Part shown: in pieces, positions 1 to 64,000 of the stretch
Layout: every line of letters starts with the position of its first letter
How positions within the stretch are numbered: position 1 is the stretch's first letter
Source of the DNA: Sphingomonas hengshuiensis
GTDB lineage: Bacteria > Pseudomonadota > Alphaproteobacteria > Sphingomonadales > Sphingomonadaceae
Assembly (NCBI RefSeq): GCF_000935025.1
Contig: NZ_CP010836.1
Coordinates: 4,030,001-4,094,000 of the forward strand
Direction: 5' to 3'
Length of the DNA stretch: 64,000 nt
Program-made: the position numbers and the translations under genes
Notes under the pieces: model-generated
What the model saw: the letters and a program-made list of their open reading frames with translations, nothing else
Databases searched by the model: none
What the model was told of the DNA's origin: nothing

Positions 1-525
1 GGTCTCGACCCCCGCGGGCAGCTTCAGGTCGATCGTCTTGCCGTCGCGCAGCGTGATCCGCTGCGGCGCCAGCTTGGCCGCGTCCTCGAACGCCACCGCC
101 AGCCGATAGGCGACATTGGCGCCCTTCGGCGCCGGACGCCGCCCGAACCCGCCAAAGCCGCCGCTGAACCCGCCGCCGCCGCGCCGCCCGGCGCCGCCGA
201 ACAGCCCTTCGAAAATATCGCTCATATCGGCATCGCCACCGCCGAAGCCGCTCGGCTGGAACCCGCCCTGCTGCCCGCCGCCATAGCCGAACGGGGCCGC
301 CGGATTGCCGTCGCCATCGATCTCGCCCCGGTCGAACCGCGCGCGCTTGTCGGCGTCGGTCAGCAGGTCATAGGCCTGGGTCACCTCGCTGAACCGCGCG
401 GTGGCCTTGGGATTGTCCTTGTTCTTGTCGGGGTGCAGTTCCTTGGCGAGCTTGCGATAGGCCTTCTTGATCTCGGCTTCGCTCGCGCCGCGCTCGACAC
501 CCAGGATTGTGTACGGATCGGCCAT
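1..525 (-). CDS. DnaJ-class co-chaperone without zinc finger (3' end outside window)
   Basis: Co-chaperone that would deliver substrates to DnaK in the cytoplasm. An N-terminal J domain (about residues 1-70) carries the HPD motif at residues 31-33. A glycine/phenylalanine-rich stretch with many GGG and GGF blocks (about 75-135) follows. The chain then enters a DnaJ C-terminal beta domain directly, with no CxxCxGxG zinc-binding repeats, so it is of the class B (CbpA-like) type rather than canonical DnaJ. Only 175 codons lie in the window; the gene runs off the left edge. The start at 525 is an ATG directly before the J domain, preceded by a short GGGGAAG purine tract. Confidence 0.88.
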   Translation of the reverse strand, partial: MADPYTILGVERGASEAEIKKAYRKLAKELHPDKNKDNPKATARFSEVTQAYDLLTDADKRARFDRGEIDGDGNPAAPFGYGGGQQGGFQPSGFGGGDADMSDIFEGLFGGAGRRGGGGFSGGFGGFGRRPAPKGANVAYRLAVAFEDAAKLAPQRITLRDGKTIDLKLPAGVET

Positions 526-687
526 TTCTTCCCCTATGCGTGCGCGCGGTATTTCGGCGCCGCAGCGCGCAAGCGCAAGTGGGGGACGCGCTTATGCAGG
601 ATCGCGACCAGCGAGCCCTGTGCCACGGCCTTCGCCGGGAGGGCTATAAGTTCTCAACCCATTGGACCGCCGCATAATTTGATTTTT

Positions 688-755
688 CACACAAAGCCAC
701 AAAGGCACGAAGAATAGCAGTTCTTCTTTGCTTCGTGCCTTCGTGGCTTTGTGTG
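688..755. repeat. Imperfect palindrome, 25-bp arms
   Basis: Arms at 688-712 and 731-755 match as inverted repeats at 24 of 25 positions and enclose an 18-base loop. The unit is built from CACAAAG and AAAGGCACGAAG words. It lies in the gene-free stretch 526-936 between the DnaJ-like start and the transglutaminase end, and is related to the second palindrome at 776-868. Confidence 0.85.
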
Positions 756-775
756 CATTAAATCTTCAAGAATAT

Positions 776-868
776 TTTTCGCGCAAAGACGCAAAGGCGC
801 GAAGAGGAAGAGCCAGGGCGCAGCCTGACCTCCTTCTCTTTGCGCCTTTGCGTCTTCGCGCGAGAAAA
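776..868. repeat. Second imperfect palindrome of the same family
   Basis: Arms at about 776-811 and 834-868 carry the core CGCAAAGACGCAAAGGCGC on one strand and its complement on the other, with small bulges. The core differs from that of the 688-755 element mainly by G-to-A changes, so the two are diverged copies of one repeat placed side by side. No ORF or other signal was recognised in 526-936. Confidence 0.8.
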
Positions 869-936
869 ACTTCTTTCTTCGACGCCAGCGACCACGGCGA
901 CGATCCGCACCCCGGCGTTCGCCTGAATCGCCGCTG

Positions 937-1824
937 CTACCCGCCTTCCACCAGCGGCTCGACATCCACCGACACATCCATCTCCTGCGCGCCCGAACCC
1001 AGCACGATGCCGTCGATCGGGGCGACATCGCCATAATCGCGGCCGATCGCGACGATGACATGGTCGTTCGCCATCCAGATGCCGTTGGTCGGATCGACGC
1101 CGACCCAGCCCAGATCGGGCCCGCCCCACACCAATACCCAGGCATGGGTGGCATCGGCCCCCACCAGCCGCGGCTGGCCCGGCGGCGGCAGCGTGCGCAG
1201 ATAGCCCGAGGCATAGGCCGCGGGCAGCCCCGCCGCGCGCAGCCCGGACAACATGATCTGCGCGAAATCCTGGCACACCCCGCCGCGCTTCAGAAAGGCC
1301 TCGTGCGGAGGCGTGTCGACCAAAGTCGCGGTGGTATCGAATGCGAACTCGCGCTGGATACGCGTCGCCAGCGCGAATGCCGCATCGAGCACGCCGCGCG
1401 CGGGGTCGAGATCCTCGGCGCACCATGCCGCGATCTGCGCGTCGAGCGGGATCAGCGGCGAGGGGAAGAGATAGCTGGCCGGGCTCACCGGCGACGAATC
1501 GCGGCTCTCGCGCGCCCATGCGGCGACCTGCGCCAGGGTCGGGTCGCTGGCCTGCGGGATCGGGATCGGGCGGTCCACCCGCACCAGTGCCTCGCTTTCG
1601 ATCGTCAGCGTCCGCGCCGGCGCCTCGACCACCAGCCGCATCACATTGGCCAGCCCCGCCTCCGCCCGCGCGGGATAGGTCCGCCCCTGCGGCTCGATCG
1701 TCAGCCGATACTCCTCGACGCTCTGCCCCGACCACAGGATCGGCCGCAGCCGCAGATTGTTGCGCGCGAAGGCGACCGGGCGCGCATATTCGAAGCGCGT
1801 CACATGACGGATGCGATACAGCAT
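937..1824 (-). CDS. Transglutaminase-like cysteine peptidase family protein
   Basis: A 295-residue protein with the bacterial transglutaminase N-terminal domain (about 1-85) and a transglutaminase core. The catalytic triad is visible: Cys184 in GGVCQDFAQ, His227 in ATHAW and Asp244 in VDPTNG. There is no signal peptide, so it is probably cytoplasmic. The start at 1824 shares its first base with the last base of the upstream ATP-grasp/alpha-E gene, so the two are translationally coupled. Families with this trio (ATP-grasp, alpha-E, transglutaminase) are widely conserved together and have been proposed to make or process a peptide or peptide tag. The actual substrate is unknown. The extended open frame upstream of 1824 is only the shadow of the neighbouring gene. 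Confidence 0.87.
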   Translation of the reverse strand: MLYRIRHVTRFEYARPVAFARNNLRLRPILWSGQSVEEYRLTIEPQGRTYPARAEAGLANVMRLVVEAPARTLTIESEALVRVDRPIPIPQASDPTLAQVAAWARESRDSSPVSPASYLFPSPLIPLDAQIAAWCAEDLDPARGVLDAAFALATRIQREFAFDTTATLVDTPPHEAFLKRGGVCQDFAQIMLSGLRAAGLPAAYASGYLRTLPPPGQPRLVGADATHAWVLVWGGPDLGWVGVDPTNGIWMANDHVIVAIGRDYGDVAPIDGIVLGSGAQEMDVSVDVEPLVEGG

Positions 1825-4352
1825 CAGGCGAGCACGAGCCCCGCGGCACGGAGCGGCTCGGCGCCCTGGAGGAAATAGCGCCGCGCGATCGATTCGGACA
1901 ATTCCGCCAGCCGCGTCTCGATCCCGCTCAGCAACGCATCGTCGATCCGCTTGGCGTTCGCGGTCACCAATATCGCCGCCAACTGGCGCGCCTGTTCCTG
2001 CTGGACCTCCGCCAGCCCGTCGTCGGACAGCACCGGCAGCTTGTTGAGATGCCCCGAAATCGCCGCGACCTGGAACGCCACGCTGCGCGGATTGCCCGGA
2101 TCGAGCATCACCAGGTCGATCACCGGGATACGCGCCAGCCCGGTCAGATAGCGCTGGCGATAGCTGATCTGGCTGTCGGCCAGGTCGAGCAGCGTCGACA
2201 GATCGTCGCTCGTCGCCTCGGGGCAACCGAACGCGCGGAGGAAGCGCACGCCCGCGCTCGCGCGCTCGATCCGCCGCCCGATATCGTGGAAGCGCCAGGC
2301 ATCGGTGCGCGCCATATGCTCGGCTGCGAGCCCCGCCAGCGCCGAATAGCGCCGCTGGAGCGACCCCGCCTTGTCGAGCAGCACGCCGCGTTGCGGGAAG
2401 GGCGCATCGAGCAGCCGGATCATGTCGGCGGACAGCCGGTCGCGCGAGACTTCGCCGATCAGCCGCGCCTGCCGGTTGATCGCGCGCACGCTATAGCTGG
2501 TCTCGTCCTCCAGCGCGGTGCGCACCAGCCAGGTCAGGTCGGCGCGCTTCAGCGCCTTGGGCTCGGGCGCCGATCCGCCCTGCACCACCATCCGCGCCAG
2601 CCGCGCGACGGTATCGCCCGACAGCGCGGCGCCGGTATCGGCGCTGATCGAATGGCCGAGCAGCACGCGCAGTACGCCGAGCAATGCCTCGCCCCGCTCC
2701 AGATAGCGGCCCAGCCAGAACAGATTGTCGGCGACCCGGCTCGGCAGCGTCCCGGGATTGCGCCGCAGCTGCGTCGAATCGCCCGAGGGCAGCAGCGATA
2801 CCGGCGCCACCGGCTCGGCGCCATGGACGCAGACATCGGCGGACCATACGCCATTGCCCATCACCGCGGCGCGCACATCGGGATGCTCGCCGATCCGCGC
2901 AAAGCCCCCGGGCAGCACCGTCCAGCGCCCATCGCCGCCGCGCGCCGCAAACACCCGCAGCGTGAACGGGCGCGACGCCAGCGCGTCGTCGGCGACCACG
3001 GGCATGGTCGACAGCCGCACGACTTCCTGCCCGACATAATCCTGCGGCCGCCGCTCCATATCGGCGAGCAACGCCGCGCGCTGCTCCGCGTCGAGCGTCG
3101 CGCCCAGCACCGGCTTGCCCTCGGGCAGTCCCAGCGGCGGCACACCGAATGCGGGGGCGATCAGCAGCGAATCGAGATTGGCGGCGACATGCGCGCGCTC
3201 GCGCTCCTGCCCGCACCACCAGGTCGCGATATTGGGCAAAGTCAGCGCCTCGCCGGTCAGCGCCTGCGCCAGTTGCGGCAGGAACGCGGCAAAGGCCGGC
3301 GCCTCCAGCGCACCTGCCCCCGGCGCATTGGCGATCACGACATTGCCCGCCGCCATCGCATCGACCAGCCCCGGCACGCCGATCGTCGAATGCGAATCGA
3401 GCGCGAGCGGGTCGAGCAGCCGCGGATCGAGCCGCCGCCACAGCGCATCGACGCGCTTGAGCCCCGCGATCGTGCGGACATAGAGCCGGTCGTCGAGCAC
3501 CGCGAGATCGGCGCCCTCGACCAGCAGGAAGCCCAGATAGCGCGCGAGATGCGCCTGTTCGGCATAGCTGGCGTTGAGCCGCCCCGGCGTGAGCAGCGCC
3601 ATGCGCGGCTCGGCCCGGCGGCACGATGCCGCCAGCCCCTCGCGAAACGCCGCGAAGAACGGCGCGTGCCGCTCGATATTGAGCCGCCCCTGCAACCCGT
3701 CGAGCGTCCGCGCCAGCGCCAGCCGGTTCTCCAGCGCATAGCCCGCACCCGCCGGCGCGCGCAGATCGTCGGCCAGCACCCGCCACTCGCCGCTCGGGCC
3801 GCGGCACAGATCGGCGGCGACGAACTGGAGGTGATAGCCCCCCGGCGGCACCAGATGCGTCAGCGGGCGCAGGAAGAACGGGCTGCCCGTCACCAGAGTC
3901 GCCGGGATATGGCCATCGGCGACCAGCCGCGATGGGCCATACAGGTCGCGGAGCACGGTCTCCATCAGCTCGGCGCGCTGCGCGATCCCCGCGGCGATCC
4001 CGTCCCACTCGTCCTTCTCGATCAGCAGCGGCACCGGCGACAGCGGCCAGGGCCGCTCCTCGCCTTCGCCCGCGATGCGGAAACCCGTGCCGATATCGTC
4101 GGCGTTGCGCTGGGCACGCTCGCGGATATGCTCGAGGCTGTCGCCCGCGACGCTGGCCAGTTCCTCGAACAACGCCGTCCAGGCGGGACCCGCGCCGGTA
4201 TCGCACAACACGTCGCCGCCGGGCGCATGGCTGCAATAGTCGGCTATCCAGCGGCCCGCGATCGTGCCTGGATCGAACAATCCCGTCGCTGCGCGGCTGG
4301 CCAAAATATTTCTCACCTCTTTCGCCGACGATGCGGCAATCGATGATGCCAT
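1824..4352 (-). CDS. Circularly permuted ATP-grasp / alpha-E domain fusion protein
   Basis: Large protein of about 830-840 residues. The N-terminal half (roughly residues 60-480) matches circularly permuted type 2 ATP-grasp proteins, with segments such as YGPSRLVADG, LVTGSPFFLRPL and VIANAPGAG. The C-terminal ~310 residues are an all-helical alpha-E domain beginning near SRVADNLFWLGRYLERGE. In many genomes these are two separate genes; here they are fused. It lies directly upstream of the transglutaminase and overlaps it by one base. The 5' end is uncertain: an ATG is at 4352, but a TTG at 4304 is preceded by a strong GAGGTGAG ribosome binding site seven bases away and may be the true start. 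The biochemical role is unproven; peptide ligation is the family hypothesis. Confidence 0.82.
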   Translation of the reverse strand: MASSIAASSAKEVRNILASRAATGLFDPGTIAGRWIADYCSHAPGGDVLCDTGAGPAWTALFEELASVAGDSLEHIRERAQRNADDIGTGFRIAGEGEERPWPLSPVPLLIEKDEWDGIAAGIAQRAELMETVLRDLYGPSRLVADGHIPATLVTGSPFFLRPLTHLVPPGGYHLQFVAADLCRGPSGEWRVLADDLRAPAGAGYALENRLALARTLDGLQGRLNIERHAPFFAAFREGLAASCRRAEPRMALLTPGRLNASYAEQAHLARYLGFLLVEGADLAVLDDRLYVRTIAGLKRVDALWRRLDPRLLDPLALDSHSTIGVPGLVDAMAAGNVVIANAPGAGALEAPAFAAFLPQLAQALTGEALTLPNIATWWCGQERERAHVAANLDSLLIAPAFGVPPLGLPEGKPVLGATLDAEQRAALLADMERRPQDYVGQEVVRLSTMPVVADDALASRPFTLRVFAARGGDGRWTVLPGGFARIGEHPDVRAAVMGNGVWSADVCVHGAEPVAPVSLLPSGDSTQLRRNPGTLPSRVADNLFWLGRYLERGEALLGVLRVLLGHSISADTGAALSGDTVARLARMVVQGGSAPEPKALKRADLTWLVRTALEDETSYSVRAINRQARLIGEVSRDRLSADMIRLLDAPFPQRGVLLDKAGSLQRRYSALAGLAAEHMARTDAWRFHDIGRRIERASAGVRFLRAFGCPEATSDDLSTLLDLADSQISYRQRYLTGLARIPVIDLVMLDPGNPRSVAFQVAAISGHLNKLPVLSDDGLAEVQQEQARQLAAILVTANAKRIDDALLSGIETRLAELSESIARRYFLQGAEPLRAAGLVLA

Positions 4353-4457
4353 GCAACCGGCGAAGCGCGGGTGGGAAGCATCAAATGCAGCTTCCATGGT
4401 GCGCTGGCCGAGCCACATCGTTGCGTTCGCGCGGACCCTGCCCGCTTCGCCGGGCAC

Positions 4458-6890
4458 CTATACGTCCGGCAGCGCCTGCGCCGCCTCGCCCCATCCCTGC
4501 AACGCCCGGCTTTGCGCGCGCTCGATCAGCGTCGCGGCGTCGCGGATCGAGTAGAGCTTGGCGCTGTCGATGGTGCGCAGCTCGGTCCAGGTGACGGGCG
4601 CCGCCACCGGCGCGCCTTCGCGGGCGCGGGCGACATAGGGGAGCACGGCGGTCGCGCCGCGCTGATTGCGCAGGTAATCGATGAAGATCTTCCCCGTCCG
4701 GCTGGCCTTTTTCAGGTTGGCGGTGAAGCGATCGGGCTCGGCCTGGGCCAGCGCGCGCGCGAAGCGTTCGGCGAAGCTGCGCACCTCGGGCCATTCGACA
4801 CGCGGGACCAAAGGCACCACGACATGCACGCCCTTGCCCCCCGACAGCAGCGGCCAGCTCGTCAGCCCCATGTCCGCGAGATGGTCCTTGAGGTCCGCCG
4901 CCGCCTTCTTCACCGCCTCGAAATCGAGCCCCTCATCGGGGTCGAGGTCGAACACCAGCCGATCGGGCTTCTCGATATCGGCGACCAGGCTGCCCCAGCC
5001 GTGAAACTCGATCGTCCCCATCTGGACGCACGCCAGCATCCCGTCGAGGCTGTCGATATAGAGATAGGGCTCGGTCGACCCGTCCTTCTCGCGCACATCG
5101 ACATGGTGGACGTCGTCGCCAAAGCTGCCGGCATCGTGCTTCTGGAAGAAACATTGCTTCGCCCGCCCCTGCGGGCAGCGGACCAGGCTGATCGGGCGAT
5201 TGCCCAGCCAGCGCAGCGCGATCGGCGCGACCGCGGCGTAATAATCGGCGAGCTGCCCCTTGGTCAGCCCCGCCTCGGGATAGATCACCCGGTCGCGGCT
5301 GCTGATCTTGATGTGCGACGTCGCGACGGGCTCGGGGAGCGGCACGGGGGTTTCGGCGACCACCTCCGCCGGCTTCTTGTCGCCGCGCAGCCCGAGGAAA
5401 CTCGCATGGCGCACGACCTTCTCGGCAGTGAATTCGGCAAAGGCGATCTCGGCGACCAGCTCGGGCTTCACCCAGTGCGCCCCCCGCGACTCGGCACGCG
5501 GCACGCTCAGCGGCGCCTTGTCGGTCGCAATCCCGTCCAGCGTCTCGCGCAGCGCGTGGAGCGTATCGGTGCTGAACCCGGTCCCGACCTTCCCCGCATA
5601 GACCAGCCCCTCGGGCCCGTTGACGCCGAGCAGCAGCGAGCGGAAGCCGCGCCCCTTCGCGGTGCTCGGCATCCAGCCGATAATCACGAATTCCTGGCGG
5701 CGGGTGCATTTGACCTTGAGCCAGCTCTTGGTCCGCGCGCCGCGATAGGGCGCGGCGGCGCGCTTCGACACAATCCCCTCATAGCCTTCGCGGCACATCG
5801 TCTCGAACAATTGCTCGCCCGCGCCGACGATATGCTCGGAAAACTGGATGCGCGCGTCCGCACCCGCCAGCAGCGCGCGGAGCCGCTCCTTGCGGGCGAG
5901 CTGCCCGAGCGCGGTGAGGTCCTCGCCCGCGTCCTGGAGCAGGTCGAACGCGAATAGCGTCAACCCCGCGCCTCCGTTCGAAATAGCGTCCTGGAGCGTC
6001 GAGAAATCGGGCCTGCCCTCCTTGAACGCGACAATCTCGCCATCGATCAGCGCGCCGGGGGGAAGGCCCGCCGCCGCCTCGGCGATGCCGGGAAATTTCT
6101 CGGTCCAGTCGAGGCCCGAGCGGGTGTAGACCTTCGCCGCCTTGCCCGTGGCGAGCAGCGCGCGATAGCCATCATACTTCACCTCGTGCAGCCAGTCGCT
6201 GCCGGTCGGAACGCTGTCCACCAGCGTCGCAAGCTGCACCGGCTGGAAGGGGGGCGGTTTGGCTCCCCTTCCGCTTGCGGGAGGGGTCGGGGGAGGGCCT
6301 GAGGTAGCCACGACCGCCGCGCCCTCGGCAATCTCCTGCATCGTCCGCCCGGTGGCGACGCTGGTCAGCCCGGTCTCGACCAGCGCGTCGGTCGCGCCCG
6401 CATAGCCGTCGTCGAGCTTGCGCAGCAGCCAGTTCTCGGCCTTTTCCTTGCCGCGCGGCTTCAGCCGGATCAGCAGCCACTCGCCCTTCATCCGGTGCCC
6501 GTCGAGCCGGAAGTGGAGATGCCCCTTGTCGAGGTCCTTCGCCGACTTGCCCTTGACCGGCTCCCACACGCCGTCATCCCACAGCATCACCGTGCCGCCG
6601 CCATATTGGCCCTTGGGGATCGTCCCCTCGAAATCGGCATAGGACAAAGGATGGTCCTCGGTCCGCACCGCGAGCCGTTTCTCGTCCGGATCGAGGCTCG
6701 GCCCGCGCGTCACCGCCCAGCTCTTGAGCACCCCGTCCACTTCGAGCCGGAAATCCCAGTGGAGCCGCGTCGCGTCATGCTTCTGCACGATGAAACGGTT
6801 GCCCCCAGTCGCGGCGACCAGCCCCTCAGGCTCCTCGGTCAGACCGAAATCGCGTTTGGCATTGTATCGGGCGAGGGGCGTGTCGGCCAT
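4458..6890 (-). CDS. ligD: Multifunctional DNA ligase D (phosphoesterase-ligase-polymerase)
   Basis: ATP-dependent end-joining enzyme of bacterial NHEJ, 810 residues. Domain order is read directly: 3'-phosphoesterase at about 25-155 (HDATRLHWDFRLE), nucleotidyltransferase/ligase core with the adenylated lysine Lys238 in KYDGYR, OB domain to about 500, and a C-terminal primase-polymerase from about 525 with the metal-binding FDLDPDEG near 648. It partners Ku, whose gene ends one base upstream, so the two form an operon. The linker between phosphoesterase and ligase (about residues 193-215) is proline-rich and encoded by a palindromic repeat, described separately. Length and domain order agree with the family. 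Confidence 0.96.
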   Translation of the reverse strand: MADTPLARYNAKRDFGLTEEPEGLVAATGGNRFIVQKHDATRLHWDFRLEVDGVLKSWAVTRGPSLDPDEKRLAVRTEDHPLSYADFEGTIPKGQYGGGTVMLWDDGVWEPVKGKSAKDLDKGHLHFRLDGHRMKGEWLLIRLKPRGKEKAENWLLRKLDDGYAGATDALVETGLTSVATGRTMQEIAEGAAVVATSGPPPTPPASGRGAKPPPFQPVQLATLVDSVPTGSDWLHEVKYDGYRALLATGKAAKVYTRSGLDWTEKFPGIAEAAAGLPPGALIDGEIVAFKEGRPDFSTLQDAISNGGAGLTLFAFDLLQDAGEDLTALGQLARKERLRALLAGADARIQFSEHIVGAGEQLFETMCREGYEGIVSKRAAAPYRGARTKSWLKVKCTRRQEFVIIGWMPSTAKGRGFRSLLLGVNGPEGLVYAGKVGTGFSTDTLHALRETLDGIATDKAPLSVPRAESRGAHWVKPELVAEIAFAEFTAEKVVRHASFLGLRGDKKPAEVVAETPVPLPEPVATSHIKISSRDRVIYPEAGLTKGQLADYYAAVAPIALRWLGNRPISLVRCPQGRAKQCFFQKHDAGSFGDDVHHVDVREKDGSTEPYLYIDSLDGMLACVQMGTIEFHGWGSLVADIEKPDRLVFDLDPDEGLDFEAVKKAAADLKDHLADMGLTSWPLLSGGKGVHVVVPLVPRVEWPEVRSFAERFARALAQAEPDRFTANLKKASRTGKIFIDYLRNQRGATAVLPYVARAREGAPVAAPVTWTELRTIDSAKLYSIRDAATLIERAQSRALQGWGEAAQALPDV
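6262..6304. repeat. Palindromic repeat embedded in the ligD reading frame
   Basis: The segment contains CCCCTTCCGCTTGCGGGAGGGG, a hairpin with a short loop, followed by a GGGGGAGGG tract. It resembles the CTCCCGC/GCGGGAG repeats found between genes in sphingomonads. Here it lies inside ligD, in frame, and encodes the proline-rich linker around residues 193-215. The resemblance to intergenic repeats is from general knowledge; copy number cannot be tested here. Confidence 0.6.
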
Positions 6891-6891
6891 G

Positions 6892-7803
6892 TCAGGCCCG
6901 CTTCCTCGCTGCCGGCGCCCTCTTGGCAGGCGCTTTCTCCGCCGGACCCGTCTTCGCCGGCGCCTTCTTGGCCGCCGCCTTGGGCTTCTCCTCCGCCGCC
7001 GCGCCCTTCGCCCCGGGCTTCTCCAGCGACTTCTTGAGCGCCGCCATCAGGTCCACCACGTTCGATCCGCGCGACGGTGCCCCCTCGGCCTCTTCCTCGA
7101 TGATCTTGGCGCCCTTCGCCTTTTTCTTGCGCTCGATCAGGTCCTTCAGCGCATCGACATAGCGATCGTGAAACCCGGCGGGGTCGAATTTCGACGCCTT
7201 CTTGCCGATCAGCGTCTCGGCCAAATCGAGCAGCTCGGGATCGGGCGCATCGTCGGGGATGTCGCGGAAATAGCCCTGCGCCTTCTGCACTTCGTCGGCA
7301 TAGCGCAGCGTCTCGAGGATCATGCCGCGCCCGCACGGCTTCAGGCTCACCACATATTCGCGCCCGCGCATCGCCAATTGCCCCAGCCCGACCTTGCGCG
7401 TCCGCCGCAGCGCCTCGCGCAGCACGATGAACGCCTCTTCGGCGAGGTCGTCGGCGGGGACCACGAAATAGGGCTTTTCGTAATAGAGCACGTCGATCTC
7501 GTCGGCATCGACGAACTGGGTCAGCTCGAGCGTCTTTTTCGACTCCAGCTTCACCGCATCGATCTCGTCCTGCTCGAGCAGGACATATTCGCCCTTCTCG
7601 AACTCATATCCCTTGACGATCTCGTCGACATCGACCGCCCCGATGCCCGGCGCGACTTTCTCATATTTGATCCGCTTGCCGCTCGGCTCGTGGATTTGGT
7701 GAAAGCTCACCTGCGCGCCCGATTTGGTCGCGGTATAAATTTCGACGGGGATCGAGACCAGCGCGAGCCGTATCTGTCCTTGCCAATAGGCGCGCGCGGC
7801 CAT
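6892..7803 (-). CDS. ku: Ku homodimer end-binding protein
   Basis: Bacterial Ku, the ring protein that binds double-strand ends and recruits LigD. The 303-residue chain has the Ku core from about 5 to 250 (start MAARAYWQGQIRLALVSIPV, typical of the family) and a Lys/Ala-rich, low-complexity tail (about 255-303) with repeated AKK/APAK words of the kind used for DNA threading and LigD contact. It is the first gene of the ku-ligD pair. The 96-base gap upstream is shared with the divergent pdxH and must hold both promoters; no clear -35/-10 pair stands out. Confidence 0.96.
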   Translation of the reverse strand: MAARAYWQGQIRLALVSIPVEIYTATKSGAQVSFHQIHEPSGKRIKYEKVAPGIGAVDVDEIVKGYEFEKGEYVLLEQDEIDAVKLESKKTLELTQFVDADEIDVLYYEKPYFVVPADDLAEEAFIVLREALRRTRKVGLGQLAMRGREYVVSLKPCGRGMILETLRYADEVQKAQGYFRDIPDDAPDPELLDLAETLIGKKASKFDPAGFHDRYVDALKDLIERKKKAKGAKIIEEEAEGAPSRGSNVVDLMAALKKSLEKPGAKGAAAEEKPKAAAKKAPAKTGPAEKAPAKRAPAARKRA

Positions 7804-7899
7804 CCGGAACTCTCCTCGTTGCGAAGCCGATTCAATTCACCAAACGCACGTCTGTTCCGCCTGTCGCCACGGGGGCGACGACTCTATAAGGCCTGCACC

Positions 7900-8478
7900 A
7901 TGTCCACCGATCCCTTTGCCCTGTTCGACGCCTGGTATGCCGAGGCGCGTACCACCGAGATCAACGATTCGAACGCGATGGCGCTGGCCACGGTCGACGC
8001 CGCCGGCCAGCCCTCGGTGCGGATGGTGCTGCTCAAGGGCCACGGCCCCGACGGCTTCGTCTTCTACACCAATCGGGAGGGGCGAAAGGCCGCCGATCTC
8101 GCCGCCATGCCCAAGGCCGCTCTGCTCTTCCACTGGAAGTCGGTCCGCCGCCAGATCCGCATCGAAGGCGCCGTGAGCCATGTCAGCGATGCCGAATCCG
8201 ACGCCTATTTCGCCAGCCGCAGCCGCGATTCGCAGCTTGGCGCCTGGGCATCGGACCAGTCGCGCCCGCTCCCCGATCGCGCGACGTTCGAAGCGCGGTA
8301 CGCGGAGATGCGCGCCCGCTTCGACGGTGGCCCCGTCCCGCGCCCGCCGCATTGGGGCGGCTATCGCGTCGCGCCCGAGCGCCTCGAATTCTGGCAGGAC
8401 CGCGAACATCGCCTCCACGAGCGCCGCGTCTTCACCCGCGCCGGCGACGGCTGGCGCGAAGGCCTGCTCTACCCTTGA
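7900..8478 (+). CDS. pdxH: Pyridoxamine/pyridoxine 5'-phosphate oxidase
   Basis: FMN-dependent oxidase of the vitamin B6 salvage and synthesis route, producing pyridoxal 5'-phosphate in the cytoplasm. The 192-residue protein shows the FMN/substrate segments VRMVLLKG (with FYTNREGRKA following), the SRDSQLGAWASDQS block and the C-terminal WGGYRV...EFWQDREHRLHER signature. The ATG at 7900 gives the expected N-terminus. The stop codon overlaps the TTG start of the efflux gene, so expression is probably coupled. Confidence 0.95.
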   Translation: MSTDPFALFDAWYAEARTTEINDSNAMALATVDAAGQPSVRMVLLKGHGPDGFVFYTNREGRKAADLAAMPKAALLFHWKSVRRQIRIEGAVSHVSDAESDAYFASRSRDSQLGAWASDQSRPLPDRATFEARYAEMRARFDGGPVPRPPHWGGYRVAPERLEFWQDREHRLHERRVFTRAGDGWREGLLYP

Positions 8479-9401
8479 GCCCCGCGCGCCCCAATTTCGC
8501 CCGGCGCGCGGCGCTGGCCAGCGTCGCGACGGCGATTTTCCTTGGCACGCTCAAATCCTGGGCGGCCTGGGCGACGGGGTCGGTCGCGGTGCTCGCCAGC
8601 CTGGCGGACAGCCTGCTCGATCTCGTCGCGTCGCTGGTGACGTTGGGCGGGGTCCATTGGGCGGCGCAGCCCGCGGATGCCAAGCACCGTTTCGGCCATG
8701 GCAAGGCCGAGGCGCTGGCCGCGTTGTTCCAGGTCGCGATGATCGCGGTTTCGGCCTTCGCGATCCTGCTGCGCGCGGTCCAGCGGCTGGTCGTCGCGCA
8801 GGGGAGCAGCCATGCCGAGGCGGGGATCGGCGTGTCGGTGATCGCGATTCTCGCGACGCTGGCGCTGACCGCCTATCAGCGCGCCGCGATCCGCCGCACC
8901 GGCAGCATCGCGATCGGTGCCGACCATATCCATTACCAGTCGGACCTGTTCCTCAATGCCGCGGTGATCGCCGCACTCGCGCTCGACCAGTATCTCGGCT
9001 GGTCGGGGGCGGATGCGCTGTTCGGCATCGGCATCGCGCTGTGGCTGTTGTTCGGCGCGTGGCGCGCCTCGGTCGCGGCGATCGACCAGCTGATGGACAA
9101 GGAATGGCCAGAGGCGAAGCGCGCCCGCTTCGTCGAAGTCGCCGCGCGCCACCCCGAACTGATCGGCCTCCACGACCTGCGCACCCGCACCAGCGGCGCG
9201 CGCGACTTCGTCCAGTTCCATCTGTGGATGGACCCGAACATGACCGTCGCCGCCGCGCACGCCGTGCTCGACCGGCTCGAACACGCGCTCGAAGCCGAAT
9301 TTCCGGGGACCGAGATTCTCATCCATGTCGACCCCGAGGGGCAGGTCGACCAGCCCGACAATCCGCTTGCCGAAACCGATTTGCTGAAGGACGCCAAATG
9401 A
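8475..9401 (+). CDS. Cation diffusion facilitator (FieF/CzcD-type) metal efflux protein
   Basis: Inner-membrane proton/metal antiporter for Zn or Fe(II). About 308 residues with six predicted membrane segments and a cytoplasmic C-terminal domain (about 210-300). Visible metal-site motifs are the DxxxD of ADSLLDLV in membrane segment 2, the HRFGHGKAEA loop, and the HxxxD of HYQSD in segment 5. A TTG at 8475 overlapping the pdxH stop (TTGA) gives the normal family length; the longer open frame upstream overlaps pdxH and is not credible. The gene overlaps phzF by four bases (ATGA). Confidence 0.9.
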   Translation: MSPARPNFARRAALASVATAIFLGTLKSWAAWATGSVAVLASLADSLLDLVASLVTLGGVHWAAQPADAKHRFGHGKAEALAALFQVAMIAVSAFAILLRAVQRLVVAQGSSHAEAGIGVSVIAILATLALTAYQRAAIRRTGSIAIGADHIHYQSDLFLNAAVIAALALDQYLGWSGADALFGIGIALWLLFGAWRASVAAIDQLMDKEWPEAKRARFVEVAARHPELIGLHDLRTRTSGARDFVQFHLWMDPNMTVAAAHAVLDRLEHALEAEFPGTEILIHVDPEGQVDQPDNPLAETDLLKDAK

Positions 9402-10192
9402 AGCTCGTTTTCGCCCAGATCGACGCCTTTGCCAGCCGCCCGTTCACCGGCAACCCGGCGGCGGTGATCCCGCTGCGCAGCTGGCTCGACGACGCGGTGC
9501 TCCAGGCGATCGCCGAGGAGAACAACGTCGCCGAAACCGCCTTCTTCCTCCCCGACGAAAGCGGCACGGCGGATTTCGAGCTGCGCTGGTTCACGCCCAC
9601 GGTCGAAGTCGCATTGTGCGGCCATGCCACGCTGGCGAGCGGGCATCATGTGCTGAGCGCCGATCCCAGCCGCGACACCGTGACCTTCGCGACGCGCCAG
9701 TCGGGGGTGCTCGAGGTCCGCCGCGACGGCGCCGGCTATGCGGTATCGCTCCCCGCTTATGCGCCCGATCCGGTGGCGCTGCCCGATGTGCTGGCCGCGC
9801 TGGGCGTGGAAAGCGCCGTGGCAACGCTGCGCCACCCGCGCGGCTATGACCTGACCGTTCTCGACAGTGCCGAGGCGGTGCGGGCGCTCACCCCCGATTT
9901 CCGCGCGCTGGCGGCGCTGGGCGACACGCTCAACATCGTCACGGCGCCCGGCACCGATACCGACGTGATCAGCCGCGTCTTCGCCCCCGCCGCGGGGATC
10001 GACGAAGACCCGGTGACGGGATCGGCGCATGCCGTGCTGACTCCCTATTGGGCCGCCCGGCTGGGCCGCGACCGCTTCACCGCCTACCAGGCCTCGCGCC
10101 GCGGCGGGCATCTGACCTGCACGCTGGCGGGCGACCGCGCGGTGCTCGGCGGGCAGTGCGTGACGGTGATCGAGGGGGAAATGACGCTCTGA
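9398..10192 (+). CDS. PhzF-family isomerase/epimerase
   Basis: A 264-residue protein of the diaminopimelate-epimerase-like PhzF fold. The first half holds FTGNPAAV and NNVAETAFF, whose glutamate is the usual catalytic acid/base, then RWFTPTVEVALCGHATLA. The second half has DEDPVTGSAHAVLTPYW. Family members isomerise small metabolites and most have no known substrate; phenazine synthesis is not implied because no phz genes are present. It is the third gene of the pdxH-efflux-phzF run, joined by ATGA overlap. Confidence 0.9.
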   Translation: MKLVFAQIDAFASRPFTGNPAAVIPLRSWLDDAVLQAIAEENNVAETAFFLPDESGTADFELRWFTPTVEVALCGHATLASGHHVLSADPSRDTVTFATRQSGVLEVRRDGAGYAVSLPAYAPDPVALPDVLAALGVESAVATLRHPRGYDLTVLDSAEAVRALTPDFRALAALGDTLNIVTAPGTDTDVISRVFAPAAGIDEDPVTGSAHAVLTPYWAARLGRDRFTAYQASRRGGHLTCTLAGDRAVLGGQCVTVIEGEMTL

Positions 10193-10199
10193 GGGCCAG

Positions 10200-10233
10200 C
10201 CGCCTTCGCTCCCCCTGCCTGCAAGGGAGGGGT
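10200..10233. repeat. Small palindromic repeat downstream of phzF
   Basis: CTCCCCCTGCCTGCAAGGGAGGGG forms a short GC hairpin just after the phzF stop. It resembles the repeat inside ligD and may also serve as a transcription stop, although no T-tract follows. Confidence 0.5.
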
Positions 10234-10272
10234 ATCGTATAGGAAGGCTGGAAGTCGTTTTCTCTATTTCCC

Positions 10273-10426
10273 GTCACCCTGAACTTGTTTCAGGGTCCAA
10301 CGCGCCACGCGGGAATGCGGTGCGGGTTGCGCGTTGTGTTCGCGCGAGCCTGTGTTCCCCGAACACAGGCTTGGCCTGCCGGGGGCAGGCCAAAGCGCGA
10401 GCACTGAAACAAGTTCAGCATGACGA
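10273..10426. repeat. Nested palindromic element (BIME-like)
   Basis: Outer arms are GTCACCCTGAACTTGTTTCAG at the left and CTGAAACAAGTTCAGCATGAC at the right, nearly complementary. Inside are a CCTGTGTTC/GAACACAGG hairpin (about 10349-10368) and a TTGGCCTGCC/GGCAGGCCAA hairpin (about 10371-10393). The CTGAAACAAGTTCAG core is a familiar sphingomonad intergenic word. The whole gene-free stretch 10193-10516 is occupied by this element, the smaller repeat above and about 90 bases of unremarkable sequence. Confidence 0.8.
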
Positions 10427-10516
10427 AGTAAGAATAAGTGCGCACATTCATCTACGATTCTTCCGCCTTTTACAGCAGGAGATACATCAATTTCGACAGG
10501 GCAAAAGCGCCCCGCC

Positions 10517-10876
10517 TCACTGATACCGCAGCGTCTTCTCAAACCCCTCATTCGCCTTGGTCATCTTCGCCACCTTGCGCAAATGGCTGCGCACATGCCG
10601 TTCGAAGCGGACATCGTCGTTGATGCCCGTCGCGCGATATTCGTCCTGCCCGATCAGCGCCTTGATCCGCGCCGCGAATGCCGCCTGCGCATCGGCATCG
10701 TCGCCGGAGGCGAGCGCACGGCACGCCCATTCCTCGGCCGCCGCGAGGTCAAACTCGTCGCGCGCTTCATATCCGCGCCGATCCGCCGCCGCCTGATCCA
10801 GCCGCGCCGCCGCGATTCGGCGCTCCAGCCACGTCCGCACCACTTTGCCATCCCACGGCTTTGCCGGATCGGTCAT
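10517..10876 (-). CDS. Hypothetical protein, about 119 residues
   Basis: Not recognised. A soluble, mostly helical, charged protein with no signal peptide or membrane segment. The C-terminus is basic (FERHVRSHLRKVAKMTKANEG), which would suit nucleic acid contact but proves nothing. The ATG at 10876 has GGAG six bases upstream; a TTG four codons earlier is less likely. Codon use is typical of the neighbours. It stands alone between two repeat-bearing regions. Confidence 0.65.
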   Translation of the reverse strand: MTDPAKPWDGKVVRTWLERRIAAARLDQAAADRRGYEARDEFDLAAAEEWACRALASGDDADAQAAFAARIKALIGQDEYRATGINDDVRFERHVRSHLRKVAKMTKANEGFEKTLRYQ

Positions 10877-11022
10877 CACTGTCTCCAAAACTGCGACAAA
10901 AGCACTTTAAATGTAGGATTTCATCTGCTTTACGCTGGTAGATGCGCCGCCATCGCACCCCTTACGCGCCAAATCCAGCCCGCCGCAGCCCTGCGCGCGC
11001 CGGGATCGCGCGCGCGCGTGAG

Positions 11023-11109
11023 AACCCTAAACTTCGTAAACTTTGCCCGGGTGCGGCGCCGGCGCGCGGCGTCCTGCGCACCCCGATCAACCCTAAACTT
11101 CGTAAACTT
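11023..11109. repeat. Pair of exact 21-bp direct repeats
   Basis: AACCCTAAACTTCGTAAACTT occurs at 11023-11043 and again at 11089-11109, 66 bases apart, followed in both copies by (T/C)GC. The spacer is very GC-rich. The pair lies just downstream of mnmA (its stop is at 11128) in the 10877-11127 gene-free stretch. Function unknown; a protein-binding site or a repeat remnant are both possible. Confidence 0.8.
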
Positions 11110-11127
11110 CGCAGCGCCCGCGCCGCC

Positions 11128-12237
11128 TCACGCCGTCGCCATCTCGGCGCGTTCGGTCTCGGCGATCCAGCCGCCGCCCAGCACGCGGTCGCCGGCATAG
11201 AGCACGGCCGCCTGCCCCGGCGCGACGCCATATTCGGGGCTGTCGAACACCACCCGATCGCCCTCCAGCCGCGCGGGGACGGGCTTGGCGAGGCTGCGGA
11301 CCTTGGCGGTGACCGCGCCGGCAAAGCCCGCGCCCAGCCAGTTGATGTTCTCGATCCGCGCTGCCTGCACCGCCAGCGCGCGGCGGGGGCCGACCACGAC
11401 CTGGCGGCTCGCGGGGTCGAGCCGGATCACGTAGAGCGGCTCGGGCGTCCCGCCGATCTCGAGTCCCCGCCGCTGCCCGACCGTGAAGTGGATCAGCCCG
11501 CGGTGCATCCCCAGCACGCGCCCGGCCTCGTCGACGATCTCCCCGCCATTTTCCGCCTCGGGGCGCAGCTTCTTGACCAGCGAGGCATAATCGCCGTCGG
11601 GGACGAAGCAGATGTCCTGGCTGTCGGGCTTGCCCGCGACCCCCAGCCCCAGTTCGGCGGCGAGCGCACGCACCCGCGCCTTTTCCATCCCGCCCAGCGG
11701 GAAGCGCAGGAAATCGAGCTGGTCGCGCGTGGTCGCGAACAGGAAATAGCTCTGGTCGCGCGCCGGATCGACTGCGCGGTGCAATTCGGCGCCGGCCGCG
11801 CCCATCACGCGGCGGACATAATGGCCGGTCGCGAGGCAATCGGCGCCCAGGTCGCGCGCCAGCTTGAACAGATCGGTGAATTTGGGGCCCATATTGCACT
11901 TCACGCACGGAATGGGGGTGCGCCCGGCCAGATATTCGTCGGCGAAATCGTCGATCACGGTCTCGCGGAAGCTGCTTTCATGGTCGAACACATAATGCGC
12001 GATGCCGAGCCGGTCGCACACCGCGCGCGCGTCGCGAATGTCGCGGCCCGCGCAGCACGAACCGGCGCGGCCCACCGCCTCGCCATGGTCATAGAGCTGG
12101 AGCGTCACGCCGATCGTCTCGGCGCCGGTGGCGGCGGCAAGCGCAGCGACGACCGAGGAATCGACGCCGCCCGACATGGCGACGACGATGCGCCGCGCGG
12201 AGAGCGGAGGCTCGAGCTGGAAGTCTGCGGGGGTCAT
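11128..12237 (-). CDS. mnmA: tRNA-specific 2-thiouridylase
   Basis: Makes 2-thiouridine at position 34 of Lys, Glu and Gln tRNAs in the cytoplasm, using ATP and sulfur relayed by a persulfide chain. The 369-residue protein has the PP-loop SGGVDSS at 22-28, the catalytic Cys111 in CVKCN and the second active cysteine Cys210 in DSQDICFV, then the central and beta-barrel C-terminal domains ([18 protein letters not shown]). Length matches the family. It is monocistronic here, with the direct repeats just downstream. Confidence 0.96.
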
Positions 12238-12391
12238 CCTGCGCGCGCCATAGGCGTATCTGCCGCCGCGATCCAGTCACCGGGCTGCGAAAGGTTTTGC
12301 AAACTCTGGTTAAGCGCCCGTTTGGACGACATTTACTGTGCCTTCATTCCACTCGGATACAATTGCCCCATGATAGAGTTGAAACGGATGG

Positions 12392-12616
12392 ATGCGCGTG
12401 GATTTGAGCTTCGCCAGAGGGGATCGCGACGGGGCGGCCACAGCCCTGCCGACCGAGCTGGCAGTGCTGCTCGCCGGAGTCGTCGCACGGCAGGCGGCGA
12501 GCCCGACTGCGCGCGCTCAGGCGCTGTTGTCGCGTGCGATGCCGGTCGATGCCGCGCTTGCTCCGGTTCACGGGGCATTTCATCGCGTTGTGGCTGCGGC
12601 GCTAAAGCGCTGGTAA
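12392..12616 (+). CDS. Possible small hypothetical protein (74 residues)
   Basis: A short open frame with GC-rich third codon positions like those of real neighbours, Ala/Val/Leu-rich and without a recognisable domain. The ribosome binding site before the ATG is weak. It would end within an imperfect dyad (GGTAACAC at 12612 against GTGTTTACC at 12631) that precedes sciP. The rest of 12238-12720 shows nothing else that I can name. Confidence 0.35.
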   Translation: MRVDLSFARGDRDGAATALPTELAVLLAGVVARQAASPTARAQALLSRAMPVDAALAPVHGAFHRVVAAALKRW

Positions 12617-12720
12617 CACTTGTAAAGAACGTGTTTACCGCGCCGTTTTAAGGGTTGTTCAGTGCGACGTGTAACAGTCGCACCTGTGAGTAAGGGGCCC
12701 CCGCCCCGAGAGGCATGTAG

Positions 12721-13020
12721 ATGATTGAGAACCAGAAGATCCGTCCTGCCAAGGTGATCGGTCCGCTTGGAGAGCCGCTGACGCTCGACACGCTGCCGCC
12801 ACCCGATACGACCCGCTGGGTGGTCCGTCGCAAGGCGGAGGTGGTTGCCGCCGTCAATGGCGGGCTGCTCAGCGTCGACGAAGTCTGCGAGCGCTACGGC
12901 CTCACGGTCGAGGAGTTCGCCGGCTGGCAGCGTGCAATCGATCGGTCGGGGATGCCCGGGCTGCGCGTGACGCGCATCCAGCATTATCGATCGCTGTACG
13001 AACGCCAGCAGAAATATTGA
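12721..13020 (+). CDS. sciP: SciP-type CtrA inhibitory protein (DUF1153)
   Basis: A 99-residue DUF1153 protein with a winged/helix-turn-helix region (about 30-80: TTRWVVRRKAEVV, LLSVDEVCERYGLTVEEF). In Caulobacter the family member SciP binds the master regulator CtrA and blocks recruitment of RNA polymerase in G1 cells; the same role in cell-cycle control is inferred here from family membership. The ATG at 12721 follows a GAGAGG-like site. The upstream region lacks a perfect TTAA-N7-TTAA CtrA box, so feedback regulation cannot be claimed from sequence. Confidence 0.88.
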   Translation: MIENQKIRPAKVIGPLGEPLTLDTLPPPDTTRWVVRRKAEVVAAVNGGLLSVDEVCERYGLTVEEFAGWQRAIDRSGMPGLRVTRIQHYRSLYERQQKY

Positions 13021-13049
13021 GGCGCGCCTCCCCTTTCGCGCTTCCGACG

Positions 13050-13084
13050 GCCCGTCCCCTTCTCTCCCGGGGGGCGGGCTGTTT
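13050..13084 (+). terminator. GC hairpin after sciP
   Basis: GCCCGTCCCC at 13050-13059 pairs with GGGGGGCGGGC at 13069-13079 and is followed by TGTTT. The position 30 bases after the sciP stop fits intrinsic termination. Confidence 0.65.
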
Positions 13085-13112
13085 CGTGAGCGGCACGAAA
13101 GAAGCGCCGTAA

Positions 13113-13148
13113 GGTTCCGTGCGATCGAGGAAAAATCGATACGGAACC
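13113..13148. promoter_or_regulatory. Inverted repeat upstream of a GlsB/YeaQ gene
   Basis: GGTTCCGT at 13113-13120 is repeated inverted as ACGGAACC at 13141-13148, with a further ATCGA/TCGAT pairing inside. The right arm includes GGAAC, the -35 word of EcfG-type general stress promoters, but no convincing -10 follows. It lies 66 bases before the start at 13214 and could be an operator or hairpin. Confidence 0.4.
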
Positions 13149-13213
13149 AACATGACCGCTGTGAATTTCCCCACCATCGCCCGGCCCGTCGGGCAACAAT
13201 GGAGGGACAAATC

Positions 13214-13468
13214 ATGGGTCTTATTGTTTGGCTCGTCATCGGCGGTGTTGTCGGTTGGCTCGCGAGCATCATCATGCGTACGGATGGCCAGCAGGGCATC
13301 TTTCTGAACATCATCGTCGGCATCGTCGGCGCGTTCGTCGGCGGCCTGCTGTTCGGCGGCTCGATCAACAACAGCTCAATCACGGTATCGACGTTCCTGG
13401 TGTCGCTGGTGGGTGCAATCATCCTCCTCGCGATCGTCAACCTGGTGCGCCGCGGCTCGGTCCGCTAA
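13214..13468 (+). CDS. GlsB/YeaQ/YmgE family small membrane protein
   Basis: An 84-residue, glycine-rich protein of the transglycosylase-associated family with three hydrophobic helices (about 2-20, 28-50, 57-78). Family proteins are small inner-membrane proteins often induced by stress; biochemical activity is not established and the transglycosylase name is only historical. The ATG at 13214 is preceded by a GGAGG site nine bases away; an ATG 15 bases earlier would remove that site. A second family member lies at 14336-14596. Confidence 0.88.
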   Translation: MGLIVWLVIGGVVGWLASIIMRTDGQQGIFLNIIVGIVGAFVGGLLFGGSINNSSITVSTFLVSLVGAIILLAIVNLVRRGSVR

Positions 13469-13484
13469 CCAGCGACCCGCAGCA

Positions 13485-13522
13485 GAAAAAGGGGCTGCCC
13501 GGCGACGGGCGGCCCCTTTTTT
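13485..13522. terminator. Bidirectional intrinsic terminator
   Basis: AAAAAGGGGCTGCCCG pairs with CGGGCGGCCCCTTTTTT around a GCGA loop. It sits between two convergent genes (ending at 13468 and 13526) and has an A-tract and a T-tract, so it can stop transcription from both sides. Confidence 0.93.
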
Positions 13523-13525
13523 GCG

Positions 13526-14251
13526 TCACTTGAGCAGGAAGCGCACCGTCACTGCGACGGTCAGCTCATTCTCGCCCGCCGCAACCTGGGTGTCCGACGC
13601 CGCCTCCTTGGAGCGCGCCGTGAACGCGGGCATCGGCATCGGCTGAGGCGACGCGCCGGCTTCGGCGATCGACACGATCCGCGCGACCGACAGTCCCGCC
13701 GCCTTGGCATAGAGCTCGGCCCGCGCCCGCGCCGTGGCGATCGCGGCAACCCGCGCCTCGTCGAGCGCAGCCTGTGGCTTCTCGATCACCAGCGTCGGCC
13801 CCTGCAGGTTGTTCGCGCCCTGCGCCACGAGAAGGTCGAGGATGCGGCCGCTGCGGGCGATGTCGCGAAAGCGCACGCTGACCTGGTTGGTCGCCTGATA
13901 CCCGGTCAGCACAGGCGGCTGGTTCTCGACATAGCGATATTGCGGGCTCAGCGCGATGCTGCTCGTCTGGATATCGCGCGCGGCGATCCCGGCGCCCTTC
14001 AGCGCCGCGAGCACCGCCCCCATCCGCGACGCATTCTCGCGCATCGCCTCGGCGGCGCTCGGCTGGAGCGTGGTCACCCCGGCCTGGATCAGCGCGAGAT
14101 CGGGCACCCGCGTGCTGGTGCCCTCGGCGGAGATTTCGAGCAGCGTGCCCTCGGCAAGGATCGTGGCCGCAGCCGGCAACCCCTGCGCCGCTGCTGGCAC
14201 GGCGTGAAAGGCGGCGACTGCTGCGGTCGCGATCAGGGCGGTACGAAACAT
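13526..14251 (-). CDS. SIMPL domain (DUF541) exported protein
   Basis: A 241-residue protein with a Sec signal peptide (about 1-21, cut after VPAAA) and a SIMPL/DUF541 domain from about 30 to 240, seen in EISAEGTSTRVPDLALIQAGV, YRYVENQP and ARARAELYAKAAGLSVARIVSI. Family members are periplasmic or outer-membrane associated, and some are linked to oxidative stress; a molecular role is not known. The ATG at 14251 has AGGAG eight bases upstream, which rules out the longer open frame. Confidence 0.87.
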   Translation of the reverse strand: MFRTALIATAAVAAFHAVPAAAQGLPAAATILAEGTLLEISAEGTSTRVPDLALIQAGVTTLQPSAAEAMRENASRMGAVLAALKGAGIAARDIQTSSIALSPQYRYVENQPPVLTGYQATNQVSVRFRDIARSGRILDLLVAQGANNLQGPTLVIEKPQAALDEARVAAIATARARAELYAKAAGLSVARIVSIAEAGASPQPMPMPAFTARSKEAASDTQVAAGENELTVAVTVRFLLK

Positions 14252-14335
14252 AATGCTCTCCTGGAAATAACTGTCCCGCGCGCAGCCTTGCCGCACGCGG
14301 GACAAATGAAAGCTGAACGAACCGCCGCGGCGGGA

Positions 14336-14596
14336 TCAGGTGCGGCGGACCATCACCATCCGGTACAACGCCAGCAGCACGACCGATCCCGCGGTCGCGG
14401 CGGCATAGGCCTGCCACGTGCTGTCGCGCACGTCGAGGCCGAGCAGCGGCGTCAGGTAAAAGGCCAGCAACGCGCCGGCGATGCCGAGCAGAATCGTCAC
14501 GATGATGCCGCCGGGGTCCCTGCCCGGCATGAGAAGCTTACCCAACGCACCGGCGACCAGGCCGATCAGAAGCCAACCGATAATCCCCGTGGGCAT
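14336..14596 (-). CDS. GlsB/YeaQ/YmgE family small membrane protein (second copy)
   Basis: An 86-residue, three-helix glycine-rich membrane protein of the same family as the gene at 13214. The motif GWLLIGLVAGALGKLLMPGRDPGG is characteristic. An AGGAG-type site precedes the ATG at 14596. It ends 84 bases before the SIMPL gene start on the same strand, so the two may be cotranscribed. Sequence divergence from the first copy indicates an old duplication or separate acquisition. Confidence 0.87.
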   Translation of the reverse strand: MPTGIIGWLLIGLVAGALGKLLMPGRDPGGIIVTILLGIAGALLAFYLTPLLGLDVRDSTWQAYAAATAGSVVLLALYRMVMVRRT

Positions 14597-14827
14597 ATTG
14601 TCCTCCTGAAAACGGCCCATCCGCGCGAGCCTGGACAAACCTTGCGCCAAGCCCGCGCGGATGCAACCGTTTCTTCCCGGCAACGATCGGTTACCCTTGC
14701 GAAACGCCCGCGTCTGGGGCATTTCGCGGCTGCGAAGAAACGGCACTTGCGGGGAGTGCCTTATTCCAATAATACAGTGGCTGTTTCGCAAAGCATCGGG
14801 CCGATGCCCGGGGTCGCGGTGGCGCAT

Positions 14828-16015
14828 ATGAAGTACGAGGGCAGGATGTTGGGACGGCAGGAACGGCTGGAGTTCACCGGCGAAGAGACCGGGGTACGCA
14901 GCCGCCGGTGGATCTGGATCGGTGCATTGGTGGTGGTTATCCTCGCCGCCGCCGCGTTCTTCCTTCTGAACGGCAGCAGCGACGACGCGGCGAAGGGCGC
15001 CGCCGGGGCTCCCGGGCAATCGCAGATCCCGACCGTCACGGTCGCGGTCCCCGGGCGCAAGACCGTGCAGACCGTGATCACCGGCACCGGCAGCCTGGCG
15101 GCGCGGCGCGAAATGCCCGTCGGCGTCGCCGGCGAAGGCGGGATGGTGACGCGCGTGCTCGTCGAGCCCGGCAGCTGGGTCGGCGCGGGACAGGTGCTCG
15201 CAACGGTCGATCGCTCGGTCCAGGCGCAGACCGCCGAATCGCTCGCCGCATCGGTCCGCGTGGCACAGGCCGACGCCCGGCTCGCCCAGGCCGAACTCGA
15301 CCGCGCGCAGAAACTGGTCGCAAACGGATTCATTTCCAAGGCCGATATCGATCGCAAGACCGCGGCGCGCGACCAGGCGCTGGCGCGGGTCCGCGTCGCG
15401 CAGGCACAGCTTTCGGAGACCGACGCGCGCAACCGCCGGCTGGATATCCGCGCCCCCGCCGCTGGACTGGTGCTGACGCGCGGCGTCGAGCCGGGCCAGA
15501 TCGTCAGCTCGGGCAGCGGCGTGCTCTTCCGCCTCGCAATGGGTGGACAGATGGAATTGCGCACCCAGCTTGCCGAGATAGACCTGCAACGGCTGCGCGC
15601 CGGGGCACCGGCCGAAGTGACTCCCACCGGCACCACCCAGACGTTCAAGGGCGAAGTGTGGCAGGTGTCGCCGATCATCGATCCGCAGACGCGCCAGGGC
15701 ATTGCGCGCATCGCGCTCGCTTATGATGCCGCGCTGCGCCCCGGCGGCTTCGCCAGCGCGCGGATCGTCGCCGGCGCGACCCAGGCGGTCACGCTTCCGC
15801 AATCGGCGATACAGAGCGACGCGCAGGGCAATTTCGTCTATACGCTGAACGCCAAGAATGAAGCGGTGCGCGTGCCCGTAACGCTCGGCGAGGTGTCCGA
15901 AGCCGGGGTGGCGATCGCCAGCGGGCTTGCGGGCAATGAGCGCGTCGTGCTCACTGCGGGTGCGTTCCTGAATCCCGGCCAGAAGGTGATACCGAACCTT
16001 CAGCCCCAGAAGTAA
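14828..16015 (+). CDS. RND efflux periplasmic adaptor (membrane fusion protein)
   Basis: A 395-residue HlyD/AcrA-type adaptor that links the RND pump to an outer-membrane channel. It has an N-terminal anchor helix (about 28-47), a lipoyl half-motif (MPVGVAGEGGMVTRVLVEPGSWVGAGQVLA), an alpha-hairpin rich in Ala/Gln/Arg (about 140-205), the second lipoyl half (LDIRAPAAGLVLTRGVEPGQIV) and beta-barrel/membrane-proximal domains. The first ATG (14828) is used; an ATG at 14846 is possible. It is followed after 13 bases by its pump gene. No TolC-like gene is nearby. The 14597-14827 gap shows no clear promoter. Confidence 0.92.
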   Translation: MKYEGRMLGRQERLEFTGEETGVRSRRWIWIGALVVVILAAAAFFLLNGSSDDAAKGAAGAPGQSQIPTVTVAVPGRKTVQTVITGTGSLAARREMPVGVAGEGGMVTRVLVEPGSWVGAGQVLATVDRSVQAQTAESLAASVRVAQADARLAQAELDRAQKLVANGFISKADIDRKTAARDQALARVRVAQAQLSETDARNRRLDIRAPAAGLVLTRGVEPGQIVSSGSGVLFRLAMGGQMELRTQLAEIDLQRLRAGAPAEVTPTGTTQTFKGEVWQVSPIIDPQTRQGIARIALAYDAALRPGGFASARIVAGATQAVTLPQSAIQSDAQGNFVYTLNAKNEAVRVPVTLGEVSEAGVAIASGLAGNERVVLTAGAFLNPGQKVIPNLQPQK

Positions 16016-16028
16016 AAGAGGCGCGGCG

Positions 16029-19000
16029 ATGAGCTTTCGCAATATCTCGGCCTGGTGCATCCGCAACCCGGTTCCGCCGATCGTGCTGTTCATCGCGCTG
16101 ACCGTCGCAGGGCTGGTCAGCTTCATGCGGATGGACGTCAACAACGATCCGGATATCGATTTCCCGATCGTCTGGGTCTCGATCAGCCAGCCGGGCGCCG
16201 CGCCCAGCGAGCTGGAGACGCAGATCACCCAGAAGGTCGAAGCTGCGGTCCGCAGCCTTCAGGGGATCGACCAGATCGAATCGACGGTGAGCGAAGGCAA
16301 CGCCCAGACGGTGATCCAGCTCGCGATCGGCACCCCGATCGACCGCGCCGTCACCGATGTGCGCGACGCGATCTCGCAGATTCGCGGCGACCTGCCCGAA
16401 GGCATCCTCGAGCCGCAGGTCGGCCGCGTCGACAGCGCGTCGCAGAACGAAGTCGCCAGCTTTACTGCGCTCGCCACCGACATGACGATCGAAGACCTGA
16501 GCTGGTATGTCGACAACACCGTGGCGAAGGAAATCCTGTCGATCCCCGGCACCTCCGGGGTCAGCCGCAACGGCGGGGTCAATCGCGAAATCCGGGTGAT
16601 CGTCGATCCCGCCAAGCTCCAGGCGCTGGGCATCACTGCCAGCCAGGTCAACCAGCAGCTCCGCGCGGTCAACCTCAACGCCGCGGGCGGCAAGGCAGAG
16701 ATTTCGGGCTCCGAACAATCGGTGCGCGTGCTCGGCAATGCGCGCAATGCCTATGACCTCGGCCAGACCCAGATCGCGCTGAGCGGTGGGCGCACCGTGC
16801 GGCTGGCGGACATCGCGCAGGTGAAGGACCTCTACGCCGAGCAGACTTCGTTCGCGCGGTTCAACGGCCAGCAGGTGCTGACCTTCGACATCAGCCGGGC
16901 CAAGGGCGCCTCCGACGTCAGCATCTATCACGCCGCCGAGGAAAAGCTCGCCGAGCTGGAGAAGCGCTACCCCAAGATCCAGTTCAAGCTGCTGTCGAAC
17001 ACGACCAGCAAATATGCCGAAGCGCAATATCACTCGGCGATCGAGGCGCTGCTCGAAGGGGCCGCGCTGGCGGTGCTGATCGTGTTCCTGTTCCTGCGCG
17101 ACTGGCGCGCGACGATCATCTCGGCGCTGGCGATCCCGCTGTCGGCGATCCCCAGCTTCTGGTTCATGGACCTGATGGGCTTCACTCTCAACCAGATGAC
17201 GCTCCTTGCGCTCAGCCTGGTCGCGGGTGTGCTGGTTGATGACGCGATCGTCGAGATCGAGAATATCGTGCGGCACATGCGGATGGGCAAATCGGCCTAT
17301 CAGGCATCGATCGACGCCGCCGACGAAATCGGGCTGGCGGTGCTCGCCACCACCATGTCGATCGTCGCGGTGTTCCTGCCGGTGGGCCTGATGCCGGGCA
17401 TCTCCGGCCAGTTCTTCAAGAATTTCGGCCTCACCGTCGTCGCCGCGGTGCTGATGAGCCTTGCCGTCGCGCGCATGCTGACGCCGATGATCGCCGCCTA
17501 TTTCCTGAAGGCCCAGGGCCATGCGGAACATGGCGGCGGCTGGCTGATGGACGGCTATATCCGCGTGCTCAAATGGACGATGCTGCATCGCTGGTCGGCG
17601 ATCGTCGGCAGCGCGGTGGCGCTGGGGCTGACGGTGTGGATGTTCATGATCCTGCCGATGACCTTCCAGCCGACGCAGGACCAGGACAGCGTCCAGGCCA
17701 ATATCGAAATGGTGCCCGGCACCACGCTGGAACAGACCGATCGGGTGGTGACCCATGTCGCGCAGATCCTGCGCGAGCAGCCGATCGTGCGCGACGTCTA
17801 TGCCCGCACCTTCGTCGGCAATGGTCGCGTCACCGCGCTGCTGGCCGACAAGCGCGACATGACCAGCGACCAGTTCCAGAAATCGATGGACAAGACGCTG
17901 GCGGCGATCCCCGATGCGCGCGTCACCTTCCGCTCGCAGGGCGGCTGGGGCGGCGGCGGGCGCGACATTTCGATCGTGCTGGGCGGCGAAGACCCCGAAC
18001 TGCTGACCAAGACCGCCAATCAGCTGGTGGGCGAGATGGCCAAGCTCAATACGCTGGTCGCGCCGCGCGTCTCGGGCGATCTCAACCGGCCCGAAATCGT
18101 CATCAAGCCGCGGCTCGATCTTGCCGCCAGCATGGGCGTGACGACGCAGGCGCTAAGCCAGGCGATCCGCATCGCGACGCTGGGCGACATCGACCAGAAC
18201 AGCGCCAAATTCTCGCTGTCCGATCGCCAGATCCCGATCCGCGTGGCGATCGACGAGGATTCGCGTGCGCGCCTGTCCACCATCCAGAACCTGGCGGTGG
18301 CCACCTCCACCGGCGGATCGGTGCCGCTGCGCGTCGTCGCCGATATCAGCTTCGGCGCCGGTCCCACCCGCATCCAGCGCCTGAACCAGCAGCGTCGCCT
18401 GGTGGTGGGCGCCGATCTGGCGGTCGACCCCAAGACCGGCAAGCCGTTCGTCTCGGGCATCGCGATGCAGCAGATCGCCGATCTGCCGCTGATGAAGAAC
18501 CTGCCGATGGGCGTCAGCGAGCTGAAGGTGGGCAGCGCCAAATGGCAGGCGGAGATGATCCAGAACTTCATCATCGCAGTGATTGCAGGCGTGTTCCTGG
18601 TCTTTGCGGTGCTGGTGCTGCTCTATCGCCGCTTCGTCTCGCCGCTGGTCAACATGGGCTCGCTGATGCTGGCGCCGCTGGGCGGGCTGCTTGCGCTGTG
18701 GGCGACGGGCAACCCGGTCTCGCTGCCGGTCTATATCGGCCTGCTGATGCTGCTCGGTATCGTCGCCAAGAACTCGATCCTGCTCGTCGATTTCGCGCTG
18801 GAAGAGATGGAGAAGGGCGTGCCCAAGGTCGCGGCGATCATCGATGCCGGGCACAAGCGCGCGCAGCCGATCGTGATGACCACGGTGGCGATGGTCGCGG
18901 GCATGGTGCCCACTGCGATGGGCGCGGGCGACGCTTCGTGGCGCTCGCCGATGGGGATCACCGTGATCGGCGGGCTGATCCTGTCGACCGTGCTGACGCT

Positions 19001-19175
19001 GCTGATCGTCCCCGCCGCGTTCAGCCTGGCGCTGGGGGTGGAGCAGTGGCTGGGGCCGAAGCTGTCGCGCCGGCTGCTCACCTATCGCCCCGGCGACGAC
19101 GGGCGACTGGTCGCCCCCGTTGCCGGAACGATCGAGCACAAGCCGGGAAGCGACGCACCGCACCCCGCGGAGTGA
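16029..19175 (+). CDS. RND superfamily efflux pump (AcrB/MdtC-like)
   Basis: Proton-driven inner-membrane exporter of 1048 residues. It shows the RND layout: helix 1 after [20 protein letters not shown], a large periplasmic loop with porter segments ([19 protein letters not shown]), helices 2-6 with the proton-relay [18 protein letters not shown] in helix 4, a second periplasmic loop, and a closing bundle including [18 protein letters not shown]. Length and motifs match multidrug HAE-1 type pumps. The substrate cannot be told from sequence. It forms an operon with the adaptor upstream. Confidence 0.94.
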
Positions 19176-19206
19176 ACTTCCCGCGTTTTGGAGTATTGGG
19201 GAGCGC

Positions 19207-20469
19207 GTGACCCTAGCGCGCGCTCCCCGCCCCATCGAACCCGTCGCCCCCGGGCTGCGCCGCATGCGGCTGGTCGCGACCGGGCTGCTCGTCGCGATGG
19301 CGGCGACCTTCCTCGCCGCGCGCCACTTCGCGCCGCTCCACCCCGCGATCGGCTTTGTCCGCGCCTTTGCCGAGGCGGCGATGGTCGGCGGGCTCGCCGA
19401 CTGGTTCGCGGTGACCGCGCTGTTCCGCCATCCGCTCGGGCTGCCGATCCCGCACACGGCGATCATCCCGCGCAACAAGGATCGCATCGCCGGCACGCTC
19501 GCGGCGTTCCTGCGCGACAATTTCCTCACCGCGCATGTCGTCGCGCGGCGGATGCGCGGCGTCGATGTCGCGCGCGCCGCGGGCCGCTGGCTCGCCAACC
19601 CGCCCGAGGCGAATGGCCGCATCGGCAGCGGCGCGGCGCGGCTCGCGGCCGACATGCTGGAGGCGCTCGACCAGGAGCGGCTGGGCGGCATGGCCAAGGG
19701 CGCGATCGCCGCGCGGCTGCGCGCGATCGAAATCGCGCCGCTGCTGGGCCAGGCGCTGACTGCGGCGATGGCGAACGACCGCCATCTGCCGCTGCTCGAC
19801 GGCATGATCCGCTGGGCATCGCGCACGCTCGCCGCCAACGAGCATCTGATCCGCGACATCGTCCATTCGCGCGCGGGTTCGGTGATGCGCTGGACCGGGC
19901 TCGACGAGACGCTCGCGAACAAGATCATCGAGGGGCTGCACAAGCTGATCACCGAAATGGCGGACGATCCCGCCCACCCCCTGCGCATCCGCGCCGAGGA
20001 AGGGCTGGCCCAGTTCGCGCAGGACCTCCAGGCCAAGCCCGAGCTGCGCGCCAAGGTCGAGGGCTTCAAGGTCGAGATGCTCGAGAACCAGGCGTTCCAG
20101 CATTGGATCGACGGCCTGTGGGAATCGAGCCGCGCCGCGCTGCTCCGGCTGGCGCGCGATCCCGAGCGCGCGCTTGGCGGCAAGCTTGGCGAGGCACTGC
20201 GCCAGTTCGGCGCGACGTTGCAGGACGATGCCCGGCTCGCCGATACGATCAACCGCTTCGCCCGGCGCGCCGCGGTCGGCGCAGCGTCGGATTATGGCGA
20301 CGGCATCGTCCGGCTGGTGTCGGACACGATCCGCGGCTGGGATGCGCGGACCGTGACCGGGCGGCTGGAGAATGCAGTCGGCCGCGACCTGCAATATATC
20401 CGAGTCAACGGCACCTTGGTCGGCGGGCTCGTCGGCGTGGCGATCCACGCCGTCGACACCCTGCTCTGA
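19207..20469 (+). CDS. DUF445 (YjiN-type) membrane protein
   Basis: A 420-residue DUF445 protein. An N-terminal hydrophobic helix (about 18-38) and AFAEAAMVGGLADWFAVTALFRHP, a family hallmark, are followed by a long helical region and a C-terminal hydrophobic segment ending LVGGLVGVAIHAVDTLL. Function is unknown in all bacteria. The start is a GTG at 19207 with GGGGAG just upstream, 31 bases after the RND pump stop, so it may be read through from that operon. It converges on the flavin-type gene after seven bases. Confidence 0.85.
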   Translation: MTLARAPRPIEPVAPGLRRMRLVATGLLVAMAATFLAARHFAPLHPAIGFVRAFAEAAMVGGLADWFAVTALFRHPLGLPIPHTAIIPRNKDRIAGTLAAFLRDNFLTAHVVARRMRGVDVARAAGRWLANPPEANGRIGSGAARLAADMLEALDQERLGGMAKGAIAARLRAIEIAPLLGQALTAAMANDRHLPLLDGMIRWASRTLAANEHLIRDIVHSRAGSVMRWTGLDETLANKIIEGLHKLITEMADDPAHPLRIRAEEGLAQFAQDLQAKPELRAKVEGFKVEMLENQAFQHWIDGLWESSRAALLRLARDPERALGGKLGEALRQFGATLQDDARLADTINRFARRAAVGAASDYGDGIVRLVSDTIRGWDARTVTGRLENAVGRDLQYIRVNGTLVGGLVGVAIHAVDTLL

Positions 20470-20476
20470 TCGGCGC

Positions 20477-20947
20477 TCAGCCGGTCGCCGTCGCCACCGT
20501 GTCGGGGTTCGCACCCGCCAGCACCAGGTCGCCCTGATCCTCGCCATCCCAATAATGCGCGCGGTCGCCATGGACATGGATGAGCGTCAGCCCCGGCGTG
20601 TCGACGCCCTGTTCGAACCACCGCTCCAGGTCGGGATTCCAATGCGCCTCGAACTGCGCCTTGTCGCGGATCAGCTCGGCATGACCCTCGATCGACACGA
20701 ACACCGGCTTCATCCCCAGCAGCCCGGCCTTGCCCTGAAAGCCCAGCCCGACGACCGGATTGGCTTCGATATCGGCGACCAGCCTGGTGTCGGCGCTGGT
20801 GAAGAACCAATTGTCGCCGTCATAGGCGACGTCGCGGTTGTTGCTCATCGGGCGCGCGGCGATCGTGCCGCCCTCGCTGTGCGTGGAGAGCATCGCGAAA
20901 TCGATGTCCTTCATCATTTCGGCGATATCGACGAGAGTCTTGGGCAT
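20477..20947 (-). CDS. Pyridoxamine 5'-phosphate oxidase-like general stress protein
   Basis: A 156-residue split-barrel flavin-binding protein of the general stress protein 26 type, distinct from true PdxH. Seen are TLVDIAEMMKDIDFAMLSTH, ARPMSNNRDVAYDGDNWFFT and a C-terminal HVHGDRAHYWDGED. Such proteins bind FMN or FAD and have no firmly known substrate. The ATG at 20947 is preceded by AGGAGA; an upstream in-frame start is less likely. It stands alone on the minus strand. Confidence 0.86.
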   Translation of the reverse strand: MPKTLVDIAEMMKDIDFAMLSTHSEGGTIAARPMSNNRDVAYDGDNWFFTSADTRLVADIEANPVVGLGFQGKAGLLGMKPVFVSIEGHAELIRDKAQFEAHWNPDLERWFEQGVDTPGLTLIHVHGDRAHYWDGEDQGDLVLAGANPDTVATATG

Positions 20948-21001
20948 CGGATGTCTCCTGTTGGCGAGCCACCCCAACGAACCCCGCGCCGCTTGGCTCC
21001 G

Positions 21002-21673
21002 TCAGCGCCAGTCGAGCACCGGCCACCCCCGCACGGCGGCCATCGCCAGCAGCGGTCCGTGCGCGTTCACTGCGAACGGCTCGTCGGCCCATTCGAGCAG
21101 CGGCGCGTCCGAGACATGGTCCGAATAGGCGCGGATATGCTGGCCCGCCCGGTCGATGTCGAATTCCGACATCCAATCCTCGATCATGCGGAGCTTTACG
21201 GGGCCGTAACAGTTATGCCCGTCGATGAGAGACAAAATCCTGCCCTGCCCGTCGCGCCGCGCCCGGGTCGCGATCACGTCGTCAAACCCCAGCCGACGCG
21301 CGATCGCGCCAGCATAATAGCCATGCGAGGCCGTCGCCATCACCAGCCGGTATCCCGCGGCACGATCGGCAGCGATCCGGTCGCGCGCGCCCTGCAGCAC
21401 GCCCGTCCCGGCCTCGGCCTCGGCAAAGCTCTCGGCCAGCCGCTCGAGCGCGGCGGGGGTGAGCGCGCTCCCCAGCAACAGCCGCTGCGCGATCTGCTTG
21501 AGCCGCGCGCGGTCGATCAGCCGCGCCGCATAGCCGATCCCCGCCAACCCGACGACAGGCAGCAGTGCCAGCCGCCACGCCGCATGCATCCGCGCGGCGT
21601 GCAGCAGGAACCGCGTCCAGGTCGGCGCCGCGGTGATCGTCTTGTCCATGTCGTAAATCGCGAGGTGCTGCAT
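21002..21673 (-). CDS. HAD-superfamily subfamily IB phosphatase
   Basis: A 223-residue HAD hydrolase. Motif I is DMDKTIT at residues 8-14 (nucleophile and acid/base aspartates), motif II lies in VMATASHGYYA, and motifs III/IV in AYSDHVSDAPLLEWAD. The C1-type cap between them makes it of the IB family (phosphoserine phosphatase-like; some members act on lysophospholipid phosphates). A hydrophobic segment near residues 35-50 suggests membrane association. It is divergent from mlaE, which with family precedent hints at a role in phospholipid metabolism, but this is inference. Confidence 0.85.
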   Translation of the reverse strand: MQHLAIYDMDKTITAAPTWTRFLLHAARMHAAWRLALLPVVGLAGIGYAARLIDRARLKQIAQRLLLGSALTPAALERLAESFAEAEAGTGVLQGARDRIAADRAAGYRLVMATASHGYYAGAIARRLGFDDVIATRARRDGQGRILSLIDGHNCYGPVKLRMIEDWMSEFDIDRAGQHIRAYSDHVSDAPLLEWADEPFAVNAHGPLLAMAAVRGWPVLDWR

Positions 21674-21755
21674 TGCGACATTTAGGACCAGCGCACGCCA
21701 CGGGACCAGAGCGAATCCTTGCCGTGGCGCGCGGAATCGCGGAAAGGTGCCGCGC

Positions 21756-22865
21756 ATGAAGGGAAGCGCCGACTTCGAGAAGATCGATTCCGACGGAAGC
21801 GCCACGCTGCGCTTCACCGGAAACCTGTCGCTGGCGTGCCTGCACGACCTGCCCCAGCGGCTCAACGCCGTCGAGGGCAAGATCGACCGGCTCGACATGC
21901 GCGATGTCGAGCGGATCGACACGGTCGGCGCCTGGCTGATCCACCGTTTCGCGCGCGACCATGAGTCGCAGATCGAAGGGCTTCAGCCCGACGAACAGAA
22001 TCTGGTCGAACAGGTCGCGGCCGCTGAACGCCCGATTGAGTTGCCTCGCCGCCCAGTCTCGCCGTTCACGCGCGTGCTGGGCGAAGTGGGCGCCGCCGTG
22101 GCGACTGCCGGGCATACCATGTACGGGCTGCTGGGGTTTCTCGGCGCGACGCTAATCGCCTTCTGGAACGTCGCCACCCATCCGCGCCGCTTCCGCTTCA
22201 ACGCGACCGTCCAGCGCTTCGAAGTCGTCGGAGTCTCGGCGCTCGGCATTATCGGGCTGATGAGTTTCCTGATCGGCATCGTCATCGCGCAGCAGGGCGC
22301 GGTGCAGCTTCGCCAGTTCGGGGCGGAGGTCTATACGATCAACCTGGTCGGGCGGCTGACGCTGCGCGAACTGGGTGTGCTGATGACCGCGATCATGGTT
22401 GCCGGGCGCTCGGGCTCGGCCTTTGCCGCGCAGATCGGCACGATGAAGCTGACCGAGGAAATCGATGCGATGCGCACGATCGGCGTCTCCCCGATGGAGG
22501 CGCTGGTCGTACCGCGCACGCTGGCGGTGGTGCTGATGATGCCGCTGCTGGGCTTTTACGCGTCGCTGATTTCGATTCTGGGGGGCTGTCTGCTGTGCTG
22601 GATCAGCCTCGACATTCCGCCGGTTACCTTCATCCAGCGTATCCGCGAAGTCGTGCCCCTGACCGATTTGTGGGTGGGGTTGGTCAAGGCGCCGGTGTTC
22701 GGGCTGATCATCGCGATCTCGGGTTGTTTCCAGGGGATGCAGGTCGAAGCCGATGCCGAGCAGGTCGGCCACCGCACCACCGTCGCGGTGGTGCAGGCGA
22801 TCTTCCTCGTCATCGTGCTCGACGCCTTTTTCGCGGTGTTTTTCAGCGAAGTGGGCTGGATATGA
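21756..22865 (+). CDS. mlaE: Mla-type lipid transport permease with STAS domain
   Basis: Permease of the Mla ABC transporter, which moves phospholipids between outer and inner membrane. The 369-residue protein carries an N-terminal STAS-like domain of about 90 residues (in E. coli this is the separate MlaB) fused to the MlaE permease (about 110-369, five membrane segments, QQGAVQLRQFGAEVY, LGVLMTAIMVAGRSGSAFAAQIGTM, ISGCFQGMQVEADAEQVG). The ATG at 21756 follows an AAAGG site. It overlaps the ATPase gene by ATGA. Confidence 0.93.
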   Translation: MKGSADFEKIDSDGSATLRFTGNLSLACLHDLPQRLNAVEGKIDRLDMRDVERIDTVGAWLIHRFARDHESQIEGLQPDEQNLVEQVAAAERPIELPRRPVSPFTRVLGEVGAAVATAGHTMYGLLGFLGATLIAFWNVATHPRRFRFNATVQRFEVVGVSALGIIGLMSFLIGIVIAQQGAVQLRQFGAEVYTINLVGRLTLRELGVLMTAIMVAGRSGSAFAAQIGTMKLTEEIDAMRTIGVSPMEALVVPRTLAVVLMMPLLGFYASLISILGGCLLCWISLDIPPVTFIQRIREVVPLTDLWVGLVKAPVFGLIIAISGCFQGMQVEADAEQVGHRTTVAVVQAIFLVIVLDAFFAVFFSEVGWI

Positions 22866-23668
22866 TGGCGCGCCGCGAACGCGAGGAAATTGTCATTTCG
22901 GTGCGCGGGCTGCGCAACGGATTCGGCGACCAGATTGTCCATGACGGCCTCGACCTCGACGTGCGCCGGGGCGAAATCCTGGGCGTGGTCGGCGGATCGG
23001 GCACCGGCAAGTCGGTGCTGATGCGATCGATCGTGGGCTTGCAGACTCCGCTGGCGGGCGAAATCCAGGTGTTCGGCGAGAACACGATCGGGCGCGAGGA
23101 GACCGAGGCGATTGCGATCCGCAAGCGCTGGGGCGTGTTGTTCCAGGGCGGGGCGCTGTTCTCGACGCTGACCGTGTCGGAGAATGTCCAGGTCCCGATC
23201 AAGGAATTCTATCCCAGGATCGACGCCGCGCTGCTCCAGGAGATCGCGGCGTATAAGGTCGTGATGAGCGGGCTTTCGCCCGATGCTGGCCCCAAATATC
23301 CGGCCGAGCTTTCGGGCGGCATGAAGAAGCGCGCCGGGCTCGCCCGTGCGCTCGCGCTCGATCCCGAGTTGCTGTTCCTCGATGAGCCCACTGCGGGGCT
23401 CGATCCGATCGGGGCGGCGGCGTTCGACGAGCTGACGGCCTCGCTCCAGAAGACGCTGGGGCTGACCGTGTTCTTGATCACCCATGATCTGGATACGCTC
23501 TACGCGATCTGCGATCGGGTCGCGGTGCTCGCCGACAAACGCGTGATTGCCGTGGGAACCATCGACGAGTTGCTCGCGCTGGACCATCCGTGGATCCAGG
23601 AATATTTCAACGGACCGCGCGGACGCGCCGCGGTTGCCAGCGCCGAGCGGGCGCAACCAAGGACATGA
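22862..23668 (+). CDS. mlaF: Mla-type lipid transport ATP-binding protein
   Basis: Cytoplasmic ATPase of the same transporter, 268 residues. Walker A is GGSGTGKS at 44-51, the signature is LSGGMKKRAGLARAL, Walker B is LLFLDEPTAGLDP and the switch histidine is in ITHDLDTLY. The first ATG overlaps the mlaE stop. The chain lacks the long C-terminal extension that contacts MlaB in E. coli, consistent with the STAS domain being fused to the permease here. Confidence 0.94.
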   Translation: MMARREREEIVISVRGLRNGFGDQIVHDGLDLDVRRGEILGVVGGSGTGKSVLMRSIVGLQTPLAGEIQVFGENTIGREETEAIAIRKRWGVLFQGGALFSTLTVSENVQVPIKEFYPRIDAALLQEIAAYKVVMSGLSPDAGPKYPAELSGGMKKRAGLARALALDPELLFLDEPTAGLDPIGAAAFDELTASLQKTLGLTVFLITHDLDTLYAICDRVAVLADKRVIAVGTIDELLALDHPWIQEYFNGPRGRAAVASAERAQPRT

Positions 23669-23675
23669 GGCCCTG

Positions 23676-24644
23676 ATGGAAACGCGATCGAACCATGTCC
23701 TCGTGGGCGCCGTGGTGCTCATCCTCCTGGCGGTGCTGGCGCTGTTCATCGTCTGGCTGGCGCAGCTGAGCGGCGGCAACGACCGCGAATATGATATTTT
23801 CTACAAGCAATCGGTCGACGGGCTGAGCGCAGGATCGCAGGTGACCTTCTCCGGCGTGCCCTCGGGGCAGGTCAAGGAAATCGCGTTCTGGCAACCCGAT
23901 CCCAGCCTTGTCCGGGTGCGGATCAGCGTGAAGCCCGAGGTGCCGATCCTGGAGGGTACGACGGCGTCGATCCAGGGCAGCTTCACCGGGCCGAGCTCGG
24001 TTCAGCTTGACGGCGCGACCAAGGGTGCCCCGCCGATCGAGTGCCCGCGCGAACGTCCCCGCGCGGCGTGTCCGCTGGGGGTGCCGGTGATCCCGACCAA
24101 GACCGGCGGACTGGGCGCGCTGCTCAGCTCGGCGCCGCGCCTGCTGGAGCGGATTTCGACGCTGACCGAGCGTCTCGGCACGTTGCTCGATGACAAGAAC
24201 CAGGCGTCGATCTCTGGAATATTGTCCAATACCAACAGGTTGACTAAATCTCTCGCCGATCGCGGGCCGGAGATTGCGGCAACGCTGGCGGAAACGCGCA
24301 CCGCGATTCAGCAGTTCGGCAACGCGACCGAACAGATCGGCACGCTGGCGGCGACGACCAACGGCGTCCTGTCCGACGACGTGCGGCCCACGATCGCCAA
24401 CCTCAACCGCACGATCGCATCGGCGCGCAAGAGTATGGAAACGCTCGACGCGACGATCGGCGACGCGCGACCGGGCGTCCAGATGCTGAGCAAGAAGACG
24501 ATCCCCGAGATCGGCCAGCTGGTCCAGGACCTGCGCGTGATGTCGACATCGCTCGCGTCGGTCGCCGAGAAGCTCGATCAGGGCGGCGCATCCAGCCTGG
24601 TCGGGTCGCCCAAGCTGCCCGACTATAAGCCCAGCAAAAAGTGA
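23676..24644 (+). CDS. mlaD: MlaD-type MCE domain protein
   Basis: Inner-membrane anchored MCE protein that forms the periplasmic lipid channel of the transporter. It has one N-terminal helix (about 7-29), one MCE domain (about 40-115: YDIFYKQSVDGLSAGSQVTFSGVPSGQV) and a long C-terminal helical tail (about 150-300) rich in Thr/Ala/Leu with coiled-coil character. At 322 residues it is longer than E. coli MlaD (about 180), as in other alphaproteobacteria, where the tail may span the periplasm. Seven bases after mlaF. Confidence 0.92.
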   Translation: METRSNHVLVGAVVLILLAVLALFIVWLAQLSGGNDREYDIFYKQSVDGLSAGSQVTFSGVPSGQVKEIAFWQPDPSLVRVRISVKPEVPILEGTTASIQGSFTGPSSVQLDGATKGAPPIECPRERPRAACPLGVPVIPTKTGGLGALLSSAPRLLERISTLTERLGTLLDDKNQASISGILSNTNRLTKSLADRGPEIAATLAETRTAIQQFGNATEQIGTLAATTNGVLSDDVRPTIANLNRTIASARKSMETLDATIGDARPGVQMLSKKTIPEIGQLVQDLRVMSTSLASVAEKLDQGGASSLVGSPKLPDYKPSKK

Positions 24645-24652
24645 GGATATCG

Positions 24653-25231
24653 ATGAAGACGCTCGCCCTCCTCCTCGCCATCCCGCTGGCCGGATGCATC
24701 TCGATCGGCGCGAAGGCGCCCGAGGCGCTGCTGACGCTGTCGCCGGACACCCCTGTAGCGGTCGGCGAATCGCAACGGTCGAACGTTGCGGCGACGATCA
24801 CGATCGCCGTGCCGTCGGTGCCGCAGGAATTGTCGTCGTCGCGCATCCCGGTCCATGCCAATGGCACCGCAATCGCCTTTGTGAAGGACGCCCAATGGGT
24901 CGAGCGCCCGTCGCAGCTCTTCGCGCGGCTGCTGTCCGACACCGTCACGTCGCGCACGGGGCGGCTGGTGTTGAGCAGCCGCCAGTCGATGCTCGATCCC
25001 GGCGCCTATCTTATGGGCGACCTTCGTCACTTTGGCGTCGAGGAATCGACGCGCGAGGCGGTCGTAACCTATGACGCTGCGCTGATCCGCGGCTCGGAAA
25101 AGGTGATCGAGAAGCGTCGTTTCGAGGCGCGCGTCCCCGTCGCGGCGATCGAGGCCGCCCCGGTCAGCATCGCGCTCAACCAGGCGGCGAACCAGGTCGC
25201 GACGCAGGTCGCCGACTGGGTCGGTCGATAG
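24653..25231 (+). CDS. ABC-type transport auxiliary lipoprotein (PqiC-like)
   Basis: A 192-residue lipoprotein: signal peptide with lipobox LAGC (Cys at residue 14), then an ABC-transport auxiliary domain (DUF330/PqiC-like) with VPQELSSSRIPV and WVERPSQLFARLL. In related systems this outer-membrane lipoprotein completes the MCE conduit. The ATG at 24653 has GAGGA five bases away and lies eight bases after mlaD, so it is the fourth gene of the mla operon. Confidence 0.88.
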   Translation: MKTLALLLAIPLAGCISIGAKAPEALLTLSPDTPVAVGESQRSNVAATITIAVPSVPQELSSSRIPVHANGTAIAFVKDAQWVERPSQLFARLLSDTVTSRTGRLVLSSRQSMLDPGAYLMGDLRHFGVEESTREAVVTYDAALIRGSEKVIEKRRFEARVPVAAIEAAPVSIALNQAANQVATQVADWVGR

Positions 25232-25298
25232 GCCTTGCCGCCACGCCCCGCCGCCTGCGCGATGGCGTGGCGCGCGACAATCTGTTAGCGCGAAGGAC

Positions 25299-27575
25299 AT
25301 GGCCCTGACCGCCGCCGCCTCCGCCCGCGAAATCCTGACACGTCTGCATGACGTGATGGCCAAACGCCTGCCTGCTCAGGCTAAATTGAATGCAGTCGTC
25401 GAGATCATCGGCACTGTGCTCAACAGCGAAGTCTGTTCGATCTACTTGCTGCGCGAAGGCGTGCTCGAACTGTTCGCGACGCGCGGGCTGAAGCAGGAGG
25501 CGGTCCACGTCACCAAACTTGCGCTCGGCGAAGGTCTGGTCGGCACGATCGCCGCCAATGTCGAGACGCTCAACCTCGACGAGGCGACCAGCCACCCGAA
25601 CTTCGTCCATAATCCCGAAACCGGCGAAGAGCGGTTCCACAGCTTTGCCGGGGTGCCGATCATCCGGCGCGAACGCTCGGTGGGCGTCCTCTCGGTCCAG
25701 CATACCGACCAGCGGCGCTATGCCGATGTCGAGATCGAGGCATTGCAGACCGTGGCGATGGTGCTGTCCGAGCTTATCGCCAATGCCGAGCTGATCGACC
25801 CGACCGGCGGCGCCTCGACGCGCCCGCAACCCACCACCGCGACCCGCGCGGGCGGGTTCAAGCTGGTCGAGGGCATGGCGCAGGGCGTGGCGGTGTTCCA
25901 CCAGCCGCGCATCACGATCGAGCACACCGTCGCCGAGGATACCGAGGCCGAGCGCCACCGCGTCTATGCCGCGTTCGACAAGATGCGTGCACAGATCGAG
26001 CGCATGGCGAGCCAGGCCGAATTCGGCGTCGGCGGCGAGCATGACGAGGTCCTCGCGACCTACAAGATGTTCGCCTATGACGAAGGCTGGAGCCGGCGGA
26101 TCAACGAGGCGATCGACAGCGGGCTGACCGCCGAGGCGGCGATCGAGCGCGTCCAGCAGCGCACCCGGATGCGGATGCGCGAGATCGACGACGCGTTGCT
26201 GCGCGATCGCATGCACGACCTCGAGGATCTGTCGAACCGGCTGCTGCGGATCGTGTCGGGCCAGCTCGGGACGGCGGCGCAGATGGGGTTGCGGCAGGAT
26301 TCGATCCTGATCGCGCGCAACCTGGGGCCCGCCGAGCTTCTCGAATATGACCGGCGCCGGCTGAAGGGCGTGGTGCTCGAGGAAGGGTCGCTGACCGCGC
26401 ATGTTACGATCGTCGCGCGCGCGATGGGCGTGCCGGTGCTGGGCCGCGTCCGCGACGTCCGACGGCTGATCGCCGAGGGCGACATGCTGCTGCTCGACGT
26501 CGGCGAAGAGAGCCTGTTCATCCGCCCGACCTCGGCGATGGTCGAGGTGTTCGAGGCCAAGCTCGCGCTCAGCCAGAAGCGCCGCGCCGCCTTTGCCCAG
26601 CTGCGCAACGAAATCCCTATCACGCGCGACGGCCACCGCGTCCAGGTGATGGTCAATGCCGGGCTGCGCGACGATCTCGCCGCGCTCGACCTGACCGGCG
26701 CCGACGGGATCGGGCTGTTCCGCACCGAATTCCAGTTCCTCGTGTCCGCGACCCTGCCCCAGCGCGAGGCGCAGCGGCGGCTGTACAAGGATGTGCTCGA
26801 CGCTGCCGGGGACCGCGCAGTGACGTTCCGCACCGTCGACATCGGCGGCGACAAGGCGCTGCCCTATCTCAACCATGACGAGGAGGGCGAGGAGGAGAAT
26901 CCCGCAATGGGATGGCGCGCGCTGCGGCTGGCGCTCGATCGCAACGGCCTGATGAAGGCACAGGCGCGCGCGCTGATCGAGGCGGGGGCCGGGCGAACGC
27001 TGAACGTGATGTTCCCGATGGTCTCCGAACCCTGGGAATTCGACCAGGCACGCGCCTTGTTCGAAACGCAGCGGGCGTGGCTCGCCGCGCGCGGGCGCAA
27101 GATGCCGAGCGAGATCCGCTATGGCGCGATGCTCGAAGTGCCGGCGCTGGCCGAAGTGCTCGACATCCTCCTGCCGCGCGTCGATTTCCTGTCGATTGGG
27201 ACCAACGACCTCACCCAGTTCCTGTTCGCCGCCGATCGCGCCCACCCCAAGCTCGCGCTGCGCTACGACTGGCTCAGCCCGTCGATCCTCCGTTTCCTGA
27301 AGCGGGTGATCGATCAGGCTTCGGCAGCGGGCGTTCCGGTGGCGGTGTGCGGCGAGATGGGCGGGCGCCCGCTGGAGGCGATGGCGTTGATCGGGCTGGG
27401 GATCGACCGGCTGTCGATCACCCCGGCGGCGGTCGGCCCGATCAAGGCGATGGTGCGCTCGCTCGACCGCGCACCGCTTGTCGAGGCGATGGCGGGCCTG
27501 CTCGCCAACCCGCATGGACCGCTGCGCGATGCCCTGACCGAGTGGGCCGTGCGACATTCGGTCGAACTGGCCTGA
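25299..27575 (+). CDS. ptsP: Enzyme I of the nitrogen phosphotransferase system
   Basis: Phosphoenolpyruvate-protein phosphotransferase of the regulatory PTS-Ntr branch, 758 residues, cytoplasmic. An N-terminal GAF domain (about 15-165) is followed by the enzyme I N-domain (about 180-300), the swivelling phosphohistidine domain with His368 in SLTAHVTIVARAMG, and a PEP-binding TIM barrel with GIGLFRTEF, IGTNDLTQF and the catalytic Cys684 in AVCGEMGG. It should phosphorylate NPr and then EIIA-Ntr, neither of which is in this window. The start follows 67 bases of gap. Confidence 0.95.
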   Translation: MALTAAASAREILTRLHDVMAKRLPAQAKLNAVVEIIGTVLNSEVCSIYLLREGVLELFATRGLKQEAVHVTKLALGEGLVGTIAANVETLNLDEATSHPNFVHNPETGEERFHSFAGVPIIRRERSVGVLSVQHTDQRRYADVEIEALQTVAMVLSELIANAELIDPTGGASTRPQPTTATRAGGFKLVEGMAQGVAVFHQPRITIEHTVAEDTEAERHRVYAAFDKMRAQIERMASQAEFGVGGEHDEVLATYKMFAYDEGWSRRINEAIDSGLTAEAAIERVQQRTRMRMREIDDALLRDRMHDLEDLSNRLLRIVSGQLGTAAQMGLRQDSILIARNLGPAELLEYDRRRLKGVVLEEGSLTAHVTIVARAMGVPVLGRVRDVRRLIAEGDMLLLDVGEESLFIRPTSAMVEVFEAKLALSQKRRAAFAQLRNEIPITRDGHRVQVMVNAGLRDDLAALDLTGADGIGLFRTEFQFLVSATLPQREAQRRLYKDVLDAAGDRAVTFRTVDIGGDKALPYLNHDEEGEEENPAMGWRALRLALDRNGLMKAQARALIEAGAGRTLNVMFPMVSEPWEFDQARALFETQRAWLAARGRKMPSEIRYGAMLEVPALAEVLDILLPRVDFLSIGTNDLTQFLFAADRAHPKLALRYDWLSPSILRFLKRVIDQASAAGVPVAVCGEMGGRPLEAMALIGLGIDRLSITPAAVGPIKAMVRSLDRAPLVEAMAGLLANPHGPLRDALTEWAVRHSVELA

Positions 27576-27687
27576 TCCATCGGCAGATTCCGGGCCATCG
27601 CCGTTGACAGGCGGTGCCGCGTGAGGGACACCCCGGCGCGAGAGGCGGAAGTTAAGAAGGGCGCAACCCTTCCGCCGGAGGTACTTG

Positions 27688-28599
27688 ATGGAAGGCGATC
27701 CCGCCGAGACTCCCACTCTGTTTCCCGCGACGGTGGGCGAGAAGCTGCGCGCCGCGCGTGAGGCACAGGGGCTCGACGTCGTCGAGATCGCCAGCCGCAC
27801 CCGGATTCCGCAGCGCCACCTCGAGGCGATCGAGCGATCGGACTATACCGGGCTCCCGTCGATCACCTATGCGATCGGATTCGCCAAATCCTATGCGCGC
27901 GCCGTCGGCAGCGACGAAGTTGCGATCGCGCGCGAGTTGCGGGTGGAACTGGGCAACAACCCCGAACGCGCCGCGCCTACGCCCTCGTACGAAACCGACG
28001 ATCCGGCACGCGTACCGCCGCGCGGCCTTGCCTGGGCCGGGCTGATCGTCGCGATACTGGCGCTGATCGGCGTCGGGCTGTGGTACGGCACCGGGCTGTT
28101 CCGCGGCAGCGTTCCCCCGCCCGAGACGCTGGTCAGCAGCGATGCGGGCTCCGCCGGCGACCCCGGCAATGCAGTTGCCACCGTACAGCCGACCGCGCCG
28201 ACCGAGGGCCATGTCACGCTGGTCGCGCTTGATTCGGTGTGGCTGCGCGTCAGCGACGGAAACGGCACGCGACTGTTCGAGAAGGAAATGGCGCCGGGCG
28301 AGCGCTACGAAGTGCCCGCCGACGCCGATCGCCCGCGCGTCCGCACCGGTCGCCCGGACAAGGTGCAGGTGCTGATCAACGGATCGGTCGTTCCCCCGCT
28401 GGGCACCGGCGTGACCACCGTCGAAGTCGATGTTTCGGCAGAGGCGCTGCAAAACCGGGGGCAGCCCGGCGCAACGCCGGTCGCCAGCGCGCCCGCCGCG
28501 GGCGATGCACGCCCGCGCCGCGCTGCGTCGCGCGCCGTTGCTCCCGCCCCGACGGCTCCCGTGGAAGCCACGGCTGCCAATGCCTCGGCGGCGCCCTGA
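27688..28599 (+). CDS. RodZ-like helix-turn-helix membrane protein
   Basis: A 303-residue protein with a cytoplasmic HTH_25 domain (about 15-90: VGEKLRAAREAQGLDVVEIASRTRIPQRHLEAIE), one membrane helix (about 112-134), a Pro/Thr-rich linker and a periplasmic DUF4115 domain (about 175-255), then an Ala/Pro-rich tail. This is the layout of RodZ, which links MreB to the cell-wall machinery; assignment to that exact role is inferred. GGAGGT lies six bases before the ATG. A TTGACA word at about 27603-27608 may be its -35 element. Confidence 0.85.
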   Translation: MEGDPAETPTLFPATVGEKLRAAREAQGLDVVEIASRTRIPQRHLEAIERSDYTGLPSITYAIGFAKSYARAVGSDEVAIARELRVELGNNPERAAPTPSYETDDPARVPPRGLAWAGLIVAILALIGVGLWYGTGLFRGSVPPPETLVSSDAGSAGDPGNAVATVQPTAPTEGHVTLVALDSVWLRVSDGNGTRLFEKEMAPGERYEVPADADRPRVRTGRPDKVQVLINGSVVPPLGTGVTTVEVDVSAEALQNRGQPGATPVASAPAAGDARPRRAASRAVAPAPTAPVEATAANASAAP

Positions 28600-28681
28600 T
28601 CGTGGCGTGCGCGCGGTGCGCACTGCCCTGCAATTCCTGTCACCCATGTCCTATTCAACTGCACCGGGGGGTGTGAAAACC

Positions 28682-29626
28682 ATGCGTATATTCTTGGCAG
28701 CCCTGCTCGCGACCGCGGCATTCGGCGCGTCGGGCGCCGCGCAGGCGCAAACCACCGCGATCGAGGGGCGCGTCGACCGGCTCGAGCGCGAGATGCGCGC
28801 GGTGCAGCGCAAGGTGTTTCCCGGCGGCGCTGGCCAGACCATCGAGCCACAGATCACCCCGGAGGCCGATACCCGCATTCCCGGTGCGCCCTCGACCAGC
28901 CTGATGACCGACCTGACCCAGCGCGTCGCCGCGGTCGAAAGCCAGCTGACCTCGCTGACCGGCCAGATCGAGCAGAACCAGTATCGCCTGCGCCAGCTCG
29001 AGGATGCGTTCAACGCCTATAAGCGTTCGACCGACGCGCGGCTGAAAGCGCTGGAGGAGACCGCGAGCGCCGTCCCCGCCGGGCGTCCCCCGGTGATCGA
29101 CGCAGTGCCGATCATCGACGTCCCGACCCGCCCCGGCACCCGCCCCCCGGCCCCGGCGGCAGAGGTGAACACCCCCAAGCCGACGGGCACGCGCGCGCAG
29201 CAGGTCGCCGCGATCGAGAAGCCGGCAAGCGGCGACGCGGCGGAGGACGGCTATCTCTATGGCTATCGGCTGTGGTCGGCGAAGCTTTATCCGGAGGCGC
29301 GCCGCGAGCTTGAGGTCGTCGCCACCAAATATCCCAGCCATCGCCGCGCGAGCTATGCGCAGAATCTGCTCGGGCGTGCCTATCTCGATGCCGGGGCCCC
29401 CAGCCTGGCCGCGGTCGCATTTTACGAGAATTACAAGAAAAACCCGAATGGCGAGCGCGCCGCCGACAGTCTCTATTATCTGGCGCAGGCGCTGACCAAG
29501 CTCAAAAAGCCTGCCCCCGAAATCTGCAAGGTCTATACCGAGCTGACCCAGCTCTATGGCGAACGCCTGTCGGCCGAGATGAAGACCGGCGTCGAACAGG
29601 GCCGTGCCGCACAAAAGTGCAAATGA
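28682..29626 (+). CDS. cpoB: Tol-Pal coordinator CpoB (YbgF)
   Basis: Periplasmic protein of 314 residues that coordinates outer-membrane constriction with septal cell-wall synthesis. It has a signal peptide (about 1-22), an N-terminal coiled coil in two parts (RVDRLEREMRAVQRKV; QRVAAVESQLTSLTGQIEQNQYRLRQLE), a Pro-rich linker and a C-terminal tetratricopeptide region (about 190-310: GYRLWSAKLYPEARRELE, LLGRAYLDAGAPSLAA). Pal and TolB genes, its usual neighbours, are not in the window. Its end overlaps tilS by 23 bases. Confidence 0.9.
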   Translation: MRIFLAALLATAAFGASGAAQAQTTAIEGRVDRLEREMRAVQRKVFPGGAGQTIEPQITPEADTRIPGAPSTSLMTDLTQRVAAVESQLTSLTGQIEQNQYRLRQLEDAFNAYKRSTDARLKALEETASAVPAGRPPVIDAVPIIDVPTRPGTRPPAPAAEVNTPKPTGTRAQQVAAIEKPASGDAAEDGYLYGYRLWSAKLYPEARRELEVVATKYPSHRRASYAQNLLGRAYLDAGAPSLAAVAFYENYKKNPNGERAADSLYYLAQALTKLKKPAPEICKVYTELTQLYGERLSAEMKTGVEQGRAAQKCK

Positions 29627-30629
29627 GCTGACGCCCCCGGCGGACATGGTCGCGCGGTTCCGGCGCGACCTGGAGGCGATTACCGGCGAGTCTCCACGGC
29701 CCGACAAGCAGCTCGGAGTCGCGGTGTCGGGCGGGCCCGACAGCCTCGCGCTGCTGCTGCTTGCCCATGCCGGCTATCCCGGCTGCGTCGTCGCGGCGAC
29801 CGTCGATCACGGCCTGCGCGCCGAAGCTGCTGAAGAGGCCGCTGTGGTCTCCGCGCTTTGCGCGCGGCTGGGCATAGCGCATGCGGTGTTGGCGCCGACA
29901 ACGGCGTTGGCCGGGCCGGGCAATCTGCAGGACCGCGCCCGGGCGTTGCGCTATCGCCTGCTGGAGGCATGGGCGCGAGGCGGCGGCGATGCGGCGCATG
30001 CGCCGTGGATCGCCGTGGCGCACCAGCAGGACGATCTCGCCGAGACCTTCCTGATGCGCGCCCGGCGCGGCGCGGGCGTCGGGGGGCTGGCGGCGATGGC
30101 GCGGGCGCGGGCTTTGGGCGAGGACGGGCCGCTGCTCGTCCGCCCGCTGCTCGGCTGGCGCCGTGACACGCTGGCCGCGATCGTCGCCGATGCCGGGCTG
30201 GTCGCAGCGGAGGACCCGTCGAATCGCCATCCGCGCTTCGATCGGAGCCGCGTGCGTGCGCTGCTCTCGGCGACCGGCGAATTGCCCCCGCACCGGCTCG
30301 CGCTTGCCGCCGCGAACCTGCGCGATGCCGAGGAGGCGCTGGCATGGGTGGCCGAACGCGAATGGGCGGCGCGCGTGCGAGTCGATTCCGAAGGCGCGGT
30401 TCGAATCGACAGTGCCGGGCTTCCCTATGAACTCCGCCGCCGCCTCGCGATTCGCGCGATCGCCACGCTGCGCGGCGGGGAGCGAAGCGGCGCAGGCGGC
30501 GGAACGGGGATCGATCGGCTGGTTGCGGCCCTCGATTCGGGCCGGAGCGCGACGCTGGCAGGGGTCGCCGCCGCCCCCATGGGCGCGGAATGGCGATTCC
30601 GGATGGCACCGCCGCGCCGATCACACTGA
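29604..30629 (+). CDS. tilS: tRNA(Ile)-lysidine synthetase
   Basis: Converts cytidine 34 of the CAU-anticodon tRNA-Ile to lysidine; essential for AUA decoding. The PP-loop is SGGPDS at about 43-48, followed by [11 protein letters not shown] and [13 protein letters not shown]. At 341 residues it is the short alphaproteobacterial form with only a partial C-terminal region. A GTG at 29604 gives the longest chain, overlapping cpoB by 23 bases; an ATG at 29646 would also keep the whole catalytic domain. Confidence 0.93.
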
Positions 30630-30642
30630 TCGGCGTTGTTCC

Positions 30643-30673
30643 ATTGCCATTAACCTGGCGTCGCCTATCTTAG
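30643..30673 (+). promoter_or_regulatory. Candidate heat-shock (RpoH) promoter of ftsH
   Basis: ATTG at 30643-30646, 17 bases, then CCTATCTTAG at 30664-30673. The alphaproteobacterial RpoH consensus, from memory, is CTTG-N17/18-CYTATNTNNG: the -10 part fits at every defined base and the -35 differs at one. It lies 24 bases before the ftsH start codon. FtsH is a classical RpoH regulon member and degrades RpoH, so the fit is biologically sensible. Confidence 0.6.
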
Positions 30674-30696
30674 GAGATGAAAGGTATCGTGCGCAC

Positions 30697-32670
<1,974 letters not shown>

Positions 32671-32699
32671 TCAGCCTTGACGTTAACTGCGAAACGAAT

Positions 32700-32733
32700 A
32701 GCCCTTCCTCGAGCGATCGAGGGAGGGCTTTTC
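32700..32733 (+). terminator. Hairpin after ftsH that contains the next gene's ribosome binding site
   Basis: AGCCCTTCCTCGA at 32700-32712 pairs with TCGAGGGAGGGCT at 32717-32729 (one mismatch) around GCGA, followed by TTTTC. It can terminate ftsH transcription. The right arm includes GAGGGAGG (32719-32726), the Shine-Dalgarno sequence for the ATG at 32736, so folding would also hide that site. Confidence 0.75.
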
Positions 32734-32735
32734 AC

Positions 32736-33104
32736 ATGAAGCGATTGACGCTGGCCGCCTTCGCGCTGTGCCTTGTCGCAGGCAGTGCGCAGGCGATGAC
32801 CGTCGCGCAATTCCTCGCCAAGGCCAACGCGCTCAAGGCGCAGGGCATGACGGCGATGTTCTCGCCCGATGTTGCGTTGCTCAAGAATGAGGTCGCAGGG
32901 ATTTCGAACGCCTATCGCGCCGACCTGGAGGCCGCGCGCATCGCCGGGCGCAAACCGCATAGCTGCCCGCCACCCAAGGGGCAGGTAAAGATGGGGAGCA
33001 GCGACCTGATCGCGGAACTCGAAAAAATTCCGCCCGCCCAGCGTGGAATGAGCATGAAGCGCGCCTTCTACGCGATCATGCAGCGCCGCTATCCCTGCCG
33101 CTGA
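32736..33104 (+). CDS. Small exported hypothetical protein
   Basis: A 122-residue protein with a clear Sec signal peptide (about 1-20, SAQA cleavage) and a mature part with no recognised domain. Two cysteines occur in the mature protein (SCPPP and the C-terminal YPC), which could form a disulfide. The start is fixed by GAGGGAGG nine bases upstream, which lies inside the terminator-like hairpin of ftsH. It is convergent with the DUF3667 gene. Function unknown. Confidence 0.78.
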   Translation: MKRLTLAAFALCLVAGSAQAMTVAQFLAKANALKAQGMTAMFSPDVALLKNEVAGISNAYRADLEAARIAGRKPHSCPPPKGQVKMGSSDLIAELEKIPPAQRGMSMKRAFYAIMQRRYPCR

Positions 33105-33120
33105 CAGCGATTCGGCACGC

Positions 33121-34170
33121 TCAGCCGGTGATGCCGAGCAGCAACAGGATCGCAAGGAACAGCATCAGCACGATTTCGATGCACACGGTCAGAAGTACCG
33201 CCCGCACGATCGCCGAGCGCCAGCGCAGCCGATAGGCCTGTTTGAGCTGTCGGGTGATGTGGACAAAGGGTATCCCCAGCGCGGCAAATGTCAGCCATCC
33301 CGGCGACAGCCCGATCGATGCGCCGATCGTGATGGCGATGAACAGCAGCGACATGAACGCGATCGAATAGGTAATGAAAACCGTGTGATCGTACAGCTTA
33401 TACTCGCGCTTCCAGAAGAACAGCAGCCACACGAACGGCAGCGAAAGCGGGATCAGCAGCCACGAGAATTTATACCCCGATGACTGCAGCTTGTAGATCA
33501 TTAGCGACGGATTTTTCTTCCACTTCTCCAGCCCGTGATCCAGCGTCTCGATCCCAGTATGCGCGGTCGTGACATGGGCCGTCTCTTCCTTCAGCTCCGC
33601 CGCCGCAGCATCAAGCCCGCTCAGCTTCGCATCCAGTTCGCGAATGGCGTCCTGCAACTCGACCTTCTCTGCCGGGTCGGCGGCCGGAAGCGCGGCCACG
33701 GCCTTGTCGCGTTCCTCGCTCGCCTTTTCGCGTTCGGCGCGGATTGCCGCGATGGGATAGCCGTCCTCGCCGCGCAGGTCGACCGGGGGCCCGATCCCGG
33801 CCCAGGAAAAGGCCGCGAACATCGCGAATATCGAGAACAGGAACAGCGCCATCGGCGAGACGAAGCGCGATCGCTCGCCCGCGATATAGCGCCGGGTAAG
33901 CTCGCCCGGCCGCCAGGCGAGCAGCGGCAGCGTGCGCCAGATCTTGCCCTCGAAATGCGCGACGCCGTGCAATATCTCGTGCCCGATCGCCCCCAGCGAG
34001 CGATGGACATGCCCCGATTGGCCACAGGCATGGCAATGCGCGCCGATCAGCGCAGTCCCGCAATTGAGGCACATCGCGTCGGGCGCATGCCATTCCCCGG
34101 TGCGCGGCTCGACCGCCCGGCCGAGAAGCGCGCCCGTCATCAATTCGCCCGCTGCGTCGAATTCCCCCAT
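33121..34170 (-). CDS. DUF3667 family membrane protein with zinc-ribbon start
   Basis: A 349-residue protein. A zinc-ribbon-like motif CLNCG...CHACGQ lies at about 34-51, followed by the family block [49 protein letters not shown] split by a membrane helix near 107-125. A central charged coiled-coil insert (about 140-215) comes next, then three to four C-terminal membrane helices. DUF3667 proteins have no known function. Divergent from proA across 47 bases. Confidence 0.86.
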
Positions 34171-34217
34171 GTTTTGCCGCCTACCAGCTTGCGCAGACTC
34201 GTGCTAGCGGACGCAGC

Positions 34218-35477
34218 ATGGCTGACTCCGATATTTCCATGCTGATGGCCGACATGACCGCGCGCGCGCGGGCTGCGGCCACGCGCCTCGCTGCGATGAC
34301 CAGCGACCAGAAAAGCGGCGCTCTCATCGCCGCAGCCGACGCTATTCGTGCCGCGAGCGACACGATCATCGCCGCCAATGCACTCGACATGGAAGCGGGC
34401 GCCGCCTCGGGCCTGTCGGGCGCGATGCTCGATCGCTTGCGGCTCGATGCCGGTCGCGTCGCGGCGATGGCGGCGGGCGTCGAGGCCGTCGCGCGGCTCG
34501 ACGACCCGGTCGGCGACACGATCAGCCGTTCCGAGCGTGCCAACGGGCTGGTACTTGCCCGCGTGCGCGTGCCGATCGGCGTCATCGGCATCATCTATGA
34601 AAGCCGCCCCAACGTCACCGCCGATGCCGGCGCCTTGTGCGCGATGGCGGGCAATGCCGCGATCCTGCGCGGCGGTTCGGAAGCGATCCGCAGCAACCGC
34701 GCGATCCATGCGGCGCTCGCGGCGGGACTCGAGGCGGGGGGAATGCCCGCCGATGCGGTGCAACTCGTCCCCGTCACCGATCGCGCGGCGGTCGGGGCGA
34801 TGCTGACCGCCGAGGGCGCAATCGACATGGTCGTGCCGCGCGGCGGCAAGGGGCTGGTCGCGCGCGTCCAGGCCGAGGCACGGGTGCCCGTGCTCGCGCA
34901 TCTCGACGGGCTGTGCCACACCTATATCGATCGCGCCGCCGATCCCGAAATGGCGCGCGCGCTGGCGGTGAACGCCAAGATGCGCCGCACCGGCATTTGC
35001 GGCTCGACCGAGACGCTGCTGATCGATCGCGGCTTCGCCGATCCCGCGCCGGTGCTCGCCGCGCTGGCCGATGCCGGGTGCGAGCTGCGCGGCGATGCCG
35101 ATGTGCAGGCGATCGAGCCGCGCGCGCTTCCCGCTGCGGACGCCGATTGGGACACCGAATATCTCGACGCGATCCTGTCGGTAAAGCTGGTCGACGGCGT
35201 CGATGTGGCGATGGCACACATCGCCCGCCACGGATCGCACCACACCGACGCAATCATCACCGACGATGCCGACACCGCCGAACGCTTCCTGAACGGCGTC
35301 GATAGCGCGATCGTAATGTGGAACGCCTCGACGCAGTTCGCCGATGGCGGCGAGTTCGGGCTGGGCGCCGAGATCGGGATTTCCACGGGCCGGCTGCACG
35401 CACGCGGGCCGGTCGCGCTGGAGGGGCTTACGACGTATAAATGGGTGGTGCGCGGGACCGGTCAGGCGCGGCCTTGA
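34218..35477 (+). CDS. proA: Gamma-glutamyl phosphate reductase
   Basis: NADPH-dependent reductase making glutamate 5-semialdehyde in proline synthesis. The 419-residue chain has the aldehyde-dehydrogenase-like fold: [39 protein letters not shown] and the active cysteine in [12 protein letters not shown]. The ATG at 34218 gives the usual N-terminus. proB is not in the window. The stop codon overlaps the TTG start of the next small gene. It begins a run on this strand that leads into the nadD operon. Confidence 0.95.
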
Positions 35478-35821
35478 GCGAGACCGTAACGCTCTGGCGT
35501 CCCGTCGGCCCCGCCGAACTCGCCTTGATCGAGGCCAGCGGCATGACTGCCTTTCCGCCGCGCCTTCCTGAGCAGCCGATCTTCTACCCGGTCACGACCG
35601 AGGAATATGCGGTGAAGATCGCCCGCGACTGGAACGTGCCGGAAAGCGGTGCAGGCTTCGTGACCCGGTTCGCGGTCAGCGCGCAATTCCTTTCCAGTTA
35701 CCGCCGAGAGGAGGCTGGTGGCCGCGCGCACCGCGAATATTGGATCCCCGCCGAAGCGCTCGAGGCATTCAACGCTGCCATTGTCGGGCCGATTGAGGTG
35801 GTGCGACGCTTTCCTGAGTGA
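35474..35821 (+). CDS. Conserved hypothetical protein, about 115 residues
   Basis: A small soluble protein with the conserved pattern [45 protein letters not shown] and [13 protein letters not shown]. Similar database proteins are sometimes labelled ADP-ribosylation/crystallin J1, a label I recall but cannot justify from residues seen here. A TTG at 35474 overlapping the proA stop (TTGA) is the likely start; an upstream in-frame ATG would overlap proA by more than 30 bases. Coupling to proA is suggested by the overlap. Confidence 0.75.
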
Positions 35822-35878
35822 GCGAGGTGCCTTTCGTCCCCCCTTGAAGCGCGTTTCCGCGAGGCTTAGGTTCCTGGC

Positions 35879-36133
35879 ATGACCACGCTTGCCAAGATCG
35901 CCGTCGAACTCGATACCGGGACACCGGCCATGGTTGAGCAGATCGCAACGTGCAGCGTCGCCGCGTTATCGGCAGAGGCGGTTAGGCAGGTGAAAGAAAG
36001 CGAGGCGGACTATCGCGCTTTCCTACATGCAGGTATTGAGGCGATCAAACGGGGCGACGTCGCGCCGAATGCGGAAGTGATGGCCGAACTCGACGCGATG
36101 ATCGAGCAGCATCAGCAACGATGCCGGAGTTGA
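35879..36133 (+). CDS. Orphan antitoxin-like small protein
   Basis: An 84-residue acidic, helical protein. The C-terminal half (YRAFLHAGIEAIKRGDVAPNAEVMAELDAMIEQ) resembles the tail of ribbon-helix-helix antitoxins of the ParD group, in which GD(x)VxHxEVMAEL wraps the toxin. No RelE/ParE-like toxin gene follows; nadD begins 43 bases later. The N-terminal DNA-binding strand is not convincing. It could be a remnant of a toxin-antitoxin pair or an unrelated helical protein. Confidence 0.6.
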   Translation: MTTLAKIAVELDTGTPAMVEQIATCSVAALSAEAVRQVKESEADYRAFLHAGIEAIKRGDVAPNAEVMAELDAMIEQHQQRCRS

Positions 36134-36176
36134 TCCGATCCCCTCCCGCGCGCCTCGATTTGCGGGCAATCAACAT

Positions 36177-36821
36177 ATGGTTTCGCAAGCATACCCCTTG
36201 AAGCGCATCGGTCTCCTCGGCGGCTCGTTCAATCCCGCGCATCGCGGCCATCGCCGGCTCTCGCTCCACGCGATCCGCGCGCTGGGGCTCGACGAAGTGT
36301 GGTGGCTGGTGTCGCCCGGCAATCCGCTCAAGCCGGTCAAGGGCATGGCGCCCTTCCCCGCGCGCATGGCCTCGGCACGCGCGATGGCGCGGCGCGCGCC
36401 GATCCGCCCCAGCGCCATCGAGCAGCGTCTCAAGACCCGCTACACCGCCGATACGCTGGCAAAACTGCCGCGGCTTTACCCCAAACACCGCTTCATCTGG
36501 CTGATGGGCGCCGACAATCTGGCCCAGTTCCATCGCTGGGAACGGTGGCGCGACATCGCTCGACAGGTTCCGATTGCGGTTATCGCGCGTCCGGGCTATG
36601 ACGGTAACGCTCGCGCAAGTCCTGCGATGAGTTGGCTGCGGCGCGCTGTGCGGCCCGCAGGCCAGGCAAAGAATTGGACGTGTTGGAGATTGCCGGCCCT
36701 CGTGATGCTGCGCTTTCGCCCCGATCCGACTTCGGCGACGCGCCTTCGGGCCGCAGACCCTTCCTGGCATCGACAGTTTTCGTCGTCCCCACAAACCAGC
36801 ACTTCGTCTGTTAAACCCTAG
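36177..36821 (+). CDS. nadD: Nicotinate-nucleotide adenylyltransferase
   Basis: Adenylates nicotinate mononucleotide in NAD synthesis. The 214-residue protein has the nucleotidyltransferase signature GLLGGSFNPAHRGHR near the start, WWLVSPGNPLK, and IWLMGADNLAQFHRW; these are diagnostic for NadD. The C-terminal ISTSS-type motif is replaced by LRAADPSWHRQ, seen in other sphingomonads. It is followed eight bases later by rsfS, the standard partner order. Confidence 0.92.
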   Translation: MVSQAYPLKRIGLLGGSFNPAHRGHRRLSLHAIRALGLDEVWWLVSPGNPLKPVKGMAPFPARMASARAMARRAPIRPSAIEQRLKTRYTADTLAKLPRLYPKHRFIWLMGADNLAQFHRWERWRDIARQVPIAVIARPGYDGNARASPAMSWLRRAVRPAGQAKNWTCWRLPALVMLRFRPDPTSATRLRAADPSWHRQFSSSPQTSTSSVKP

Positions 36822-36829
36822 GAGGCTCC

Positions 36830-37207
36830 TTGGCCACATCGCCCACCGTCCAGCGTTCGACCGATCCGCAAGGGATCGATGCGCTGCACAAGCTCGTGCT
36901 GACTTCGCTCGACGACGATCAGGCGGTGGAAACCGTCTCGATCCCGCTCGCGGGCAAGAGCAGCATTGCCGATTACATGGTCGTCGCCTCGGGCCGCTCG
37001 ACGCGGCAGGTCGCGTCGATGGCGATGAAGCTTGCCGAGAAGATCAAGGCCGAATGCGGCCGCAGCCCGCGTATCGAGGGGTTGCCGACCGCCGATTGGG
37101 TGCTGATCGATGCGGGCGACGTGATCGTCCACCTCTTCCGCCCCGAAGTGCGCAGCTTCTACAATCTCGAACGCATGTGGTCGTTCGGCGAAGCCAGCCC
37201 GGCATGA
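36830..37207 (+). CDS. rsfS: Ribosome silencing factor RsfS
   Basis: Binds ribosomal protein L14 and blocks joining of subunits in nutrient-poor conditions. The 125-residue protein has the family core DDQAVETVSIPLAGKSSIADYMVVASGRSTRQV and ADWVLIDAGDVIVHLFRPEVRSFYNLERMW. The start is a TTG at 36830 with AGGAGG a few bases upstream. Between nadD and rlmH, as in most alphaproteobacteria. Confidence 0.95.
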   Translation: MATSPTVQRSTDPQGIDALHKLVLTSLDDDQAVETVSIPLAGKSSIADYMVVASGRSTRQVASMAMKLAEKIKAECGRSPRIEGLPTADWVLIDAGDVIVHLFRPEVRSFYNLERMWSFGEASPA

Positions 37208-37231
37208 GCCCTTCGCGGCGATAGCGGCGCG

Positions 37232-37654
37232 ATGCTGCTGCACATCGTCGCGCGCGGGCGGATCGGGCGCAGCCCCGAGGCCGAGCTTGTCGAGCGCTAT
37301 CTCAAGCGCGTGACCTGGCCGACTCGCGTTACCGAGCTGCCCGATACCGGCGGGCGCGTCCCCGACAAGGCGCCGGGCACAAAGACCGTCGTACTCGATG
37401 AAACCGGCGATAACCTGCCCTCGCGCGTTCTCGCCGAGCGGCTGGGCGCGTGGCGCGATGACGGCGTGCGCGAAGTGCGCTTCCTGATCGGTGCGGCGGA
37501 TGGATTCGGCGACGCCGAGCGCGCGGGTGCCGACCTGTTGCTGTCGTTCGGGCGCGCGACCTGGCCGCACATGATGGCGCGCGCGATGCTGGCCGAACAG
37601 CTGTGGCGCGCCGCGTCGATCCTCGCCAACCACCCCTATCACCGCGAAGGCTGA
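37232..37654 (+). CDS. rlmH: 23S rRNA pseudouridine-1915 N3-methyltransferase
   Basis: SPOUT-class enzyme methylating pseudouridine 1915 of helix 69. The 140-residue protein shows the trefoil-knot segments EVRFLIGAADGFG and LLLSFGRATWPHMMARAMLAEQLWRAASILANHPYHRE. Length and C-terminus match the family (typically 140-160). It lies 24 bases after rsfS. Confidence 0.95.
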   Translation: MLLHIVARGRIGRSPEAELVERYLKRVTWPTRVTELPDTGGRVPDKAPGTKTVVLDETGDNLPSRVLAERLGAWRDDGVREVRFLIGAADGFGDAERAGADLLLSFGRATWPHMMARAMLAEQLWRAASILANHPYHREG

Positions 37655-37658
37655 CACC

Positions 37659-38843
37659 ATGGGGCCGGGGCGGAGCATCGCGCTGACGCTTGCGCTGGCC
37701 GGGATGCTCGCGGCGGGGACGCTGGCCCGGGCGCAGGCACCGTCGCTGGGCGAGCAAAAGGCGCGCCTCGATTCCGCCGCTGCCGCGTCGCAGGCCGCAC
37801 AGGCACGATCGCGTGCGCTAGAACAGGCCGCGGCAGGCGAGCGCGACCTCGCGGCGCAGGCCCGCGCGCAGGAGGCCGCCGCTGCCGAGCGGATCAAGGC
37901 GGCGGAGGCAGACATCGCCGCGGCCTTTGCCCGGATCGCGATCGTCGATCGCGCGCTGACAACTCAGCGGACCCGGCTCGCCGAGCGCCAGGGGCCAATT
38001 CTGCGGCTCGTCGCGGCGCTCCAGTCGATGGCCCGACGCCCCGCGGTGCTCGGGCTGGTCCAGCCCGGGTCGACCGCCGACATGGTCCATATCCGGGCAG
38101 TGCTCGGCACCACCCTGCCCGTCGTTGCCGCGCGCACCGCGAATGTCCGCGCCGAACTGGCGCGCGTCCGCCAGCTTCGCGCCGATGCCCAGGCCGCACT
38201 CGCCAGCCTTCGCGACGGCCGCGCGCGGCTGGAGGGCGAACGCACCGCGCTCGTCAAGCTGGAGGCCGGGCACCGGCTGCGCTCGCAGACGCTGGGGCGC
38301 AGCGCGCTGGTCGAATCCGACCGCGCACTGGCGCTAGGGGAGCGCGCGCGCGAGATCGTCGACCAGATGGCGACCGCAGGCGATGCGCGCGAGATTCAGG
38401 CGGCGCTGGCCACGCTGCCAGGCCCGCTGCCGCGACCGACCACCCCCGGCGAACCGCCCGCGACGCGTGCAACCACCCTCACCGCCTACCGGCTTCCAGT
38501 GGCCGGGCGCGTCGTCAGCGGGCTCGGCGAACTGTCGGCGACGGGCGTGCGCGCGCGCGGGCTGACGCTGGCCTGCGCGCCCAATGCCGCGGCGGTTGCT
38601 CCGGCGGCGGGGCGCATCGTCTATGCCGGACCGTTTCGCGCCTATGGCGGGGTCGTGATCGTCGATCATGGCAAGGGCTGGACCTCGCTCGTCACCGGAC
38701 TGGCCTCGGTTGGGGTGCGCGTAGGCGACACCGTAGCGCAGGGCGCTCCGATCGGGCGCGCGGGTGCCGGCGATGCGCCGCAGCTGACCGTCGAACTCCG
38801 CCGTCGCGGCCGCCCGATGGACCTCGCACAGCTCCTCGGCTGA
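37659..38843 (+). CDS. EnvC-like murein hydrolase activator (degenerate M23 domain)
   Basis: A 394-residue exported protein: signal peptide (about 1-24), a long Ala/Arg/Gln-rich coiled coil (about 30-230) and a C-terminal LytM/M23 domain (about 285-390: AAGRIVYAGPFRAYGGVVIVDHGKGW). The zinc ligands of active M23 peptidases are not seen; the usual YxHL segment reads WTSLVTGL and no HxxxD is visible. It is therefore probably an amidase activator of the EnvC/NlpD kind, not a peptidase. It begins four bases after rlmH and sits before ctpA, a frequent pairing. Confidence 0.88.
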   Translation: MGPGRSIALTLALAGMLAAGTLARAQAPSLGEQKARLDSAAAASQAAQARSRALEQAAAGERDLAAQARAQEAAAAERIKAAEADIAAAFARIAIVDRALTTQRTRLAERQGPILRLVAALQSMARRPAVLGLVQPGSTADMVHIRAVLGTTLPVVAARTANVRAELARVRQLRADAQAALASLRDGRARLEGERTALVKLEAGHRLRSQTLGRSALVESDRALALGERAREIVDQMATAGDAREIQAALATLPGPLPRPTTPGEPPATRATTLTAYRLPVAGRVVSGLGELSATGVRARGLTLACAPNAAAVAPAAGRIVYAGPFRAYGGVVIVDHGKGWTSLVTGLASVGVRVGDTVAQGAPIGRAGAGDAPQLTVELRRRGRPMDLAQLLG

Positions 38844-38926
38844 CGCTGCGCGGCGCTTTGCTACGCCGTGGAAAAGCCGCTATCGATCCCCATATTGCGC
38901 GCACCGCGCTTCCGGAAAGTCGTTTG

Positions 38927-40261
38927 ATGCTTCGCTCGTTTCTTCAGGTCACTGCAGCCGTCAGCGCACTGGCCCTTGTGCCCATCGCCTCGGGCGCCAT
39001 GGCGGGGGTCGATACCAACAGCTACCGCGAACTCGACACCTTCATGGAAGTTTATAACCAGGTGAAGGCGAACTATGTCGAAAAGGTCGACGACAAGACG
39101 CTGGTCGAAGGCGCGATCCAGGGGATGCTCGCGGCGCTCGATCCGCACAGCAGCTTTGCCGACGGACTCGAATTCGACAATCTGAAAATCCAGACCGATG
39201 GCAATTATGGCGGGCTGGGGCTGACCGTCACGCAGCAGGACGGCGCGGTGAAGGTCATCGCCCCGACCGAGGATACCCCGGCGGCGCGCGCGGGGATCAA
39301 ATCGGGCGACTTCATCACCCATCTCGACGGCAAGTTCATCGTCGGCGGCAGCCTCGACGAAGCGATCGAGCAGATGCGCGGCCAGCCGGGGACCAAGATC
39401 ACGCTCACCGTCGTCCGCCCCGGCGCCGACAAACCGCTGCAGTTCACCCTGACCCGCGAAGTGATCGTGCAGAAGCCGGTGAAGTGGGACGTCAAGAACG
39501 GCGTCGGCATCATCAACATCAACACCTTCACGGCGCAAACCGGCGCCGACACGATCGCCGCGATCCAGTCGATCGACAAGAAGCTGGGGCACAAGCCGCT
39601 CGGCTATGTCGTCGATCTCCGCCAGAATGGCGGCGGGTTGCTGAGCGAGGCGATCGCGGTGTCCGACGTGTTCCTGGGGCATGGCGAGATCGTGTCGCAG
39701 CGCGGACGCGAGAAGGACGATATTTCCCGCTATTACGCCGAATCGATGGTGCCGGGGGATCTGGCGCGCGGGCTGCCGGTGGTGGTGCTGGTCGATTCGG
39801 GCACTGCCTCGGCGTCGGAGATCGTCGCGGGGGCGCTCCAGGATCATCACCGCGGGCTGGTGATGGGGGTGCGCAGCTTCGGCAAGGGATCGGTCCAGAC
39901 GATCCTGCCGATGGGGCCGCGCGCCGCGCTGCGCCTCACGACCGCGCGCTATTACACACCGTCGGGCCATTCGGTGCAGGAAGGCGGGATCAAGCCCGAC
40001 CTGATGGTGCCGCAGATTTCGGACCCCGATTACAAGGATCGCCCGGTGCTGCGCGAAGCCGATCTGCGCCGTCACCTGATCAATTCGGAAAAGGTCGACG
40101 ACGGCGTGCTCGAAGAGGACGCCAAGACGGATCCGCGCTTTGCCGCCACGGCGGAACAGCTCAAGAAGCAGGGAATCGACGATTTCCAGCTCCATTACGC
40201 GCTCCAGACGATCGCGCGGGTCGGGCCGAACAGCCCGCTCGTCGCGACCAAGGGGCGCTGA
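38927..40261 (+). CDS. ctpA: C-terminal processing (S41) peptidase
   Basis: Periplasmic serine protease with PDZ domain, 444 residues. Signal peptide about 1-26, N-terminal helix bundle containing VEGAIQGMLAALDPHSSF, PDZ domain (about 85-170: GNYGGLGLTVTQQDG, ARAGIKSGDFITHLDG), and peptidase core with the catalytic Ser in VDSGTASASEIVAGAL and Lys in GVRSFGKGSVQTI. It can cut cell-wall enzymes or lipoproteins. The ATG at 38927 gives a proper signal peptide; the open frame upstream does not. Confidence 0.93.
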   Translation: MLRSFLQVTAAVSALALVPIASGAMAGVDTNSYRELDTFMEVYNQVKANYVEKVDDKTLVEGAIQGMLAALDPHSSFADGLEFDNLKIQTDGNYGGLGLTVTQQDGAVKVIAPTEDTPAARAGIKSGDFITHLDGKFIVGGSLDEAIEQMRGQPGTKITLTVVRPGADKPLQFTLTREVIVQKPVKWDVKNGVGIININTFTAQTGADTIAAIQSIDKKLGHKPLGYVVDLRQNGGGLLSEAIAVSDVFLGHGEIVSQRGREKDDISRYYAESMVPGDLARGLPVVVLVDSGTASASEIVAGALQDHHRGLVMGVRSFGKGSVQTILPMGPRAALRLTTARYYTPSGHSVQEGGIKPDLMVPQISDPDYKDRPVLREADLRRHLINSEKVDDGVLEEDAKTDPRFAATAEQLKKQGIDDFQLHYALQTIARVGPNSPLVATKGR

Positions 40262-40264
40262 GCC

Positions 40265-40747
40265 ATGCCGGTTGACGGACTTCGTATCGCACGGCTGATC
40301 GCGCTGCTGCTGCCCGCAGCTTTGGTCGGCGGTGCGCTACTTTCGCAAAGTTTCGGACTGGTCCCGTGCGAGATGTGCATGTGGCAGCGCTGGCCGCATT
40401 ATGCCGCGATCGCAGTGGCGGCGCTGTCGTTCGTGGCCCCCGGTCGCCCGCTGCGGATGACGCTGGTGTTGTTCGCGGGCGCGCTGATCGCGCTCAGCGG
40501 CGCGATCGGCATTTTCCACGCGGGAGTCGAATATCATTGGTGGCAGGGCATCACCGCCTGCACCGCCGCAGCCACCCCCGGCGATCCGATGGCGATGCTC
40601 GACGAAGCGCTCCGCCGCCCGCTGATCCGCTGCGACACGGCGCAATGGACGCTGCTCGGGATCAGCCTCGCAGGGTTCAACGCGATCTTCTCGCTCGCGG
40701 GCGCGGTGGCGATCTTTGGCCTGTCGGTTCGGAGGGCAAGGCGATGA
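40265..40747 (+). CDS. dsbB: Disulfide bond formation protein B
   Basis: Inner-membrane oxidase that passes electrons from DsbA to quinone. The 160-residue protein has four membrane helices and both cysteine pairs: Cys35-Cys38 in CEMC and Cys99/Cys123 in the second periplasmic loop (ITACT...IRCDT). It starts three bases after ctpA and overlaps coq7 by ATGA. The dsbA partner is not in the window. Confidence 0.92.
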   Translation: MPVDGLRIARLIALLLPAALVGGALLSQSFGLVPCEMCMWQRWPHYAAIAVAALSFVAPGRPLRMTLVLFAGALIALSGAIGIFHAGVEYHWWQGITACTAAATPGDPMAMLDEALRRPLIRCDTAQWTLLGISLAGFNAIFSLAGAVAIFGLSVRRARR

Positions 40748-41277
40748 GCTGGAAACCGGGTGACGCGCGTGAGGCCATGCGGACAATGGTGCGCGTCGAC
40801 CAGGCGGGCGAATATGGCGCGACGCGAATCTATGCCGGCCAGCTGGCGGTGATGGGGGATCGCACGCCCGCCGCGCGCCAGATCGCGGGCATGGCGATCC
40901 AGGAGGAGCGCCATCGCCGCTTTTTCGACGCGATGCTGGTGCGCCGCGGCGTTCGACCGACCGCGCTCCAGCCCTTTTGGGATGTGGCAGGCTTTGCGCT
41001 GGGCGCGGTCACTGCGGCGATGGGGCCTTCCGCCGCCATGGCCTGCACGGCTGCGGTCGAGACCGAGATCGACCGCCATTATAGCCAGCAGCTCGCCGAA
41101 CTGGGGGCTGCCGATCCCGAGCTGAGCGAGGCCGTTGCAGAGTTTCGTGCCGAAGAGCTTGAGCATCTCGACACCGCGATTGCCTCTGGCGCGGAGCAGG
41201 CGCCGGGCTATCCGGTGCTCGCCGGGCTGATTCGCATGGGGTGCCGCGCCGCGATTGCGCTGTCCAAGCGGATATGA
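40744..41277 (+). CDS. coq7: Demethoxyubiquinone hydroxylase (Coq7/UbiF-type diiron)
   Basis: Diiron monooxygenase of ubiquinone synthesis at the inner membrane, 177 residues. Iron ligands are visible in RVDQAGEYGATRIY, the EERHRRFF segment, VETEIDRHYSQQL and FRAEELEHLDTA. A short hydrophobic hairpin (about 80-105) suits membrane contact. Its ATG overlaps the dsbB stop, so dsbB (quinone-using) and coq7 (quinone-making) are coupled, ending the nadD-to-coq7 operon. Confidence 0.93.
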   Translation: MSWKPGDAREAMRTMVRVDQAGEYGATRIYAGQLAVMGDRTPAARQIAGMAIQEERHRRFFDAMLVRRGVRPTALQPFWDVAGFALGAVTAAMGPSAAMACTAAVETEIDRHYSQQLAELGAADPELSEAVAEFRAEELEHLDTAIASGAEQAPGYPVLAGLIRMGCRAAIALSKRI

Positions 41278-41337
41278 CAGGCCGGGTTCAGCGTTAGGGG
41301 TGTAGGAAATGTCCCGGTGGGTGAAGGAGCAGGCGTG

Positions 41338-41742
41338 ATGATCAAGCAGGTTGTATTCGGCGCGGCGCTCGCCGTGGCACCGCTCCTCGTCCCAGCGGCG
41401 CAGGCGCAGAATGCCGCCCAGAACGGCGTGCTGCTGATTTACGGCAACGACAAATGCCCGACCAACGACAATGGCGAAGAGATCGTCGTGTGCCAGCGCC
41501 TCGACGAGACCGAACGGTTTCGCATCCCCAAGACGCTGCGCGACCAGGCCGGGCGCCCGCAAGCGACCGAAAGCTGGGCAGTCCGCTCGCAGGATGCGCT
41601 GACCTCGGGGCAGACCGGCACCGGAAGCTGCTCGACGGTGGGGGCAGGCGGGCAGACCGGCTGTTTCGTGCGCAACGCAACGCGTGCCAAGGCCGATGCC
41701 AAGGCGCGGAAGAAGGCCGAGACCGACCTGCCGCTTCCCTGA
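41338..41742 (+). CDS. Exported hypothetical protein with charged tail
   Basis: A 134-residue protein with a signal peptide (about 1-23, AQAQ cleavage), four cysteines in the mature part (DKCPT, VVCQR, GSCST, TGCFV) likely to pair as disulfides, and a Lys/Ala-rich C-terminus. The pattern is seen in other sphingomonad exported proteins but no function is known to me. AAGGAG seven bases upstream supports the ATG at 41338. It lies 60 bases after coq7 and may belong to the same transcript. Confidence 0.78.
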   Translation: MIKQVVFGAALAVAPLLVPAAQAQNAAQNGVLLIYGNDKCPTNDNGEEIVVCQRLDETERFRIPKTLRDQAGRPQATESWAVRSQDALTSGQTGTGSCSTVGAGGQTGCFVRNATRAKADAKARKKAETDLPLP

Positions 41743-41745
41743 TGC

Positions 41746-42954
41746 TCAGCGCGGGGCGGTCACCCACTCCGGTGGCGGGCGCCGCACGCAATCGACGATG
41801 AGCCAGAGCATCACGGCTCCCCGAAACCCGGCGGCGACCGCAATATCGGTTACGGTGGTTGCGGGCCACGCATTCTCCATCCCGGCAAACCACCAGAACT
41901 CGGCGAAATACGCCGCGATGTCGCCGACCACGAACAGCGCGACCAGCCGCAACCGCGGCGCCAGCATCACCAGCATCGGATAGAGCCACAGGTCGAACTG
42001 CGGCGAATAGACCTTGTTGGTCAGCATGAACCACGCCAGCACCGGCGCAAACAGCGTCCACAGATGCGCGTGGTGCTGGCGCCATCCGAATGCGAGCATC
42101 GCACCCGCGCCGCCAACGAACAGCAGCGGCGCAAAGAGATTGCGATCCTCGGTCCAGGTGAACAGCCATCCCAGATTGGCAAGCACGTCCCAGGTCGCGG
42201 CGGCGGTGCCCGAGCGCTCCTGCGAGAAGCGATAGAATTCGCTCCAATTCTCCGGCGCCAGCAGCGCGACCGGCAGGTTCACCGCCAGCCACGCCCCGAT
42301 CGCCGCCGCCGAGAGCGCCGTCGCGCGCATCAGCCGCGCCCGCCAGGGCCGGGCGTCGCCGAACAATGCGCCAAGCCCGAGCAACGGCAGCAGCAGCACC
42401 GGGAAGAGCTTTGCCGCCGTGCCCAGCGCCGCGGCAGCGGCGGCCTGCACCAGCCGCCCGCGCTGCGCTAGTACCAGCGCGCAGACCGCAAGCGTCGCGG
42501 CGGCAAGGTCCCAGTTATGCGCCAGATACAGCACGAGCGGCGGCGCCGCCGCCCAGGCCCATAGCCGCCGCCGATCGACTCCCGCCCGCATCATCATCGC
42601 CAGGATCGCCGCCGCCAGAAGCGCATTGACCAGCGCAACCACGCCCAGGAAATGCGCGTCCCGCGCGCCGGCGCCGAACAGGAGGCGCGTTACGCTCCCC
42701 TCCAGCCAGATCTGCGCGCCGGTGAGGACCGGATATTCCATCCGCGCCTGCAGATACGGGATCTGCCCGCTGGCCACCCCACGCCCGAACCAGAAGGGCA
42801 GCACATCGGAATAGCAGCCGGTGGTATATTGTATCGACCCGACCCAGCCGCCGGACATGCAATGCCCCTTGAACAGCCAGCCCAGGCTGCACGTCACCGC
42901 CAGCGCCAGCCAAAGCACGCGCGCCTTCGCGTTCCAGATCGTCGCCCACCCCAT
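41746..42954 (-). CDS. Multi-pass membrane glycosyltransferase-like protein (GT87/DUF2029 type)
   Basis: A 402-residue integral membrane protein with roughly ten hydrophobic segments. An early periplasmic loop carries YTTGCYSDVLPFWFGRGVASGQIPYLQARMEYPVLTG, whose YSDVxxFW...PYxxxxxEYP pattern is typical of polyprenol-phosphate-mannose-dependent GT-C transferases. The substrate is unknown. The start at 42954 is chosen because the upstream frame is basic and unlike a membrane protein. Divergent from the radical SAM gene across 78 bases. Confidence 0.8.
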   Translation of the reverse strand: MGWATIWNAKARVLWLALAVTCSLGWLFKGHCMSGGWVGSIQYTTGCYSDVLPFWFGRGVASGQIPYLQARMEYPVLTGAQIWLEGSVTRLLFGAGARDAHFLGVVALVNALLAAAILAMMMRAGVDRRRLWAWAAAPPLVLYLAHNWDLAAATLAVCALVLAQRGRLVQAAAAAALGTAAKLFPVLLLPLLGLGALFGDARPWRARLMRATALSAAAIGAWLAVNLPVALLAPENWSEFYRFSQERSGTAAATWDVLANLGWLFTWTEDRNLFAPLLFVGGAGAMLAFGWRQHHAHLWTLFAPVLAWFMLTNKVYSPQFDLWLYPMLVMLAPRLRLVALFVVGDIAAYFAEFWWFAGMENAWPATTVTDIAVAAGFRGAVMLWLIVDCVRRPPPEWVTAPR

Positions 42955-43032
42955 GCGGCGTGCCTTACCGGCCCGGCTGCATCGCGTCCATCGCCACTGG
43001 ACACGCAAGCGATTGGAACATATAAAGAACAA

Positions 43033-44280
43033 ATGGCGCAACTGGACCTTCGCGAGAAACTCGCCATCCTTGCCGACGCGGCAAAATATGACGCATCCTG
43101 CGCGTCATCCGGCACGAGCAAGCGTAATTCGGCGGACGGCAAGGGACTGGGCTCGACCGAGGGCATGGGCATTTGCCACGCCTATGCGCCCGATGGCCGC
43201 TGCATCAGCCTGCTCAAGATCCTGCTGACCAACGCGTGCGTGTTCGATTGCCATTATTGCATCAACCGCAAGAGTTCGAACGTCCGCCGCGCGCGCTTCA
43301 CGCCCGAGGAAATTGTCGACCTCACGCTGCGCTTCTATCGCCGCAATTATATCGAGGGGCTGTTTCTCTCCTCGGGGATCATCCGGTCGCCGGATTATAC
43401 GATGGAGCAGATCGTCCGCGTCGCGCAGAGCCTGCGCGAGGATCATGGGTTTCGCGGATATATCCATTTGAAGACGATCCCCGACGCCGACCCCGAGTTG
43501 GTCCGGCAGGCGGGGCTCCACGCCGATCGGCTGTCGATCAATGTCGAGTTGCCGACCGTCGCCGGGCTGACTCGATTGGCCCCGGAGAAATCGGCGCCGC
43601 GGATCGAAGGCGCGATGCGCGACGTGCGGGCGTCGATCGATGATCGCGCCGATGCAGGCAAACGCTACAAGTCCGCACCCCGCTTCGCGCCTGCGGGCCA
43701 GTCGACCCAGATGATCGTCGGCGCCGATGCGGCGACGGATGGCGACATCATCACCCGCGCCGCCGGACTGTACGATCGCTTCAAGCTCCGCCGCGTCTAT
43801 TATTCGGCGTTCAGCCCGATCCCGGACGCGAGCGCAGTGCTGCCGCTCCAGCGCCCGCCGCTGATGCGCGAACATCGGCTGTACCAGTCCGACTGGCTGA
43901 TGCGCTTCTACGACTATCAGCCGCGCGAAGTCGCCGCGGCGGCGGACTCCGCGACCGGCATGCTCCCGCTCGACATCGATCCCAAGCTCGCCTGGGCGCT
44001 CAAATTCCGCGATCGCTTCCCGGTGGACGTCAACCGCGCGCCGCGCGAGGCGCTGTTGCGCGTGCCGGGGCTGGGGGTGAAGGCCGTGACGGCGATCCTC
44101 GCCACGCGGCGCTGGCGGCGGCTGCGGCTCGCCGATGTCGCGCGGCTGACGGTCTCGATCGCCAAGCTCCGCCCTTTCCTGATCGCAGAGGACTGGCGCC
44201 CGGTCGCGCTGGCCGAAAAGGCCGATCTCCGCGCGCTCGTCGCACCAAAGCGCGAGCAACTGGAGCTTTTCGCCGCGTGA
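43033..44280 (+). CDS. Putative DNA modification/repair radical SAM protein
   Basis: A 415-residue radical SAM protein of the UdgX-associated family (TIGR03916 type). The iron-sulfur triad is Cys69, Cys73 and Cys76 in NACVFDCHYCINR. The SAM barrel spans about 60-300. A C-terminal helix-hairpin-helix DNA-binding motif (about 332-375: VNRAPREALLRVPGLGVKAVTAIL) follows and the chain ends in a PCNA/clamp-like QLELFAA. The family name comes from its frequent linkage to UdgX; the reaction is unknown. Here UdgX is two genes downstream. Confidence 0.9.
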   Translation: MAQLDLREKLAILADAAKYDASCASSGTSKRNSADGKGLGSTEGMGICHAYAPDGRCISLLKILLTNACVFDCHYCINRKSSNVRRARFTPEEIVDLTLRFYRRNYIEGLFLSSGIIRSPDYTMEQIVRVAQSLREDHGFRGYIHLKTIPDADPELVRQAGLHADRLSINVELPTVAGLTRLAPEKSAPRIEGAMRDVRASIDDRADAGKRYKSAPRFAPAGQSTQMIVGADAATDGDIITRAAGLYDRFKLRRVYYSAFSPIPDASAVLPLQRPPLMREHRLYQSDWLMRFYDYQPREVAAAADSATGMLPLDIDPKLAWALKFRDRFPVDVNRAPREALLRVPGLGVKAVTAILATRRWRRLRLADVARLTVSIAKLRPFLIAEDWRPVALAEKADLRALVAPKREQLELFAA

Positions 44281-44312
44281 AACGGTTGTGCCCCCGAAAC
44301 AGGAGGGCTCCC

Positions 44313-44795
44313 ATGAGCGACGCACGCATTTTCGAGGATTTGAAGGCCGATCACGACCGCCAGCGCGGGCTGCTCAAGCGCGTCGGCGACCATCCCGGCA
44401 CCGACGCGCCGCGCCGCGAGGCGTTCGAGACGCTGCAGCTCGAGCTCCAGGCGCATGCCGCCGCCGAGGAGGAGTCGCTTTATGCGACGATGCTCGGCGA
44501 CCCCGAACTGCGCGAGGATGCGCGCCATTCGGTGTCCGAGCACAAGGAAGTCGACGATCTGCTCGGCGAGCTTCTCGACCTCGAATTCGGCACCGCCGAA
44601 TGGGACGAAACGTTCGGCGAGATGCGCCATCGCTACGAGCATCACATCGACGAGGAGGAGGAAGACATGTTCCCCGCCGCCGCCGAAGGGCTGAGCGATG
44701 CCGAGCAGGAACGGCTCGCGACGATATTCGAAGCCCGCAAGCCCGCCGAACTGGAGCGGGCCGAGGACCATGCCCCCGGCGACGAACGCGAATAA
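44313..44795 (+). CDS. Hemerythrin HHE-domain protein
   Basis: A 160-residue four-helix protein with hemerythrin cation-binding signatures: LKADHDRQRGLL, LQAHAAAEEESLY, SEHKEVDDLL and MRHRYEHHIDEEEEDMFP. It would bind a diiron centre able to sense or buffer oxygen or nitric oxide. AGGAGGG precedes the ATG at 44313. It is inserted between the radical SAM gene and the UdgX gene (10 bases from the latter), so it is probably cotranscribed with two oxygen-sensitive iron-sulfur proteins. Confidence 0.9.
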   Translation: MSDARIFEDLKADHDRQRGLLKRVGDHPGTDAPRREAFETLQLELQAHAAAEEESLYATMLGDPELREDARHSVSEHKEVDDLLGELLDLEFGTAEWDETFGEMRHRYEHHIDEEEEDMFPAAAEGLSDAEQERLATIFEARKPAELERAEDHAPGDERE

Positions 44796-44804
44796 GGCGG
44801 CCCG

Positions 44805-46184
44805 ATGCGGCGAGTGACCCTCGCCGCCGAGGACGACTTCGCCGGATGGCGCGACGCTGCGCGGGCGCTGGCCCAGGCGGGCGTCGCGCCGTCTGACGTG
44901 GTCTGGCAGGTGGGCGAACAGCCGGGCGATCTTTTCAGCGCGCCCGAATTGCCCGGCGGCGGAACGAAAGGCTTCACCGTCCAGCGCGGGTTTCTGGAGC
45001 TTGCCCAGTCGGCGCTGCTGCACGCCGATCCGCAGCGCTTCGCATGGCTCTACTCGCTGCTCGTCGGCCTGATCGACCAGCCGCGCCGCATCGACGATCG
45101 CGCCGATCCGCTGGTGCGCCGCATCGAGGACATGGCCAAGGCGGTCCGCCGCGACATCCACAAGATGCGCGCGTTCGTCCGCTTTCGTGAAGTCGATGAC
45201 GGCGGCACCCCGCGCTATGTCGCCTGGTTCGAGCCCGAGCATCATATCGTCCGCGCCAATGCCCGCTTCTTCGTCGATCGCTTCGCGGCGATGCGCTGGT
45301 CGATCCTTACCCCCGAACTGTCGCTGCACTGGGACGGCGCGACGCTGCGCGAGGGCCCGCCCGCGCGGCGCGAGGACGCGCCCGGCGACGATCCGGTCGA
45401 GGCGATGTGGAAGACCTATTACGCCTCCACCTTCAATCCCGCGCGGCTCAAGGTGGGCGCGATGCGGAAGGAGATGCCGCGCAAATACTGGCACAACATG
45501 CCCGAAACCGCGTTGGTCAAGGAACTGGTGGCGGGCGCGCGCCAGCGGGAAACGGCGATGGTGGCGAACGCACGCGATGCACTCGGCGGCAACAGCGGCG
45601 ACGCATGGGAAGCGCTGCGCGAAGAGGCGCGCGGCTGTACCCGCTGCCATTTGCACGCCCATGCGACGCAGACGGTGTTCGGCGAAGGCCCGGTCGATGC
45701 GCGGATGATGGTGATCGGCGAGCAGCCCGGCGACCAGGAGGACCTGGCCGGGCACCCCTTTGTCGGCCCGGCGGGGCAGATGTTCGACCGCGCCATCGCG
45801 GCGGCAGGGATCGACCGCGCGACGCTCTACGTCACCAATGCGGTCAAGCACTTCAAGTTCGAGCCGCGCGGCAAGCGCCGCATCCATGCGAAGCCCGACG
45901 CGGGCGAGATCAGCGCGTGTCGCTGGTGGTACGAGCAGGAGCGGCTGCTCGTCCGGCCCGCGGTCACGCTCGCGCTGGGCGCCACCGCGGCGCGGCAGAT
46001 GCTGGGCAAGGTCGTGACGATCGGTCGCGAACGTGGCCGCGCGATCGAGCTGGCCGAGGGCGGGATCGGCTGGGTGACGATCCATCCGAGCTTCCTGCTG
46101 CGGATGCCCGACAAGGCGCGCGTGGAGGACGAGTTCGCCGCGTTCGTCCAGGATTTGCGCGGCGCGGCGGCGCTCGCGGGTTAG
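44805..46184 (+). CDS. udgX: DUF4130-UdgX fusion: uracil-DNA binding protein
   Basis: A 459-residue fusion. Residues about 1-250 are a DUF4130 domain (TIGR03915 type: WLYSLLVGLIDQPRRIDDRADP). Residues about 265-459 are a family-4-like uracil-DNA glycosylase with iron-sulfur cysteines Cys278, Cys281 and Cys372, motif A GEQPGDQEDLAGHPFVGPAG from 305, and the KRRIH loop at 357-361. In mycobacterial UdgX the histidine of this loop forms a covalent bond with the abasic sugar after uracil is removed, and His361 is in that position. It converges on the InhA-like gene with a three-base overlap. Confidence 0.94.
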   Translation: MRRVTLAAEDDFAGWRDAARALAQAGVAPSDVVWQVGEQPGDLFSAPELPGGGTKGFTVQRGFLELAQSALLHADPQRFAWLYSLLVGLIDQPRRIDDRADPLVRRIEDMAKAVRRDIHKMRAFVRFREVDDGGTPRYVAWFEPEHHIVRANARFFVDRFAAMRWSILTPELSLHWDGATLREGPPARREDAPGDDPVEAMWKTYYASTFNPARLKVGAMRKEMPRKYWHNMPETALVKELVAGARQRETAMVANARDALGGNSGDAWEALREEARGCTRCHLHAHATQTVFGEGPVDARMMVIGEQPGDQEDLAGHPFVGPAGQMFDRAIAAAGIDRATLYVTNAVKHFKFEPRGKRRIHAKPDAGEISACRWWYEQERLLVRPAVTLALGATAARQMLGKVVTIGRERGRAIELAEGGIGWVTIHPSFLLRMPDKARVEDEFAAFVQDLRGAAALAG

Positions 46185-46873
46185 GCGGAGCGCGCCGCGA
46201 TCGCGCGTACCTTCTCCGCCCGGTCCGGCGCGAACCGCGACACCATGTCGCGGTAGCGCGCGAGTGTCGCCGGGTCGGCCCGCTCGGGCGAACCCGAATC
46301 GAAGGGGGGTGCGGGGTCGTATTCGAGGCTGAGCTGGACGAAGCGGGCATGCGCTTCCCCGCGGATGCGCGCGGTCAGCGCCAGCGCGAAATCGATCCCC
46401 GCGGTGACGCCGCCACCGGTCACGCGGTTGCGATCGAACACCACGCGCTCGGCGACCGGCTCCGCGCCGAACCAGGCGAGCTGGTCGCGCGACGCCCAAT
46501 GGCTCGTCGCCCGATAGCCGCGCAGCAGCCCGGCGGCGGCGAGCAACAGCGATCCGGTGCAGACGCTCGTAACCCATTGCGCGCCCTCGGCAACCTGGCG
46601 GACCCAGGCGAGCGTCTCGGCATCCTCCATCGCCGCGACGGTGCCGAAGCCGCCGGGGACGCACAGGATATCGGTGCGCGGCACGTCGGCGAAGGTCGCG
46701 CCGGGCAGCAGCGGAAACTGTGCGTCGGTGGGCACCGGATCGCGCGTCTTGGCGACCAGAACGAGGCGAACATTGCCCAGACGCGACAATATCTGCGCCG
46801 GCCCGGTCAGGTCGAGCTGGGTCACATCGGGGTAGAGCAGGAACGCGATGTGCAGCGGGGCGGGTTCGGCCAT
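46181..46873 (-). CDS. inhA: DJ-1/PfpI family protein, isonitrile hydratase-like
   Basis: A 230-residue cytoplasmic protein closely resembling Pseudomonas isonitrile hydratase InhA, which hydrates isonitriles to N-formamides. Seen are IAFLLYPDVTQLDLTGPAQIL, DILCVPGGFGT, and the nucleophile elbow VTSVCTGSLLLAAAGLL with Cys105, then GGGVTAGIDFALAL and LSLEYDPAPPFDSGSP. Because DJ-1 family members are hard to separate, the exact substrate is inferred. It lies alone after the TonB receptor on the same strand. Confidence 0.8.
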   Translation of the reverse strand: MAEPAPLHIAFLLYPDVTQLDLTGPAQILSRLGNVRLVLVAKTRDPVPTDAQFPLLPGATFADVPRTDILCVPGGFGTVAAMEDAETLAWVRQVAEGAQWVTSVCTGSLLLAAAGLLRGYRATSHWASRDQLAWFGAEPVAERVVFDRNRVTGGGVTAGIDFALALTARIRGEAHARFVQLSLEYDPAPPFDSGSPERADPATLARYRDMVSRFAPDRAEKVRAIAARSA

Positions 46874-46991
46874 GCGGGGGCTCCGGCTGAGGGGCGTTCA
46901 GGCTAGCGGCGCCGGCGCTCCGGTCAATCCTGACAAAGCGGCCGGCAGCGCGGGGTGCGCCGCCGGCCCATGCTGGGAGGCGAAAGCGGGA

Positions 46992-49973
46992 TCAGAACCG
47001 CGCGCGCACCCCGACACGATAGGTGCGGCCCAGCGTGTCGTAGAGCGCGGGATTGACGTCGAGCCCGGTATTGGTTTGCGGCATCGCCTCCGGGTCGTGG
47101 TCGAAGAGATTGTCGACTTTGAAGAAGCTACTGATTTCATTGGTGAAATTCACCGAACCACCGATATCGACATAGAAGGCGCCCTTCATCCTATTACGGT
47201 CGATCGTCGGGTGGTTGCCGGTCGAGACGGGGCAGGCCGAAGTGCAGACGACATATTGGTTGCCGAACACCCCGTCCGAGAACCAGCGCTCCTGGACGTT
47301 GAAGCTGAAGCTGTCGTTGCTGTAGCTCTGGACCGCCAGCCATTTCCAACTGGGCGTGTTGCCCGAATTGGCACCCGCCTGGTCGACCTTGTCGACCCCG
47401 GCGATTCCCGCGTCGACGATGAACTCGCGGACATGCGTGCCGAGCGCGCGGAGCGTGAAGCTGCCCGGCAGGCCCAGCGGACGCTGCCACCGATAGCTCG
47501 CCTCGATGTCGAACCCGCTGGTCTTCCACGAGGCGAGGTTGAACGGCTGGACGTTGATGTAATTGCCGCCCTGCACCGGGCTGTTGAGCACGAAGCCGCC
47601 GCAGAACGCCTGGTTCCCCTCATAGCAGAAGCGCACGATCTGGTCCGCCGACAGCGTCGAAATCACGCCGTCCAGCTTGATGCTGTAATAGTCGAAAGAC
47701 AGGCTGAGCCCCGGCAGCCACGAAGGCTTTGAATAGACGATGCCCAATTCGGTGTTGCGCGCGATTTCGGGCTTCAGATTGGGGTTGCCGACGGTGTTCT
47801 GGAATGCCTGGACTGCGACGTTGTTGAAAGGATCGTTGAAGCTGGGGAGCGTCGTGACGGTCGGCGCGGCGAACAGTTCGGACAGATTCGGCGCGCGGAC
47901 GTCGCGCGACGTGACTGCGCGCAGCCGGATGCCGTCGACCGGCGTGTCCCAGGTGCCGCCGACCTTCCACGCCCAGACGGTGCCCGACGTGCTGTAATGC
48001 GTCACCCGGCCCGCGCCGTTCAAATTGGCACGACCGATCGCGTCGCTGTTGAACAGGGGCAGGTTAAGCTCCAGGAATCCTTCGTAAACATCGTATTTTC
48101 CGGTGCCGTTCTTGTAATTGCCCGCCGCCCAATTGCTGCCCAAAGGTGCGTTGAGCAGCGGATCGGCCGGATAGGCCGCGCTGTTGGGGCTGACGCTCGT
48201 CACCCCGGCGCCATAGGGGTCGCCGGTCACGCGGTAATATTCCTTGCGATACTCGCCGCCGAACGCGACCGACAGCGGCCCCGCCCACAGATTGAGCGGC
48301 TCGCCCGAGAAGTTGAGGCTGGCGACGTCCTGAGTCAGCTTGGTGTGCTGGAACGGGCCGTTTTCGGGCGTGACATAGGCGAGCGCCGCCGCCGAGGGCG
48401 CCATCCCGCCGAAGATGTTGATCGGCTGACACCCCGCCGCGCGCGCCGCGGCATCGGCGCATACGATCGCGCCGTTCAGCGTGATCGCATTGGTCGCGGC
48501 GACATAGCGGTTCTGCAGGACGATCGTGTCGACGTCGATATCGGCGATCGTCGTGCCATGCGCATAATAGGCGTCGTAACGCCAATCCGATCCGCCCACG
48601 CCGAACTTGCCCTTCACGCCGCCGACGAAGCGATACTGACGGCGATCGGTACTGACCTTGGGATCGGGGAAATTGCCGTTGCTCGACCCGAAGTTGAACG
48701 ACGTGATCCCCGCCGATGCGCAGCGATCGCGCACCAGCTGCGGCAGGAACGGGTTGGCGCACTGCACCGTCAGGTTCGGGCGATTATAGCCGGGGCTCGG
48801 CTGGTTGCTCGTCTTCACCTGCGCGATGTTCGCAGTGAAATAGACTTCATTGTCGTCGGCGAAATCATAGCCGATCCGCCCGAAGCCGTTGATCCGCTCC
48901 AGCGCCGATTTGAGCGACGCGCCCGAACCCGGCGCGCCCGAAAGGTCGCCGCCGACGCAGAAGCTGTTGCCCGGATAGCAATTGCTCACCCGGCCATTGC
49001 CCTGCGGCACGCCGCCCGAGCCATAGTTGAAATTATAGGGCGTGCCGTTGACGTCGAAGGCAATGCCCTGGAGCGGGCCGTTGTTGATCAGGCCGTAGCG
49101 CGCATATTGATAGGGCTGGGCGTAATCGCCGACGACGAATTGCGGCAGGCCGTTGTTGGTCTGGCCGGTGTTGAACAAGGTGGTGGCGCGATACCAGTCG
49201 CGCTTGCCCGCCAGATCGGTGCCGAAATCGCCGGGGCCGACGCCGTCCTCATGATCATATTCGGCGCTGGCGATCAGGTGCAGCCGATCGTCGAACAGCG
49301 CCTTGCCCACCGCCGCCTGGACGAGCGCCTGGGCATCGTCGCCATAGGTGGTGATGCCGCCCTGGACATTGGCCTTGAAGCCCGTGAAGCGCGTATCGGT
49401 GATGAAGTTGACCACGCCGCCGACCGCGTCCGAGCCATAGGAGGCGGAGGCGCCGCCGGTGACGACGTCGACGCGCTTGACCAGCAATTGCGGGAACATG
49501 CTGATATCGGGAACGCCGGTCACGTTCGCGCCGACGACGCGCTGGCCGTCGAGCAGCGTCAGCGTGCGGATCGTGCCGAGGCCACGCAGCGAGAAGGAGC
49601 TGAGCCCCTGCGTCCCGCTCGACGTGCTGAACGTGCCGGTCGAGGCACCGGTCGAGCCCTGGAGCGACGGCAGCTGGATCACTGCGTTGAAGATATTGGG
49701 CTGTGCGTTGCGGGCGATTTCCTCTTCGCCGATGATCGTCGTCGGCGTGGGCGCGGTGAACCCGCTCGACAGGATACGCGTGCCGGTGACGATGATCTCA
49801 CCCGCGTCGTCCTGGGCCTCGGGCGCATCGGGGACGGTCTGGGCGACCGGATCGGGCGCGGTCTGGGCAAGGGCCGGGGTGCAGGCGAGCGCGGCGGCGA
49901 GCGCGGCCACGCTGGTAGCGCTATCACGCAGATGCGCCAGCGATCGACGGTCGAATGAAAATGTCCCGATCAT
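46992..49973 (-). CDS. TonB-dependent outer-membrane receptor
   Basis: A 993-residue receptor: signal peptide (about 1-29), plug domain with TonB-box-like EIIVTGTRIL, RGLGTIRTLTLLDGQRV and GGASASYGSDAVGGVVNF, then a beta-barrel ending in RVGVRARF with the terminal Phe needed for barrel assembly. The barrel is rich in Asn, Tyr and Gly, typical of the large sphingomonad/Caulobacter receptors for carbohydrates. GAGGGGGA lies just before the ATG at 49973. It follows the first beta-helix/propeller gene on the same strand, suggesting it imports the product or polymer handled by that protein; the ligand is not known. Confidence 0.92.
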   Translation of the reverse strand: MIGTFSFDRRSLAHLRDSATSVAALAAALACTPALAQTAPDPVAQTVPDAPEAQDDAGEIIVTGTRILSSGFTAPTPTTIIGEEEIARNAQPNIFNAVIQLPSLQGSTGASTGTFSTSSGTQGLSSFSLRGLGTIRTLTLLDGQRVVGANVTGVPDISMFPQLLVKRVDVVTGGASASYGSDAVGGVVNFITDTRFTGFKANVQGGITTYGDDAQALVQAAVGKALFDDRLHLIASAEYDHEDGVGPGDFGTDLAGKRDWYRATTLFNTGQTNNGLPQFVVGDYAQPYQYARYGLINNGPLQGIAFDVNGTPYNFNYGSGGVPQGNGRVSNCYPGNSFCVGGDLSGAPGSGASLKSALERINGFGRIGYDFADDNEVYFTANIAQVKTSNQPSPGYNRPNLTVQCANPFLPQLVRDRCASAGITSFNFGSSNGNFPDPKVSTDRRQYRFVGGVKGKFGVGGSDWRYDAYYAHGTTIADIDVDTIVLQNRYVAATNAITLNGAIVCADAAARAAGCQPINIFGGMAPSAAALAYVTPENGPFQHTKLTQDVASLNFSGEPLNLWAGPLSVAFGGEYRKEYYRVTGDPYGAGVTSVSPNSAAYPADPLLNAPLGSNWAAGNYKNGTGKYDVYEGFLELNLPLFNSDAIGRANLNGAGRVTHYSTSGTVWAWKVGGTWDTPVDGIRLRAVTSRDVRAPNLSELFAAPTVTTLPSFNDPFNNVAVQAFQNTVGNPNLKPEIARNTELGIVYSKPSWLPGLSLSFDYYSIKLDGVISTLSADQIVRFCYEGNQAFCGGFVLNSPVQGGNYINVQPFNLASWKTSGFDIEASYRWQRPLGLPGSFTLRALGTHVREFIVDAGIAGVDKVDQAGANSGNTPSWKWLAVQSYSNDSFSFNVQERWFSDGVFGNQYVVCTSACPVSTGNHPTIDRNRMKGAFYVDIGGSVNFTNEISSFFKVDNLFDHDPEAMPQTNTGLDVNPALYDTLGRTYRVGVRARF

Positions 49974-50049
49974 GATATCCCCCTCTGAAGGTTCTGGCGC
50001 GTGGGACCGAAGCGGCTCCGCGCCTTGTGGGGATGGTCTTACCGGATCG

Positions 50050-50095
50050 CGGGGCGACCGGCATCTACGACCATGGTCGCAAGCCGGTCGCCCCG
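50050..50095 (-). terminator. Cruciform-like hairpin between the beta-helix gene and the receptor
   Basis: CGGGGCGACCGGC (50050-50062) is perfectly complementary to GCCGGTCGCCCCG (50083-50095), and the loop itself contains the palindrome CGACCATGGTCG (50068-50079). It follows the stop of the upstream gene by nine bases. There is no long T-tract. It may attenuate read-through into the receptor, whose start is 77 bases further on. Confidence 0.6.
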
Positions 50096-50103
50096 CCGGG
50101 AGG

Positions 50104-53100
50104 TCAGGGGGTGGCGGCGTAGACCGCGTGGTGGGTGAGGATGAACAGCGTGCGCCCGTCGCGACCGCCGAACAGCAGGTGCAGCGGGCGTTCGGGCACA
50201 TCGATTCGGCCCAGTTCCGCGCCGTCCGCTGCGTGGACGAAGACCTGACCATTGGCGATGTACACGCGCCTGTCCGGCCCGGCGACGACGCTCTCGCCGC
50301 CGCGCGCCGCGAATGGCCTGAGATCGGTCAGGGCGCCGCCGACCCCGAGCAGCGCCGAATAGCTGCGGTTCTCCGAGGCATTGGCGACGTACACCCGCGC
50401 GCCGACGGTGCCGCCGGTCCAGCCATAGGTGTCGAGCGTGTCGGAGAAACGCCAGCCGAGATGATTGTCGGGCCCCTGTTGCCACACGCGATACGCCGGG
50501 AGGACCAGGCTGCCGTCGGGGGAGACATATTCGCGGGGCTTTGGCGCCGCCGCGTCGCGCGCGAACATCTCCGCCAGGGTCGTGAATTGGTCGGTCGCGG
50601 AGTCATATTGGTCGCGGAACTCGCCATTGACCCAGAAGCTGCCGGGGAGCGCGACGCGGGCATTGCGGCGTTCCGACACGGGAGTCGGCGCGATCACCCG
50701 CACGGCGTTCGGCTTGTCCGGCGCGATGCTGTACACGCTGCCCTCTGGCCCGTCCGACGACAGCACGAGCAGGTCGCCCGAGCGATCGACCGCCAGGTTG
50801 ACCGGATCGAGCGGGGCATCGGCGATGGTGGTCAGCCCGCCGGCTTCGGTCCAGCCATGAATGCGGTGCGACAGGCGATCGACGAAATAGAGCCGCCCCG
50901 CCGCATCCACCGCACCCCCGCCCAGCGCCGCGAAGCCGTCCGCCAGCTTGCGCACCGGCGCCAGCGTCGGCGCGGCGGCGGGCGGGGGCGCGTCGGTCAC
51001 GTCGAGCACCGCGAACTCACGCTCGCGCACTTCGCCGCCGCGCGTCACGTCGCGGATCGCATTCGAATAGGGATATTTGCTCGCGCGCAAATAGGTGCCG
51101 CAGCCATTGGCGTCGCAGGTCGAAAAGCCGCTTTCGGCATTCACATGGACATTGCGGAAGCGGATGTCGGTCGAGCCCTCGATCTGCACTGCGACCGGCG
51201 CGGGCTGGAGCGTGCGGGTGACGCGATAGGCGTGGAGATTGGCGAACAGGATGTTGCGCGAATTGCGGATGTCGAACGCGATCGTGCTGCGCCCCTCGCC
51301 CGCTTCCTCCTCGGTCTGCGGCGCTAGGAATTCCCAGTTGCGGACGCGATCCAGCACGATCTCGGCGCGGACATGATGCTCCGCCGACATCTGATAGACG
51401 ATCCCCGGCGTATCGGTATCCGACACCAGCAGCCCCGCCGAGGCATAGGTGTTGGGCGTCCACAGTCCGTTGAAGGTGCCGCCGCCGCCGTCGGTCACCC
51501 ACAGCGAGGGATATTGGCCGTCCCAGCGCTTCTTCGGATCGGCGTCGCTCGTGTGGTTGGCGTTGTACGGATCGAAGCGAGTGCCGTCGTAGAGATTGGT
51601 GCCGTGCCCGCCCTGGAACTTGACGTCGTCGACCAGCGAGCGCGCCCCCGCCCTCCACAACAGCGCCGTCGCGCGCGGATTGACTCCGCCGGTGGCGAGG
51701 CCGAGGCCGGAGACGATCGCATCGCCCCCCTTCGCGCTTTCGATCAGCGCGCGTGCCGAGCCGATCCCGCGAAAGCCAGGGCTGTCGTCGGCCAGCACGA
51801 TCTGGGTCCGGCTGGGGTGGAGGCCGATCAGGACGCTGTCGGGGCGCAGCTTCAGCGTGTCGGTGACGCGGTAGAAGCCGCTGGGGAAATAGACCACGCG
51901 GTGGCTGTCGATCGCGCGCTGGATCGCGGCGGTATCGTCGGTGGCATTGTCGCCCTTGGCACCGAGCGTGCGGACATTGCTCCAGCCGGCCACCGCAGGG
52001 AGCGCGCGGAGTGCGGCGTCGCGGCGTCGGGGCAGCGCCTTGAGCGGGGCGATCGCCATGCGCGTCGCAGTGCTGCCGGGCTGACCGAGGCCGGGCAGGG
52101 TCAGGCCATAGGTGAATTCCTTGACGCGATAGGGCGCCTCCGACCCCGGCACCGCCTTGCCGCTGTCGCGGAAGCGCGCGAAGACCGGGGTGCCCCGCGC
52201 GGTGGCATTGTCGAACCCGATCTGGGTATAGGCATTGCCTTCGTTGCTGATGACGATCCCCGCCTTCGACACATTCTCGAAGCGGACATCCTTGCCCCAC
52301 AGCCAGTCGCCATAGCCCTTGTCGATCTCGATCCCGACCGGCACGTTGCGCAGCACGGTGTTGACCAGGGTCAGCCCCGCCTCATGCTCACGGATCGCGG
52401 CATCGCGCTGGCCGTCGAATTCGGAATCGAGCAGCGTATATTGCCAGGCGGGCGAGGTTTTCTCGGTCAGGATGCCATAGCGTCCGCCGTGGAAGCGCAG
52501 GTCGAAGCCGAGATTGCCGACCTGGTAAATGCCCGCCAGCGCCGACCCCAGCCGGAAATCGATATGGCTGAGATAGCTGTGCTGGCCGGTGTGGAAACGC
52601 ACCGCGGTCGCCGCCGGATTGCCTTCGCCGATCTCGAAATCGAGATTGCTCATCGCCGAATAGAAAGTGCCCGAATTGGCGTCGGCAATGTCGGGGTTGA
52701 ACGGCACGCTGGTCGGCGGGGGGACCGGCACCGGGCCGCGCATCGGCGCGCCGTGGGTGCCGGGGGGCGAGGCGCCGGGCTGGTTGCCGGTGAAGAACAC
52801 CATGCTGCCGACGCCGCGCTGAAACCCCGGAGTCGAGGGCGCGAGCAGCAGCACCGGGCGCGTCCGCCCGACGCCGAACAGCCGCACGCCCGGCCACATA
52901 TACAGCGTGCGGGTGATGCGGTGGCGCCCGGCGGGCAGGAACACGATGCCGCCGCCGGGCCGGGCCGCCGCGGCGTCGATCGCCGCCTGGATCGCGGCGC
53001 TGTCGTCGGCGATGCCGTCGCCGCGCGCCTGCACCGTCACGGCAGCGGGATCGTCGGGGGCGGTCGCGAAGGCGGACACCGACTGCCCCGTCTGCGCAAG

Positions 53101-53166
53101 CGCGCTGCCCAGCGGCAACCCCGCCACGATCAAGGCACTCGCTACTGCGCGCACTATGCTGGCCAT
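50104..53166 (-). CDS. Exported tandem beta-helix (GH55/pectate-lyase-3-like) and propeller fusion, paralogue A
   Basis: A 1020-residue exported protein (signal peptide about 1-28, SALAQ). Two Pectate_lyase_3-type beta-helix modules follow one another: the first starts near 50 (GDGIADDSAAIQAAIDAA, IVFLPAGRHRIT), the second near 398 (GAKGDNATDDTAAIQRAID, VVYFPSGFYRVTDTLKL). Two such modules in tandem are the layout of GH55 rib-cage glucanases. From about 735 there is an SMP-30/gluconolactonase-like beta-propeller (GGAVDAAGRLYFVD, DPVNLAVDRSGDLLVLS, ERPLHLLFGGRDGRTLFIL). The EGP-type catalytic glutamate of lactonases is not seen. It is paralogous to 56745-59750 and its neighbours suggest a polysaccharide substrate. 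GGAGAG precedes the ATG. Confidence 0.85.
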   Translation of the reverse strand: MASIVRAVASALIVAGLPLGSALAQTGQSVSAFATAPDDPAAVTVQARGDGIADDSAAIQAAIDAAAARPGGGIVFLPAGRHRITRTLYMWPGVRLFGVGRTRPVLLLAPSTPGFQRGVGSMVFFTGNQPGASPPGTHGAPMRGPVPVPPPTSVPFNPDIADANSGTFYSAMSNLDFEIGEGNPAATAVRFHTGQHSYLSHIDFRLGSALAGIYQVGNLGFDLRFHGGRYGILTEKTSPAWQYTLLDSEFDGQRDAAIREHEAGLTLVNTVLRNVPVGIEIDKGYGDWLWGKDVRFENVSKAGIVISNEGNAYTQIGFDNATARGTPVFARFRDSGKAVPGSEAPYRVKEFTYGLTLPGLGQPGSTATRMAIAPLKALPRRRDAALRALPAVAGWSNVRTLGAKGDNATDDTAAIQRAIDSHRVVYFPSGFYRVTDTLKLRPDSVLIGLHPSRTQIVLADDSPGFRGIGSARALIESAKGGDAIVSGLGLATGGVNPRATALLWRAGARSLVDDVKFQGGHGTNLYDGTRFDPYNANHTSDADPKKRWDGQYPSLWVTDGGGGTFNGLWTPNTYASAGLLVSDTDTPGIVYQMSAEHHVRAEIVLDRVRNWEFLAPQTEEEAGEGRSTIAFDIRNSRNILFANLHAYRVTRTLQPAPVAVQIEGSTDIRFRNVHVNAESGFSTCDANGCGTYLRASKYPYSNAIRDVTRGGEVREREFAVLDVTDAPPPAAAPTLAPVRKLADGFAALGGGAVDAAGRLYFVDRLSHRIHGWTEAGGLTTIADAPLDPVNLAVDRSGDLLVLSSDGPEGSVYSIAPDKPNAVRVIAPTPVSERRNARVALPGSFWVNGEFRDQYDSATDQFTTLAEMFARDAAAPKPREYVSPDGSLVLPAYRVWQQGPDNHLGWRFSDTLDTYGWTGGTVGARVYVANASENRSYSALLGVGGALTDLRPFAARGGESVVAGPDRRVYIANGQVFVHAADGAELGRIDVPERPLHLLFGGRDGRTLFILTHHAVYAATP

Positions 53167-53340
53167 GTTGCTCTCCACAAGATCCTAACCGCTTCAATTG
53201 ACGTGGATAGCATGGCCGATAGCCAGCCGCAGCCGGCGCGGCGACCGCGACAAAGGTCGCAATGGCCAAGCCCCGCGCGGCCCCCGATACCGTTGTCGGA
53301 ATGCGCGGCGCGACCGTGCGGGGTACAAGAAGGACCGGCA

Positions 53341-53892
53341 GTGGAGTCACTAGCGAATATCGCCGGATTGCCGTCCTGCGCCATCGTCGCCATGGGGGTG
53401 AGCGGGTGCGGCAAGTCGACGTTGGTCGCGCATCTGGCCGAGCGGCTGGGCTGTCCTGCGTTCGAGGGCGATTCCTATCATTCGGAGGCGAGCGTCGCGA
53501 AGATGCGCGCGGGCCAGCCGCTCGAGGACGGCGATCGCTGGCCGTGGCTCGATCGGCTGGGCGCTGCGATCGGGGATGCGGTGCGCGAGCGGGGGATCGC
53601 GGTCGCTGCCTGCTCGGCGCTGAAGCGCAGCTATCGCGCGCGGCTGGAGGCTGCGGCGGGGGTGCCGGTGCGCTTCGTGCTGCTCGACGGCGACCGCGAT
53701 GCAATCGGCGAGCAGATGCGGCGGCGGACGGCGCATTACATGCCGCCGAGCCTGCTCGACAGCCAGTTCGCGGCGCTGGAGCGGCCGGGTGCGGATGAGA
53801 ATGCGCTGGTGCTGCATTGCTATCGCCCGATCGAGGTGCTGGGCGATGCGGCGCTGGCGTGGGTACAGGCGGGGATGGTCGCCGCCCGCTAA
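53341..53892 (+). CDS. gntK: Gluconokinase
   Basis: Phosphorylates gluconate to 6-phosphogluconate in the cytoplasm, feeding the Entner-Doudoroff or pentose phosphate route. The 183-residue P-loop kinase has Walker A GVSGCGKST at 19-27, FEGDSYHSEASVAKMRAGQPLEDGDRWPWL (the gluconate-kinase signature) and the lid AACSALKRSYRARL. A GTG at 53341 with AAGGA upstream is taken as start; an ATG at about 53391 would cut into the first strand. It diverges from paralogue A across 174 bases (which include a TTGACG word at about 53199) and converges on the GntR gene. Confidence 0.92.
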   Translation: MESLANIAGLPSCAIVAMGVSGCGKSTLVAHLAERLGCPAFEGDSYHSEASVAKMRAGQPLEDGDRWPWLDRLGAAIGDAVRERGIAVAACSALKRSYRARLEAAAGVPVRFVLLDGDRDAIGEQMRRRTAHYMPPSLLDSQFAALERPGADENALVLHCYRPIEVLGDAALAWVQAGMVAAR

Positions 53893-53896
53893 GACT

Positions 53897-54036
53897 GTTT
53901 GGAAATGCGCTGTCGCGCATTTGGCGGCGCCGGCCCGCTCCCCCGCCCGGCCACCCGACGGCAGTATTCTAGGGGTGGCCGGGCGGGGGAGCGGGCCGGC
54001 GCCGCCTTAAAATTCGCTCTTTCGCGAATTTTCAAA
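53897..54036. repeat. Large compound palindrome between convergent genes
   Basis: Perfect 34-base arms at 53923-53956 and 53973-54006 enclose a 16-base loop. Each outer flank carries its own hairpin: AAATGCG/CGCATTT at about 53903-53922 and AAAATTCG/CGAATTTT at about 54009-54032. The two flanks are themselves inverted relatives, so the whole 140 bases is one compound inverted repeat. It separates gntK from the convergent GntR gene and may terminate both, but its size suggests a repeat element. Confidence 0.88.
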
Positions 54037-54045
54037 CGCGCCCCC

Positions 54046-54744
54046 TTACGGCATCAGCCGCTTGCGCCCCTGCGACAAATGCCAGCGCATCGCGAGCGCG
54101 GCGCCATCGGCGTCGCGCGCGCGGATCGCGTCGACGATCGCGTCATGCTCGTCCATCATCGCGCCGATGACCTCGGGCGGGCGCGAGCGCGAAATGTCGA
54201 CGCCCGCGCGCAGGATGCGGATGACTTCCTCATGCAGCCGGTCGAACAGCATCACGAACGCAGTGTTGCCGGTCGCCTCGGCGATCGCGCGGTGGAGCAC
54301 CCAATCCTCGTCGTGCGCGGGCGCGCTGGAGAGGAGCGCGGCGCGCAGCGCGGCGAGCGCGGCCTCGATCGCCTCCATCTGGGCATGCGAGCGGCGATGC
54401 GCGGCCAGCCGCGCCGCCTCGGCCTCGAGCACGAAGCGCACTTCATAGGTGCCGAGCGTCGCCGCGAGTCCCTGCATCGGCACGTGCGAGCCGAGCCGTT
54501 CGGAGGGGCGGCGCTTGACGTAAGAGCCCGCGCCGCGCCGCGCTTCGGTGATGCCATCGGCGGCGAGCCTTACCAGCGCCTCGCGGACGATGCTGCGCGA
54601 CATGCCGAAGGTCTCGGCCAGCCGCGCCTCGGACGGGAGCCGGTCGCCGGTGGTCAGCCCGTCCTCGTTGATGATCTGGACGATCGCAGTATAGGCGCGA
54701 TCCGCCAGCCTGCCTTCCTGCACGACGCCCCTCCCGACCGTCAT
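54046..54744 (-). CDS. GntR-family regulator of the FadR/FCD type
   Basis: A 232-residue repressor-type protein: winged helix-turn-helix (about 10-80: DRLPSEARLAETFGMSRSIVREALVRLAADGITEARRGAGSYV) and an all-helical FCD ligand domain (about 95-225) with metal-binding style segments RFVLEAEAARLA, LHRAIAEATGN and DEHDAIVDAIRARD. FCD regulators usually sense small carboxylates. It overlaps the 3' end of the gluconate permease gene by four bases (ATGA), so permease and regulator form one operon, and gluconate or a derivative is the likely effector. Confidence 0.9.
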   Translation of the reverse strand: MTVGRGVVQEGRLADRAYTAIVQIINEDGLTTGDRLPSEARLAETFGMSRSIVREALVRLAADGITEARRGAGSYVKRRPSERLGSHVPMQGLAATLGTYEVRFVLEAEAARLAAHRRSHAQMEAIEAALAALRAALLSSAPAHDEDWVLHRAIAEATGNTAFVMLFDRLHEEVIRILRAGVDISRSRPPEVIGAMMDEHDAIVDAIRARDADGAALAMRWHLSQGRKRLMP

Positions 54745-56081
54745 ACGATGTAGCTAAGCGCCACGACCATGGCGAGCCCGGCGACCGAGATCACCGTCTC
54801 GAGCATCGACCAGGTCCGGAACGTGTCGGCGGTTGTAGTGCCGACATAGCCCTTGACCAGCCAGAAGCCGGGGTCGTTGACATGGCTGAAGAACACCGAT
54901 CCCGCGCCGATCGCGAGCACGACCAGCTCGGGCGAGGCGCCCGATGCCGCGACCACGCCGGGCATCACCCCGACCGCGGTGATCGTCGCGACCGTCGCCG
55001 ATCCGGCGGCAAGGCGGATGCCCACTGCGACCAGCCAGCCGAGCAGCAAGGGCGAGATCGAATAGAGCATCACCACCCGCGCGAGCAGGTCCGACAGCCC
55101 GGCGCTGACCAGCACCTGCTTCAGCGCGCCGCCCGCGCCGATCGCGAGCAGGATCGCGCCCGCCGCGCCCATCGTCTCGAACCACACGGCGTCCTGGATC
55201 GCCGCCTCGCTCAGCCGCCGCCCGAACAGCAGCGGCAGCGCGACGAGATTGGTGATGAGCAGCGCCAGCACCGGGTTGCTGGCCGCCGCCAGCCACGGCG
55301 CCTCGGCCAGCCCCGGCACCAGCTTGCCCAGCTCGCCCGCCGCGATCAGCACGATCGGCAGCAGCACGATGAACAGCGACACCGGGCGCGGTGGCGGCAA
55401 CAGGTCGAGCGCATGGTCGCTCAGCACCGGCTCGGTCAGCTTCACCCCGGGCGTCACGAACCGCGCCAGCACCGGCCCGGCGAGGATCGCGACCGGAATC
55501 GCGATCAATATGCCGTACAGCATCGTCAGCCCCAGGCTGGCGTTCAGCGCCTCGACCGCGAGCAGCGGGCCGGGATGCGGCGGGACCAGCGCATGGACCA
55601 CGCCGAGCCCGGCCAGCGCGGGCATGATCAGCCGCAGCTTGGCGGCGTCGCGGTCGCCGTCGTCGGGCAGCGCCTTGGCAGCGGCGACGACGATCGGCAG
55701 CAGCAGCACCAGCCCGGTTTCGAAGAACAGCGGCAGCCCGATGACGATCGCAATGCCCAGGGTGGCCCAGGGCGCGGCCTTTGGCCCGGTCAGCCGCAGC
55801 GCGCCGGTGGCGAGCGAGGCGGCGGCGCCCGACAGATGGAGCATCGCGCCCAGCGACAGCCCCAGCGCGACGACCAGCCCGGTGCCGCCGACAATGTCGC
55901 CGACGCCCTTCTGCACCGCCTTCGACGTCTCGCCGAGCGGCAGGCCCGCAAAGATGCCGACCGCGAAGGCGCCGCACAACAGCCCGAGAAAGGGGTGGAG
56001 CCGCCCGCGGACGATCAACAGGATCGCCAGCGCGATTCCCGCGACTGCGGCGATCACCAGCCGGATGTCGTCGCCCGTCAT
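54741..56081 (-). CDS. gntP: GntP-family gluconate:H+ symporter
   Basis: Inner-membrane permease of 446 residues with about 12-14 hydrophobic segments. Family signatures include IVIGLPLFFETGLVLLLPIV, PALAGLGVVHALVPPHPGPL, GSATVATITAVGVM and FFSHVNDPGFWLVKGYVGTTTADTFRTWS. GntP members carry gluconate and related hydroxy acids. The ATG at 56081 gives the normal amino end. It is first in the gntP-gntR operon, opposite to the small LuxR-type gene; the 341-base gap holds the dyads described below. Confidence 0.93.
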   Translation of the reverse strand: MTGDDIRLVIAAVAGIALAILLIVRGRLHPFLGLLCGAFAVGIFAGLPLGETSKAVQKGVGDIVGGTGLVVALGLSLGAMLHLSGAAASLATGALRLTGPKAAPWATLGIAIVIGLPLFFETGLVLLLPIVVAAAKALPDDGDRDAAKLRLIMPALAGLGVVHALVPPHPGPLLAVEALNASLGLTMLYGILIAIPVAILAGPVLARFVTPGVKLTEPVLSDHALDLLPPPRPVSLFIVLLPIVLIAAGELGKLVPGLAEAPWLAAASNPVLALLITNLVALPLLFGRRLSEAAIQDAVWFETMGAAGAILLAIGAGGALKQVLVSAGLSDLLARVVMLYSISPLLLGWLVAVGIRLAAGSATVATITAVGVMPGVVAASGASPELVVLAIGAGSVFFSHVNDPGFWLVKGYVGTTTADTFRTWSMLETVISVAGLAMVVALSYIV

Positions 56082-56254
56082 CGCCGGTCGCCCCGCCGCA
56101 CTCCGCGGCCCGTCGTCATCATAGCCATTCGCGCCTCCCCCAAGCACCCGCGCAATCGCGTGGCGGCCCCCATGTTTACTGCGTCCGGAGAAAAGCGATG
56201 CCCCTCAATCGGCACCCTTGTTCCGGCTCGGCGGCGTCTTCGCCTTGTCTTTAT

Positions 56255-56283
56255 CTGTAGGACAGGTTTTTGCAGTTCTGCAA
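56255..56283. promoter_or_regulatory. Two short dyads in the gntP/LuxR-type divergent region
   Basis: CTGTAGGACAG at 56255-56265 and TTGCAGTTCTGCAA at 56270-56283 are both dyads, lying in an unusually AT-rich patch (about 56250-56345) of the 56082-56422 intergenic region. A GGTTGG/CCAACC pair follows at about 56309-56337. Regulators of the GntR family bind dyads of this size, so the 14-base one is a candidate operator for the neighbouring FCD protein. This is inference. Confidence 0.4.
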
Positions 56284-56422
56284 TAAAAAAGGCTTGATTC
56301 AATGTTTGGTTGGGGAACATAACAAAAGCTGTCCAACCGAATCCGGAATAACCGGCCATGGACGCAAGGGTGCCGGCAGGGCGATGCCAGGCGCCGCAGG
56401 CCACGCGCCAGGGAGTCAGGAT

Positions 56423-56692
56423 ATGAAAGGGACCTTCCACGAATCCCGCCAGCCAGAGGCGCCGCGCATCGCGACCGATGCCTCGGGCGCCGCGGTCCAG
56501 CTGACCCCGACCCAGCTCAAGGTGATGCGCGGGGTGGGATCGGGACAGCTCAACAAGCAGATCGCGTTCGACCTGGGCATCGCCGAGGCGACGGTGAAGG
56601 CGCACATGACCGCGCTGATGCGCAAGCTCAATGTGCGCAACCGGACGCAGGTGGCGATCGCGGCACAGTCGCTCTCGCGCCACGCATCCTGA
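56423..56692 (+). CDS. Stand-alone LuxR-type helix-turn-helix protein
   Basis: An 89-residue protein that is almost only a GerE/LuxR DNA-binding domain (about 30-85: QLTPTQLKVMRGVGSGQLNKQIAFDLGIAEATVKAHMTALMRKLNV). There is no receiver or sensor domain and no trace of one in the 340 bases upstream, so it is either a genuine single-domain regulator or a worn-down response regulator. GGAGTCAGG precedes the ATG at 56423. It ends 52 bases before paralogue B and probably controls or is cotranscribed with it. Confidence 0.83.
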   Translation: MKGTFHESRQPEAPRIATDASGAAVQLTPTQLKVMRGVGSGQLNKQIAFDLGIAEATVKAHMTALMRKLNVRNRTQVAIAAQSLSRHAS

Positions 56693-56744
56693 ACGCCCCG
56701 CGCGGGTGCGCGGACCGCTTGCAGCCCGATCCGGGAGACGGACG

Positions 56745-59700
56745 ATGACGACGCGCGCGCTATTCTCGGTGGGGCTGCTCTGGCTGGCCGTGTTGCTGGT
56801 GCCTCTCCCCGCCTTTGCCGGCTCGACCTCGGTCTATCGTACCGCCCCCGCCGATCCCCGCGCGATCACGGTGCACGGCGTCGGCGATGGCCGCGCGGAC
56901 GACAGCGCGGCGATCCAGGCGGCGATCGATGCCGCCGCAGCCGGGGGCAAGGGCGGCGTCGTCTTCCTGCCCCAGGGACGCTATCGGATCAGCCGCACAA
57001 TCTTCGTGCGCTCCGCAGTGCGGGTGTTCGGGATCGGTGCGACGCGCCCGGTGATCGTGCTGGGCGACGATACCCCGGGCTATGGCGCGGGGATCGCGGC
57101 GATGATCGCCTTTACCGGCGAGGACCAGTATCGCGTCGGCAGGGCGCCGGTGCCGCCGCCCACCAGCGTCCCCGCCGATCCGGCGATCTTCGACGCGACC
57201 TCGAGCACTTTCTACTCGGCGCTGTCGAATGTCGATTTCGAGATCGGCCGCGGCAATGCCGGCGCCGTCGCGGTGCGCTTCCGCGTCGCGCAGCATGGGT
57301 TCCTGCGCCATATCGATTTCCATCTGGGGTCGGGGCTCGCCGGCATCTATCAGGCGGGCAACGCGTGCGAAGATCTGCGCTTCTATGGCGGGCGCTACGG
57401 CATCCTGACCGAAAAGACCTCACCCGCCTGGCAATTCACGCTGATCGATTCGGAGTTTGACGGCCAGCGCGACGCCGCGATCCGCGAGCATGAAGTCGAC
57501 CTGACGCTCATCAACGTCGCGATCCGCAACACCCCGATCGGGATCGAGATCGATCGCGGCTATTCGGATTCGCTATGGGGCAAGCAGGTCCGGTTCGAGA
57601 ATGTGTCGAGCGCGGGGGTGGTGATCTCCGAAGAGACCAGCGCCTTTACCCAGATCGGCTTCGACAATGCGGTCGCGACCAACACCCCCGTCTTCGCGCG
57701 CTTCCGCGACAGCGGCAGGACCGTGGCGGGCGCGGGCCGCCACTATCGCGTCACCGATTTCTCGCACGGGCTCACGCTGCCCGGGCTGGGCGCGACCGGC
57801 ACGATTGCGACCGACATGGCGATGGCGCCGCTCGCGCGGATGCCCGCCCGCCCCCGCCCCGCGATCCGCGCGCTGCCGCCGGTGGCCGAATGGGCGGACG
57901 TCCGCGATCTGGGCGTCAAGGGCGATGACGAGACCGACGATACCGCCGCGCTCCAGCGCGCGATCGACACCCGCCGTGTCGTCTATCTGCCGATGGGCCG
58001 CTATCGCCTGACCGACACGCTCAAGCTGCGGCCCGACAGCGTGCTGATCGCGCTGCACCCCAGCCTGACGCACCTCTACCTGGTCGATGACACCCCCGCC
58101 TATCGCGGCGTCGGCGGCGCAAAGGCGCTGCTGGAGAGCGCGCGCGGCGGCGATGCGATCGTCTCGGGCATCGGGCTGTGGACCGGCGGCATCAATCCGC
58201 GCGCCACTGCGCTGTTGTGGCGCGCGGGCGAGGCGTCGATGGTCAACGACGTCAAGATACAGGGCGGCGGCGGCACCGTGCTGACCAAGGGCAGCCCGGT
58301 CGGCTTTGGCGACCCGCGCGCGCGCTTCGACGGGCAATATCCGAGCATTTGGGTGACGGACGGCGGCGGCGGGACCTTTGCCGCGATCTGGTCACCCAAT
58401 ACGCTGGCGTCGGCGGGCTTCCACGTCTCGAACACCAGGACGCCGGGGCATGTCTATGAACTGTCCGCCGAGCATCATTACCGCGCCGAAATCGTGCTGG
58501 ACGGCGTCGAGAATTGGGAGTTCCTCGCGCCGCAGACCGAGCAGGAGGTCCGCGACGGCGTGAACGCGATCTCGACCGAATTCCGCAATTCGCGCAACAT
58601 CCTGTTTGCGAACTATCATGGCTATCGCGTCACGCGCTCGATCAAGCCGATGGATGCGGCGGTGAAGCTGTTCAATTCCAGCGACATCCGCTTCCGCAAT
58701 GTCCATGTGAACGCCGAGAGCGGCTTTGCGAGCTGCGATACGAAGGGCTGCGGCACCTATCTGCGCGCGAGCAAGTTCCCGTTCGAGAATGCGATAAAGG
58801 ACGTGACGCGCGGGCAGGAAGTGCGCGAGCGCGAGTTCGCCCGGCTCGACATTCCCGCCATGCCCGCGTCCGCATCGCCGGTGCCGGTGTCGCCGGGGGT
58901 GACGCAGCTGGCCGACGGATTCTATTCGATCGCGGGTGGCGCAGTGGATGCCAAGGGCAAGCTCTATTTCATCGACCGCTTCTTCCAGCGCATCCATGGC
59001 TGGGCGGCGGGCGAGGGACTGACGATCGTGGCGGACGCACCGCTCGACCCGGTCAACCTCGCGGTCGATCGCTCGGGGCGGCTGATGGTGCTGTCGTCGG
59101 CGGGGCGCGACGCGACGGTGTACAGCATCGATCCCGCCGAGCCCGACGATGTCCGCGTGATCGCGCCGACGCCCGTGAAGCCGCGCGCGCGGGCGCTGAC
59201 CGCGCTGCCGGTCAATGTCTGGGCCAATGGCGAATTCGCCGACCGGATCGATCCGGTGACCTATCAGTACCCACCGCTGGCAGATTTCTTCGCGCGCGCG
59301 ATGGCGACGCCGAAGCCGCAGGAATATGTGTCACCCGACGGCTCGCTGGTGCTGCCGGCGTTCCGTGTGTGGAACCAGGGGCCGGACGATCACCAGGGCT
59401 GGCGCTGGTCGCACAGCCTCGACGCCTATGGGCTGGTCACCGCGCGACCGGGCGAGCGGCTGTGGCTGACCAACGCGTCGGAGAACCGCAGCTATAGCGG
59501 GCTGCTGGGTCCGGACGGCACGCTGACCGACCTCAGGATCGCCGCCGATCGCGGGGGCGAGAGCGTCGCGCGCGATGCCGCCGGCACCCTCTATGTCGCG
59601 AACGGGCAGGTGTTCGTCTATGCCGCCGACGGCACGCCGATCCGCCGGATCGACATGCCCGAACGCCCGCTTCAGCTCATCATCGGCGGGGCCGATGGGC

Positions 59701-59750
59701 GGACATTGTTCATCCTCGCGCATCATGCGCTGTACGCGGTAGGTATCTAG
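56745..59750 (+). CDS. Exported tandem beta-helix and propeller fusion, paralogue B
   Basis: A 1001-residue exported protein (signal peptide about 1-24, AFAG) colinear with paralogue A throughout. The first beta-helix module begins near 45 (VGDGRADDSAAIQAAIDAAA, VVFLPQGRYRIS), the second near 390 (GVKGDDETDDTAALQRAID, VVYLPMGRYRLTDTLKL), and the SMP-30-like propeller spans about 720-1001 (GGAVDAKGKLYFID, DPVNLAVDRSGRLMVLS, IIGGADGRTLFIL). Long blocks such as IRFRNVHVNAESGF are identical in A and B, so they share a common ancestor. GGAGA lies before the ATG. It points toward the lig genes, which converge on it. Confidence 0.85.
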   Translation: MTTRALFSVGLLWLAVLLVPLPAFAGSTSVYRTAPADPRAITVHGVGDGRADDSAAIQAAIDAAAAGGKGGVVFLPQGRYRISRTIFVRSAVRVFGIGATRPVIVLGDDTPGYGAGIAAMIAFTGEDQYRVGRAPVPPPTSVPADPAIFDATSSTFYSALSNVDFEIGRGNAGAVAVRFRVAQHGFLRHIDFHLGSGLAGIYQAGNACEDLRFYGGRYGILTEKTSPAWQFTLIDSEFDGQRDAAIREHEVDLTLINVAIRNTPIGIEIDRGYSDSLWGKQVRFENVSSAGVVISEETSAFTQIGFDNAVATNTPVFARFRDSGRTVAGAGRHYRVTDFSHGLTLPGLGATGTIATDMAMAPLARMPARPRPAIRALPPVAEWADVRDLGVKGDDETDDTAALQRAIDTRRVVYLPMGRYRLTDTLKLRPDSVLIALHPSLTHLYLVDDTPAYRGVGGAKALLESARGGDAIVSGIGLWTGGINPRATALLWRAGEASMVNDVKIQGGGGTVLTKGSPVGFGDPRARFDGQYPSIWVTDGGGGTFAAIWSPNTLASAGFHVSNTRTPGHVYELSAEHHYRAEIVLDGVENWEFLAPQTEQEVRDGVNAISTEFRNSRNILFANYHGYRVTRSIKPMDAAVKLFNSSDIRFRNVHVNAESGFASCDTKGCGTYLRASKFPFENAIKDVTRGQEVREREFARLDIPAMPASASPVPVSPGVTQLADGFYSIAGGAVDAKGKLYFIDRFFQRIHGWAAGEGLTIVADAPLDPVNLAVDRSGRLMVLSSAGRDATVYSIDPAEPDDVRVIAPTPVKPRARALTALPVNVWANGEFADRIDPVTYQYPPLADFFARAMATPKPQEYVSPDGSLVLPAFRVWNQGPDDHQGWRWSHSLDAYGLVTARPGERLWLTNASENRSYSGLLGPDGTLTDLRIAADRGGESVARDAAGTLYVANGQVFVYAADGTPIRRIDMPERPLQLIIGGADGRTLFILAHHALYAVGI

Positions 59751-59760
59751 CCGCGCGCCC

Positions 59761-59830
59761 GCGGAGGCAGGCGCCCAGGGCCAAGGGCGGTGCGCTTGGG
59801 GCTCTGGACCCCCGCTTTCGCGGGGAACCG
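59761..59830. repeat. Sphingomonad-type intergenic repeat
   Basis: Contains GGAGGCAGGCGCCCAGGGCC and then TGGACCCCCGCTTTCGCGGGGAACC, a 6-base GC stem (59810-59815 with 59820-59825) with TTTC loop. These words are common between genes in sphingomonads. It fills the gap between the convergent paralogue B and ligI and may aid termination. Confidence 0.6.
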
Positions 59831-59833
59831 GCT

Positions 59834-61771
<1,938 letters not shown>

Positions 61772-61779
<8 letters not shown>

Positions 61780-62446
61780 AGGTGAGCCCCAGCGCCGCCA
61801 GCTTGCCGCGCATGTCATAAATGTCGAGCCCCAGCTCGCCCGCCGCCAGCCGCTTGCGCTTCGATTCCTCGGCGGCCTCGCGCGCCTGTGCCTTGGCGAG
61901 CACCGCCTCGGCATCGGCGCGGGGGACGACGCAGACGCCGTCGTCATCGGCGATGATCACGTCGCCCGGCTGGATCGCGGCGCCTGCGCACACGATCGGC
62001 ACGTTGACCGACCCGAGCGTCGCCTTGACCGTCCCTTGCGCGAACACCGCCTTCGACCAGACGGGGAAGCCCATCTGGGTCAGGTCGCGCACGTCGCGGA
62101 CGCCCGCATCGATCACCAGCCCGCGACACCCGCGCGCCATCGCCGAGGTGGCGAGCAGGTCGCCGAAATAGCCGTCCTCGCACGGGCTGGTCGGGGCCAG
62201 CACCAATATGTCGCCCGCGCCAAGCTGCTCGATCGCGACATGGACCATCCAATTGTCGCCGGGAGGGGCGGAGATCGTCACCGCCGACCCGGCGATGCGC
62301 GCACCCGGATAGATCGGGCGCATATGGCTGGCGAGCAGCCCGGTGCGGCCCTGCGCCTCATGCACCGTCGCGACGCCGGCGGCGGCGAGCCCGTCGATAA
62401 CCAAAGCCTCGGCGCGCTGAATGTTGCGGACGACACGACCTGCCAT
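61772..62446 (-). CDS. ligK: 4-carboxy-4-hydroxy-2-oxoadipate aldolase
   Basis: Class II pyruvate aldolase of the RraA-like HMG/CHA family, splitting 4-carboxy-4-hydroxy-2-oxoadipate to pyruvate and oxaloacetate. The 224-residue protein has [60 protein letters not shown] and the active-site segment [13 protein letters not shown] (Arg and Asp for pyruvate and metal). AGGAG precedes the ATG at 62446. First gene of the lig operon, divergent from a LysR-type gene. Confidence 0.95.
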
Positions 62447-62515
62447 GCTGCTCTCCTTTTGCGTGGGCCTTGACCGCTCGGGCCTGACCCGCCCAATCCA
62501 TATTGCGGAGTAGCG

Positions 62516-62530
62516 ATAAGATTTTGCTAT
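62516..62530. promoter_or_regulatory. Candidate LysR-type operator between ligK and the regulator
   Basis: ATAAGATTTTGCTAT is an interrupted dyad (ATA-N9-TAT) that satisfies the T-N11-A rule for LysR-type binding. It lies in the 96-base divergent region, 12 bases before the regulator's start and 70 before ligK, where autoregulation and activation of the lig operon would be expected. Confidence 0.5.
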
Positions 62531-62542
62531 GGATAGGACAAG

Positions 62543-63748
62543 ATGACCGCCCCCTTCGACCTCAATCTGCGCCATCTGCGCGCGCTGTCCGCCGTGGTCG
62601 AACAGGGCAGCCTGAGCGCGGCGGCACAGGCGGTCAGCCTGTCGCAGCCCGCGCTGACGCAGGGGCTGCGCAAGCTGGAGCGGCAATTGGGCACCGCGCT
62701 GTTCGATCGCCGCTCGGACGGCGTCGCGCCCACCCCCGCGGGGCTGTGCATGGCGCAGCGCAGCGCCAGCGCCTTTGCGCATCTGGCGCACGCCACGCGC
62801 GGCGGCGGGCGGGGCACGCGGGGGTTTGCCCGGCCCGAGCAACTGATGACCGCGACGCAGCTCGATGCTTTTCTAAGGCTCGCCGATGCGGGCAGCTTTG
62901 CCGCGGCGGCGGCGGCGAGCGGATTGTCGCAGCCCGCGCTCCACCGCGCGGTGCGCGACCTCGAGCAGATTTGCGCGACTCCGCTGGCCGAGCGGCGCGG
63001 GCGCGGCGTCATGCTGACGGCGGCGGGGCGCAAGGTCGCGCGCGGCATCCGGCTGGCGGCGGGCGAGATCGCGGCGGGGATCGTCGAGGCGGGCGACGGC
63101 GCCGATAGCGGGCGGATCGCGATCGGCGCGATGCCGCTGTCGCGCGCGCTGATCCTGCCCCGCGCGATCGCGGCGTTCAGCAGGGGCACGCCGCGCGCGG
63201 TGCTCGACGTGGTCGAGGGGTCGTGGCGCGAACTGGTCGAGCCGCTGTACGACGGCGTTATCGACCTGATGATCGGCGCGTTGCGCGACGAGGCGCCGCC
63301 GGGGCTGGAGCAGCGCGCGCTGTTCGACGATCGGCTGACGGTGATCGGGCGCAGCGGGCATCCGCTTGCCGGCGTCGCGGACCCGGGGCTCGATGCGCTG
63401 GCGCAGCATGGCTGGATCGTCGGTTCGGCGGGCACGCCGCTGCGCGCGCAATGGGAGGCGATGTTCGCGAGGCAACCGCTGCCGCCGGCGCCGATCGAAT
63501 GCGGATCGGTGATGGTGATTCGCGGCGTGCTGCGCGACAGCGACCTGCTGACGCTCTTGTCGCCCGATCAGGTTTCGCTGGAAATCGACAGCGGGATGCT
63601 GGCGGCGATCGGGCGTCCGCTGGCGCATGGCGTGCGCACGATCGGCATCACCACGCGCGCCGGATGGCGCCCCACGGCGGCGGCGGCACGGCTCATCGCG
63701 CTGATCGAGGCGGCAGCGGACAGAGGCAGAGTTCAGGAAATCCAATAG
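62543..63748 (+). CDS. LysR-family regulator with two N-terminal DNA-binding domains
   Basis: A 401-residue regulator, about 100 longer than usual LysR proteins. Residues about 6-75 are a first winged helix-turn-helix ([38 protein letters not shown]); residues about 102-170 are a second, diverged copy ([37 protein letters not shown]). The rest (about 190-395) is one substrate-binding domain ([21 protein letters not shown]). Position opposite ligK suggests it controls the 4,5-cleavage genes in response to an intermediate. A binding dyad lies just upstream. Confidence 0.9.
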
Positions 63749-63804
63749 GGTTCACAGCAATTGGATTGGCGGCGCGAGGGCGGCGCGGCCTAGTCCCGCT
63801 GCCA

Positions 63805-64000
63805 ATGAGAAGCGAAAACGCCTTCATCGGATTCGGAGAGGCCGGCATGGCATTCGCGGCAGCCGCCGCGCGTGGCTATGACCGCAAGGCCGATGCCGCC
63901 AAGCGCGCCGATTTCGAAACCCATGACGTCCGCGCCGAGGACAGCGCCGAAGCCGCGATCACCGGCGCCGCCGCGATCTTCTGCCTCGTCACCGCCGACC
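63805..64000 (+). CDS. NAD(P)-binding dehydrogenase, start only
   Basis: Only the first 65 codons are in the window. The N-terminus IGFGEAGMAFAAAAA fits a GxGxxG Rossmann motif of the 6-phosphogluconate/3-hydroxyisobutyrate dehydrogenase type (including DUF1932 members), and AAAIFCLVTAD fits the strand that follows. It lies 56 bases after the LysR gene on the same strand. A role in the aromatic pathway is possible but it does not resemble LigC. The downstream gap 63749-63804 shows nothing else. Confidence 0.75.
   Translation, partial: MRSENAFIGFGEAGMAFAAAAARGYDRKADAAKRADFETHDVRAEDSAEAAITGAAAIFCLVTAD

Follow-up and report, generated by a model that had tools for sequence, protein, structure and literature searches.

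Bacteroides PULs are TonB-linked carbohydrate-utilization loci, and Pseudomonas has a periplasmic direct oxidative route for glucose. Caulobacter aldose-aldose oxidoreductase (AAOR) uses xylose alone more efficiently than Zymomonas GFOR does, and makes gluconate from glucose plus fructose more than 100-fold less well; its physiological function is called unclear in the part of PMC4628093 drawn on here. Classical gnt operons with a FadR-type GntR protein are described for Corynebacterium glutamicum, Streptomyces coelicolor, and Bacillus subtilis (excerpts of PMC2230225 and PMC5425828). The Sphingomonas hengshuiensis locus considered here is, on balance, probably a TonB-linked glycan-utilization locus that feeds the gluconate route, with two exported proteins, A and B, acting as GH55-type glycosidases. 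A literature search at the level of titles and listings, covering few subscription journals, found no description of such a locus.

The locus lies in a window of 64,000 nucleotides, the whole stretch of DNA analyzed, to which all positions refer. The gene for a TonB-dependent outer-membrane receptor (46992..49910, minus strand; Plug PF07715, 61.1 bits; barrel PF00593, 100.9 bits) has an uncertain start, in a reading frame extending up to 50252. Next comes protein A (50104..53178, Met at 53166, minus strand), in which a PF12708 match (124.2 bits), split by Pfam into two stretches, precedes a carboxyl-terminal SGL match (PF08450, 35.1 bits). Then follow gntK, for gluconokinase (53365..53892, start 53365 to 53392, plus strand; TIGR01313, 158.7 bits, cut-off 113.75); a FadR-subfamily GntR regulator (54046..54744, minus strand; GntR HTH PF00392, 61.6 bits; FCD PF07729, 87.6 bits); and gntP, for a gluconate:H+ symporter (54741..56147, minus strand, start by codon model 56081; TIGR00791, 343.2 bits, cut-off 292.75; PF02447, 357.7 bits). 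A stand-alone LuxR/GerE helix-turn-helix protein (56423..56692, plus strand; PF00196, 67.6 bits) precedes protein B, the paralogue of A (56745..59750, plus strand; PF12708, 111.4 bits; SGL, 33.2 bits). Both SGL scores exceed the cut-off of 26.3 bits. These Pfam and NCBIfam profiles place every gene named in a first-pass annotation at or near where it had put them, with the same PF12708-to-PF08450 order in A and B; the LuxR-type gene that it placed before B does match GerE, but is a lone helix-turn-helix of only 89 residues. A and B do appear to be exported paralogues of about 1000 residues, as it had also claimed: they are 64% identical, and by eye their amino termini look Sec-like (that of A signal-like). 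In a tree, A and B sit on separate supported branches. Three annotated plasmid records label A/B-type proteins "glycosyl hydrolase family 28-related protein".

The arrangement is more than chance, because it is repeated in numerous species, also outside the genus and with altered orientations. The module (TonB receptor, gntK, FadR-type regulator, gntP, short LuxR gene, and A/B) recurs in Sphingomonadales and Caulobacterales, with matching examples in Caulobacter, Sphingobium, Novosphingobium, and Hephaestia; in Asticcacaulis the order TonB receptor-gntK-A/B-gntP runs all on one strand. Within the genus, A/B homologues occur in as many as 121 of 201 genomes when weak matches are counted. In 57 of 66 genomes a gntP orthologue (at least 63% identity) has a listed A/B homologue no more than 12 kb away, against 0 of 50 for distant gntP paralogues. 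Homologues are therefore found beside gluconate genes, a co-occurrence on which the first-pass annotation had made its joint pathway depend. Among 68 non-redundant A/B loci, a TonB receptor is present in 50, gntK in 47, FCD in 43, gntP in 29, and LuxR in 29 (gntP being missing from the fetched stretch in the other 39). Loci L055-L057 and L062-L064, from unclassified Alphaproteobacteria bins and one Acidobacteriaceae, have no gntK or gntP within six genes; several are short contigs. Among three gntP stretches without A/B, one (L085) lacks gntK, GFOR, and gluconolactonase clusters.

Two kinds of operator-like element occur in the promoters. The first is a palindrome, consensus CGACC-WW-GGTCG, scored with a matrix trained without the window (match threshold at least 11). 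Its top match in the 64 kb is TACGACCATGGTCGCA, upstream of the TonB receptor (50064..50083; score 28.5); second is CGACAAAGGTCG, with one mismatch, between the divergent A and gntK genes (53244..53263; 20.3). The 5.2-Mb genome has RCGACCWWGGTCGY at 2 places (a control pattern, at 1), the other copy lying just within the start of a coding region. Across non-redundant loci, the matrix matches 39 of 39 divergent A/B-gntK promoters (18 of them with the exact CGACCWWGGTCG), 6/6 gntK-TonB receptor promoters, and 25/37 TonB receptor promoters, as against 1/289 non-core promoters. Exact half-sites number 34/130 versus 0/406, an excess of 0.26, where 200 label permutations reached at most 0.069. That the A/gntK and receptor promoters share this palindrome, a new observation, argues for their co-regulation, as judged from sequence.

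The gntP promoter carries a different site. Between gntP and luxR, the putative FCD-regulator site CTGTAGGACAG (56255..56265) is the sole YTGTNNGACAR match in the window, and the pattern is found in 14/14 gntP/luxR, 11/13 FCD/luxR, and 2/288 non-core promoters. By our count it has two mismatches to the FadR-family consensus TNGTNNNACNA, as cited in the excerpt of PMC2230225. A second conserved element of this promoter, TGTCCAAC (56330..56337), is likewise unique in the window (13/14 gntP/luxR, 12/13 FCD/luxR, and 1/288 non-core promoters). The first-pass annotation mentioned neither operator family.

The AlphaFold model of A (mean pLDDT 88.7, pTM 0.89) comprises two GH55-type β-helices (residues ~30-725, numbered from the Met at 53166) and an SMP-30-type propeller (~735-1020), limits being read by eye. 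The predicted helices are right-handed and in tandem, forming the rib cage that defines GH55. In a Foldseek search of the PDB, GH55 enzymes take ranks 1-5 and 9 (target TM 0.60-0.69), with tailspikes well below (0.30-0.32), so that the GH55-like fold first proposed for A stands, for the model; a likeness to tailspikes alone, which the first-pass annotation would have counted against its joint pathway, is not what the model shows. Profile E-values to three GH55 structures are 4e-23, 1e-16, and 3e-11.

Alignment with MnLam55A locates a putative catalytic segment in A, E596-H597-H598 ... Q617-T618-E619 (51310..51381, minus strand): E619 aligns with the general acid Glu614, and E596 and H597 with Glu591 and His592 of subsite -1. 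All three residues are invariant in 57/57 homologues, one Acidobacteriaceae protein included. The SEHH...QTE of PcLam55A aligns with this segment too, a piece scoring 2.4 bits by itself. Because the GH55 catalytic glutamates are conserved, exo-type cleavage by A and B is plausible. The adjusting Tyr (MnLam55A Tyr617) is not kept: at A622 the 57 sequences have Ala (19), Val (27), Gly (9), Thr (1), or Arg (1). That the glutamates are invariant yet the helper Tyr is lost is a new observation. Elsewhere, the MnLam55A alignment sets W556 (57/57) on Trp554 and D559 (Asp in 37/57) on Asp557, leaving Trp552 unaligned, whereas the CtLam55 alignment sets W569 (57/57) on a Trp that we equate with Trp552; the two conflict in this aromatic block. 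F168 is our guess for the counterpart of MnLam55A Phe143. Q195 (57/57) aligns with a Gln in CtLam55 and PcLam55A that probably is the GH55 relay Gln172; the alignments give the catalytic or relay Ser203 no sure position in A (perhaps N218). With Tyr617 lost, the Ser unplaced, and the aromatic block in conflict, β-1,3-glucan may therefore not be the substrate, and A and B may even be inactive.

The propeller fold is recognizable in both proteins by SGL, and 3e5z, 3dr2, and 4gn7 are among the Foldseek matches of A. Aligned with 3e5z, A and B do not keep the canonical Glu-Asn-Asp positions, which we take to be the metal ligands of SMP-30/gluconolactonase. The Glu of the EGP motif is Ser, Ala, or Gly (in a weak alignment piece, 14.1 bits); among 25 rows, Asn is replaced by Tyr (16) or His (5) and kept in 4, and Asp is Glu in all 25. 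These largely changed lactonase positions are also newly observed, and because of them delactonization by the propeller, one of the two roles that the first-pass annotation offered, is doubtful. Such changes, along with the lost Tyr and the occurrence of β-helices in adhesins and tailspikes (at lower Foldseek ranks), could suit non-catalytic glycan-binding or cell-surface proteins, adjoined by gluconate genes for joint regulation only. The invariance of Glu596, His597, and Glu619, and GH55 matches far stronger than those to adhesins or tailspikes, make this rather improbable.

Where, then, would gluconate come from? A GFOR-like oxidoreductase is added in 11 of the 68 loci, and a true gluconolactonase in some. 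One linked Gfo/Idh/MocA gene (L070) matches AAOR (5a02; 467 bits, E 3e-139) and GFOR (1ofg; 356 bits, 2e-105), and several have twin-Arg-like amino termini by eye. The gene row GFOR-GH3-gntP-SGL is seen in two loci, and GFOR-gntP-SGL in two. In raw genome counts, kinship ignored, GFOR-like proteins of at least 54% identity occur in 78/84 A/B genomes versus 30/117 others. Copies unlinked to A/B or gntP make up 30/53 at 70% or more, 36/56 at 54-69%, and 39/39 below 54%. The S. hengshuiensis genome has no close GFOR (best 49-50%) and no PqqE above its cut-off; the oxidation step is therefore weakest in this genome. In a replacement locus lacking A, GH3 and SGL gluconolactonase genes stand where A and the receptor would be, and gntK/FCD/gntP, the FCD-type site, and the palindrome with one mismatch are kept. 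Neither this locus nor the GFOR link figured in the first-pass annotation.

In that annotation the glycan was already oxidized or aldonate-ended when A and B cleaved it. On this reading its ends might be aldonates or aldonolactones of the kind that LPMOs leave, and the propeller would delactonize the product before gluconate entered the cell. One locus does hold the gluconate genes together with GH55-type helices and an SGL-type propeller, and a GH3 + SGL pair can replace A and the receptor. We nevertheless think this reading improbable: the propeller metal positions are altered, linked GFOR-like enzymes in some relatives offer a lactone source without oxidized glycan, and no LPMO family appeared among a sample of 30 proteins scanned with Pfam. 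Oxidation after cleavage fits the linked GFOR-type enzymes and true gluconolactonases at least equally. Alternatively, GntP- and GntK-type proteins might serve xylonate, galactonate, or another aldonic acid. The substrate profile of AAOR (the same part of PMC4628093), one GFOR copy (L131) among xylose-type genes by eye, and GH51/GH43-type neighbors speak for this; we hold it to be about as improbable as non-catalytic A and B, since GntK and GntP pass gluconate-named subfamily cut-offs of NCBIfam (though not the stricter equivalog ones) and glucans are the substrates of characterized GH55 enzymes (in the part of PMC10637969 used).

We therefore prefer post-cleavage oxidation to gluconate, and infer the activities, substrate, site of oxidation, factor-site pairing, and inducer as follows. 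The TonB receptor would bind or import a β-glucan-like glycan, from which exported A and B, as inverting glycosidases bearing a propeller, would release glucose or a similar hexose. A separate enzyme would oxidize this at C1 to the lactone outside the cytoplasm; in most A/B genomes of the genus it would be a GFOR-like oxidoreductase, and in this one perhaps the PQQ dehydrogenase. The lactone would open spontaneously or through a lactonase, gluconate would enter by GntP, and its phosphorylation by GntK would yield 6-phosphogluconate. Gluconate is probably the signal to which the FadR-type regulator responds at the gntP/luxR promoter. The palindrome of the A/gntK and receptor promoters would serve another factor, which may be the short LuxR-type protein. 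This preserves the joint pathway and plausible exo-cleavage of the first-pass annotation, and gives up its oxidized substrate and propeller delactonization.

Through this locus, glycan breakdown would connect with the gluconate route; A/B homologues would gain a testable role, and GFOR/AAOR-type oxidoreductases a function. Because this conserved locus pairs proteins of glycan-cutting type with gluconate uptake genes, it suggests that sphingomonads and Caulobacter-group relatives take up glycan sugar as gluconate. A stricter proposal, possible but unlikely, is a hydrolyze-oxidize-import system, with divergent GH55-type cleavage, a propeller that holds or handles the aldonolactone, GFOR-type oxidation, and import of gluconate only, the sugar never entering. 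If true, this would be a type of glycan-utilization locus importing an aldonate, and would give GFOR/AAOR a physiological role.

Comparison with known systems places these elements. With the GH55 β-1,3-glucanases (PcLam55A 3eqn, CtLam55 5m5z, MnLam55A 8jhh, SacteLam55A 4pew), modeled A shares the rib cage of two tandem β-helices, and A and B apparently the aligned general-acid Glu and Glu-His pair; A and B differ in their extra carboxyl-terminal propeller, missing adjusting Tyr, and unclear aromatic block, and A is only 16-19% identical to the fungal enzymes (Foldseek). The propeller shares its fold with the SMP-30/gluconolactonase family (PF08450; 3e5z, 3dr2, mouse SMP30 4gn7), but has altered Glu, Asn (mostly Tyr or His), and Asp, and is attached to helices of the GH55 type. 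Classical gnt operons, so far as the cited excerpts go (PMC2230225, PMC5425828), have gntK, gntP, an FCD-type regulator, and a FadR-like operator in common with this locus, which adds exported glycosidase-like proteins, a TonB receptor, and a second operator. By analogy with the Pseudomonas route and Zymomonas GFOR or Caulobacter AAOR, sugar would be oxidized outside the cytoplasm, and gluconate imported and phosphorylated; here, however, a single locus would link that oxidation with a TonB receptor and a glycosidase-like protein. Finally, Xanthomonas CUT systems (PMC1790865, as listed) and Bacteroides PULs likewise combine a TonB receptor, an exported glycosidase, and a sugar-specific regulator, but in the present locus the product would enter through GntP as an aldonate rather than as a sugar.

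Every gene of the cassette described in the first-pass annotation is present in the window, C1:4030001-4094000 of a 5.2 Mb genome: a TonB receptor (46992 to about 49910, minus strand); A (50104-53166/53178, minus); gntK (about 53365-53892, plus); a FadR-type regulator with an FCD domain (54046-54744, minus); gntP (54741-56081/56147, minus); a lone LuxR/GerE helix-turn-helix protein of 89 residues (56423-56692, plus); and B (56745-59750, plus). The paralogues A and B are 64% identical. Antisense ORFs of the GC-rich DNA were set aside in favour of those chosen by a codon model. That annotation had joined these genes into one pathway, running from glycan binding and cleavage of an oxidised or aldonate-ended glycan through delactonisation or binding of the product to GntP uptake and GntK phosphorylation. 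Conservation, shared operators and a replacement locus, L087, favour a joint pathway, but the oxidised substrate and the lactonase step of the propeller are unsupported. The locus would act as a glycan-utilisation locus of the TonB-linked kind, coupled to an oxidative route in the periplasm.

To the right lies an apparently separate aromatic-catabolism operon, likely of the protocatechuate 4,5-cleavage type (59834-62404, minus strand), with an amidohydrolase, one further ORF and a 4-oxalomesaconate tautomerase whose NF033377 match (536 bits) is over cut-off. The adjacent gene (62543-63748, plus) encodes a 401-residue, PcaQ-like LysR protein that contains two HTH_1 stretches.

Matches to A (E ≤ 0.001, weak ones included) occur in 121 of the 201 genomes of the genus, which the named relatives of A indicate to be Sphingomonas; the 150 matches listed are spread over 84 genomes. 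GntP orthologues (at least 63% identity) are present in 66 genomes, and in at least 57 of these a listed A/B homologue is no more than 12 kb away. Distant GntP paralogues (below 50%) provide an internal control for this linkage: among the matches listed, 0 of 50 lie that close. (The last nine GntP matches were left out of the linkage count; they are fragments of split copies and, in genome G138, a weaker paralogue of nearly full length.)

Gene neighbourhoods were compared across 81 sources, made up of the window itself, 40 named loci, and 40 stretches picked from the match lists; among the last are many solitary copies and three stretches that have gntP but lack A/B. Genes were called by codon model and clustered by BLAST. 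A/B genes occur in 72 of the 81, reduced to 68 loci by removal of four redundant ones. Because some stretches stop at a contig end or have short flanks, the following counts among the 68 are lower bounds: a TonB receptor of the same cluster in at least 50; gntK, 47; FCD, 43; gntP and LuxR, 29 each; an alpha/beta esterase, 13; and a gene resembling glucose-fructose oxidoreductase (GFOR), 11. The module is also found in Caulobacter, Sphingobium, Novosphingobium, and Hephaestia. An Asticcacaulis plasmid carries genes for the TonB receptor, a gluconokinase, an A/B protein and a gluconate symporter consecutively on one strand, with a LacI-type regulator adjoining; the FCD gene is absent from this stretch. 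Six loci, from unclassified Alphaproteobacteria bins and one Acidobacteriaceae, have neither gntK nor gntP within six genes.

The window's A and B fall on separate supported branches of a quick tree. In Sphingomonas, Sphingobium, and Asticcacaulis, A/B homologues also reside on large plasmids (NZ_CP155749.1, NZ_CP081002.1, NZ_CP110112.1, and NZ_AP029026.1), and the locus therefore may move between replicons. Five solitary-A loci (L069, L070, L071, L072, and L074) carry genes for a PF10282 lactonase, a carboxylesterase, a cupin and DUF969/DUF979 proteins, along with one resembling subclass B3 metallo-beta-lactamase. At L074 (G018:C1:1662000-1680000) the A homologue is apparently broken: the match covers no more than residues 11-694, and what resembles the C-terminal part of A sits in an ORF of its own, 344 residues long.

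What do A and B do? The best structure matches to a profile of 57 homologues are GH55 enzymes (5m5z, E 4e-23; 3eqn, 1e-16; 8jhh, 3e-11). With an AlphaFold model of A (mean pLDDT 88.7, pTM 0.89), Foldseek places GH55 enzymes at ranks 1-5 and 9 (target TM 0.60-0.69), followed, for the propeller part, by the gluconolactonases 3e5z and 3dr2 and mouse SMP30. Tailspike matches reach 0.30-0.32, far below GH55, and identity of A as a tailspike or adhesin was rejected.

The available text of PMC10637969 assigns roles in the GH55 enzyme MnLam55A to Glu591-His592, the general acid Glu614 and an adjusting Tyr617. Residues E596-H597 of A align with Glu591-His592, and E619 aligns with the general acid. A profile of the C-terminal half (25 of the 57 rows) reproduces the Glu/His alignment, and also puts the SEHH...QTE residues of PcLam55A on the E596-E619 segment, a piece that alone scores 2.4 bits. 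The N-terminal half alone matches a GH55 structure weakly (E 0.02). Residues E596, H597, H598, Q617, T618, and E619 are identical in all 57 rows, as are E621, W556, W569, F168, and Q195. The adjusting tyrosine is missing from A/B, where its position (A622) is variable; for the aromatic block, the MnLam55A and CtLam55 alignments indicate different Trp residues of A, and the catalytic Ser has no secure counterpart. On this evidence, A and B look like active inverting glycosidases of the GH55 type. Since they lack one conserved feature and their activity is a prediction, we do not class them as members of GH55. Neighbouring CAZymes are mixed (GH1, GH3, GH28, GH30, GH31, GH42-like, GH43, and GH51-like) and point to no single substrate.

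The propeller exceeds the Pfam cut-off for the SMP-30/gluconolactonase (SGL) family. When the propeller is aligned with 3e5z, the EGP-motif Glu lies opposite Ser, Ala, or Gly (a weak piece, 14.1 bits); an Asn lies opposite Tyr (16), His (5), or Asn (4) among 25 rows; and an Asp lies opposite Glu in all 25. We take these Glu, Asn, and Asp positions of 3e5z to be metal ligands. An hhalign comparison between the propeller profile and a true gluconolactonase says little either way (probability 3.5%). Gluconolactonases with the EGP motif occur as separate genes (112 bits) in four of the 68 A/B loci. Catalysis by the propeller is doubtful, because the metal positions are changed and EGP-type enzymes are separately encoded. 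Lactonase activity was dropped as a main claim, given the altered canonical positions. (A paper on an Asaia "gluconolaconase", PMC12502724, has no relevance here as far as its available text goes.)

An oxidoreductase is one candidate source of the gluconate. The nearest relatives of the Gfo/Idh/MocA gene linked to A/B loci in relatives are 5a02, an aldose-aldose oxidoreductase from Caulobacter (467 bits, E 3e-139), and then Zymomonas GFOR 1ofg (356 bits). Several linked proteins have twin-Arg-like N-termini, judged by eye. According to the accessible part of PMC4628093, the Caulobacter enzyme has a TAT signal, forms some gluconate (more than 100-fold more weakly than Zymomonas GFOR), and has a role called unclear. 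GFOR copies of at least 54% identity occur in 108 of the 201 genomes: 78 of the 84 with listed A/B homologues vs 30 of the 117 others, these including G088 and G199, whose strong A/B matches fall outside the listed rows (Fisher p 3e-23, ignoring kinship). Among copies of at least 70%, 23 of 53 lie within 12 kb of A/B (among the matches listed) or a gntP orthologue. Among those of 54-69%, 19 of 56 adjoin a distant gntP paralogue and one adjoins A/B (among the matches listed); below 54%, 0 of 39 are near A/B (among the matches listed) or gntP. Four of the 19 were inspected: two have GFOR-GH3-gntP-SGL gluconolactonase and two GFOR-gntP-SGL, each consecutive (BLAST clusters). One GFOR copy, at L131 (G055:C1:1876000-1890000), sits amid genes that by eye resemble xylose isomerase, FGGY kinase, GH43, and LacI, a setting that would be consistent with the activity of the aldose-aldose type on xylose.

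Nine gntP orthologues have no listed A/B homologue nearby, and three of these loci were inspected. At L087, GH3 and SGL gluconolactonase genes occupy the place of A and the TonB receptor, divergent from gntK, and a one-mismatch palindrome and an FCD-type site (both described below) are present. This speaks for a single functional chain of glucosidase, lactonase and gluconate import. At L086 a GFOR gene lies a few kb from gntP; the L085 stretch has neither a GH3/SGL replacement nor a GFOR gene.

The window's own genome has no GFOR of at least 54%, only two homologues of 49-50%, and is one of six such among the 84. It does encode a PQQ membrane dehydrogenase (941.9 bits, over cut-off); a PqqE search found none over its cut-off. 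In the same genome, L123 (G000:C1:3199049-3202727) has a gene for a PQQ-type dehydrogenase (TIGR03074, 426 bits, below cut-off) and, close to it, an SGL gluconolactonase-like gene recognised by its N-terminal sequence. This pair is a possible alternative aldonate source.

Two sets of promoter elements accompany the module. An unsupervised search for spaced palindromes returned CGACC-NN-GGTCG in 28 of 143 core intergenic regions vs 0 of 241 others. In non-redundant regions upstream of A/B, the TonB receptor or gntK, the count is 34 of 130 vs 0 of 406, an excess of 0.26; 200 label permutations gave at most 0.069, with promoter classes defined after the palindrome was known. A matrix was built from 39 sites outside the window, so counts are in-sample except for the window, and the threshold (at least 11) was our choice. 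Matches occur in 39/39 A/B-gntK, 6/6 gntK-TonB receptor, 25/37 TonB receptor, 11/46 A/B alone, and 1/6 A/B-gntP promoters; in 0/14 gntP/luxR, 0/13 FCD/luxR, and 0/16 FCD promoters; and in 1/289 non-core regions (those flanked by no gene of a named cluster) and 0/97 convergent ones. Exact CGACCWWGGTCG is found in 18/39 A/B-gntK, 10/36 TonB-receptor, and 0/288 non-core promoters.

Within the window, the matrix ranks the TonB-receptor promoter first (28.5) and the A/gntK promoter second (20.3); the third match (12.4) lies within a coding region. Genome-wide, RCGACCWWGGTCGY occurs in two places, one of them in the window, and the reversed control pattern in one. The place outside the window, at 3900681, was rejected as an operator: it lies just 18 bases into a coding region, and the upstream neighbour overlaps that region. 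The NGCGACCNNGGTCGCN pattern has four places in the genome and none in the window. One-mismatch palindromes are not enriched in the window alone (11 observed vs 8.19 expected); the case is made by position and comparison across loci, rather than by window enrichment.

The second set, a pair derived by comparing luxR promoters and so counted in-sample, marks the gntP/luxR and FCD/luxR promoters. YTGTNNGACAR occurs in 14/14 gntP/luxR, 11/13 FCD/luxR, and 2/288 non-core promoters, and TGTCCAAC in 13/14, 12/13, and 1/288, respectively. The Asticcacaulis stretch, without FCD or LuxR, contains neither exact motif. The pairing of a particular protein with a particular site is one that we infer. The available text of PMC2230225 cites a FadR-family consensus, TNGTNNNACNA, for the gluconate-responsive GntR1/2 regulators of C. 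glutamicum, and this consensus resembles the YTGTNNGACAR element of the gntP/luxR promoters.
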